Shown piece after piece: positions 1 to 37,342 of a stretch of DNA of 37,342 nt. How positions within the stretch are numbered: position 1 is the first letter of the stretch; every line of letters starts with the position of its first letter. This stretch comes from an uncultured Erysipelotrichaceae bacterium (lineage in GTDB: Bacteria; Bacillota_I; Bacilli_A; RF39; UBA660): the NCBI GenBank assembly GCA_902779035.1, contig CACZAH010000018.1, positions 1 to 37,342 of the forward strand, written 5' to 3'. The position numbers and the translations under genes were made by a program. The notes beneath the pieces are model-generated. The model did no database searches. It was not told the DNA's origin and saw only the letters and a program-made list of their open reading frames with translations.

Positions 1-4
1 AAAA

Positions 5-52
5 AGAAGAAAAAAAATGTAAATGACTATATTTTACGTTTTTTCTTCTTAT
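5..52. terminator. Hairpin terminator at the left edge
   Basis: A 12-base arm AAGAAGAAAAAA pairs perfectly with TTTTTTCTTCTT, and TGTAAA/TTTACG extends the stem inward. Either strand gives a hairpin followed by a T-rich tract, so it may end transcription in both directions. The gene it served lies outside the window. Confidence 0.5.
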
Positions 53-111
53 TTTTTATACAATGTCGAAATTTAACAATTTTATTCTATTTTACTGGAA
101 TTTACCCAAGA

Positions 112-140
112 GTTAGAAACATACACAGTATGTTTCTAAC
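112..140. repeat. Perfect 13-bp inverted repeat at the truncated end of a relaxase gene
   Basis: GTTAGAAACATAC, then ACA, then GTATGTTTCTAAC. The two 13-base arms are exact reverse complements with a 3-base loop. There is no T-tract after it, so it is unlikely to be a terminator. It lies exactly where the reading frame of the relaxase tail begins, which suggests a recombination or excision scar, a plasmid mobilisation or replication hairpin, or a protein-binding site. Confidence 0.6.
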
Positions 141-476
141 TTATTAAAGGATAAAAATAATAAGATAAAAACACTAACTGAAAATAATGAAGCACTTAAT
201 TTAAGAGTTAAAACTTTAAATGATACAATTAAGGAAAAAGATAATGAAATATCATTTTTAAAATCTAAAATACAAGATTTAAAAAATACTATTGAATATT
301 GGAAAGAAAAATTTGAAAAACTAATATCTTTCTTACATGATAAACTTCATAGTTGGTATGATAAAGATGATAAATATATTGATGTTGTTAATGATATGTA
401 TGAAGATAAAGTTTTAGATGAAGATGATATTGAAGAATTAGATTTAAGCAAAGAAAAAGATGATTATGAGAGATAA
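141..476 (+). pseudogene. 3' remnant of a MobV (Mob_Pre) plasmid relaxase
   Basis: An open frame of about 112 codons has no plausible start codon or ribosome site. It encodes a heptad-like coiled coil (KTLNDTIKEKDNEISFLK, then KIQDLKNTIEYWKEKFEKLI) and then an acidic tail ending KEKDDYER. This order of coiled coil, WKEKF, a short helix and an acidic tail is how MobV/Pre plasmid mobilisation proteins end. The N-terminal relaxase domain with its metal-binding histidines is absent, so no nicking activity remains. The frame opens at the perfect palindrome at 112-140. It is probably the scar of an integrated plasmid or mobilisable element. The family call rests on a remembered C-terminal pattern. 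Confidence 0.55.
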
Positions 477-477
477 A

Positions 478-945
478 TCATCTTTTTAAGTTCAGAGTTT
501 TATTATTAGTTTGCCCAGAATTTAAATGTTGAAGTATTCCTAGTTCTTTATTACTAAATCTAGATTCATCGATTTGTTCTATATTTTGTATACCATATGA
601 TTCTGCTTTTTTTAATACAATTTCGCTAAAATCTAACCCAGATAAATATTCAATTAATTTTTTGTTTGTATTTAACATTTTTCTCAATGGATAAAACTTT
701 TCATCATTATAACTAACCATTGTATCAAGAGTTATTCCATCCTTTAATTTAAAAACAATGCCATCATAATCAACATATTTATTAAATATTTGATGTGTTT
801 CAGAATCTTCAAATTCAAATAATTGTAATTGTTTATTATCAATTGATAATTGTCCTAATGTGTAAGTAAAAAGAACAGCATCAACTTTATCAAAACCAAT
901 GCTAAATAAAGAACTGACTAATATTTCAGTATTTATTTTTTCCAT
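478..945 (-). CDS. Hypothetical protein, 155 aa
   Basis: I do not recognise this protein. It is soluble, acidic to neutral, and has no signal peptide, membrane segment or obvious catalytic motif. The start is well supported by an AGGGAGG ribosome site 6 bases before ATG (complement of 946-958). Its stop lies 2 bases from the stop of the convergent relaxase remnant, so the two meet tail to tail. It lies in the accessory patch together with the DUF1835-like gene upstream of it. Confidence 0.6.
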   Translation of the reverse strand: MEKINTEILVSSLFSIGFDKVDAVLFTYTLGQLSIDNKQLQLFEFEDSETHQIFNKYVDYDGIVFKLKDGITLDTMVSYNDEKFYPLRKMLNTNKKLIEYLSGLDFSEIVLKKAESYGIQNIEQIDESRFSNKELGILQHLNSGQTNNKTLNLKR

Positions 946-1001
946 ATAAACCTCCCTGTATTTTATATTATACTATATATTTTTCAAATTTAACATTAAA
1001 A

Positions 1002-1772
1002 TTAATTTTGTTTATTTAATTCTACATATTTTTTGTCATCAATTATAGAACTTTTTATTATTCCAATTTTTTCTAATCTTTCTATCAAATAAATATATAT
1101 CCAATCTGGATACATTACATATGGAATAATTGGATTTCCCATTAAATCTGCCACTAGTTTAAAAATATATATTTTTCCTGCTTTTTCAAGTCTATCAATA
1201 ATATTTTCATCGAATTTATCAACATTACAAGACACAACTGTTCCATTGATCATATATCTTAGTTCTTTATTATCATTAATAATTTTTTCCCATTCATTGC
1301 AATAATCTTCTTTTTGCCATTTTGTTAAAATATGTTCTCTTTTTTCTAATTCAGAAATTTCTTTTTCACTAACAGCACTTATTGTCGTTGAACCCCAATT
1401 TAATTCTTCAGAGAAAATCACACTAATTTCCTTATCTTTAAACAAATAGCATATTAATAATAACAAACAATAATCATCACTATCTAAATGACTTGACCAA
1501 ACTCTAATTTTTGAACAGTTATTAACAAACTCTTTTAACTTATTAAAATCATCAGTAAAATCATAATAATTCTCGTTTTTATAGTATTGAGAAAGAACTT
1601 TTCTATTAAATGGTGTAATACTATCAATTTTACCAATACATAATGCTAATGGCAAACAAACTTTAATATTTTCATTGCCACTTCGTTTCAATAATCCAAG
1701 TGCAGAGTCTGATGATACTATTTCTATAATATTGTTATTAATACCATCAAAATTTTTATATTCAAAAAACAT
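1002..1772 (-). CDS. DUF1835/DUF3658 domain-containing protein
   Basis: The N-terminus IEIVSSDSALGLLKRS matches the DUF1835 opening, in which a hydrophobic strand leads into a D-S-A turn. The family's second landmark follows at about residues 90-115 (VWSSHLDSDDYCLLLLICYL). The C-terminal third (WEKIINDNKELRYMINGTVV and onwards) has the W-x-L-x(4)-N-x-x-L-R layout of DUF3658. The biochemical role of this family is unknown. I place the start at the ATG at 1772: the upstream GTG at 1781 lies inside the Shine-Dalgarno-like GGGATGTG. The length of 256 aa fits the two-domain family. Confidence 0.6.
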   Translation of the reverse strand: MFFEYKNFDGINNNIIEIVSSDSALGLLKRSGNENIKVCLPLALCIGKIDSITPFNRKVLSQYYKNENYYDFTDDFNKLKEFVNNCSKIRVWSSHLDSDDYCLLLLICYLFKDKEISVIFSEELNWGSTTISAVSEKEISELEKREHILTKWQKEDYCNEWEKIINDNKELRYMINGTVVSCNVDKFDENIIDRLEKAGKIYIFKLVADLMGNPIIPYVMYPDWIYIYLIERLEKIGIIKSSIIDDKKYVELNKQN

Positions 1773-2015
1773 AATAATCACATCCCTTATAGATATTATA
1801 TCATTAATTATGGAAATTTTAGTTATTTGCTTTATTATTTTTTTTATTTATAGTATATTATATATAGAACTGATATTTATTAGTTGTTCTTTTAGATATA
1901 AGTGTTCAAAATAGGCTCTTGTATCGCACCAAATAACAACTAACATGCAGCTTATGTATGTTTTTTTTATTACTTGCGGCGCTAGAACGCTATCATAATA
2001 AAAAGGAGTAAAAAA

Positions 2016-2246
2016 ATGAGTAGATGTGATTACCTATATTCAATAATTGGAGCAAACATAAGAAAACTAAGAATTAGTTTAGGCAAAACACAAAGTTTAT
2101 TTGCAGAAGAAGTAGGAATTAGTGAAAGTTTTGTAAAACAATTAGAAAAGGAATATGAACCAAAAGGAGTATCATTAGATACCCTTGTTAGAATAGCAGA
2201 TACATACAAGATAGATTTAAGGTATTTCTTTGACGGTTATAATTGA
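2016..2246 (+). CDS. XRE-family helix-turn-helix regulator (single HTH, 76 aa)
   Basis: Almost the whole protein is one Cro/C1-type HTH: IGANIRKLRISLGKTQSLFA (helices 1-2), then EEVGISESFVKQLEKE (turn and recognition helix), then LDTLVRIADTYKIDLRYFF (helices 4-5). No sensor or cleavage domain is attached, so it is a small DNA-binding repressor like those of phages, plasmids and restriction-modification C proteins. AAAGGAG lies 7 bases before the ATG. Its last 10 bases overlap the convergent gene at 2237. Possible targets are its own promoter or the endonuclease about 1 kb downstream. Confidence 0.85.
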   Translation: MSRCDYLYSIIGANIRKLRISLGKTQSLFAEEVGISESFVKQLEKEYEPKGVSLDTLVRIADTYKIDLRYFFDGYN

Positions 2247-2521
2247 TTTATATAATCAAATACATCATTTAAATTACCATCCTCACATAGTAAATAATAA
2301 TAACAATTATTACTATTGGAATAAATACTCCAATATTTTTTTTGTCTCTTTATTACTACTGTAATACTGTATGATTCATCACCTTTTGTAATAAGTAATG
2401 AATCACTGTTAAAAAGTAAATTAAACCCTGAATTAATATAATTCATTACAATATCATTAGAATCATCTCCTAAAAAAAATAAATACACTTGTTCATATAA
2501 TAATTCCCCAATTTTATCCAT
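2237..2521 (-). CDS. Hypothetical protein, 94 aa
   Basis: This is a small unrecognised protein rich in Asn, Tyr and Ile, with a likely alpha/beta core (LLITKGDESYSITVVIKR, then KYWSIYSNSNNCYYYLL) and an acidic C-terminus. I see no membrane segment. The start is the ATG at 2521: GAGGTG sits 6 bases upstream, so the GTG at 2530 is part of the ribosome site and not the start. It overlaps the convergent XRE gene by 10 bp, a compact arrangement seen in mobile modules. Confidence 0.5.
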   Translation of the reverse strand: MDKIGELLYEQVYLFFLGDDSNDIVMNYINSGFNLLFNSDSLLITKGDESYSITVVIKRQKKYWSIYSNSNNCYYYLLCEDGNLNDVFDYINQL

Positions 2522-2655
2522 ATTAAACACCTCAATTTTATCATTTATATATATATTATACCCTAAATAATTGTAATATTAACATTTTTATTACATATAT
2601 TAGTCAAAACATGGAAAATACTGGAAAAAATGAGAAAATTATTACGGGTGTTTAT

Positions 2656-3114
2656 ATGTATTCTAATAATTTAAAAAGGTTAAGAAATGAAAAGGAATTA
2701 ACTCAACAATTTGTTGCGGAAGAAGTATTAGGATGTAGAAGAACTACTTATAATAATTGGGAACGTGGAGTTGTAATGATTCCAATAAAGATTGCAGATA
2801 GCCTATCTATATTTTATAAAGTAAGCTTATCATGCATTCTTGGAATTAATAAAACAATCGAATTTAAAAAAGATATCAATAAAATGAATTATAGTACACT
2901 ACTAAATAATTTAAAAAAGTTGAAAGATGATAATAAAAATTCATATAGTGAAATTGGAAAAGAAATAAAATGCACAGGTACATCGTGTCAGAGATATTTA
3001 ACAGGTAAAATCACAATACCAATGGATAGGCTTATAATGCTTGCTAAAATGTATGATATTGATATAGATGAGTTATGTGGAAAAGTAGATAATATAAATT
3101 TAATAAAAAATTAA
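2656..3114 (+). CDS. Tandem double-HTH XRE-family regulator
   Basis: Two Cro/C1-type helix-turn-helix units lie head to tail. The first covers about residues 3-60 (NNLKRLRNEKELTQQFVAEE, then CRRTTYNNWERG). The second covers about 78-140 (NNLKKLKDDNKNSYSEIGKE, then CTGTSCQRYLTGK). Both open with the same NNLK(R/K)L(R/K) motif, which suggests an internal duplication. I place the start at ATG 2656, where ACGGGTG lies 5 bases upstream; the ATG at 2611 has no ribosome site. A covalent HTH dimer could bind an asymmetric or spaced operator. The gene is followed by a terminator, then by the endonuclease gene. Confidence 0.75.
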   Translation: MYSNNLKRLRNEKELTQQFVAEEVLGCRRTTYNNWERGVVMIPIKIADSLSIFYKVSLSCILGINKTIEFKKDINKMNYSTLLNNLKKLKDDNKNSYSEIGKEIKCTGTSCQRYLTGKITIPMDRLIMLAKMYDIDIDELCGKVDNINLIKN

Positions 3115-3150
3115 AAATATACTAGTTTTAATGATTAAGTATATTTTTTT
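3113..3150 (+). terminator. Rho-independent terminator after the double-HTH gene
   Basis: The arms AAAATATACT (3114-3123) and AGTATATTTT (3138-3147) pair perfectly and a run of T follows. It separates the regulator from the endonuclease transcript. Confidence 0.7.
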
Positions 3151-3167
3151 TACCATTTTTTAAAATT

Positions 3168-3230
3168 TACGCGTAGAAATTAAAATACAGTAGTTTTTAA
3201 TTAGCAAAACATCAAAAAAGTACTTTTGCA
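3168..3230. promoter_or_regulatory. Palindrome-rich control region before the MvaI/BcnI-type endonuclease
   Basis: Three dyads lie in about 60 bases: TACGCGTA near 3169; an AATTAAAA/TTTTAATT pair around 3178-3202; and the perfect 12-bp palindrome AAAAGTACTTTT at 3216-3227. Such dyads are typical operators of Cro/C1-type regulators, and two XRE genes lie just upstream. I infer, but cannot show, that they control the endonuclease. Confidence 0.4.
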
Positions 3231-3277
3231 TATTATTTTTTTATGTGATAAAGTTATTGCCGAGGTGTCGTATTATT

Positions 3278-4066
3278 ATGAATACAAAAAAGATTGATGA
3301 ATCAATAAAACCAATAGTAGATAAGTTTAATGAGGTATTAAAAAAAGATTGGGTTCCAGGTATCAATGATAAAAGTTTTGGAAATGTTGGCCTAACATTC
3401 GAACGTGAACTGGGTAAAAAACCTGATACTACTTTTTTTCCTGACTACTATGGTATAGAAGTAAAGTGTACAACTATTAATAGTCGTTATCCAGTATATT
3501 TATTTTCTGCAGCATTTGATGGTCCAACATATCCAGAAATTGAAAGAATAATTAAAAAATATGGAACATATGATTATTTTTATAAAAATAAGAAGGTATT
3601 GTATACCAAAGTTAGTTTTAAAGAAAAAACATTAGTTAATAGCAAATGGTATTTTCAATTTTCTAAAGACAAAGATAAAATATTTTTAAATGTATATGAT
3701 TTAGATAAAAATCTAATTGAGAAAAAATCATTTATTTATATTAAAACACTATACAACCATTTAATGATTAAACTACAAAAACTAGCAATGGTTTACGCTC
3801 TTCAGAAAAACATCAATGGAAAGAAACATTTCAAATATTACAAAATTGATATATATGAAATGAAAGAATTTGGCAAATTTATATATTTACTAGAAAATGG
3901 ATATATTACTGCAAGTTTAGTTTCACGAATAGGACGAAGTGGAAATGATGCCGGTAGATACCGTAATAAGAATTTAGCATTTGCTATAGATAAAGAGAAA
4001 CTATATTTTCTGTTTGACAGGTTATATTACTATAATTCAAGAACAGGAAAAGAAATTATAAACTAA
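3278..4066 (+). CDS. MvaI/BcnI-family type II restriction endonuclease
   Basis: The opening GNVGLTFERELGKKPDTTFF and the following PDYYGIEVKCT give the family layout: a glycine-led helix carrying the first acidic residue, then P-D-x(4)-E-x-K of the PD-(D/E)XK nuclease core. A strand VYLFSAAF (TLFT-like in the family) and IIKKYGTYD follow. MvaI and BcnI are MutH-like enzymes that cut as monomers on short specific sites. The length of 262 aa is near normal. I use the ATG at 3278, with GAGGTG 10 bases upstream, in place of the GTG at 3245. No methyltransferase is encoded nearby, which is unusual. It could also be a damage- or modification-directed nuclease of the same fold. Confidence 0.65.
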   Translation: MNTKKIDESIKPIVDKFNEVLKKDWVPGINDKSFGNVGLTFERELGKKPDTTFFPDYYGIEVKCTTINSRYPVYLFSAAFDGPTYPEIERIIKKYGTYDYFYKNKKVLYTKVSFKEKTLVNSKWYFQFSKDKDKIFLNVYDLDKNLIEKKSFIYIKTLYNHLMIKLQKLAMVYALQKNINGKKHFKYYKIDIYEMKEFGKFIYLLENGYITASLVSRIGRSGNDAGRYRNKNLAFAIDKEKLYFLFDRLYYYNSRTGKEIIN

Positions 4067-4094
4067 AAAAGTCAATCACTAATTGACTCTTTTA
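4066..4094. terminator. Bidirectional terminator between endonuclease and pheT
   Basis: AAAAAGTCAAT pairs with ATTGACTCTTTT across the short loop CACTA, with A and T runs on both sides. It can serve the endonuclease on the plus strand and pheT on the minus strand. Confidence 0.65.
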
Positions 4095-4127
4095 TCGACA
4101 AATAATGGCTCAAAATAATCTATGTTT

Positions 4128-6512
4128 TTATTTGTCTCTTACTCTTGCTTTTAATTTAGTTTCAACTACATCTATTATTTTATTGAAGATATCCATTACT
4201 TCATCTTCATTTAATGTACGCGTATCATCTTTAAATGTTAGGGAGTATGCAATTGATTTTTCATCTTTACCTACATTATCTCCTGTATATATATCAAATA
4301 CTTCGATGCTATCTAGTAATTTTCCTCCTGCTTTCTTTATTACATCTGTAATTTCTTTGTTAGTTATATCTTTATTTACTACAAAAGCAACATCTTTTAC
4401 TATACTAGGATATTTAGAAGATTCTTTAAATTTAATTGGTTTAATCTTCTTATTACATAGTTTAGTTAATGATAATTCTATTACATAGATTTCATCTTTA
4501 TTAACTTTAGGATGTACTCTACCAATGATTCCAACTTCTTCCCTATCTACAAGCACTTTTGCACTTACTCCAGGATGCATATCAGGTATCATTTCAGGTA
4601 TATTGCATGCTTGATAGTCATATCTATTTTTTAAACCTAAATAATCAAGTAAGTTTTCAAGTATTCCTTTTACTAAGTAGAAATCTACTGTAGTATTTCC
4701 TTGCCAACTATTAGTAACAAAGTCTCCACTTGCAAGTATACATATCTTAGTATCTTCTGTATAATTAGAATCATAAGTATTAGCTATTTCATAGATATTA
4801 ATATTTTTAACTTTTCTTTTCTTATTGTAAAGATATGTATTAATTAACGATGGTATAAGTGTAGTTCTAATAACACTCTTATCACTACTCATAGGATTAG
4901 GTAAATTAATCTGTTTTTTATCTTCATATCTAAATAGGCTAGCCTCTTCAGGTGATACTAAGGTATAGTTTTTATCTTCATCAAATCCTAAGGCTCTAAG
5001 TCTTTTTGATATATCTTTTCTTAAGCCTATATTACCTTTATACTCACCTTTTTTCATTGGTAAAGTAGGAAGTTTACCTACTAAGTTATGATATCCATAT
5101 AAACAGCCTATTTCTTCTGCAATGTCAGCTGCATTGCACTCAATATCTAGTCTTCTATTAGGAACTGTAATAGTAAATAAACCATTATCATATTTATATT
5201 CAAAGTCTAATCTATCAAGTTCTACTTTCATATCATCATCAGTAATAGTAATACCTAGGATATCATTAATATCACTTGATTTAACTTTAATAATCTTTGG
5301 TGTTTTATCTAACTCATCATGCATTATAGTATCTTTTAAAACAGTACCAGATGCATACTCTTGTAAGAGGTAACATGCTCTATTTATAGCATCTATTGTA
5401 TATTCATAATTTAATCCTTTACCATAACGGATAGATGCTTCACTTCTTAAATCTAATCTAGATGAAGTTTTTCTAATACTTATTGCATCAAAGATTGCAC
5501 TTTCTATTAGTATATTAGTAGTAGATTCATCAACCTCAGTATTCTCACCACCCATAACGCCTGCTATACATACTGACCTACTTCCATCAGTAATAACTAT
5601 ATCATCACAAGTTAATTCTCTTTCTTTTCCATCTAATGTAGTAATAACTTCATTATCGAATGCATTTCTAACTACTACTTTATCGCCTAATTTATCTTTA
5701 TCGAAGAAGTGTAGTGGTTGACCATATTCTAACATAACATAGTTAGAAATATCTACTACATTATTAATAGAACGCATACCAACACTCTCTAATCTTTTCT
5801 TAATAAAGTCTGGTGACTCTCCTACTTTAACACCCTTAACCATACGTGCAGTATAGAATGGGCACTTTAAAGTATCAACTTTTAAACTAAAATGATTATT
5901 AATAGAATCAGTATCTTCTTTTATATCAATACTAGGTAGTTTAACTTTTTTATTTAAAATAGCTGCAACTATATAAGCAAAACCAATATGATAATAGCAA
6001 TCATTATTATGATGTTTATAAATATCAAGTTCAAGTATAGTATCATCAAAACCTAAGTATTTTAATGCATCAACACCTACTGGAGCGTCATCATTAAGTT
6101 CAGTAATTCCTTTATTATAAGTCTCTTCAGTTTTCTCTTCTAAACCAAGTTCAAATAACGCACATATCATACCATTAGACTCAATTCCTCTAATTTTACT
6201 TTTCTTAATTTCAAAGTCTCCTGGTAGTATTGCTCCTGGTAAGGCAACTATTACTTTTAAGTTTTCACGTACATTAGATGCTCCACATACTATTTGTGTG
6301 GTAGAATCTCCAATATTAACTTGACATATATTAAGGTGATCACTATCAGGATGAGATTCTACTTTAAGTACATGACCTACTACTAGATTATTAATATTAT
6401 TACGCATCACTGCTTCAATATTAACGCCAAACTTAGTTATTTTATCTGTAAGTTCTGTAATATTTTCATCTTTAATATCTACATAATCTCCTGTCCAATT
6501 TAAACTAATCAT
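4128..6512 (-). CDS. pheT: Phenylalanine--tRNA ligase beta subunit
   Basis: This is the beta chain of the cytoplasmic alpha2-beta2 enzyme that charges tRNA-Phe. Domain order is as expected: an OB-fold tRNA-binding domain near residues 40-150 (HVLKVESHPDSDHLNICQVN), the B3/B4 editing region (NNVVDISNYVMLEYGQPLHF), B5 (SSDINDILGITITDDD), a catalytic-like core, and a C-terminal FDX-ACB anticodon-binding domain (KYPSIVKDVAFVVNKDI). The length of about 794 aa is normal. The start is ATG 6512 with GGGAGG upstream; a farther upstream in-frame ATG would overlap pheS. It is the second gene of the pheST operon, one base after pheS, under T-box control. Confidence 0.96.
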   Translation of the reverse strand: MISLNWTGDYVDIKDENITELTDKITKFGVNIEAVMRNNINNLVVGHVLKVESHPDSDHLNICQVNIGDSTTQIVCGASNVRENLKVIVALPGAILPGDFEIKKSKIRGIESNGMICALFELGLEEKTEETYNKGITELNDDAPVGVDALKYLGFDDTILELDIYKHHNNDCYYHIGFAYIVAAILNKKVKLPSIDIKEDTDSINNHFSLKVDTLKCPFYTARMVKGVKVGESPDFIKKRLESVGMRSINNVVDISNYVMLEYGQPLHFFDKDKLGDKVVVRNAFDNEVITTLDGKERELTCDDIVITDGSRSVCIAGVMGGENTEVDESTTNILIESAIFDAISIRKTSSRLDLRSEASIRYGKGLNYEYTIDAINRACYLLQEYASGTVLKDTIMHDELDKTPKIIKVKSSDINDILGITITDDDMKVELDRLDFEYKYDNGLFTITVPNRRLDIECNAADIAEEIGCLYGYHNLVGKLPTLPMKKGEYKGNIGLRKDISKRLRALGFDEDKNYTLVSPEEASLFRYEDKKQINLPNPMSSDKSVIRTTLIPSLINTYLYNKKRKVKNINIYEIANTYDSNYTEDTKICILASGDFVTNSWQGNTTVDFYLVKGILENLLDYLGLKNRYDYQACNIPEMIPDMHPGVSAKVLVDREEVGIIGRVHPKVNKDEIYVIELSLTKLCNKKIKPIKFKESSKYPSIVKDVAFVVNKDITNKEITDVIKKAGGKLLDSIEVFDIYTGDNVGKDEKSIAYSLTFKDDTRTLNEDEVMDIFNKIIDVVETKLKARVRDK

Positions 6513-6513
6513 A

Positions 6514-7554
6514 TTAATCCTCCCTTCTATCAAATACTTTAGACTCTCTTAAATCTGTATTATAGAATGTACGTATATCATTTATTCCGTATTTAAGCAT
6601 AGCTATTCTCTCTAGTCCAAAGCCAAAAGCAAAACCATGCCAAATGCTAGGGTCATATCCACACATCTTAAGTACATTAGGATGCACTACACCTGCTCCA
6701 CTTATTGTAATCCAACCTGTATTTTTACAAATAGGACAACCCTCACCTTTACATTTAAAACAAGATATATCAGTCTCTACTGAAGGTTCTGTAAATGGAT
6801 AATAACTTGGTCTAAAACGAGTAATACAATCATCCCCAAATAAATGTTTAGCAACTACATCAAATGTACCTTTTAAATCAGCAAGTGTTGCACGTTTATC
6901 AACAAGTAATCCTTCTATTTGCATGAAATTATGTGAATGTGTTGCATCATCATCATCTCTACGATATGTCTTGCCTGGACATACTACTCTAATAGGCTTT
7001 TCACCCTTACCTTCTAACATAGTTCTAGCTTGTACTGGAGATGTATGACTTCTAAGTAGTATTTTATCTCCTTCTAGATAGAATGTATCTTGTGAATCTC
7101 TAGCAGGATGCCCCTTAGGTAGATTAAGTAGTTCAAAGTTATATAAATCTTCTTCTATTTCTGGTCCTTCAACTACATCATATCCTAAACTCATAAATAA
7201 GTTTTCCATATCTTCAACAGTCTTTTCTAATATATTAGGACTACCAGTTCTTACTTTAGTTGCAGGAAGTGTAATATCTATTTTTTCACTTTCTAGTTTT
7301 TTCTTTAATTCAAACTCTTCAAGTAATTTCATCTTAGCTTCATAAATTTCATTAAAATGATTTTTAACAGTATTAACCAACTTACCATATTCTTTCTTAT
7401 CTACTGCATCCTTAATTCCTGCTTGAAGAGTTGTAATCTTACCTTTTTTACCTAACTGTTCAACTTTATAATCAATCAACTCTTTTAAATCAGTAATATG
7501 TTCAAATCTCTGACTAATCTCTTCCATTATTTTTTTTGCTTTCTCTTCATTCAT
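6514..7554 (-). CDS. pheS: Phenylalanine--tRNA ligase alpha subunit
   Basis: This is the catalytic class II alpha chain. It has an N-terminal coiled coil (residues 1-90), motif 2 (HSHNFMQIEGLLVD, with PGKTYRRDDDDATH before it) and motif 3 (FGFGLERIAMLKYGINDIR). Near residues 268-280 is a CFKCKGEGCPICKNTGW four-Cys zinc-knuckle-like insertion in place of the short loop seen in many species; I recall a similar insertion in some Clostridia and Bacilli. It starts with ATG after AGGAGGGATATA and is first in the pheST operon behind the T-box leader at 7580-7781. Confidence 0.96.
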   Translation of the reverse strand: MNEEKAKKIMEEISQRFEHITDLKELIDYKVEQLGKKGKITTLQAGIKDAVDKKEYGKLVNTVKNHFNEIYEAKMKLLEEFELKKKLESEKIDITLPATKVRTGSPNILEKTVEDMENLFMSLGYDVVEGPEIEEDLYNFELLNLPKGHPARDSQDTFYLEGDKILLRSHTSPVQARTMLEGKGEKPIRVVCPGKTYRRDDDDATHSHNFMQIEGLLVDKRATLADLKGTFDVVAKHLFGDDCITRFRPSYYPFTEPSVETDISCFKCKGEGCPICKNTGWITISGAGVVHPNVLKMCGYDPSIWHGFAFGFGLERIAMLKYGINDIRTFYNTDLRESKVFDRRED

Positions 7555-7579
7555 TATATCCCTCCTAAAAAATAAAAAT

Positions 7580-7781
7580 CATATTAATTATAGGGACGAA
7601 ATATTCGCGGTACCACCCTATTTCATAATATGATTATGCTCTTATAGCTTAACGCGCCTAACGATAAGACTAGAAACTGAATTCATAAAAGGTTATTTAT
7701 TATCTTCACACCAGCTGATAACTCTCTTTAAACACTTCTTTTACTACTACTTTTTCATTATCATCTTTTACTTCCTAACTG
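7580..7781 (-). ncRNA. T-box leader (Phe-specific) of pheST
   Basis: The minus strand carries the T-box consensus GGGTGGTACCGCG at 7606-7618. Upstream is the Stem I layout: AGAGAG, then an AG-bulge-like CTGGTGTGAAG, then a specifier region with GAATTCA. The codon UUC (7679-7681 on the plus strand) gives Phe specificity, matching the genes it controls. The ATAGGG/CCCTAT arms around the T-box form the competing terminator, with T-rich sequence up to the pheS ribosome site. Uncharged tRNA-Phe would favour the antiterminator and so turn pheST on. Confidence 0.93.
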
Positions 7782-7787
7782 AAAATG

Positions 7788-7816
7788 ATTTTAACACATT
7801 TCTATCTATTTTTCAA
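7788..7816 (-). promoter_or_regulatory. Promoter of the T-box/pheST operon
   Basis: On the minus strand, TTGAAA (7811-7816), 17 bases, TAAAAT (7788-7793). It ends exactly where the upstream gene's stop codon lies (7817) and places the transcript start near 7781, the 5' end of the T-box. Confidence 0.7.
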
Positions 7817-8248
7817 CTACTTACTTTTAACTTTTTCAACTATTTCTTCACTATTAATAAATCTTATCCTAGAACCTATCTTAGTAGAATTAAAATACAG
7901 GTTATTAAGCATCATCACATTATTATAGTATTCTATATAACTAATATCTCCATTGTTATATAAATTATTATACTCAGTTATTTCTTCATTATATCTTTTT
8001 ATAATCAATCTAGATAATAAATCTATATCAATTATATCTGGTTCAAATAAATTATCATTACATAATAAGTATGGATTAACATAAATACTAAGTAATATCA
8101 AATCTTTATATGAATCTCTATTACATATTACATCATTAATACTAGAATTAGTTAGATATTCTATATCACTATTATTTATAAACCCAGTTGCTAACATAAA
8201 AGATACTTTATTCCTTTTAGATTCTAAAGAATTAATCATATCAAGCAT
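7817..8248 (-). CDS. Hypothetical protein, 143 aa
   Basis: I do not recognise it. It is a mainly helical soluble protein rich in Asn, Ile and Tyr, with no membrane segment. AGGAAG precedes the ATG. It lies 14 bases after the stop of the C39-like gene in the same direction and so probably shares its transcript. Its stop abuts the pheST promoter. The pairing suggests a partner or substrate-holding role for the C39-like protein, but this is only context. Confidence 0.6.
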   Translation of the reverse strand: MLDMINSLESKRNKVSFMLATGFINNSDIEYLTNSSINDVICNRDSYKDLILLSIYVNPYLLCNDNLFEPDIIDIDLLSRLIIKRYNEEITEYNNLYNNGDISYIEYYNNVMMLNNLYFNSTKIGSRIRFINSEEIVEKVKSK

Positions 8249-8262
8249 AAACTACTTCCTAA

Positions 8263-8811
8263 CTATTTTTTTATTATTAAACACTCTCTATGTTCTACTG
8301 GACCTAGTGAATAATCAGATAAAGTCATACTATTAAATCTTTTAATATTTACTTTTCTGTTAAAGTTAAATGGATTATCATATACTAATTCAACCATTCT
8401 ATAATCATCAAAATAAGTTTCATCTAAGTAATAAGGATCAAATAAATATATATAATTAGCATCAATACTAGTAGCAAGACAATAATGACTTTTACCAAAT
8501 AAAGTTACATGAATTATCATAATAGTATTGTCATCTTTCATGAATTCTTTAATTGTTTTGATATTAACCTCTTCTTTATCAAGTCTATGTAATTCTAAAT
8601 TATACTTTTTCTTATCTAATATCTTTTTAGCAAAATCACATATTGTTTCTTGACTTACAAGTATATTATTTTCACTTATTGTATGTTTATAAACACTTTT
8701 AATTAAACTATTATCTACACTTTCTCTATCAAATAGATAACTAATGGTATTTAAAAGTGTAGTTTTTCCACTATCAGTCTCAGTCATTTGAAATCTTAAT
8801 GGAACCTTCAT
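8263..8811 (-). CDS. Peptidase C39-like (papain-fold) protein with Cys replaced by Ser
   Basis: The start FQMTETDSGKTTLLNTISYL has the layout of C39-like peptidases (Q-x(4)-D-C-G-x-T-x-L-x-N-x-x-x-Y-L). The oxyanion Gln is residue 8, but position 14 is Ser (codon AGT) where the nucleophilic Cys is expected. The later triad members are present: His109 in KSHYCLATSID, and Asp125 in YIYLFDPYY. Changing TGT to AGT is one base. The fold therefore looks intact, but thiol catalysis should be lost unless Ser substitutes. It has no signal peptide and is cytosolic. AAGGAGAGG supports the start. It may act as a binding protein or be a decayed enzyme. Confidence 0.6.
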   Translation of the reverse strand: MKVPLRFQMTETDSGKTTLLNTISYLFDRESVDNSLIKSVYKHTISENNILVSQETICDFAKKILDKKKYNLELHRLDKEEVNIKTIKEFMKDDNTIMIIHVTLFGKSHYCLATSIDANYIYLFDPYYLDETYFDDYRMVELVYDNPFNFNRKVNIKRFNSMTLSDYSLGPVEHRECLIIKK

Positions 8812-8922
8812 AAAACCTCTCCTTTGTAGTTGTTAAAACTAACGTTTTATATTATAGTTTATTATTATCAATAAGGCAATATTTAAAGAAAACAAATTTT
8901 CAAAACCAATCAATTCAAATAA

Positions 8923-9330
8923 TTAGAAATTATTATACTCATTAACCTCATCTATCCAATCATTCATACGGTTTTTAATAGTATCGCATAAATACTTATA
9001 ATCTTCTTTTGATACGTAATTAAGTTCATTCATACACTTATAAAACTTTTTTATACTAGATGCAGTTGATTTAATAGAAGATGCTGTAGACCACATACAC
9101 TTTCTAATAAACCAATCACCAAAAAACTCCCCAATTTCACGACATCCATCTTCCATCTTAGATACATCATAATAATTTAGATAATCATTAATATAAAGTT
9201 CAACATTACTTAGATGATTTCTAATCGTTTTATCACTTAACTTATTTAAAACTAGATATTCTTTAAATTCTGCTAAAAACTTTTTATTCCTCTCAACATT
9301 CTTTTTTTGGTTCATTTCATAATCGTCCAT
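8923..9330 (-). CDS. Stand-alone core-binding-domain protein related to tyrosine recombinases
   Basis: Residues of the type KEYLVLNKLSDKTIRNHLSN, then a YINDYLNYY segment, then WFIRKCMWSTASSIKST and KKFYKCM, form the four-helix SAM-like N-terminal DNA-binding domain of phage integrases. The catalytic R-H-R-Y domain is entirely missing, yet the frame is intact at 135 aa. I know similar free-standing proteins from Firmicutes, often beside small hypotheticals, so this is probably their normal length and not a truncation. AGGAGATG supports ATG 9330; the in-frame ATG at 9339 lies inside that ribosome site. The role is unknown, possibly DNA binding. Confidence 0.6.
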   Translation of the reverse strand: MDDYEMNQKKNVERNKKFLAEFKEYLVLNKLSDKTIRNHLSNVELYINDYLNYYDVSKMEDGCREIGEFFGDWFIRKCMWSTASSIKSTASSIKKFYKCMNELNYVSKEDYKYLCDTIKNRMNDWIDEVNEYNNF

Positions 9331-9342
9331 AATTAACATCTC

Positions 9343-9867
9343 CTATACTAAATAATCTTCTTCTAAAGCATATGGATATTTTCCTATTTCCATTATATTT
9401 ATAACCATTTCTTCAAGCATCTTAAAATATCCGCCTACGCCATATCTTTCGCGCCAAAAATCAATTGAATCATATATTCTTAACATACACTTTATTGGTA
9501 GTATAAATAAATCTTTATTAGATTTACACATACTTTTATTAATATAAATATCTTTATTTAAATAAGGATTAAATAACATTTGAAGCTTTTTAGCATACTT
9601 AATAGCTTTATCATCAACTATATCGATATAATCATACTCTTTATCATCTACAATACTTTTTAAATCATATATTGATATAATAAGAGCAAGTTGTAATTCC
9701 CTATCAGTTATTTGAATTTCTTCATATACATCATATATCTTATGTTCCATATAACCCAATTGCGGATAATATAAATCTTCATCTCCTCTATTTATATATC
9801 CATATTCTTTTCTTGCACGCGCTATAACGCGCTTTAAATCATATTCTTTTAACTTTACTGTTTCCAT
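9343..9867 (-). CDS. Hypothetical protein, 174 aa
   Basis: I do not recognise it. It is predicted soluble and largely helical, with an acidic middle (SIVDDKEYDYIDIVDDKAIK). AGAGGTAG precedes the ATG, and this site overlaps the out-of-frame tail of the DUF1848 remnant upstream. The stop is followed within 15 bases by the start of the recombinase-like gene, so the two look co-transcribed. Confidence 0.6.
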   Translation of the reverse strand: METVKLKEYDLKRVIARARKEYGYINRGDEDLYYPQLGYMEHKIYDVYEEIQITDRELQLALIISIYDLKSIVDDKEYDYIDIVDDKAIKYAKKLQMLFNPYLNKDIYINKSMCKSNKDLFILPIKCMLRIYDSIDFWRERYGVGGYFKMLEEMVINIMEIGKYPYALEEDYLV

Positions 9868-9872
9868 AATTA

Positions 9873-10606
9873 CTACCTCTTTCTTTTCTTTATTATATCA
9901 TCTTTTTCTAAATTTCCAACAAGCAGTGATGAATTATCATCATGTTTAGCTTGTAAGCCAGTTCTTTAGATAAACAGTCTCCCTTAATAAAACCATAATT
10001 AGTTAAGTCATTTTCTTCAAAACACGTTTGAACAGTCATATTATGCTTTCTCGCACTCTTACTAAAAGACCTTCCTATTTCTTCATAATCATTATCACTA
10101 AACTCTTTAAATTTGAGCACATTATAATTTCTTTTTACATTTTTATAAACATCAATAAAAGATACAATTATTTTACTAACATATCCATCTAATAACCTAC
10201 ATAAATGAGCAAATGCTTTTTTATGATACTCTAGAGTATATTTATCACTTATAAATATTGGGTCATACCTAACAACTATATTATAAGCACCTATAATACT
10301 AGATATTTTCTTAATTGCTTCTATTATTAATCCTTTAGGCGGTACATTAGGCTCTATATCTTTTTTATAAGGCGTTAGTGTAACATGAAATAATATTGGT
10401 TTATTAATATCTTTTAGATAATCTATAATAGGTATCGGATTTTTAGTACAAAACATTATTAAATCAACATCATCAAAATTAATTCTACTAACTAATTTAG
10501 GATAAAAAGGATTTCTAACATCAACATATCCTTCTTTATACCTATTCATAAACCACTTTGTATAAAATGCAACTATATCAGTCCTACCACTAACATTTAA
10601 AATCAT
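9873..10606 (-). pseudogene. DUF1848 protein, Cys cluster deleted and frame broken
   Basis: The N-terminus MILNVSGRTDIVAFYTKWFM with VRNPFYPKLVSRI and DLIMFCTKNPIP is diagnostic of DUF1848 (family form: S-R-R-T-D-I-P-A-F-Y, then W-T-K-N-P). The open frame stops at 9908 after GDCLSKELAYKL plus unrelated residues. A neighbouring frame then reads AKHDDNSSLLVGNLEKDD and ends at 9873, matching the family's extreme C-terminus (H-D-P-N-S-P-L-L-I-G). The segment that should lie between, with the C-G-C and G-C-x-Y-C-Y-A-N cysteines, is missing. An internal deletion not divisible by three explains this. The product may still fold, but would lack its presumed metal site. Confidence 0.75.
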
Positions 10607-10631
10607 AATATCACCAACTTAATTATATAAA

Positions 10632-10664
10632 TAAAAACCTCAATAATCATTTGATTATCAAGGT
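10632..10664 (-). terminator. Terminator of tRNA-Ser
   Basis: On the minus strand, ACCTTGATAATCA pairs with TGATTATTGAGGT across two bases, followed by TTTTTATTT. It begins about 12 bases after the CCA end of the tRNA. Confidence 0.75.
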
Positions 10665-10675
10665 AATATTCACTA

Positions 10676-10766
10676 TGGCGGAGCAGGAGAGATTTGAACT
10701 CTCGCACCAGTTGCCCGGTCTACACCCTTAGCAGGGGCGCCTCTTCAGCCTCTTGAGTACTACTCC
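10676..10766 (-). tRNA. tRNA-Ser(GCU)
   Basis: The acceptor arms GGAGTAG and CTGCTCC pair, followed by G and an encoded CCA. The T arm is GAGAG-TTCAAAT-CTCTC. The anticodon loop CTGCTAA gives anticodon GCU, reading AGC and AGU. The long variable arm is of the serine type. A TATAAT at 10784-10789 with TTGTTT 17 bases farther upstream is a likely promoter. Confidence 0.96.
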
Positions 10767-10906
10767 ATCGCGTTACATATAGAATTATAGCATATATCGA
10801 ATTCAAAAACAATAATTTTTTTAAATTTTTCTTAAGTTCATAATGAACGCTTATTATTAGTTATAAATATTATTGTAAACACAAGCAACAACTTACAAAT
10901 GCATAG

Positions 10907-11299
10907 TTAGGAATAATTATATGTAATCTTCTCTTTTAACCAGAAATATTCTTTTGTTTCAAAATTACATACAAATATATCTTTATGATATATATAGAAT
11001 ATACATAATAGTTCTCTTAAATGTTTATTAGTTTTAATACATGCATAACTTTTAGTAATCTTAAGTGTAGTATCATCACCTATTTTGTATATATTATTAT
11101 TACACTTCATATCATACTTCTTCTCTAAATAATTCTTAATTATTGAATCATTAAAGAAGTAGCAAACATTATGATATATACCAAATCCATAGTTATAGTT
11201 TTCTCTTTTCATATATTTTAAGTTTTCTAACATTGAATATAAGTACTTATCATTTTTCTTATAAAATTCTTTCTTTATTACAAATAAATAGTATTTCAT
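10907..11299 (-). CDS. SirA-like (YneE) DnaA-binding replication inhibitor, putative
   Basis: This is a 130-aa basic protein starting MKYYLFVIKKEFYKKNDKYL, which resembles the (Y/K)-Y-Y-(I/L)-(Y/F)-x-I-x-x-E-(F/V) opening of SirA. The main support is place: it directly follows tkt in the same direction, with lexA on the other side, and in Bacillus subtilis the order is lexA, yneAB, ynzC, tkt, sirA. SirA binds domain I of DnaA to stop new rounds of replication in sporulating cells. AGGTGGTG precedes the ATG. Similarity in the second half is not obvious to me, so it stays putative. Confidence 0.45.
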   Translation of the reverse strand: MKYYLFVIKKEFYKKNDKYLYSMLENLKYMKRENYNYGFGIYHNVCYFFNDSIIKNYLEKKYDMKCNNNIYKIGDDTTLKITKSYACIKTNKHLRELLCIFYIYHKDIFVCNFETKEYFWLKEKITYNYS

Positions 11300-11353
11300 A
11301 TTATCACCACCTTGATTATATGAAATACTATTGTCGAATTATGTTTCTTTTTC

Positions 11354-13306
11354 TTATTTTTTTATTAAGTTATATACTTTTTTGTAAATAGAAGCAATAT
11401 CAAAGTTTGCATATTCTAATACATCTTCACTAGAAGCACTAGTACCAAAAGACTCAATATTAATAATATTATTATAATCAGTTATTTTAGTATAGTGTAA
11501 TGCAGTAGATGCTTCTATTACAATTATCTTTTTATCTTTTAGTATGCTTTCTTTATATTCTTTAGTTTGTTTTAAGAATATATCTAGGCTAGGCATACTT
11601 ACTACTCTAACATTAATATTACTTTTTTCTAAAGCATAAGATATTTTTAGTGCAGTTATTAAGTCTGTTCCTGATGCAACTAAGGTTGCAATATAATTAT
11701 CAACTTCTCTTACTACATATCCACCTTTTTGTGTATTAGTTGCACTAGTACTATTAATACTATTTGTATTTCCCCTAGATATAATAAGTGCGGAAGGATT
11801 ATTATGTGATAGTATTGATTGATAAGAGCCTATTGTTTCTTTTAAATCTACCGGACGATATACGCACAAATTAGGTATATCTCTTAGTGCAGTTAATTGT
11901 TCAACTGGTTCGTGAGTTGGTCCATCTTTACCTATAGCTATTGAGTCATGAGTAAATATATATGTAACTGGTAGATTCATAAGTGCGGACATTCTAATAC
12001 CTGGCTTTAAATAGTCAGAAAATGCTAAAAAAGTTGATATAAATGGTCTAAAATTTAATAAAGCTAATCCATTTGATATTGCAGATGATGCTTGTTCTCT
12101 AACACCATAATGTATATTTTTTCCTTTATAATTTTTATAGACTATATCACTACTATCATCTATATATGTTTTAGTAGAACTACTAACGTCAGCGCTACCA
12201 CCAATAAATGATGGTATATTTTTAGATATCATATTCATTACATATTTATTAATATTTCTTAATGATTTAGTATTAGTATTTTTCCAATTAATATTACTAA
12301 TGCCATAGGTTTCATCTTCAAAGAAGAACTTTATATCTTTATATTTAGTATCTAGATTAGATTTAATTTCTACATTATATAAATTAACAAAATTATTATA
12401 TTTATCTCCTACTCTATTTGCAATAAAACTAATTAAATCTTGTTTTTTATCTTCATCTACATAAAATGGTTCATTAGGTATAGATAATTTCTTCTTTAAC
12501 TGAAATAAATCTTCTTTAGTTAGCGGTGTACCATGTACTTCTTTAGTATCTTGAAGTTTTGAACCATAACCTAAATGTGTTTTAATCTCAATAAAAGCTG
12601 GTTTCTTACTTCTCTTGGCTTTAGTTATTTCTAAATTAAGTTGTTTAATACTATTACCATCACTTACTTTAAAAGTATCAAAACCTAATGCTTCAAATCT
12701 ATCTTTAACTGCTTCTTTAAATGTATTATCGGTAGTCCCATCAAGACTCATATTATTAGAATCATAAAGAATTATTAAATTATTTAATTTTAGAGTACCA
12801 GCTAAAGAACAAGCTTCATAGCTAATACCTTCCATTAAATCTCCATCGCTAACTAAAACATAAGTATTAAAATCAATTATTGATTTCTTATTATTCAATT
12901 TAGCTCTTTCTTTTAATATCTTCTCACCAAGGGCGATGCCTACCGCAGTAGCTATTCCTTCTCCAAGTGGTCCTGTTGTACATTCTACACCAGGAGTAAC
13001 ATTATATTCAGGGTGTCCAGGAGTCTTAGAATTTATACTTCTAAACTTTTTTAAATCGTCAAGTGTTAAATCATACCCACACATAAATAGTGTAGCATAA
13101 AGCAAAGCAGAACCATGGCCAGATGACATTATAAATCGATCCCTATTATACCAATTAGGATTAATGGGGTTAATATTTAAATGATACTTATATAGTGTAT
13201 ATATAATTGGTGATGCAGATAGTACAATACCTGGGTGTCCACTATTTGCCTCGTTTATCATATCTAACGCAAGTGTTTTAATATTAGCTAGTGTTTCTCT
13301 ATCCAT
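11354..13306 (-). CDS. tkt: Transketolase
   Basis: This is the ThDP-dependent enzyme that moves two-carbon units between sugar phosphates in the non-oxidative pentose phosphate pathway. N-terminal landmarks are DMINEANSGHPGIVLSASPI, SSGHGSALLYATLF and the ThDP motif GDGDLMEG-like VSDGDLMEGISYEACSLA. The pyrimidine domain shows HYGVREQASSAISNGLAL with its catalytic Glu, and THDSIAIGKDGPTHEPVEQL. The length of 650 aa is normal. AGGATT precedes the ATG. It is divergent from lexA and upstream of the sirA-like gene, as in Bacillus. Confidence 0.97.
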   Translation of the reverse strand: MDRETLANIKTLALDMINEANSGHPGIVLSASPIIYTLYKYHLNINPINPNWYNRDRFIMSSGHGSALLYATLFMCGYDLTLDDLKKFRSINSKTPGHPEYNVTPGVECTTGPLGEGIATAVGIALGEKILKERAKLNNKKSIIDFNTYVLVSDGDLMEGISYEACSLAGTLKLNNLIILYDSNNMSLDGTTDNTFKEAVKDRFEALGFDTFKVSDGNSIKQLNLEITKAKRSKKPAFIEIKTHLGYGSKLQDTKEVHGTPLTKEDLFQLKKKLSIPNEPFYVDEDKKQDLISFIANRVGDKYNNFVNLYNVEIKSNLDTKYKDIKFFFEDETYGISNINWKNTNTKSLRNINKYVMNMISKNIPSFIGGSADVSSSTKTYIDDSSDIVYKNYKGKNIHYGVREQASSAISNGLALLNFRPFISTFLAFSDYLKPGIRMSALMNLPVTYIFTHDSIAIGKDGPTHEPVEQLTALRDIPNLCVYRPVDLKETIGSYQSILSHNNPSALIISRGNTNSINSTSATNTQKGGYVVREVDNYIATLVASGTDLITALKISYALEKSNINVRVVSMPSLDIFLKQTKEYKESILKDKKIIVIEASTALHYTKITDYNNIINIESFGTSASSEDVLEYANFDIASIYKKVYNLIKK

Positions 13307-13372
13307 AATAAATCCTTTCTATTCATACTAAAATTAATTATATCACCTTTTTCTAAAATAATAAATATATTT

Positions 13373-13411
13373 GAACAAACGTTTGACAATAGTATATTTG
13401 TTTGTTATAAT
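13373..13411 (+). promoter_or_regulatory. lexA promoter with SOS box overlapping the -35
   Basis: TTGACA (13383-13388), 17 bases, TATAAT (13406-13411). The LexA-type palindrome core CAAACGTTTG (13376-13385), within GAACAAACGTTTG, overlaps the -35 box and fits the Firmicutes SOS consensus CGAACnnnnGTTCG with a relaxed right half. LexA should therefore repress its own gene. Confidence 0.85.
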
Positions 13412-13430
13412 GTTGACGGTTGGTGATGTT

Positions 13431-14048
13431 ATGGAAAGTTTAACTGAAAGGCAAAAAGATGTATTAGATGTAATAAAGAAATATATTGCAACTAATGGTT
13501 ATCCTCCTACTGTACGAGAAATAGGAGATATTTTAGGACTTACTAGTCCTGCTACTACACAAGCCCACTTTGATAACCTTGTTAAAAAGGGGTATATTAG
13601 GAAAAAAAACAATTTAAATAGAACTATTGAATTACTTGTTGAAAATGAATATTTAAATAAGAATGATGATATAGCTACTATTCCTCTTCTTGGCAAAGTA
13701 ACTGCAGGGAATCCTATTGAAGCAATAGAAAATCCTAATAATTTCTTTACTATTACTACAAGTTTTATTCCAAAAAGGAAAGAATTATTTGCACTTACAG
13801 TTGATGGTGAAAGTATGATTAATGCTGGAATATATGATAACGATATTGTTATTATCGAAAAATCTAATCATGCTAATAATGGTGATATTGTTGTTGCAAT
13901 GAATGATGATAATGAGGTTACATTAAAAAGATTTTATAAAGAAAAAGATCATTTTAGACTTCAACCTGAAAATGATACTATGGATCCTATTATCTTAAAT
14001 AATGTAACTATATTGGGTAAATTAGTTGGTTTATTTAGGAAATTTTAA
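13431..14048 (+). CDS. lexA: LexA repressor
   Basis: This is the SOS master repressor and self-cleaving S24 peptidase. The N-terminal winged helix is LTERQKDVLDVIKKYIATNG with PPTVREIGDILGLTSPATTQ. A linker carries the cleavage site Ala-Gly in VTAGNP. The catalytic Ser lies in VDGESMINAG and the Lys in EVTLKRFYKE. The true start is ATG 13431: the earlier in-frame ATG at 13371 lies upstream of the promoter itself. This gives 205 aa, the usual length. RecA filaments would trigger its cleavage on DNA damage. It is followed at once by a strong terminator. Confidence 0.95.
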   Translation: MESLTERQKDVLDVIKKYIATNGYPPTVREIGDILGLTSPATTQAHFDNLVKKGYIRKKNNLNRTIELLVENEYLNKNDDIATIPLLGKVTAGNPIEAIENPNNFFTITTSFIPKRKELFALTVDGESMINAGIYDNDIVIIEKSNHANNGDIVVAMNDDNEVTLKRFYKEKDHFRLQPENDTMDPIILNNVTILGKLVGLFRKF

Positions 14049-14071
14049 AAAGGCTTATGCAGCCTTTTTTT
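14047..14071. terminator. Bidirectional terminator between lexA and a nucleotidyltransferase gene
   Basis: AAAAAGGCT, loop TATGC, AGCCTTTTTTT. It lies directly at the lexA stop codon, and the other strand serves the convergent gene ending at 14070. Confidence 0.85.
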
Positions 14072-14951
14072 AGTATAAGTTATTAGGATATACTCCCTTT
14101 TTTCTTAAATCATTAAGATAATCTTTTAATTTTTGTAAATCATCTTTGTAAGTTATTCCCATCCATTTTTCCGCTGTTGGAACAACTTTAATTTTTATTT
14201 TATTATCATTAATCATGTCTGTTAAAATATTTGGAAGTAACAATTCACACGTATCTAGATTATCTTTATTATCTTGAAAGAATTTGTCTAAATTATCTTC
14301 TATATAAGTTATAACTGAGTAATCAAGTCCATACATTAACATTGATACTTCTTGATTTTCATCTAATTCTATCTTAGAATCATCTACTAATGATTCACCA
14401 ATAATTTTATTATCAATTCTCTCTATCTTATAATCATCATTTTTAGTTAAATATCCATCTTTAGTAAAGCATACCCCTCTTTTTACAGAACCATTTTCAC
14501 TCATTGTGTTTTTTAGTAAATAACCGATTGCAACAGAGTCACCCTTTTTCATACAATCGTATAGTTCTTTAAATGCACCAAATCCATAAAAATCATCTGA
14601 AGAAATAATAGCAAAAGGTCCATCTATATAATCTTTCGCACATAATAATGCATGAGCAGTTCCAAATGGTTTTACTCGACTATCTGGAATACTTACATAC
14701 TTGTCTAAATTATCATTTTTTTGAAATGCATACTCTACTTTACATAGTTTACTAACTCTACTTCCAACTGTATTTTTAAATATTTCATAGTTTTCTTCTT
14801 TAATTACAAATACAATTTTATCAAATCCAGCCTTAGCTGCATCATATGCCGAATAATCAATGATAAAGTTTCCATAATCATCTACCGGCTCTATTTGTTT
14901 TAATTCCCCAAATCTACTGCCCATACCCGCAGCAAGTATAACAAGTGTCAT
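14070..14951 (-). CDS. NDP-sugar-type nucleotidyltransferase
   Basis: This has a Rossmann-like NTP_transferase domain. The signature MTLVILAAGMGSRFGELKQI contains the G-x-G-x-R-F-x(3)-K nucleotide-binding loop. FAIISSDDFYG carries the metal-binding Asp pair, and KPFGTAHALLCAKDYI matches the sugar-binding G-T-A-H/Q-A region. It would activate a sugar-1-phosphate or similar substrate with an NTP; the substrate cannot be read from sequence. In related bacteria similar proteins sit beside aminoglycoside-like or choline kinases, but none is here. The start has AGGAGGAATA upstream. The gene overlaps truB by 4 bases, so the two are probably translationally coupled. Confidence 0.75.
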   Translation of the reverse strand: MTLVILAAGMGSRFGELKQIEPVDDYGNFIIDYSAYDAAKAGFDKIVFVIKEENYEIFKNTVGSRVSKLCKVEYAFQKNDNLDKYVSIPDSRVKPFGTAHALLCAKDYIDGPFAIISSDDFYGFGAFKELYDCMKKGDSVAIGYLLKNTMSENGSVKRGVCFTKDGYLTKNDDYKIERIDNKIIGESLVDDSKIELDENQEVSMLMYGLDYSVITYIEDNLDKFFQDNKDNLDTCELLLPNILTDMINDNKIKIKVVPTAEKWMGITYKDDLQKLKDYLNDLRKKGVYPNNLY

Positions 14952-15805
14952 ATTATTCCTCCTATCATTTTATCTATTTTCATATAATTGCCATCTTTCT
15001 TATATATCGCAATCTCCCTGTTATCTTTCATAAACAATATTTTATCATCACTATATACATTATTAATCTTCGCTCCATTAACTACTTTTTTTATTATTTC
15101 ATCTGTTAATTCTACACATCTAATACCTAGTACATCTTTAATAGGTATAATGTTATCAGTAGTTAGACTATCTAATTTAACTGCATCTTCAATATTAAAT
15201 TTACCTTGCTTAATCCTTCTTAGGTTAGTCATTATACCAACTGTATTAAGTTTTTTTGCAATATCTCTAATGAGACTTCTAATATAAGTACCTTTACTAA
15301 CATTAACTCTAAATGTAATCTTAGTGTGATTATCTTGATAAATAAATTTATCTATTAACTTAATATCATAGATATTAACCTCTCTACTAGGTAGTTTAAC
15401 TTCTATATTTTCTCTTGCGTATTCATATAATTTCTTACCATTTATTTTAACTGCTGAATATGCAGGAACTTCTTGATTATACGTTCCTTTAAAACTATTT
15501 AATACATTTACAATATCATACTCACTAATAATTGCGTCCTCTGTAGATAATACATTGCCTTCACTATCTAGAGTATCAGTACTAACTCCAAATACACATT
15601 CTGCAACATACTCTTTATCACTTGATGTAAGCAAATCAACTAACTTAGTTGCTTTATTAACAGCTACTACAAGAACACCAGTTGCGAGTGGATCAAGCGT
15701 TCCAGTATGTCCTACTTTCTTGGTATTAAACTTCTTTGATACAATATTAACAACATCACGACTAGTTAGTCCTTTTGGTTTATCTATAATTACTATCCCA
15801 TTCAT
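14948..15805 (-). CDS. truB: tRNA pseudouridine(55) synthase TruB
   Basis: This makes pseudouridine 55 in the T loop of tRNAs. The opening GIVIIDKPKGLTSRDVVNIV and VGHTGTLDPLATGVLVV, with the catalytic Asp in TLDPLA, are diagnostic. YSAVKINGKKLYEYAR and KGTYIRSLIRDIA follow. I prefer the start at ATG 15805 (MNGIVIIDKPKG), which matches the family's usual beginning. An in-frame ATG at 15832 is possible, and neither has a clear ribosome site. The C-terminus is short. The usual partner ribF is not seen here. Confidence 0.94.
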   Translation of the reverse strand: MNGIVIIDKPKGLTSRDVVNIVSKKFNTKKVGHTGTLDPLATGVLVVAVNKATKLVDLLTSSDKEYVAECVFGVSTDTLDSEGNVLSTEDAIISEYDIVNVLNSFKGTYNQEVPAYSAVKINGKKLYEYARENIEVKLPSREVNIYDIKLIDKFIYQDNHTKITFRVNVSKGTYIRSLIRDIAKKLNTVGIMTNLRRIKQGKFNIEDAVKLDSLTTDNIIPIKDVLGIRCVELTDEIIKKVVNGAKINNVYSDDKILFMKDNREIAIYKKDGNYMKIDKMIGGII

Positions 15806-15849
15806 AACTACATTATAATTGATAACACCCATCTAGTCAATATTAGAAA

Positions 15850-16572
15850 TTACCATTTTTTGAATATTTTTTCCAAAAAAACATTTTCACTCTCCACATT
15901 ATTTTCAGTTATTATATAGTGTTTATAATCTCTTTTCATGTATTTAATATTATTTATATACTTATACTTCTTAAACTTAATACTATATAAATACCTATCT
16001 AATAAGAATTTAATAAACACATTATTTCTATTAGTTATTAGTTCTATTAAATTTATTAATAGTGGTATAAATGATATTAGAAACATTAATGATTTATTAA
16101 TTATACTCAAGCTTATTAGAATAATTATAGTTATAAAAGATATTTGAAGTGTTAAAAAATAACTAGTCTTAAAGTTAGTTATTTTATTTAGTATTATATT
16201 AATAACTTTAGCACCATCTAAAGGATATATAGGTAATATATTAAATATTAATATTATATTACTTGATATAACTAGATAATAATTATGTATAAAAGAAATA
16301 AAAATTAATTGAAATATAATACCTGATATAGAAATAATAAATTCTTCTATTAATGGTTTATTTAAACTATCTTCAAACTTTAAAAGTATTCCTAAAGGAA
16401 ATAATATAATACTTTTAATATGCCATTTAAATATTAATGATAAAGTAACATGGCCTAGTTCATGGATAAATAATATCAACATGAAATTTAGATAAAACTT
16501 AAAATAACCAACTAGAATAAATATTAAAGCAGTAATATATGTAAGTGGATGTATCTTAAAGATATTTTTCAT
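15850..16572 (-). CDS. SpoIVFB-like M50 site-2 membrane metalloprotease
   Basis: This is an integral membrane protein of about six segments. The zinc motif HELGH lies in LILFIHELGHVTLS at about residues 37-41. The second metal ligand is the Asp in NILPIYPLDGAKVINI (N-x-x-P-x-x-P-L-D-G). These features plus the short length (240 aa) and the missing PDZ domain fit SpoIVFB and not RseP, which is encoded separately at 33488. In endospore formers it cleaves pro-sigmaK. It overlaps the SpoIVFA-like gene by 17 bases, matching the spoIVFAB operon. Whether this organism sporulates cannot be told from the window. Confidence 0.75.
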   Translation of the reverse strand: MKNIFKIHPLTYITALIFILVGYFKFYLNFMLILFIHELGHVTLSLIFKWHIKSIILFPLGILLKFEDSLNKPLIEEFIISISGIIFQLIFISFIHNYYLVISSNIILIFNILPIYPLDGAKVINIILNKITNFKTSYFLTLQISFITIIILISLSIINKSLMFLISFIPLLINLIELITNRNNVFIKFLLDRYLYSIKFKKYKYINNIKYMKRDYKHYIITENNVESENVFLEKIFKKW

Positions 16573-17104
16573 AATCTAATACTTTACCATCTTTCTTATA
16601 TACTAAGTATAAATACTTATTTGCACTTCCTAATATATCTCCTTTTTTTACATAATCATATAATTTATAATTGACATTATCTATATTACCATAAAGCAAG
16701 TCTATTCCATTTATTTGTTGAATAATAATTACCTTACCATAATCTTCTTTATCTCCAATAAATACAACTATACCACTTTCCATTGATGGTACAGTATAAT
16801 GGTTACTGACAAGTAATTTAGCGCCATCTTTATATTTTGTAACCTTACTATAGCTAAGTTTTTCATCACTAACAGTCTTAGTACTATTATTAATTTTATT
16901 AATATTTAAATCTTTAAAATATTTGTTATATAGATTATTAAACTTAGTAAATGTTATATTAGTATCATATACATATTTATAATACATAGTTTTAAATTTA
17001 ACATTAGTCTTCATTACTATTAACAGTACTAAAGTAATTACTGCAACTATTAATGCTTTTAATATAAAATTAACTACTATATTCTTTACTGAGTTCTTAT
17101 CCAC
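16556..17104 (-). CDS. SpoIVFA-like membrane-anchored LytM/M23-domain protein
   Basis: An N-terminal membrane anchor (FILKALIVAVITLVLLIVMK) precedes a linker and a degenerate LytM (M23) domain: ESGIVVFIGDKEDYGKVIII, then DLLYGNIDNVNYKLYDYVKK, ending YLYLVYKKDGKVLDYEKYL. The catalytic His and Asp of active M23 peptidases are absent, as in SpoIVFA, which inhibits SpoIVFB until cleaved. The gene order with the SpoIVFB-like gene supports this. I suggest the GTG at 17104 with GGTGAT just upstream. A longer frame reaching 17158 has poor start context and runs into the pgsA terminator. Confidence 0.65.
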   Translation of the reverse strand: MDKNSVKNIVVNFILKALIVAVITLVLLIVMKTNVKFKTMYYKYVYDTNITFTKFNNLYNKYFKDLNINKINNSTKTVSDEKLSYSKVTKYKDGAKLLVSNHYTVPSMESGIVVFIGDKEDYGKVIIIQQINGIDLLYGNIDNVNYKLYDYVKKGDILGSANKYLYLVYKKDGKVLDYEKYL

Positions 17105-17132
17105 AAGTATCACCAGTAAATTATATGTGAGT

Positions 17133-17158
17133 AAAAAAAAAGAAGAACTAGTCTTCAA
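17133..17158 (-). terminator. Terminator at the end of pgsA
   Basis: On the minus strand, GAAGA, loop CTAGT, TCTTC, then nine T. The stem includes the last codons and the stop of pgsA. It partly separates rodZ-pgsA from the SpoIVFA/B-like pair. Confidence 0.65.
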
Positions 17159-17741
17159 ATAATAAATGTTTATTTAATAAGTAATACTGTATTCCAGATA
17201 TGATAGATAAAATTGCTGCAACAAACAATAAAAAATCTGCTACTCTTAAGTTCACTAACTCAAATGGTAAGTTATAGAAAAGTGTTAGTGTTATACCTAC
17301 CATTAGAGTTGCAGTCTTAACTTTACCTGATTTAATTGCCGCAACTACTTTACCACGAGATGCCGCAATCATCTTAATTGAGTTTACAATTGAATCTCTT
17401 ACTATAATTACTACAGGAATAATTGGATGAATAAACCCTTGTGATGCAAGAATAATTAGTACTGAGTTTACTAATACTTTATCTGCTATAGCATCAAGTA
17501 ATTTACCGAAGTCAGTTACAATATTATTCTTACGAGCTATATATCCATCTAGAAAATCTGTTAAGCTAGCCATTATAAATAAAATTCCAGTTATTAAATA
17601 TTTAGAATCTACAACTAATTTTTCATCAATAAATAATTGCGGAAATTCAATTCCTGCCATCTGAAACGGAAATAGTAATAATAGAATTATAACTACTGAC
17701 ATAATTATTCTAGATATCGTAAGTTTATTAGGCAAATTCAT
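17148..17741 (-). CDS. pgsA: CDP-diacylglycerol--glycerol-3-phosphate 3-phosphatidyltransferase
   Basis: This is the membrane enzyme that makes phosphatidylglycerol phosphate, the first step to phosphatidylglycerol. The CDP-alcohol phosphotransferase motif D-x2-D-G-x2-A-R-x8-G-x3-D-x3-D is complete: DFLDGYIAR at about residues 62-70, then TDFGKLLDAIADK. The start is MNLPNKLTISRIIM, typical for PgsA. Several hydrophobic segments are visible and the length of 197 aa is normal. It overlaps the RodZ-like gene by 14 bases; rodZ-pgsA is also the Bacillus order. Confidence 0.95.
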   Translation of the reverse strand: MNLPNKLTISRIIMSVVIILLLLFPFQMAGIEFPQLFIDEKLVVDSKYLITGILFIMASLTDFLDGYIARKNNIVTDFGKLLDAIADKVLVNSVLIILASQGFIHPIIPVVIIVRDSIVNSIKMIAASRGKVVAAIKSGKVKTATLMVGITLTLFYNLPFELVNLRVADFLLFVAAILSIISGIQYYLLNKHLLFED

Positions 17742-18216
17742 AAATTTCCTCCATATTCATAATAAGAGCTTCATCATCATTATCTTTAGAATCTGTTGCG
17801 ATTAATACTATACAGTATATAATAATTGCAATTACAACTACTATTAATGCATATATTAATCCTGCTGGAATATGCCATTGTTGTTTTTTCTCTAAAGTAT
17901 AAGGACTAGCTATTTTTTTTACTTGTTTCTTATTTTTTTCACTAGCTTTTTTAATATCATCAAGCGATAATCTAGAAGTATAGTCAAATAAGTATTCATT
18001 AAACTCTTCAGTTAAAGCCTCATAATCTAATCCCAAGTATTTAGCATAATCACGAATAAAGAATTTTAGATAAAATACATCTTTAAAAGCTTCTTTATTC
18101 CCATCTTCAATATTTTCAAGTTGTGCAGGTCTAATTTTTAAATCTTCAGCAGCTTCTTCGACACTAATTCCCATAGATTCTCTTGTCTCACGAAGTCTTT
18201 CTCCAATTTCTTTCAT
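17728..18216 (-). CDS. RodZ-like helix-turn-helix membrane protein
   Basis: The N-terminal HTH_25 domain (EIGERLRETRESMGISVEEA, then LKIRPAQLENIEDGN and FYLKFFIRDYAKYLGLDYE) is the MreB-binding cytoplasmic domain of RodZ. A single membrane segment follows at about residues 118-143 (IYALIVVVIAIIIYCIVLIA). Only about 20 residues lie beyond it, so the extracellular DUF4115 domain of full RodZ is absent. Placement directly before pgsA matches ymfM-pgsA in Bacillus. The likely role is cell shape control with MreB. AGAGGTTAT precedes the ATG. Confidence 0.8.
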   Translation of the reverse strand: MKEIGERLRETRESMGISVEEAAEDLKIRPAQLENIEDGNKEAFKDVFYLKFFIRDYAKYLGLDYEALTEEFNEYLFDYTSRLSLDDIKKASEKNKKQVKKIASPYTLEKKQQWHIPAGLIYALIVVVIAIIIYCIVLIATDSKDNDDEALIMNMEEIYEFA

Positions 18217-18241
18217 ATAACCTCTATTCTATATAAAATAA

Positions 18242-18586
18242 AAAATACTTTATAAGCCATGTTCTGTACCTAAAAGGTGACAAACATTTATCTATCAATT
18301 ACTTGATCCTTGAATCAGTTCATTTCCTTATCAAAGTTCCCCTACCAAAATTTGGGTTTCTCGCTTGCGGGGTTTACCACGTTCCACAACTAAAGTTTCC
18401 CTTAGTCTCGTCTCTTTGGCACTTTTATACCATAGACCATGTCGATTGATTTAGGTCATCTGGAGCCGTTAGTTATTACTACCTTAGGTTATTTTTTCCC
18501 TAAGCACAAACACTACAGTCATCGCAGACTGTGCGAGCATGGACTTTCCTCTACATAACAAGTATGCAGCGTTTGTCAAAGTATTT
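18242..18586 (-). ncRNA. rnpB: RNase P RNA, class B (Bacillus type)
   Basis: On the minus strand, GAGGAAAGTCCATGCTCGCA (P3/P4 5' region) is followed by CAGTCTGCGATGACTGTAGTG and GGCTCCAGATGACC-like elements, and the 3' portion ends ACAGAACATGGCTTATAAAG. AATACTTT near the 5' end pairs with AAAGTATT at the 3' end to form P1. It is the catalytic RNA that matures tRNA 5' ends. It lies directly after gpsB, an arrangement known in Bacillus, and before the RodZ-like gene. End positions are estimated from P1. Confidence 0.95.
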
Positions 18587-18907
18587 TTAATCTTTACTAT
18601 AAATATATTTCTCTAAATTAGATAATCTTCTAAGTACATCAGCAGTAGAACTACCTTCACCATTATTGTCAGATAATACATCTAACTTTGTACGTAAATT
18701 ACGTACTTCTTGCTTAAGAGCAATATTATCCTCAACTAATTCTTGTTTTTCTTTAGCAAGATTCTTAATAATAGTATTCATCTCTTCATAATCTTTAATA
18801 ATTACATCAAGATATCTATCAACTTCTTGCATACAATAACCACGAGTATCAATCTTAAACTCTTTTTCTAAAATATCACGACTAGTTAAAATAATTTTAT
18901 CAGGCAT
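18587..18907 (-). CDS. gpsB: Cell division regulator GpsB (DivIVA family)
   Basis: The N-terminal DivIVA-type domain is visible as LTSRDILEKEFKIDTRGYCM with EVDRYLDVIIKDYEEM. A parallel coiled coil (residues 40-80) and a short C-terminal trimerising helix (STADVLRRLSNLEKYIYSK) follow. The length of 106 aa and the R/K-G-Y-x-x-x-E-V-D motif separate GpsB from the longer DivIVA. It links septal and side-wall peptidoglycan synthesis by binding penicillin-binding proteins at the division site. AGGAGTGG precedes the ATG. Neighbouring rnpB confirms the identity. Confidence 0.92.
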   Translation of the reverse strand: MPDKIILTSRDILEKEFKIDTRGYCMQEVDRYLDVIIKDYEEMNTIIKNLAKEKQELVEDNIALKQEVRNLRTKLDVLSDNNGEGSSTADVLRRLSNLEKYIYSKD

Positions 18908-18945
18908 ATAACCACTCCTTTTTTAATCTTCATAATTACGTCTAC

Positions 18946-18974
18946 ATTATATAAAAATTTCTAGTATTTGTCAA
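18946..18974 (-). promoter_or_regulatory. Promoter of gpsB (and probably rnpB)
   Basis: On the minus strand, TTGACA (18969-18974), 17 bases, TATAAT (18946-18951): a consensus sigmaA-type promoter. The strong score may reflect the need for abundant RNase P RNA downstream. Confidence 0.85.
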
Positions 18975-19534
18975 TTAGCGTGTGGATACATCACTAAAGA
19001 TTTAATTTTTCTATTTAGTCTATCTTCTTTAATAACAAACTCTGCTCTCAAATTATTTAGTTCGTGATTATATTCATCAATATAAGTTTCTCTATTTTTA
19101 GCAATTATGTTAAATAGCTCTTTAATATCATCATTTATTAATTCATTTAAGAATTTTAGTTCATCTTGATTAATCAAATGTCTTCTATTATTAAAATCTT
19201 CAATTATATTAAGAATCAATTCTAAATTAAAGCTATTTATACCATATTTTTGAACATTTCTAGCTTGATATTCCACATAAACTTCAGTAGCTAATATTTT
19301 TATATTAATAAATTCAACCCCTGCAGCAATTGTAATAAGGCCAATAGAATCACCTATATCTATCCTATCTACTGTAATTACTAGATTCCCAATGTACCAA
19401 ATACTTTTATTATCAACAACAATATTATTAATCTCCTTCTTATTATCTAGTATTATTTTCAAAGAATTACTTTCTACCCTATACTCTCTATTATTTAAAT
19501 TTTTTTCAATTAAATTTTTATGTTTTTCTAACAT
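18971..19534 (-). CDS. Hypothetical protein, 187 aa
   Basis: I do not recognise it. The first 110 residues look like a beta-rich domain (YRVESNSLKIILDN, then IWYIGNLVITVDRID). The C-terminal 75 are helical and charged (FLNELINDDIKELFNIIAKN, then ELNNLRAEFVIKEDRLNRKI). There is no signal peptide or membrane segment. AGGAGG precedes the ATG. Its stop overlaps the -35 box of the gpsB promoter. It follows nth in the same direction. Confidence 0.6.
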   Translation of the reverse strand: MLEKHKNLIEKNLNNREYRVESNSLKIILDNKKEINNIVVDNKSIWYIGNLVITVDRIDIGDSIGLITIAAGVEFINIKILATEVYVEYQARNVQKYGINSFNLELILNIIEDFNNRRHLINQDELKFLNELINDDIKELFNIIAKNRETYIDEYNHELNNLRAEFVIKEDRLNRKIKSLVMYPHAN

Positions 19535-19556
19535 GTTAGCCTCCTATATATTTTTA

Positions 19557-20192
19557 TTATTTATTAACCTCTTTATTATTCTTTTTATAGTATTTACAAA
19601 TCTCACACAACTTACAACTTACACACTCTGGATTCTTAGCTTTACAGTAATATCTACCAAATAAAACTAATTGATGATGAAGCCTACCTAATTTATCCTT
19701 CGGAAACTTTTTATTAAGTTTCTTCTCAATAACTAGTACATCATCACTATTCTTTACAATACCAAGCCTCTTTGATACGCGTGCTACATGTGTATCTACC
19801 GCAATTACATCTTCATTATATAAATTAGCAAGCACTACATTAGTTGTTTTTCTACCTACCCCAGGTAAACTTTCTAAGTAAGCTCTATCATTAATTACTG
19901 TGCCATTAGTATCATTAATGAGTCTACAAGCTATTTCTATAATATTACTTGCTTTCTTATTGTAATTACCTAGTGGTTTAATAATAAATTTAATATCAGC
20001 AATATTTGCAGTAGAAAGCTTATTTATTGTATCATACTTTTCATATAAAATACTAGTAACTTTATTTACCATTTTATCGGTAGTTTGAGCCGACAACATT
20101 ACAGATATTAGTAATTCATAGTCTTTTGTGTAATTAAGTTCACAATGCGGATTAGGTATTATTAAATCTAAATACTCAACTATACTATTCAT
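19557..20192 (-). CDS. nth: Endonuclease III (DNA glycosylase/AP lyase)
   Basis: This base-excision repair enzyme removes oxidised pyrimidines. The helix-hairpin-helix LPGVGRKTTNVVLANL contains the catalytic Lys, and the catalytic Asp lies in VIAVDTHVARVSKRLG. The iron-sulfur loop C-x6-C-x2-C-x5-C is complete (CKAKNPECVSCKLCEIC). ISVMLSAQTTDKMVNKV is also diagnostic. The length of 211 aa is normal. It overlaps dnaD by 8 bases, the same pair as in Bacillus. Confidence 0.96.
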   Translation of the reverse strand: MNSIVEYLDLIIPNPHCELNYTKDYELLISVMLSAQTTDKMVNKVTSILYEKYDTINKLSTANIADIKFIIKPLGNYNKKASNIIEIACRLINDTNGTVINDRAYLESLPGVGRKTTNVVLANLYNEDVIAVDTHVARVSKRLGIVKNSDDVLVIEKKLNKKFPKDKLGRLHHQLVLFGRYYCKAKNPECVSCKLCEICKYYKKNNKEVNK

Positions 20193-20811
20193 TTAACCAA
20201 TCATAATCAAATAGTTCTTGCTTCCTTTCAGCCTTATTCTTCCTAAATTCTTCATTATTCTTAATTACATCATCACGAGTTTTAATACCCTTTTTCTTCC
20301 ATTCATGAATTATTCTATCTATATATCTAAAATTACTAACACCATTATATGTTGCTTCTCTTAAAGCAAGCTTAAGTATTTCCTCCGTATTGTCATTAAG
20401 CCATTCCCCTACTAGCTCATACTCTATTGGCGATAACGTTCTACCAAGTTCTGTTTCAAATACATCATAAATACTTTTATTGTCTTTAGCCTCTTCTTTC
20501 TTAATAACAAGCAATGATAACTTTTCATATAGATTATCTAAATTACATACTTCAGTATTAATACCATTAATATTCTTAAGTTCAATTTTAAGTATTCCCT
20601 TACTTTCTAACTGTGAAATCATCTCAAGTAATAATGGAAGTTTAATATCCATAATACTAGCGATTTCTTTAGGATTATATTCATAACTATTTATTAAGAA
20701 TATTAAAATAATTAATTCAGATTCACTAATATTTAACTTCTTGTAATTTTTAAGAAGTAATTTAGGGATTGTAAAATCTTTATCTTTTAATAAATTAACA
20801 ACCTTATCCAT
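20185..20811 (-). CDS. dnaD: DNA replication initiation protein DnaD
   Basis: DnaD remodels oriC and helps load the replicative helicase with DnaB and DnaI in Firmicutes. The N-terminal DDBH1 winged-helix domain (LLLKNYKKLNISESELIILI, residues 17-90) is followed by the DDBH2 domain (IYDVFETELGRTLSPIEYEL, then ILKLALREATYNGVSNFRYI), with YIDRIIHEWKKKGI as the family's C-terminal signature. The start is ATG 20811 with AGGGGTG upstream; the GTG at 20820 is part of that site. It is co-transcribed with nth. Confidence 0.93.
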   Translation of the reverse strand: MDKVVNLLKDKDFTIPKLLLKNYKKLNISESELIILIFLINSYEYNPKEIASIMDIKLPLLLEMISQLESKGILKIELKNINGINTEVCNLDNLYEKLSLLVIKKEEAKDNKSIYDVFETELGRTLSPIEYELVGEWLNDNTEEILKLALREATYNGVSNFRYIDRIIHEWKKKGIKTRDDVIKNNEEFRKNKAERKQELFDYDWLNE

Positions 20812-20812
20812 A

Positions 20813-21706
20813 TTAATCACCCCTAAACTTATTTAATATATTTGTAAAGCATGTAGGTAGTTCAGAATCAAACTCCATATATTTATGAGTAGTAGGATGA
20901 ATAAAACCTAAAGTTTTAGCGTGTAAACACTGACCAGTTTCATCAATCAGTTTTCTTCTACCATATACCGGATCATTCACAACAGGATGTCCGATATAAG
21001 ATAAATGTACTCTAATCTGATGAGTACGTCCTGTTTCTAGTTTTAACTCAATTAAAGTTGCATTATTAAATCTTTCTAACACCTTAAAATGAGTAACAGC
21101 ATCTTTACTATTAATAGTACCTACTGCCATCTTCTTACGATCAGATTTATCACGCATAATAGGTGCATCTATTACTCCAGTATCATTAGGTATTACTCCC
21201 CAAACAAGTGCGATATACTTCCTAGTTGTAGTTTTATCTTGTAATTGCTTTTGTAAAAATTCATGCGCTTTATCATTTTTAGCTACCATTAATAATCCTG
21301 TTGTATAAGCATCTATTCTATGCACTATCCCAGGTCTAAACTCACCATTAATACTACTTAAATTTTTACTATGATGCATTAAAGCATTAACAAGAGTCCC
21401 ACTTTTATTACCAACTGCCGGATGAACTACCATACCATTTGGCTTATTAACTACAATTACATCATCATCTTCATAAACAATATCAATTGGTATTTCTTCT
21501 GCTTCTACTTTAATTTCTTCGTTTATCATTTCATAACTAATTTTATCTCCAATATTCACAGAATCACTAGCCTTGCATTTATTTCCATTAACAAGTACAT
21601 TACCATCTTTAATCATTTTAGAAACTTTACTACGACTTATACCAAGTGCACTAGATAAATAACTATCTAATCTTTTAGAATAACTATCTACTACTAACTC
21701 TTGCAT
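20813..21706 (-). CDS. RluA-family 23S rRNA pseudouridine synthase (RluD-like)
   Basis: An S4 RNA-binding domain (residues 8-60, RLDSYLSSALGISRSKVSKM) precedes the RluA catalytic domain. The active Asp is in GIVHRIDAYTTGLLMVAKND, where most family members have H-R-L-D; the Asp is kept and Leu is replaced by Ile. LETGRTHQIRVHLSYIGHPV follows. The role is pseudouridylation of large-subunit rRNA. The gene lies after lspA and overlaps it by 23 bases, the order seen with ylyB in Bacillus. Confidence 0.92.
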   Translation of the reverse strand: MQELVVDSYSKRLDSYLSSALGISRSKVSKMIKDGNVLVNGNKCKASDSVNIGDKISYEMINEEIKVEAEEIPIDIVYEDDDVIVVNKPNGMVVHPAVGNKSGTLVNALMHHSKNLSSINGEFRPGIVHRIDAYTTGLLMVAKNDKAHEFLQKQLQDKTTTRKYIALVWGVIPNDTGVIDAPIMRDKSDRKKMAVGTINSKDAVTHFKVLERFNNATLIELKLETGRTHQIRVHLSYIGHPVVNDPVYGRRKLIDETGQCLHAKTLGFIHPTTHKYMEFDSELPTCFTNILNKFRGD

Positions 21707-22151
21707 GACTACCTCCTACTTCATATAATAATAACATTATAATAGATACAACAATAAATGTATCTGCTAAATTAAATATAGGAAAACTATATCCGAATAT
21801 ATTAAATGATAAATAATCTATTACATACCCATATATTATTCTATCAATCATATTACCTATAATTCCACCCATTAACATTGAATAACTAATCATTAAATAC
21901 TTATTTAGTACTTTATTCATAATTAAATATTTATATATAAGTATTAAAGCAATAAATCCAATTATTATAAATAATATTCTACTATTTTCCATAATACTAA
22001 AAGCAGCACCTATATTTCTAACATAAGTAATAGAAAAAAAACTAGGTATAATACTTATTGAATCATATACATTCATATTATTATTTATAATAATCTTAAC
22101 TATAAAATCAATAATTATAAATACTAAACTAATTATTCCTATTTTCTTCAC
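21684..22151 (-). CDS. lspA: Lipoprotein signal peptidase (signal peptidase II)
   Basis: This four-helix membrane aspartyl protease removes signal peptides from prolipoproteins. The catalytic Asp residues are in GGIIGNMIDRIIYGYVIDYL and FPIFNLADTFIVVSIIMLL. The N-K-G-A-A-F-S-type motif appears as RNIGAAFSIM. The length of 155 aa is normal. It starts with GTG after TTGGTGATTCT. The rluD-like gene follows with overlap. Confidence 0.94.
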   Translation of the reverse strand: MKKIGIISLVFIIIDFIVKIIINNNMNVYDSISIIPSFFSITYVRNIGAAFSIMENSRILFIIIGFIALILIYKYLIMNKVLNKYLMISYSMLMGGIIGNMIDRIIYGYVIDYLSFNIFGYSFPIFNLADTFIVVSIIMLLLYEVGGSHARVSSR

Positions 22152-22221
22152 AGAATCACCAATTAATATATTAACACAATTATAAAATTATTGAAAGCAT
22201 AATAGAAAAATTATAATACTA

Positions 22222-22250
22222 AAAAAAGTTATTTCAACAATAACCTTTTT
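22222..22250. terminator. Bidirectional terminator between the Rpn-family gene and lspA
   Basis: AAAAGTTATT and AATAACCTTTT pair around a short loop with A and T runs on each side. On the minus strand it would end the transcript of the nuclease gene at 22264. Confidence 0.7.
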
Positions 22251-22263
22251 AAATCAAATTATC

Positions 22264-23205
22264 TTATAGTATTGCTATCTGTTCTTTTGTTAACCCAGTA
22301 ACCTTAGAAATAAACTCTGTATCAGCATTTTCTTCCTTCATCTTTTTTGCCATATCCAAAGTATTTTTCTCAGTTACTTCTTTAGTAACCTTCTTAGTAG
22401 TTTCTTCTACTGCATCAGCTACTGCATACTCAATATTTGCTTCAAATGCTTCTTTTAAGTATTCCTCTCTATCATAAGCTACAATTACATCATCTTCCCA
22501 ACTATACTTCTTCACTCTATCACTTATCCCTTTCAATATTTCATTACGTTTACTAATTTTTTCTAACATTTCTTCTTCATAAATGCCTATTACTCCAACC
22601 GCAATTTCAAAATCAGTTAACTCATTTATGTTTTTATTGTAACATAAATCCCTATAAGTTGAAACATTGATATTGATAATTTTCATCATATTCGTTAATT
22701 TAAACTTTGAATCTTCATCATCATTAAGCGAAAAACTTACATATGGTTTATCGTTAGTGTTTTTATTATTCAAATTAATTTGAATATAATACTTCTTTGC
22801 TTTCCTAATTCTTTCTCTATCACTCTTAGATAGTGATTCATCTGGCTTATAACTAGCAGATGCTAATCTAAATATAAACTCGACATTTCTATCTATCTCA
22901 TATGCATTATAGGCAGTATTTACTTCTACATTAACATAATCAAATTCTCCTATCTTACAAACTAAATCTACACATTTTTTACTATTTAATCTATAATCAC
23001 CTATAAGTTCATCATTAAGTATCTCTATTACCTTAACATCTTTATCAAGAATACTTGAAAGTAAATAATTAAGTCTTTCTAGATGTTCAGTATCTCCATA
23101 TACTTTCTTAAATAAATTATCCGACATAAGTGGAACTACTTCTCCCTTAGGAAGTCTAGTACCTCTTAAACTTCCTTCTCTTTTTTTAGGTTTTATACTA
23201 TTCAT
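22264..23205 (-). CDS. Rpn-family PD-(D/E)XK nuclease / putative transposase
   Basis: The N-terminal MSDNLFKKVYGDTEHLERLN matches the family opening (D-x-x-F-K-x-V-F-x(5)-L). The nuclease core is CVDLVCKIGEFDYVNVEVN, where D and E-x-N replace the common D and E-x-Q. The PDDEXK_2 family (Rpn) promotes RecA-independent recombination and is often amplified in gut Firmicutes. The C-terminal part is a charged coiled coil (VADAVEETTKKVTKEVTEKN) ending in an ELI-like helix, as usual. It is flanked by terminators on both sides, so it is a single-gene unit inserted between lspA and gmk. Confidence 0.85.
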   Translation of the reverse strand: MNSIKPKKREGSLRGTRLPKGEVVPLMSDNLFKKVYGDTEHLERLNYLLSSILDKDVKVIEILNDELIGDYRLNSKKCVDLVCKIGEFDYVNVEVNTAYNAYEIDRNVEFIFRLASASYKPDESLSKSDRERIRKAKKYYIQINLNNKNTNDKPYVSFSLNDDEDSKFKLTNMMKIININVSTYRDLCYNKNINELTDFEIAVGVIGIYEEEMLEKISKRNEILKGISDRVKKYSWEDDVIVAYDREEYLKEAFEANIEYAVADAVEETTKKVTKEVTEKNTLDMAKKMKEENADTEFISKVTGLTKEQIAIL

Positions 23206-23311
23206 AACATCAATCCTTCCTTTTTAAAAATAATATAATTTGCTGCAGCACATATCTTATATCAAATCTAAATAAAAAGAGCAAATACTAATTTTTCAAG
23301 TTTAACATAAT

Positions 23312-23366
23312 AAAAAATACAGTATATTATAATCTACACGTAAAGATTAAATATCTGTATTTTTTT
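23312..23366. terminator. Large bidirectional hairpin between gmk and the Rpn-family gene
   Basis: The outer arms AAAAAATACAG and CTGTATTTTTT pair perfectly, and an inner stem TAATCT/AGATTA lies inside. A and T tracts on both sides suit termination of gmk on the minus strand. Confidence 0.65.
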
Positions 23367-23411
23367 AATCACTATCTATCAAAAAACGTAAAATTTAAAA
23401 AAATTATGATA

Positions 23412-24077
23412 CTATTTATCATAATCCTTTAAATCTTCAGTAAGTAATTCATGTAGCATTTCTTCTTTAGTATTAAGGTCAAAATCCTCTATTCTGTTCA
23501 CACGACACTTCTCTGCTTTAATAATAGCTTCTACTTTACTTACTGCAGTATCAATATCATCATTAATAACTATATAATTATATTTATTAACCTCATTAAT
23601 TTCTTTATATGCTCTTTTAAATCTTTCTATAATTTGTTCCTTAGTTTCAGTATTTCTTTTAATTAATCTTCTTTTTAGCTCCCTCATACTAGGAGGAATA
23701 ATAAATATAAATACTCCCTCAGGCATAGCCTCATTAACTTGAGCTGCACCTTCAATCTCTATTTCAAGAATAACATCAATACCTTCATTTAATTTTTTCT
23801 CTACTTCAGCCTTAGGAGTACCATAATAATTACCGTTATATACAACAGCATACTCAAGCATACCACCATCATCAATCTTATTTAAAAACTCATCCTTAGT
23901 AACAAAATAGTAATTAACACCATCTACCTCACCCGATCTAGGTTCCCTAGTTGTCATAGATACATTTAAAAATAAATCTGGATTATTCTTTAATAACTTA
24001 CTACATATCGTACCTTTACCACATCCACTAGGCCCCGATATAACAATCAAATTACCTCTTATATTTTCTTTAACCAC
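23412..24077 (-). CDS. gmk: Guanylate kinase
   Basis: This enzyme phosphorylates GMP to GDP with ATP. The P-loop is in LIVISGPSGCGKGTICSKLL. The GMP-binding segment is VSMTTREPRSGEVDGVNYYF, and DVILEIEIEGAAQV and IIPPSMRELKRRLIKR follow. The length is normal. The start is probably the GTG at 24077, which has AGAGGTGG 5 bases upstream; a GTG at 24086 lies inside that ribosome site. A 193-bp MITE sits immediately upstream, so its promoter was either displaced or is supplied by the element. Confidence 0.95.
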   Translation of the reverse strand: MVKENIRGNLIVISGPSGCGKGTICSKLLKNNPDLFLNVSMTTREPRSGEVDGVNYYFVTKDEFLNKIDDGGMLEYAVVYNGNYYGTPKAEVEKKLNEGIDVILEIEIEGAAQVNEAMPEGVFIFIIPPSMRELKRRLIKRNTETKEQIIERFKRAYKEINEVNKYNYIVINDDIDTAVSKVEAIIKAEKCRVNRIEDFDLNTKEEMLHELLTEDLKDYDK

Positions 24078-24102
24078 AGTATCCACCTCTTGCGACTATT
24101 CT

Positions 24103-24295
24103 GTTACAGTTTTGTGACTTAAACACTAATAAAACCAACACTTTGTATGGATTAATATTAATAAAATTACATATTTTTATTGAAAAAATGGGATTTTTTT
24201 GATAAATTATCCAATTATCTTAAAAATATCAATCGAGGCAAATACTAGTATTTATAATGGATTATCACAATTTATAATAGTCACAAAACTGTAAC
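24103..24295. mobile_element. MITE-like element with 17-bp TIRs and 8-bp TSD
   Basis: GTTACAGTTTTGTGACT (24103-24119) and its exact reverse complement AGTCACAAAACTGTAAC (24279-24295) bound a 193-bp non-coding segment. The same 8 bases, ACTATTCT, lie directly outside both ends (24095-24102 and 24296-24303), which is a perfect target site duplication. The interior is AT-rich with no reading frame of note. It is therefore a non-autonomous transposon moved by a transposase encoded elsewhere. The 8-bp duplication agrees with IS1595-, ISL3- or IS256-like enzymes, but the ends do not match the IS1595 element in this window. It lies in the leader of gmk and beside the tRNA-Lys promoter. Confidence 0.9.
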
Positions 24296-24333
24296 ACTAT
24301 TCTACCACACAAAAACTTTTTTTTCAAAAAGTA

Positions 24334-24362
24334 TTGATATTTTACCACATTAGTAGTATAAT
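24334..24362 (+). promoter_or_regulatory. Promoter of tRNA-Lys
   Basis: TTGATA (24334-24339), 17 bases, TATAAT (24357-24362), about 55 bases before the tRNA. It begins 31 bases outside the right target duplication of the MITE, so it survived the insertion. Confidence 0.85.
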
Positions 24363-24417
24363 TCTATTTGTCGATGCCGATATTACTAGTTATATAAAGT
24401 ATCAAAAGCATTATTAT

Positions 24418-24493
24418 GCACCCTTAGCTCAGTTGGTAGAGCAACTGACTCTTAATCAGTGGGTCTAGGGTTCGAGTCCCCAAGGGTGCACCA
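24418..24493 (+). tRNA. tRNA-Lys(CUU)
   Basis: Acceptor arms GCACCCT and AGGGTGC, with discriminator A and encoded CCA. The anticodon loop CTCTTAA on stem ACTGA/TCAGT gives CUU, reading AAG. The T arm contains GGTTCGAGTCC. The length is 76 bases. Confidence 0.97.
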
Positions 24494-24502
24494 AATAGTA
24501 TT

Positions 24503-24530
24503 TAAAAGTCTTGTTTCAAGGCTTTTTTAT
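24503..24530 (+). terminator. Terminator of tRNA-Lys
   Basis: AAAAGTCTTG, loop TTT, CAAGGCTTTT with further T. It starts 10 bases after the tRNA. Everything beyond it up to 33487 is accessory. Confidence 0.8.
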
Positions 24531-24539
24531 TTATATTAT

Positions 24540-24708
24540 AATAAAAAAATTACAGTTCTAGATTATGCCCTTCTTCGAATACCCTACCAAAATACATAAT
24601 CATCTGTAATATAGTTTTCCTTGTATATACAAGAGGAATAACACTTGTTTTCCTAGGCTTTTCGTTAAAGACCATAATTCAATAACTCTTAGTTTCTAAG
24701 AAATCTGT
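24540..24708 (-). other. Structured non-coding segment downstream of the DGR template repeat
   Basis: There is no gene here. On the minus strand it follows the TR and holds several dyads: CTTAG-TTT-CTAAG (24688-24700), the perfect palindrome CTTGTATATACAAG (24620-24633), AGGAA/TTCCT (24634-24654) and an enclosing ATTACAG/CTGTAAT pair (24549-24610). In the Bordetella phage DGR the spacer RNA after the TR binds the RT-Avd complex and primes cDNA synthesis. I infer the same role here from position and structure. Confidence 0.5.
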
Positions 24709-24793
24709 GCGGACAACGCCGTTGTTGTTGTTGTTGACGTTGTTGTTCCCAAGCTCGCCATTATTGCTTACGTTCCAAACATTCGAAGACGAA
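24709..24793 (-). repeat. DGR template repeat (TR), 85 bp
   Basis: Read on the minus strand, it starts TTCGTCTTCGAATGTTTGG and ends GGCGTTGTCCGC, exactly as the VR at 27147-27240 does. Between these ends it carries runs of AAC codons: three, then GTC, then five more. The VR has the same backbone, but differs only where the TR has adenine (for example AAC to TTC, AGC to GGC, GAG to GGG, AAC to AGC). This adenine-specific pattern is the hallmark of mutagenic retrohoming. It lies 38 bases after the RT stop. The VR is 9 bases longer because its NNC tract has eight codons in place of five. Confidence 0.97.
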
Positions 24794-24831
24794 CATTCGC
24801 CATATACAGTATTATCCCTAATAAATAATTA

Positions 24832-26061
24832 TCACTCACACATTACTATACTACCATCACCCTCAATTCTAACTATCTTACTATTTAATTCTAATAATTC
24901 TTCATAGCCATCATAGAAATCTCTCTCATATCTATTTAGTGTCTTACTTACAAGATTTCTAGAATCACCATATTTAAGATGCCCTAAATAACTCATCTTT
25001 ACTTGTATTAATTTATCTATCTCAATCTTCCCACTAGTATATAATTTATACATATTCTTCATTTTTCTTTTAAACTTCCTTTTAGTTTGATTCTTAACTT
25101 TAACAATTAACTTATTGTTCTTTTTAACATATTTAAACCCTAAAAACTCAAATCCTTCATCTATATGATATATTCTAGTTTTATTATTTAACTTTAACTT
25201 ATAATCAGCAACTATTCTATTTATTTCTTTAAGACAATATTTTAAATAATCTTTATTATCGTATACTAATAGTCCATCATCATTGTACCTAATATAAAGA
25301 AATGGTTTTAATACTTCTTTAATATAATCATCTAACTTATGAAGATAAACTACCGCGAACGCTTGTGAGCTCATCGAACCAATCGAGCATCCAACACCTT
25401 TCCTACACAAAGGTATATCCATAATCTCTTTAATTAATTTATCTTTATTAGAACTATTACTCTTCTCTAACTTACTAATCTCTCTATTCTTAATCTTAAT
25501 AATCTCTTTATTAATATAATCATGATTAGTAGAATCGATAATAGTATCTAATATATTAATTGCATCCCTATCTTTAATTTTAGATCTGATGATATTCTTC
25601 AGAATATCATGATCTAAATTAAAGAAATATTTCTTTATATCAAATTTTAATATATATAAATCTTTATTTATATTCTTTCTTAAACACTCTTTTACCTTCT
25701 TAATACCAATATGAGTACCTTTACCAATCCTAGTTGCGATATTATTATCAATTAACAATGGTTCAAATACATCAACTAAGAAATACTTACTAACTAAGTG
25801 ATTAACTATCTTATCAGTAATAGACTGTGCCATAATAAGTCTTACCTTAGGTTCTTTAACTAAGAATATATTATACTTATAAGGTTTATATATCTTATTA
25901 TCTAACATATACTTAATCCTAGCCATATTAGATGTATAATGTTCATCAAACCTTTCTATCTTCCCCTTATTCTTAGTATTAACCCTAACCTTCTTATCAT
26001 ACATCTCTTTAATATTCTTAATATCAGTTATCTTACTATATAAATTACCTACTCTCTTCAT
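24832..26061 (-). CDS. DGR reverse transcriptase
   Basis: This 409-aa RT has the seven-block core. Motif A is KFDIKKYFFNLDH with catalytic Asp141. Motif 4 is GCSIGSMSSQAFAVVYLHKL, the I-G-x(3)-S-Q form that separates DGR RTs from group II intron and retron RTs. Motif 5 is IRYNDDGLLVYD, with Asp261 and Asp262. FEFLGFKY and a basic thumb (QTKRKFKRKMKNMYKL) follow. It would copy the TR RNA with adenine-directed errors and deliver the cDNA to the VR of the pilin gene. It overlaps the Avd-like gene by 17 bases, suggesting coupled translation. Confidence 0.97.
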   Translation of the reverse strand: MKRVGNLYSKITDIKNIKEMYDKKVRVNTKNKGKIERFDEHYTSNMARIKYMLDNKIYKPYKYNIFLVKEPKVRLIMAQSITDKIVNHLVSKYFLVDVFEPLLIDNNIATRIGKGTHIGIKKVKECLRKNINKDLYILKFDIKKYFFNLDHDILKNIIRSKIKDRDAINILDTIIDSTNHDYINKEIIKIKNREISKLEKSNSSNKDKLIKEIMDIPLCRKGVGCSIGSMSSQAFAVVYLHKLDDYIKEVLKPFLYIRYNDDGLLVYDNKDYLKYCLKEINRIVADYKLKLNNKTRIYHIDEGFEFLGFKYVKKNNKLIVKVKNQTKRKFKRKMKNMYKLYTSGKIEIDKLIQVKMSYLGHLKYGDSRNLVSKTLNRYERDFYDGYEELLELNSKIVRIEGDGSIVMCE

Positions 26062-26380
26062 AATTCATCCAACTATAAACCATCTTATTAATCTCAAGTA
26101 AATAATCCCCAATACGTTTAAACTTCTTATAACTAATCAATTGATAATCACAACTAACCTTAATATAATACTCAATCATTTTAATATCTACAACAATATC
26201 TTTCTTAACATTTATATCTTTACATATATTTGCTTTATAAGTTAACTTAAGTAAATCATAAAAAGTATTCATAATATTATCCTTTAAGAATTTATATTCA
26301 TGAGAATAGTTAGAAGTAGTCTTTCTAACCAACTCAATAGTCTTCTTTATCTTAATAGATATAATTAACTTATCTTGCAT
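26045..26380 (-). CDS. Avd-like DGR accessory protein
   Basis: This is a basic, all-helical 111-aa protein. The pattern IKKTIELVRKTTSNYSHEYK, then LKDNIMNTFYDLLKLTYKAN, then IEYYIKVSCDYQLISYKKFK, then YLLEINKMVYSWM gives four helices, the fold of accessory variability determinant proteins and of S23 (23S intervening sequence) proteins. Avd forms a pentameric barrel that binds the DGR RT and template RNA. Its place directly before the RT, with overlapping frames on both sides (16 and 17 bases), is typical. Confidence 0.85.
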   Translation of the reverse strand: MQDKLIISIKIKKTIELVRKTTSNYSHEYKFLKDNIMNTFYDLLKLTYKANICKDINVKKDIVVDIKMIEYYIKVSCDYQLISYKKFKRIGDYLLEINKMVYSWMNYEESR

Positions 26381-26778
26381 ATAATACCTTCAATACTACT
26401 TATAATACTATTAATACTAGGATTTAATATATTATTATTTAATATATCATTAATACTATTAATCTTATTTTTAACAATAAAATAATCATTACTACTATAC
26501 TTAGAATAATTATTTCTAATAAACTTAGAATATGTAACATCATTATTATCAACAGTAATATAATTAATCTCATATTTAGTTAGTATTGTTCTTACTCTAT
26601 TCAAACTAGTTAATGGAAAACCTACTCTAATATATTTACTTAACTCCTTAATCTTATAATTAAATAATTTATTAATGATAATTGCATCATCATTTATACA
26701 ATCATAGAAATTACCTGCCTTAATTATTATTAAAGACTTAGGATACTTCTCCTTTAACTTAATATATTTCTCTAACAT
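26365..26778 (-). CDS. MutS-domain-I-like (MSL) DGR accessory protein
   Basis: Residues 1-70 read YIKLKEKYPKSLIIIKAGNF, Y-D-x(4)-D-D-A, and a later IRVGFPLTSLNRVRTILTKY with INYITVD. This follows the first domain of MutS (Y-x-x-x-K-x-x-Y-P-D-x-x-L-x-x-R-V-G-D-F-Y-E, then G-x-P), but nothing else of MutS is present. MutS-like small genes have been noted as DGR accessories. The 137-aa length means it has no ATPase. It may recognise mispaired TR/VR hybrids or cDNA, which is inference. GGAGG precedes the ATG, and it is the first gene of the MSL-Avd-RT operon. Confidence 0.7.
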   Translation of the reverse strand: MLEKYIKLKEKYPKSLIIIKAGNFYDCINDDAIIINKLFNYKIKELSKYIRVGFPLTSLNRVRTILTKYEINYITVDNNDVTYSKFIRNNYSKYSSNDYFIVKNKINSINDILNNNILNPSINSIISSIEGIICKIS

Positions 26779-26846
26779 AACATAATTCCTCCATCATAAA
26801 TCATATAATAATTACAACATACATCATACAACCTACAACAAACTAC

Positions 26847-26876
26847 ATTATATCTATTACTAACACCTTCTTTCAA
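26847..26876 (-). promoter_or_regulatory. Promoter of the MSL-Avd-RT operon
   Basis: On the minus strand, TTGAAA (26871-26876), 18 bases, TATAAT (26847-26852), about 70 bases before the MSL start. It lets the DGR machinery be transcribed independently of the pilin target. Confidence 0.7.
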
Positions 26877-26928
26877 TGAAAAATAAAGAAACAGCATGAT
26901 GATTTTATCACACTATTTCACTACTCTA

Positions 26929-27040
26929 ATCGCATTTAATCGCATGCTCACTCACGCATCTTCGATGCCATCGTTCGCTTTATACGGCAAATTACGCTCC
27001 GCTATTTGCCTATTCCAATGATTTGTTCCACAAATCATTG
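26929..27040. other. Three-hairpin structured intergenic segment after the DGR target gene
   Basis: The 320-base gap between target and MSL gene holds an unusually GC-rich structured stretch. Hairpins are CAATGATTTG/CAAATCATTG (27016-27040, 10-bp perfect stem, 5-base loop), GGCAAAT/ATTTGCC (26986-27010) and GCATC-TTC-GATGC (26956-26968), plus a direct repeat AATCGCAT twice near 26930-26945. No reading frame of note or T-tract is present. Candidates are the DNA hairpin that stimulates DGR homing downstream of the VR, or a small structured RNA. Confidence 0.55.
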
Positions 27041-27098
27041 CATTATCTATTCACTCTATACCTCTTTCAAAACCAACAAGAGCATTTAGACCAACAAT

Positions 27099-28103
27099 CT
27101 AATTTCCTGTGCTAGAGATATTAGATTTAAAGATTGTTATAACCGGGCGGACAACGCCGTAGTTGCTGCTGCTGTTGCCGTCGACGCTGCTGCTCCCAAG
27201 CCCGCCATTATTGCCCACGAACCAAACATTCGAAGACGAATCTGTATAAGGAGTTCCTAACCAATACCAATAATTATTGTTATACATCCAATCATATTTT
27301 AGACCAATTGCCTCGTAGCAACTACCAGTACATATTTGTTTCGCTTCTGCATATTCAGATGTCTCTTCATATGTTAATAATCTAGCTTCGTCTGCTGCTG
27401 GTGCTTTCGCTGCCTTCCATGCATCTACTACGTATTTAATCTCACTTGAAGCATAATCAGTCTTACATCCTGTATATACCCAAGTATTATTTACATATCC
27501 ACAAGTTTCACTTGTATAATATGCCATACCTCCATAACCATTACTATTATATGCAGTTCCTACTGAATCAGCTGTATATCTGTTTACATGTCCTGCGCCA
27601 TACTCGTTTACTTCTGCAACCTTTAATGGTTCTGCTTTTAATAGAGTTGCTTTAGTATCTGTAGATTTTACATCTTTTAGTACTCTATAGTTTACTCCAT
27701 TATATGTAACTAAATCACCTACTCTATAATCATATGTTACTTCTTCTTTTGTTCCATAAGTATAGTTTCCTGTACTTCTTCCTGCTACTGTACATCCAGC
27801 TAAATATACTGATGAATCAGTATTGATTTGTGTTGTTTCACACACTACTTGACTACCAGAATATTCAATTGTTAATTGTGATACTTCTGTTGGAAATTTA
27901 CCTGTATCTAGTAGATAACCTGCAATTGCTAATTCTATGCTTCTACCATATGCATCTACACTTCTTTTATCTGCAGAAATACGTGCCTTTCTAATAATTG
28001 ACATTACTAACGGAGTAACAATTAATGCGATTATTGCCATAATTACGAGTACAGCAATCAACTCGATTAGAGTAAATCCTCTAACTTTTCTATTATTTCT
28101 CAT
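27099..28103 (-). CDS. DGR target: type IV pilin-like protein with C-terminal lectin-like variable domain
   Basis: The N-terminus MRNNRKVRGFTLIELIAVLV is a class III signal: cleavage after Gly9, mature Phe1 and Glu5, then a long hydrophobic helix, so it should be processed by a prepilin peptidase and assembled into a pilus or pseudopilus. The C-terminal part (YDWMYNNNYWYWLGTPYTDS, then GVVRPVITIF) resembles the DUF6273/formylglycine-enzyme type of C-type lectin fold used by DGR targets. The VR covers residues 288-319, with GSSSVDGNSSSN as the hypervariable loop. Four Cys pairs or loops may stabilise the head. AGAGAGG supports the start. It likely displays a variable binding surface. Confidence 0.92.
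   Translation of the reverse strand: MRNNRKVRGFTLIELIAVLVIMAIIALIVTPLVMSIIRKARISADKRSVDAYGRSIELAIAGYLLDTGKFPTEVSQLTIEYSGSQVVCETTQINTDSSVYLAGCTVAGRSTGNYTYGTKEEVTYDYRVGDLVTYNGVNYRVLKDVKSTDTKATLLKAEPLKVAEVNEYGAGHVNRYTADSVGTAYNSNGYGGMAYYTSETCGYVNNTWVYTGCKTDYASSEIKYVVDAWKAAKAPAADEARLLTYEETSEYAEAKQICTGSCYEAIGLKYDWMYNNNYWYWLGTPYTDSSSNVWFVGNNGGLGSSSVDGNSSSNYGVVRPVITIFKSNISSTGN
27147..27240 (-). repeat. DGR variable repeat (VR), 94 bp
   Basis: It shares both ends with the TR (5' TTCGTCTTCGAATGTTTGG, 3' GGCGTTGTCCGC on the minus strand). Outside the AAC tract I count eight substitutions, all at template adenines: AAC to TTC, GTA to GTG, AGC to GGC, GAG to GGG, and three AAC to AGC. The tract after GTC has eight NNC codons (GAC, GGC, AAC, three AGC, AAC, TAC), each one derivable from AAC. 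The GC-rich 3' end would be the initiation-of-mutagenic-homing site. Confidence 0.96.
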
Positions 28104-28183
28104 ATCATCAACCTCTCTTTCTATTACAATGAGAAAACTGTCGACTAAGGTGTTTATTTTAGAACTACCTCTAGCCTAGGTAC

Positions 28184-28212
28184 ATCATACCACGAATTTT
28201 CGTGGATGTAAA
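28184..28212 (-). promoter_or_regulatory. Promoter of the DGR pilin gene with a palindrome filling its spacer
   Basis: On the minus strand, TTTACA (28207-28212), 17 bases, TATGAT (28184-28189). The spacer is almost entirely the perfect palindrome CCACGAAAATTCGTGG (28190-28205). A dyad between -35 and -10 is the classic position for a repressor operator or for a MerR-type activator. The leader runs about 75 bases to the start codon. Confidence 0.75.
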
Positions 28213-28269
28213 TACTTTTTTGCAATTTTTTATGATTTTAACTACATCTTTCTTACCAACTGCGTTGAT

Positions 28270-28380
28270 TTAAACCTTATCAACAATTACTATATCATAA
28301 GGTACTGATGTTGCTTCTAGGTTTTCAAAGCATTCTTTCATTATCATGTTTTTAGTATCTTCTATTGCAACTTTACTCAT
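28270..28380 (-). pseudogene. Small coupled ORF, possibly a nucleotidyltransferase fragment (36 aa)
   Basis: The ATG overlaps the stop of the ORF6N 3' fragment (ATGA), so it would be translationally coupled. The sequence MSKVAIEDTKNMIMKECFEN ends SVPYDIVIVDKV, which weakly resembles the F-x-x-L-x(5)-P-Y-x-x-D-(V/I)-V-D strand of minimal nucleotidyltransferases. The domain's N-terminal G-S-x(10)-D-x-D part is absent. I treat it as a fragment; the family is uncertain. Confidence 0.3.
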
Positions 28381-28555
28381 TTATATTACGCTCTATTATT
28401 TTATTAATATCATTAATTAATACTCTCTTAATACTAAGATCGTGTAATAAGTCTATTCCTGATTTTCTATATCCAATATGATTAACGGAATTGCCTGAGT
28501 GGTAAAACTTATCTCTATCTATTATGAAATACCTTATCACAGGACAATTTTTCAT
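28373..28555 (-). pseudogene. 3' fragment of an ORF6N gene (C-terminal phospholipase-D-like domain)
   Basis: YFIIDRDKFYHSGNSVNHIG and all that follows to ERNINE is nearly identical to the end of the intact ORF6N gene at 32381-33307. At DNA level 28377-28531 matches 32385-32539 with about four mismatches in 155 bases. The N-terminal ORF6N domain is missing and the upstream sequence belongs to the TOTE primase remnant, so the junction near 28535 is a recombination scar. Confidence 0.85.
28377..28531. repeat. 155-bp direct repeat, copy 1 (second copy at 32385-32539)
   Basis: About 97% identical to 32385-32539 in the same orientation, 4008 bases apart. Recombination between the copies would delete the TOTE remnant, the IS1595 element, AbiE and the broken ORF6N copy in one step. 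Confidence 0.85.
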
Positions 28556-28569
28556 GTTGCATTTCCTAG

Positions 28570-29079
28570 TTATAAAACTAATGGGACATTGTATTCATCA
28601 CAGACACTAACTAGAGCTAATACATCACTTTTTATTTTCTTATCATTATTTTTGTCATCAAAATCAAATGTTAAGAAATAGCAAGTATAATCAGAGAGCA
28701 TTGGATATACTCCTATTGTTTTATCATTACATAAATGTTTATATATTATATCTTTTGTTAGAGGTATATTCTCTCTATATTTACAGTTTTTACATTTTTA
28801 CCCATGGTTTTATTACAAACACCTTGTCGCCATTCATTTTTACATGCTGGTTGATAATACTTATTATCTTTATTAATTGATAAGCAAGGATAAACATCAT
28901 CGCGGCATTTAAAATAATCCATAAATACAGAAACTTTTTCATCTAGACTAATCTTTTTTATATTTTCGTTTTCATTAATTTCATTCAATTTCTGTTATAA
29001 TTCATTTATTTCACTTTCTATTTTTTTTAATTAACAACTTTTTACTATAAATCTGATTTCTTATCTCTTCAATATTCAT
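28570..29079 (-). pseudogene. Decayed TOTE conflict-system primase (archaeo-eukaryotic primase-like), N-terminal part
   Basis: Pieced together across frames it reads: N-terminal coiled coil (MNIEEIRNQIYSKKLLIKK), then KVSVFMDYFKCRDDVYPCLS, YYQPACKNEWRQGVCNK, then in the next frame KCKNCKYRENIPLTKDIIYK, then TIGVYPMLSDYTCYFLTFDF with DD. This order (F-x-G-R-x-D-V-Y, a C-x-N-E-W-x-x-G-x-C zinc motif, C-x2-C, then G-V-Y-P-L-L-x-D-x-T-C-x-F-L-x-x-D-F-D) is that of TOTE primases. Damage: single-base shifts in A-runs at 29021-29028 and 28795-28799, a nonsense codon at 28995-28997, and loss of everything after VPLVL. Its ATG lies just after the AbiE toxin stop. Confidence 0.8.
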
Positions 29080-29083
29080 CAGT

Positions 29084-29301
29084 CTATACCTCAATTAATT
29101 CTAGTGATAACAAATAATCCAAAATATTTTTAATAACGTCATTAGCGGGTATTTCAAGCCAGTTATTTCTTGCAGTTGCTAAATTTCGTTTAAAAATACT
29201 ATTATTTAATATTACTTCTAAATTAGTCTTTATATCAATAATACTTTTTTCTCTCATTGTTTCATCATCAATAATCAACAATTTTAAAATTTTTAATAAA
29301 A
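29084..29301 (-). pseudogene. 3' part of the AbiEii toxin gene, separated by the IS1595 element
   Basis: Reading begins in the target duplication (TTTTATTA on the minus strand) and continues in one frame: LLKILKLLIIDDETMREKSI, then LEVILNNSIFKRNLATARNN and WLEIPANDVIKNILDYLLSL. Joined to the part at 30543-31154 with one duplication removed, the frame is continuous and yields about 275 residues, the normal AbiEii length. The F-x-x-R-x-x-x-A-x-x-N-W segment is typical of the family C-terminus. Confidence 0.85.
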
Positions 29302-29355
29302 AGCTGTGTTCAACTTTATGACTGATGGAGCAAAAAGTGTGATATAATAGATATA

Positions 29356-29462
29356 GCCAAACAAAATATGTAGGAAGGAAGATATCCTTAATCAGTTAGT
29401 CTCTCTACTTATTTTGTTTGGCGATAAAGTAATATTGATTGGGACTAACTGATTAAGGATAT
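29356..29462 (+). promoter_or_regulatory. Interlocked inverted repeats in the IS leader (possible RNA switch)
   Basis: Arm A 29356-29373 pairs with A' 29405-29422 (17 of 18 bases; core GCCAAACAAAATA). Arm B 29382-29401 pairs with B' 29443-29462 (20 of 20; ATATCCTTAATCAGTTAGTC). The order is A-B-A'-B', so the two helices can only form together as a pseudoknot, or else exclude each other. B' is followed by TTTTGG right before the transposase start at 29473. A TATAAT lies upstream at 29343-29348. Confidence 0.75.
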
Positions 29463-29472
29463 TTTTGGTAGT

Positions 29473-30528
29473 ATGAAAATAGAAGAATTAATCAAAGATT
29501 TAGATCCAGTTACAATTATTGAGTTTAAAAACTATGTTATTGAAAATTTAGGTGAGCTCTGTAAAATTAAAAATTCAAATTCTAAAATTATTTCTAATCA
29601 TAGATGTGATGAAGTAATTTGCAAACATTGCAAAGTTAAAATGAATAAAAATGGTAAAACAAAAAATGAAGTGCAAAAATATATTTGTAAGCATTGTGGT
29701 TATACTTGCTCTGAAACTACAGACACAATAGTTGCTCATAGTCATTTATCATTTGATGTATGGAGTAATGTCATTGATAATTTGTTAGATGGATTTAGTA
29801 TAAGAAGAATTGCAGAAGAAAATAATATTTCCATTTGTACATCCTTTAGATTAAGGCATAAAATTTTATTAGCTCTTAAAAAATATGTTCAAAGTATTAA
29901 ATTACAAGGGAATACTCAGTCTGATGAAAAGTATTTTAGTATAAATCTTAAAGGAACTAAACCTAATAATATGCCTAGATTTTCTAAGAAAAGAAAATCT
30001 ACTAGTTCACCATATCGTGGAATTAGTCATCATAAAGTTTGTACAGTTTCATCGATAGATGAGAATGATAATTTGGTTTTAAAAATTGTTGGATTAGGAA
30101 GATGCACTACAGAAATGTTAGAAAATGCACTTAGTGATAAAGTAACCAATGTAAATAATTTCAATACTGATAGTGCGAGCGCATATAGAAAATTTTGTAA
30201 AAATCATAGTATTAAATTGAATGCAATTCCATCAGGCAAACATAGTAATGGTGAGATAAATATATCTAAAATAAATGGAATACATTCTCAACTAGAAACC
30301 TGGCTATCAAGATTTAGAGGTGTATCTATTAGACATCTACAAGAATACTTAGATTGGTTTGTTTTTATTTTTACTATGAAAAGAAAATTCAGTTTAACTA
30401 GAGTTAAAACTGAATCATATAATACAGTTATAGTAGATAATAATTATATAAAATCTAAGGATATATTTAAAATACCATTACCAATTGATCTTAAAGTAGC
30501 ATATTCTGAGTATTCGCGTCAGTCATAA
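29473..30528 (+). CDS. IS1595-family transposase
   Basis: The N-terminal zinc ribbon (VICKHCKVKMNKNGKTKNEV, then YICKHCGYTC) is followed by an HTH (VIDNLLDGFSIRRIAEENNI) and the ISXO2-like DDE domain. Acidic residues are in TQSDEKYFSI and FNTDSASAYRKFC, and the C-terminal INGIHSQLETWLSRFRGVSI, with Y-L-D-W-F, fits the family. At 351 aa it is full length without frameshift, so the element may still be mobile. Translation starts 10 bases after the B' arm of the leader hairpin, so that structure could cover its ribosome site. Confidence 0.95.
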   Translation: MKIEELIKDLDPVTIIEFKNYVIENLGELCKIKNSNSKIISNHRCDEVICKHCKVKMNKNGKTKNEVQKYICKHCGYTCSETTDTIVAHSHLSFDVWSNVIDNLLDGFSIRRIAEENNISICTSFRLRHKILLALKKYVQSIKLQGNTQSDEKYFSINLKGTKPNNMPRFSKKRKSTSSPYRGISHHKVCTVSSIDENDNLVLKIVGLGRCTTEMLENALSDKVTNVNNFNTDSASAYRKFCKNHSIKLNAIPSGKHSNGEINISKINGIHSQLETWLSRFRGVSIRHLQEYLDWFVFIFTMKRKFSLTRVKTESYNTVIVDNNYIKSKDIFKIPLPIDLKVAYSEYSRQS

Positions 30529-30542
30529 AGTTGAACACAGCT

Positions 30543-31154
30543 TAATAAAAAACCTTTATTTATATCAGTATTGTTAATTAAATAATATATATCAAATATA
30601 TCCTTATACCTAGTTGTTCTTATACCAAACCTTAATAATGATTTTAGTTTTTCACATATAATTTGCTCCTTTGAATTCATAATCAAAGTAGTTCTTTCAT
30701 TAATTGTATCTAGATTAAAACAAAATTCATCTTGCTTAATATCCAGATTTTTATGCACTCCTACATCAAGTTTTGCTGATACTGAAAAATTATTTTCATC
30801 TTTTAGTGTAACATTAATTCTTTTACCTTTATAATCTTGATGATGTAATTCTTTTATTTCTCCATCAATTAAAATTTTAATACCATCATCTACTAAATTT
30901 AGCTTATCAATAAAATTTTTAATAGCATTATCTTCAAGCGAGTATTTTATAAAATCTAAATCCAAATCTCTAGTTGCACGTCTTCTATCGTTTGATAAAG
31001 CATACATCACAACTCCACCTTTAATTGTCACATTTTTTCTCATATCACTTTTAAAAATTTTATTTAGAATTATATCTTGACATATCTTTGCTGATGCATT
31101 AGCTAAATTGTACCCACCATCAATATATTTTTTTCTTAACTTTTCTAAATTCAC
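30543..31154 (-). pseudogene. 5' part of the AbiEii-type toxin gene (nucleotidyltransferase), cut by the IS
   Basis: This is the toxin half of a type IV AbiE system. VTIKGGVVMYALSNDRRRAT and RDLDLDF give the nucleotidyltransferase loop G-G-x(10)-R-x-T-x-D-x-D. KEQIICEKLKSLLRFGIRTT, then RYKDIFDIYYLI, is the usual motif around the general base region. It starts with GTG after GAGGTG, directly overlapping the antitoxin stop. Coding sequence is authentic to GFLL at the target duplication; the following residues up to 30519 come from the IS end. A truncated toxin may be inactive. Confidence 0.9.
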
Positions 31155-31696
31155 TAAAACACCTCACGCATTAAAGTATCATATAAAGTTAATTCATTTT
31201 TATAATAAGATATATATTCTTGAAGTTTATATATATCCAATTTATCAGACTTTTTTCTATAATTAGAAATTATTTCTTTATAGTAATCAAAAGGTACTAT
31301 ATTCCTTTTTCTGATTAATTCAACTAACATTCTTTCTTCGTCATAAATATTTATTTTAATATTTTCAATTTCAATTTCAGTTTTGCCAAAATCAAATAAA
31401 TCGTTAGGTATAAATAATTGTTTAATATTAATATCATTAATTCTACTATCAGATCTTTTAGTTGCTAAATAAAAATAATCAGGTATTACATCAGTTAAAT
31501 CATAATAATAATATGCACTATTCATTGTGAAAATCGCATTTGGATACTTCTTACAAATAATTTCTAACGGATTGACAAATTCTACATCCGAATACAATCC
31601 AGTTTCAATTTTATAGTAATCTTTATTCATTACTGCTTTCTGTATCTGATAATCAGATTTTAACTTATCTTTTAGTTCTTTATGAAAATACAACAT
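31154..31696 (-). CDS. AbiEi-type antitoxin/autorepressor
   Basis: MLYFHKELKDKLKSDYQIQK gives the N-terminal winged-helix part, followed by DYYKIETGLYSDVEFVNPLE and IICKKYPNAIFTMNSAYYYY, then DLTDVIPDYFYLATKRSDSR, all characteristic of the AbiEi family. NIYDEERMLVELIRKRNIVP is the C-terminal domain. It counters the toxin and represses the operon. The start is ATG 31696 with AGGTGATGG; an upstream ATG at 31714 lies inside the -10 box. The gene is intact although its toxin is broken. Confidence 0.88.
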   Translation of the reverse strand: MLYFHKELKDKLKSDYQIQKAVMNKDYYKIETGLYSDVEFVNPLEIICKKYPNAIFTMNSAYYYYDLTDVIPDYFYLATKRSDSRINDINIKQLFIPNDLFDFGKTEIEIENIKINIYDEERMLVELIRKRNIVPFDYYKEIISNYRKKSDKLDIYKLQEYISYYKNELTLYDTLMREVF

Positions 31697-31712
31697 ACCA
31701 TCACCTAATTTC

Positions 31713-31750
31713 ATTTTAGACTATTTATTCACAAAAGTCAATTATTTGTG
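31713..31750 (-). promoter_or_regulatory. AbiE promoter and likely autoregulatory operator
   Basis: On the minus strand, TTGACT (31736-31741), 17 bases, TAAAAT (31713-31718). The inverted repeat CACAAA/TTTGTG (31730-31735 and 31745-31750) flanks the -35 box. AbiEi proteins bind inverted repeats in their own promoter, so this is the expected operator. Confidence 0.7.
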
Positions 31751-31791
31751 TATATTTAGTATAACTGTTTTATCTTGTTTTCTAAATAATT

Positions 31792-32388
31792 TTAACATTC
31801 ATTCGTAGTTTTCCTAAATATATCTAAAACTTTAGAATATGCATCATATTCTTTACCATTAAAATAAATTTCATCTATTTCTTTATCAGTCTCTAGCTTA
31901 TCAAAAGATTCTTGTAATAGTTTAATATTATTACTATTTTCTGATATTTCATTATCATGTTTTAATAACATATCTTTTATATACTTATTTTCTCCTATAG
32001 TATTAAATAGATAATGTCTCATTTTAACAAATGCACGCATTATACTTACACTCATCTCAGAAGCTACTTTAGTTCTAAGTACAGTTGCAAGCATAGCCAC
32101 TCCTTGTTCTGTAAATGCATAAGGCAAGTATTTCTTATGTTCTCCACGGGCACTCTTTAAGGTTCCAGTTTGGAACCTTAAAGAACTATACTCCTCTTTC
32201 GTTAGTTAAAAATAAAAATCACTTGGAAATCTTTCAGCATTTCTCTTTACTGCTTTATTAATATCTTTTGTTCCATTAGTACACTCATAAAGAACAGCTA
32301 AATCAGAATCTAGCATTACATACTTACCTCTAATCTCATATATCATATCTTCTATTTTTGCATCATTCTTTATTACAACTTCATTCAT
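31792..32388 (-). pseudogene. ORF6N-domain gene, second copy, broken by one in-frame stop
   Basis: MNEVVIKNDAKIEDMIYEIR to AERFPSDFYF is the ORF6N DNA-binding domain. A TAA at 32206-32208 interrupts the frame, which then continues LTKEEYSSLRFQTGTLKSAR into YLPYAFTEQGVAMLATVLRT and so on. In relatives the stop position is Gln (CAA), so one C-to-T change explains it. The C-terminus ends early (IFRKTTNEC) compared with the intact copy and lacks the phospholipase-D-like domain. Its start overlaps the stop of the intact copy. Confidence 0.85.
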
Positions 32389-33307
32389 TTATATTACGCT
32401 CTATTATTTTATTAATATCATTAATTAATACTCTCTTAATACTAAGATCGTGTAATAAGTCTATTCCTGATTTTCTATATCCTATATGATTAATGGAATT
32501 GCCTGAATGGTAAAACTTATCTCTATCTATTATAAAATATCTATCATGGAATGTATCATCATAATAAATAGTTAGATTATTATAATCCCCGTTATACTTC
32601 TCTATATCTAATTTAGTTAGTTTACTCTTCTTACTAGTAATTAAAAATACTTTACACTCTAAATTTCTAATCATATCTAGAAATGTCTTATCAGTATATC
32701 TATCTACTACAATTAATTCTTCTTTAGTATCAGCAAATATATCTAAAACTTTAGAATATGCATCATATTCTTTACCATTAAAATATATTTCATCTATTTC
32801 TTTATCTTGCTCTAACTTATCAAATGATTCTTGTAATAGTTTAATATTATTACTATTTTCTGAAATTTCATTATCATGTTTTAACAACATATCTTTTATA
32901 TACTTGTTTTCTCCTACTGTATTTAATAAGTAATGTCTCATTTTAACAAATGCATCCATTATTCTTATACTCATTTCTTCAGCCACATCTGTTCTTAAAA
33001 CAGCAGATAGCATAGCTGCTCCTTGTTCTGTAAATGCATATGGTAAATACTTGATATTATATCCTCTTCCCTTCAAGGTTTCAATTTGAAACCTTGAAAT
33101 TGACTCACACTCTTCTTCAGTCAACCTAAACATAAATCTTTCTGGAAATCTATTAATATGTCTTTTTACTGCTAGATTAATTGATTTTGTACCATTTTTA
33201 CATCCATAAAGAACAGCTAAATCAGAATCTAGCATTACATACTTACCTCTAATCTCATATATCATATCTTCTATTTTTGCAGCATTCTTTATTAAATTAT
33301 CTTGCAT
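32381..33307 (-). CDS. ORF6N-domain protein with C-terminal phospholipase-D-like domain
   Basis: The ORF6N domain covers about residues 10-110 (KIEDMIYEIRGKYVMLDSDL, A-V-L-Y-G, then YLPYAFTEQGAAMLSAVLRT). ORF6N is a DNA-binding domain of phage antirepressors and of mobile-element regulators. A coiled-coil linker follows. The C-terminal 110 residues (ELIVVDRYTDKTFLDMIRN, then HDRYFIIDRDKFYHSGNSIN) have a single degenerate HKD-like motif, the PLD nuclease-like extension common in this family. AGGAGG supports ATG 33307; the longer frame to 33370 is unlikely. It is the intact member of three related copies. Confidence 0.85.
   Translation of the reverse strand: MQDNLIKNAAKIEDMIYEIRGKYVMLDSDLAVLYGCKNGTKSINLAVKRHINRFPERFMFRLTEEECESISRFQIETLKGRGYNIKYLPYAFTEQGAAMLSAVLRTDVAEEMSIRIMDAFVKMRHYLLNTVGENKYIKDMLLKHDNEISENSNNIKLLQESFDKLEQDKEIDEIYFNGKEYDAYSKVLDIFADTKEELIVVDRYTDKTFLDMIRNLECKVFLITSKKSKLTKLDIEKYNGDYNNLTIYYDDTFHDRYFIIDRDKFYHSGNSINHIGYRKSGIDLLHDLSIKRVLINDINKIIERNINE
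32385..32539. repeat. 155-bp direct repeat, copy 2 (first copy at 28377-28531)
   Basis: The 3' end of the intact ORF6N gene, about 97% identical in the same orientation to the fragment near the DGR promoter. It brackets the island segment holding TOTE, IS1595 and AbiE. Confidence 0.85.
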
Positions 33308-33487
33308 ATATTGCCTCCTAATCACCAACAAGCAATACATTAACACACCCAAATTAACGTTGTCAAACAAACGTTTTTTAATAATTGGATATATATTTAT
33401 ACAGTATTTTAAATATTGTATATCAGAATTTAAAGTACAGTAATTTAATGAATACTAAAAAAGAAAAACAACTGTTACGTTATTTTT

Positions 33488-34525
33488 CTATGTTAATCTT
33501 AATATATCATTAAATGTAATATATAACATTAATGCCATTAGTAATATAAAGAATATAGTGTGTATTGTATTTTCTACTTTAGGATTTACTTTACTACCTT
33601 TTATTTTTTCTATTATTAAGAATAATATATGTCCTCCATCAAATGCAGGTATTGGTAGTAAGTTAATAAATCCTACATTCACACTTATTAAAGCAAGTAG
33701 TGATAATACTGATACAAAGCCTGTTTTAGCAGCTGTACCAACTAAACTAAATATTCCTACTGGGCCTGACAATAGTTTTAAACTAATTTTACCTGTTATT
33801 AAATACCAAACAGTAAAGAACATTTGCTCTACGATACTAAAGAATTTAGTAAAAGCATACTTAACTGATGAAAGAAAACTATGTTCATATTTACCTGTTA
33901 TTTCAAATCCATATGTATACCCTTTTAGTTTATTATTTTTAGTATATACCGCTTTTGGTTTTACGGTAACTGTTGAGTATGTATTATCAGAGTGTTTAAC
34001 TTTCATATCAAATTTATGATTACCAGCAACTGATAATTCTAAAGCCAACTTATCATAGTTATTAACAAATTTACCATCTACACTAACTATTCTATCTCCT
34101 ACTTTTAATTCTTTAATACTACTTTTTGATATCTTTGTTGCATCTAGTGTTACACCATTAATTAAAGCAACTATAAATAGTACAACGATTGCCAGTAAGA
34201 AGTTAAACATTACTCCTGCTACCATAGTTAAGAATCTTTGTAACCACGTTTTAGATTGTAATTGTTTATCTTCTGGAATATTCTTATCTACTTCAATATC
34301 TTCTCCTGCCATTTGGACATATCCACCAATTGGAAGTAGTCTAATTGAATAGTCAGTTTCATCATTCTTACGATTAAACTTAAATAATCTAGGTCCCATT
34401 CCTATTGAGAACTCATATACATATATTCCTGCTTTTTTAGCAAATAAGAAATGTCCAAATTCATGTATTGTAACTGTTACTCCCAGTATAAATATAAATG
34501 CTAATATTGTAATTATTAATCCCAT
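33488..34525 (-). CDS. rseP: RseP-type site-2 zinc metalloprotease
   Basis: This is a membrane-embedded M50 protease that cleaves anti-sigma factors or leftover signal peptides. The zinc motif is HEFGH in VTIHEFGHFLFAKKAG (residues 20-24), followed by IGMGPRLFKF, a PDZ domain (GDRIVSVDGKFVNNYDKLAL) and the second metal site NLLPIPAFDGGHILFLIIE. The length of 345 aa is normal. AGGAGGGTACA precedes the ATG. It lies 9 bases after cdsA; the dxr gene that often separates them is absent, as expected if isoprenoids are made by another route or dxr lies elsewhere. Confidence 0.95.
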   Translation of the reverse strand: MGLIITILAFIFILGVTVTIHEFGHFLFAKKAGIYVYEFSIGMGPRLFKFNRKNDETDYSIRLLPIGGYVQMAGEDIEVDKNIPEDKQLQSKTWLQRFLTMVAGVMFNFLLAIVVLFIVALINGVTLDATKISKSSIKELKVGDRIVSVDGKFVNNYDKLALELSVAGNHKFDMKVKHSDNTYSTVTVKPKAVYTKNNKLKGYTYGFEITGKYEHSFLSSVKYAFTKFFSIVEQMFFTVWYLITGKISLKLLSGPVGIFSLVGTAAKTGFVSVLSLLALISVNVGFINLLPIPAFDGGHILFLIIEKIKGSKVNPKVENTIHTIFFILLMALMLYITFNDILRLT

Positions 34526-34534
34526 TGTACCCTC

Positions 34535-35335
34535 CTAAATTAAATTCATAAACAAACTAAATGCTAGTATTACAAATATTATACTATCTAATCTATCTAA
34601 TACTCCACCATGGCCTGGCATAAGATTAGAGAAATCTTTTACTTTATAATATCTTTTTATTGCTGAAAAAAATAAATCACCAAACTGTCCTATTATTGAT
34701 AAAAATAGCGTAAACATAGCTATTACTGGTAACTGTATAGAAGTATTTATTACTGTTGTATAAAATACTGTGCCTGTAAATGTTGCAACTAATGCCCCGC
34801 CAATAAATCCTTCCCAAGTTTTCTTAGGAGATACACTTTCTAATAACTTATGTCTTCCTATAAGCATTCCAGTAAAAAGCGCAAATGTATCTGTAAGTAT
34901 TGTTACTAAGAATAGATATACTATTACTCTAAGACCAATACTACGATAAAGATTAGCAAGTACCATTGATGATGCAATTAATAGTACTCCACCTAACATG
35001 TAACAACAATCATTAATATTATATTTATTTTTATCATTATATAAAATAATTGGAAAGAATAATACAAGTAATAATGATGTAATTATTCTAAAATCAAAAT
35101 TAATCATCATATCCTTATTTATATCTACACTAAAATAGAAAAGTGTTAAACAAAGATAAGCAATTAACTTAATAATATTTGGAAACTCTTTTTTCTTTTC
35201 TCTTACAGTAATAAATTCTCTTAATGCTTGTAAAGCTATTAGAAAGAATACAGCTTTATATAAAGTCCCACCATAATAAAATACTGGTATACTAAGTAGT
35301 ATAACTATTATCGCACTAATTATTCTTGTTTTCAT
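34535..35335 (-). CDS. cdsA: Phosphatidate cytidylyltransferase
   Basis: This is an integral membrane enzyme making CDP-diacylglycerol, the substrate of PgsA encoded elsewhere in this window. The C-terminal signature is SPKKTWEGFIGGALVATFTG with GDLFFSAIKRYYKVKDFSNL and PGHGGVLDRLDSIIF. There are about seven hydrophobic segments and 266 aa. AAAGGAG precedes the ATG. It is the first gene of a cdsA-rseP unit. Confidence 0.95.
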   Translation of the reverse strand: MKTRIISAIIVILLSIPVFYYGGTLYKAVFFLIALQALREFITVREKKKEFPNIIKLIAYLCLTLFYFSVDINKDMMINFDFRIITSLLLVLFFPIILYNDKNKYNINDCCYMLGGVLLIASSMVLANLYRSIGLRVIVYLFLVTILTDTFALFTGMLIGRHKLLESVSPKKTWEGFIGGALVATFTGTVFYTTVINTSIQLPVIAMFTLFLSIIGQFGDLFFSAIKRYYKVKDFSNLMPGHGGVLDRLDSIIFVILAFSLFMNLI

Positions 35336-35400
35336 ATTATCTCCTTTTTATCTCTAAACTACTAATATTATATTACAAAAGAAAAACTAATACAAGTAAA

Positions 35401-36411
35401 TTATACACGAGTAAGATAAGTTCCTACTACCCAAAACTTATATTTATTACCTAATCCAGAATCCATTTGATAATATTTAATATTTCTATCAATAGTTATT
35501 TTAGATATAGTAAATGTTCTATTAAATTTAAACTTATTACCCTTTTTAACATGAATAAAATCACTATTCCATACCTTTTTACCATCAGAATTAACTATAT
35601 CAACAAACTTCTCTGGTATTCCATTATCTTTCCAATTAAATAATGTTGTACCTCCTGCATTTAAATCTTCTCTAACTTGATATAATCCATATATTTTTTT
35701 AACATCATCGGCTACATAGTATTTATAAACATCAGGAGTATTAATTCTTATTCTATCACCTACACTAAGTTGTGGTACTACTATCCCACCATATCCATTT
35801 AATCCTTTATCTTTAATTATCTTAGGATAATCTATGTATGCTACATCTCCATCTAAATACATGCCATTAATATATTTTTTAGATGTATACTGTAACATTC
35901 CACATAATCCCGATAAATCTTTTTGTACAGTACCATCATTAGTACCCCAATTTGCAATCCATTTATCATATTTCTTAATTCCTGTAAGTTTAGTATTAAA
36001 CCAGTATTGTGATGCATATACAGCAGCATAATATCCGTTAGATTCTATTATATTACAAAAGTTATTACACATATCATTTAATTCTTGGTTAGATGGCATA
36101 CCATATTTATCTTTATATCCATCTGCATCTTCCATATCTATATATATTGGATATTCAAACTTTTTACCACTTATTAATCTAAGTAAATATCTAGCCTCTT
36201 CCATCGCTGTTGCAACATCTAAAGAATAGCTATATAAATAGCACCCAACAGGTATATCATACTTTTTACACTCTCTATAATATTCCTCAAATCTAGTATC
36301 AGTGTTAGTACCCCAGGCAGCTCTAAGTATTACAAAATCAACTTCATTTTTTAACTTAGAAAAATCAAGACTACCCTGATGATGTGATATATCTATTCCA
36401 TATTTTCGCAT
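35401..36411 (-). CDS. GH25 family lysozyme (muramidase)
   Basis: The GH25 domain covers residues 1-195: YGIDISHHQGSLDFSKLKNE, then FVILRAAWGTNTDTRFEEYY, and the active-site strand YPIYIDMEDADG with its D-x-E pair. It cuts the MurNAc-GlcNAc bond of peptidoglycan. The remaining 140 residues (VPQLSVGDRIRINTPDVYKY and onwards) form an SH3-like or beta-rich wall-binding part. There is no signal peptide, so release would need lysis, a holin or another route, as in phage endolysins. AGGAGGTGG precedes the ATG. Confidence 0.9.
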   Translation of the reverse strand: MRKYGIDISHHQGSLDFSKLKNEVDFVILRAAWGTNTDTRFEEYYRECKKYDIPVGCYLYSYSLDVATAMEEARYLLRLISGKKFEYPIYIDMEDADGYKDKYGMPSNQELNDMCNNFCNIIESNGYYAAVYASQYWFNTKLTGIKKYDKWIANWGTNDGTVQKDLSGLCGMLQYTSKKYINGMYLDGDVAYIDYPKIIKDKGLNGYGGIVVPQLSVGDRIRINTPDVYKYYVADDVKKIYGLYQVREDLNAGGTTLFNWKDNGIPEKFVDIVNSDGKKVWNSDFIHVKKGNKFKFNRTFTISKITIDRNIKYYQMDSGLGNKYKFWVVGTYLTRV

Positions 36412-36471
36412 GTTCCACCTCCTATTATAATTTATGAACTAAAAAACAATAAGATTGTGTGAGAGCATAAA

Positions 36472-36492
36472 GAAAAAAGTGGTTACCCACTA
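36472..36492 (-). terminator. Terminator of the AAA-ATPase-like gene
   Basis: On the minus strand, AGTGG, loop GTAA, CCACT, then TTTTTTC. The stem includes the stop codon of the gene ending at 36490. Confidence 0.65.
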
Positions 36493-37342
36493 TTTTACAC
36501 TACATTCTTTTCTTCCTATCGCAATTGCATATTCATATATTTTATCTACATTTGAATCAATTAACTCTTGCTTATATTTCTTACTATTAATCTGTTCTAA
36601 TGCTTTTAAAGCAACCTCGTCCTTATCATAGTCAGTTACCTTTAACTCGATTATCATCCCTACACTATTATCTACTTTCTTAATCATTAAATCAAACCTA
36701 CCTAGTCCTGACTCTCTATTTGAACGTACTATAAAGTTTTTATTATTTAAAAACATAGAAAATAATCCGAGTAAATAACCATGGTAGAATGATTCTGAAG
36801 AATCCATATATGATATATTAGGTAATATTCTATTCAATGTTAATTGAATTAATTCTTTATCATTATTTAATATTCCTAAACAGAATTGTTCAATTAATGG
36901 TGTTTGTATTCTATACTCTGTATTTAGTATTTCTCTAATAACATCATTAAATAATCCTCTAGTCTCACCATTTGGTAATTTAGCATACATCTTATCATTG
37001 CCAAAAGGATTTTTTTCTATTCTATCTATTGTTAAATATCCTGATATAAATAGTAAGTTTAATATATTATCTAATGATTTTAAATCATTATAATCTAAGT
37101 ATGTTACTTTTTCATTATATGTAAATTGTACTGATTCACCTAATAATAATTTTTCAAATACTACTTTAATATCTTCACTACATTCTTTTATACATTTTAA
37201 AACCAAACTATTACCAGATGTATTAGTCCAGTATGGTTTTAACTCTTTATCTGCACAGTAATTAATAATACTCCAAGGATTATATATTTCAGTTCCATTA
37301 AAGTTATAACCATCATACATATTCTTAACATCATCGTTTAAT
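36490..37342 (-). CDS. AAA-ATPase-like / PD-(D/E)XK nuclease protein, C-terminal part (runs off the window)
   Basis: The visible part is the middle and end of the AAA-ATPase_like plus PDDEXK_9 family: MYDGYNFNGTEIYNPWSIIN, then LKPYWTNTSGNSLV, a helical middle, and the nuclease-like core SGLGRFDLMIKK, then GMIIELKVTDYDK (D, then E-x-K). The frame stays open to 37342 (upstream residues NDDVKN), so the ATPase with its P-loop lies outside. This family is abundant and often multicopy in gut anaerobes. Its function is not established. Confidence 0.85.
   Translation of the reverse strand, partial: LNDDVKNMYDGYNFNGTEIYNPWSIINYCADKELKPYWTNTSGNSLVLKCIKECSEDIKVVFEKLLLGESVQFTYNEKVTYLDYNDLKSLDNILNLLFISGYLTIDRIEKNPFGNDKMYAKLPNGETRGLFNDVIREILNTEYRIQTPLIEQFCLGILNNDKELIQLTLNRILPNISYMDSSESFYHGYLLGLFSMFLNNKNFIVRSNRESGLGRFDLMIKKVDNSVGMIIELKVTDYDKDEVALKALEQINSKKYKQELIDSNVDKIYEYAIAIGRKECSVK

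Follow-up and report, generated by a model that had tools for sequence, protein, structure and literature searches.

The ISBst12 group of the IS66 family (e.g., ISDge4; PMC12898284) resembles the partner insertion sequence (IS) described below in its single ORF, DDE_Tnp_IS66 domain and 8-bp target duplications. ISDge4 ends in GTAACTGCTCAGCA, close to the GTAACTATTCAG that terminates related elements in the same taxon as our genome; however, the ends at the present locus read GTTACAGTTTTGTGACT and the associated transposase scores under the NCBIfam IS66 equivalog cut-off. MITEAba12 (PMC6382973) is, like the element studied here, short and without a transposase gene, shares its ends and duplication length with a resident IS and is present in several species; it differs in its partner (ISAba12), in its 9-bp duplications and in being mostly 113 bp long. 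For MITEAba12, RNA-seq showed transcripts from an outward promoter (PMC6382973). The Correia/NEMIS elements of Neisseria (PMC2229807) are likewise MITEs, proposed to affect neighbouring transcripts via RNA stem-loops, whereas a processing or regulatory role of the MITE described here is only putative. This MITE would define a new family tied to an IS66-family partner; no IS66-linked MITE was found in the literature searched, the coverage of which is incomplete.

A lineage-specific MITE insertion in the gmk leader

We analysed a window of 37,342 nucleotides (the whole stretch of DNA; 26% G+C) from a genome, hereinafter G000, available as a 1.19-Mb draft. Relatives used for comparison include G002, the nearest relative searched (its gmk DNA is 95% identical to that of G000), the congener G003, the congeneric MAG G004, labelled uncultured Bacillales bacterium, and the more distant G115. 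The 193-bp element in the gmk leader is a genuine, lineage-specific MITE insertion with IS66-family ends, and as such a real but ordinary type of event. The features of the locus are:

24103–24295, no strand assigned: MITE, 193 bp, 22% G+C, no gene; delimited by exact ends and duplication and by the G004 copies
24103–24119, plus strand: terminal inverted repeat GTTACAGTTTTGTGACT, exact 17 bp; the same 17 bp end IS66-family elements in G000, G004 and G115
24279–24295, minus strand: terminal inverted repeat GTTACAGTTTTGTGACT, exact 17 bp
24095–24102, no strand assigned: target site duplication ACTATTCT, gmk-proximal copy, exact; occurs once in the G002 empty site
24296–24303, no strand assigned: target site duplication ACTATTCT, promoter-proximal copy, exact; AGAATAGT in gmk sense, including AGAAT of the −10 box TAGAAT
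23412–24077, minus strand: gmk, encoding guanylate kinase and lying downstream of the MITE; Guanylate_kin, E=3.3e-51
24299–24327, minus strand: predicted native gmk promoter TTGAAA-N17-TAGAAT, from a consensus scan; conserved in congeners
24334–24362, plus strand: predicted divergent tRNA promoter TTGATA-N17-TATAAT, from the scan; untouched by the insertion, its block conserved in congeners
24418–24490, plus strand: divergent tRNA gene found with the Rfam tRNA model; anticodon CTT (Lys, read by eye)

The perfect 17-bp inverted ends and perfect 8-bp duplication claimed in the preliminary description of this locus were both recovered exactly at these positions, and no listed ORF lies inside the 193 bp, in keeping with its description as a MITE devoid of genes. 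Shuffled windows yielded a mean of 0.18 matches to the 17-bp end, even with three mismatches allowed. The ends also differ, as had been stated, from those of the nearby IS1595 copy (about 29287–30557), and a link between the two was rejected on that ground.

The further claim of a transposed, non-autonomous element is upheld by the recurrence of the unit at other sites in G004 and by an empty site in G002. In G000 itself the MITE is present once, without further copies: short matches on contigs C21 and C2 fall in the AT-rich interior, and two additional three-mismatch matches to its end (C3 and C16) were rejected as no better than a reversed-pattern control. Among the 98 genomes searched, the only other carrier is G004, with three whole copies (on C1, C86 and C13; 97.4–99.0% identity) and two interrupted ones (on C35 and C61), all at sites other than gmk. 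The four whole copies known from the two genomes differ from each other at only a handful of positions. The C1 copy is flanked by the duplication AAATTTTA and the C13 copy, which lacks one terminal base, by GGTATGAC; the C86 copy is without a duplication. The interrupted parts on C35 (L046:1–90) and C61 (L047:1–85) adjoin a common foreign end, GACTTGTTCGGGAACTA or similar, and because both share it, they seem to be parts of a single copy into which another element inserted. When GTDB genome contigs were scanned for the element size with both ends exact, only CAMJTE010000086.1 and CAMJTE010000001.1 of G004 (i.e., C86 and C1) were returned. A search of 386 family genomes for the end with at most one mismatch otherwise gave only G115 and G283, both from one other genus, and one isolated occurrence in G344. 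Plasmid and phage records contained no match to the MITE; an isolated single end in two viral contigs, in the same context in both, was taken as chance.

The empty site, for which the preliminary description had suggested a check in relatives, reads GTGTGGTAGAATAGTCGCAAGAGGTGG in G002: it is uninterrupted and contains the target ACTATTCT just once (AGAATAGT when read along gmk), and the 131-bp intergenic region of G000, once the insert is subtracted, is 97.7% identical to it. The gmk leaders of G003 and G004 are also without the insert; since all three congeners lack it, the comparison indicates that the insertion at gmk is specific to this lineage. Between G000 and G004 the MITE is 97.4–99.0% identical, against 85.6% for gmk, and because the former exceeds the latter, the element probably either moved between species recently or was recently renewed within the genus.

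These comparisons also bear on two readings in which the 193 bp would not be an insertion at all. An assembly artefact, in the form of a chimeric join in the MAG, could be entertained for a draft in 51 contigs; however, the flanks of the MITE, when rejoined, agree with the G002 empty site right through the junction, and an exact 8-bp duplication is a trace of transposition rather than of misassembly, so that we give this reading virtually no credence. Hardly any probability attaches, either, to the proposal that the 193 bp are a conserved, non-mobile regulatory RNA leader of gmk. The whole element, read in gmk sense, is predicted to fold strongly (z about −6), which would suit the proposal, but G002, G003 and G004 have gmk leaders without the unit, which in G004 is found at unrelated sites; no Rfam family lies on it (the sole credible match in the Rfam search was the tRNA) and the inverted ends account for much of the fold, the interior alone scoring z = −1.8 on the gmk strand and 0.2 on the opposite one. 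The notion of an ancestral gmk leader is refuted by the G002 empty site together with the copies elsewhere.

A probable IS66-family partner element

The search for an autonomous parent, which the preliminary description had recommended, led to a 1,700-bp element in G000 itself (C15:24845–26544), the ends of which match those of the MITE and which is bounded on both sides by the perfect 8-bp duplication AATACTAT. Its sole substantial gene codes for a 510-aa protein without stops that matches DDE_Tnp_IS66 (PF03050; E=2.4e-19, 70 bits versus a cut-off of 23.1), and its D, D and E are conserved without exception across 11 aligned transposases. With NF033517, the NCBIfam IS66 equivalog model, it scores 122 bits, under the 180-bit cut-off, which is an annotation threshold and not a structural feature; by its sequence, the protein appears to represent a divergent branch of IS66.

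The MITE end agrees with the left end of the IS at 17/17 positions and with its right end at 15/17, and for either kind of IS end in G004 the agreement is 17/17; the duplication length is 8 bp for the MITE and for the IS alike. In G004, IS ends stand at four contig ends, and pairing of their flanks gives the duplications CGACTTTT and GATAGAAT; the IS body was not found in that assembly, as often happens when repeats collapse. The same perfect 17-bp ends enclose, in G115, a transposase 62% identical to the G000 IS66 transposase. Five more IS66-type relatives have perfect 8-bp repeats, and ends like GTAACTATTCAG occur among the related elements. The first bases of the partner IS ends are GTTA, and those of the relatives GTAA or GTTA; the IS66 family criterion is GTAA. 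With its matching ends, its 8-bp duplication and its transposase gene, the 1,700-bp IS is the likely autonomous partner of the MITE. G000 additionally holds a second, divergent IS66-type element (L121; C2:82730–84208), with ends GTTAGTATTTACAG and duplication AATTTGTA.

Beyond the ends, the MITE interior does not resemble the IS significantly (shuffle fractions 0.29–0.79), and descent of that interior from the IS by simple internal deletion is thus unsupported. As the two are not detectably alike apart from their ends, the MITE looks like a type II element in the sense of PMC6382973, which needs no interior derived from its parent.

The predicted native promoter and a probably lengthened gmk leader

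The gmk gene is essential in model bacteria. Its likely start here is the GTG at 24077–24075, which aligns with an ATG in the congeners. Read in gmk sense, the order is TTGAAA-N17-TAGAAT-AGT, the MITE, AGAATAGTCGCAAGAGGTGG and then the start codon. The −35/−10 pair is TTGAAA/TAGAAT in G002, TTGCTA/TATAAT in G003 and TTGAAA/TATAAT in G004. No terminator-like sites were found in the gmk-leader region.

We consider it very probable that an IS66-mobilised MITE inserted behind the gmk promoter and that gmk is still transcribed from this promoter, with a longer, hairpin-containing leader. A single-ORF, ISBst12-like transposase of the IS66 family would have moved the MITE in trans, recognising the 17-bp ends GTTACAGTTTTGTGACT and creating the 8-bp target duplication, and in this lineage the MITE landed 3 bp past the −10 box. 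The target held the AGAAT of TAGAAT; because the duplicated 8 bp overlapped the box, the upstream −10 box is complete, which leaves the promoter-like pair whole upstream of the MITE. By the usual spacing, transcription would now start at the first bases of the MITE, just within it. The case shows how an element, by virtue of its 8-bp duplication, can insert where transcription of a presumably essential gene is presumed to begin and still leave the promoter whole.

The preliminary description had suggested that the MITE may supply the gmk promoter, a suggestion that the sequence does not support, given the complete promoter-like pair TTGAAA-N17-TAGAAT (24327–24299, minus strand) directly upstream, conserved in three congeners. 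Some other bacterial MITEs, MITEAba12 among them (PMC6382973), are known to carry outward promoters, and a weak promoter-like pair inside the present one, TTGCCT-N16-GATAAT (24241–24214, minus strand; 9/12 matches), does face gmk. However, six promoter-like sites were found versus 3.2 ± 2.0 in shuffles, and the weak internal match is therefore uninformative; moreover, a better internal pair, TTTATA-N16-TATAAT (24251–24278), is directed away from gmk. A new promoter provided by the MITE is accordingly unlikely.

With the native promoter still driving gmk, the likeliest arrangement, about 200 nt would be added to the 5′ leader. The whole MITE in gmk sense has a predicted fold with z about −6 to −7, and the lengthened leader is predicted to be able to form a long hairpin, probably also in the cell, with the ribosome site outside it. 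The effect on gmk expression would be mild or none.

By analogy with what has been proposed for NEMIS and ERIC, the hairpin might instead have been co-opted as a leader that is processed by RNase III or stabilises the transcript. In gmk sense its base is predicted to consist of about 30 pairs with hardly a break, and the RNA of other MITE families has been proposed to act on the neighbouring mRNA (PMC2229807). Yet any element with inverted ends folds likewise at its base, and for an insertion that is lineage-specific and single in G000 selection cannot be shown; we regard such co-option as doubtful. A little less probable still is the fuller version, in which the MITE family, with its IS66-type ends and so far without a name, would have given the gmk transcript an initial hairpin RNA that now works as a control or stability element of an essential gene.

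Other features of the window

Downstream of gmk, positions 22264–23205 hold a gene for a PD-(D/E)XK nuclease family transposase (PDDEXK_2). A diversity-generating retroelement occupies 24709–27240, with these parts:

about 24709–24793: template repeat
24832–26061: reverse transcriptase
26045–26380: bAvd-like protein, just under the Pfam cut-off
about 27156–27240: variable repeat, within the 3′ portion of a pilin-like gene (27099–28103)

The template and variable repeats differ at 20 positions, 13 of which fall at template adenines. The IS1595-family element (29287–30557) has 39-bp ends that are 85% complementary and a transposase that exceeds the NCBIfam cut-off. Between 31797 and 33311 a gene segment is duplicated in tandem, the copies being 86% identical and 919 bp apart, and a 189-bp part of this duplication (32354–32542) recurs at 28346–28534 with 92% identity.
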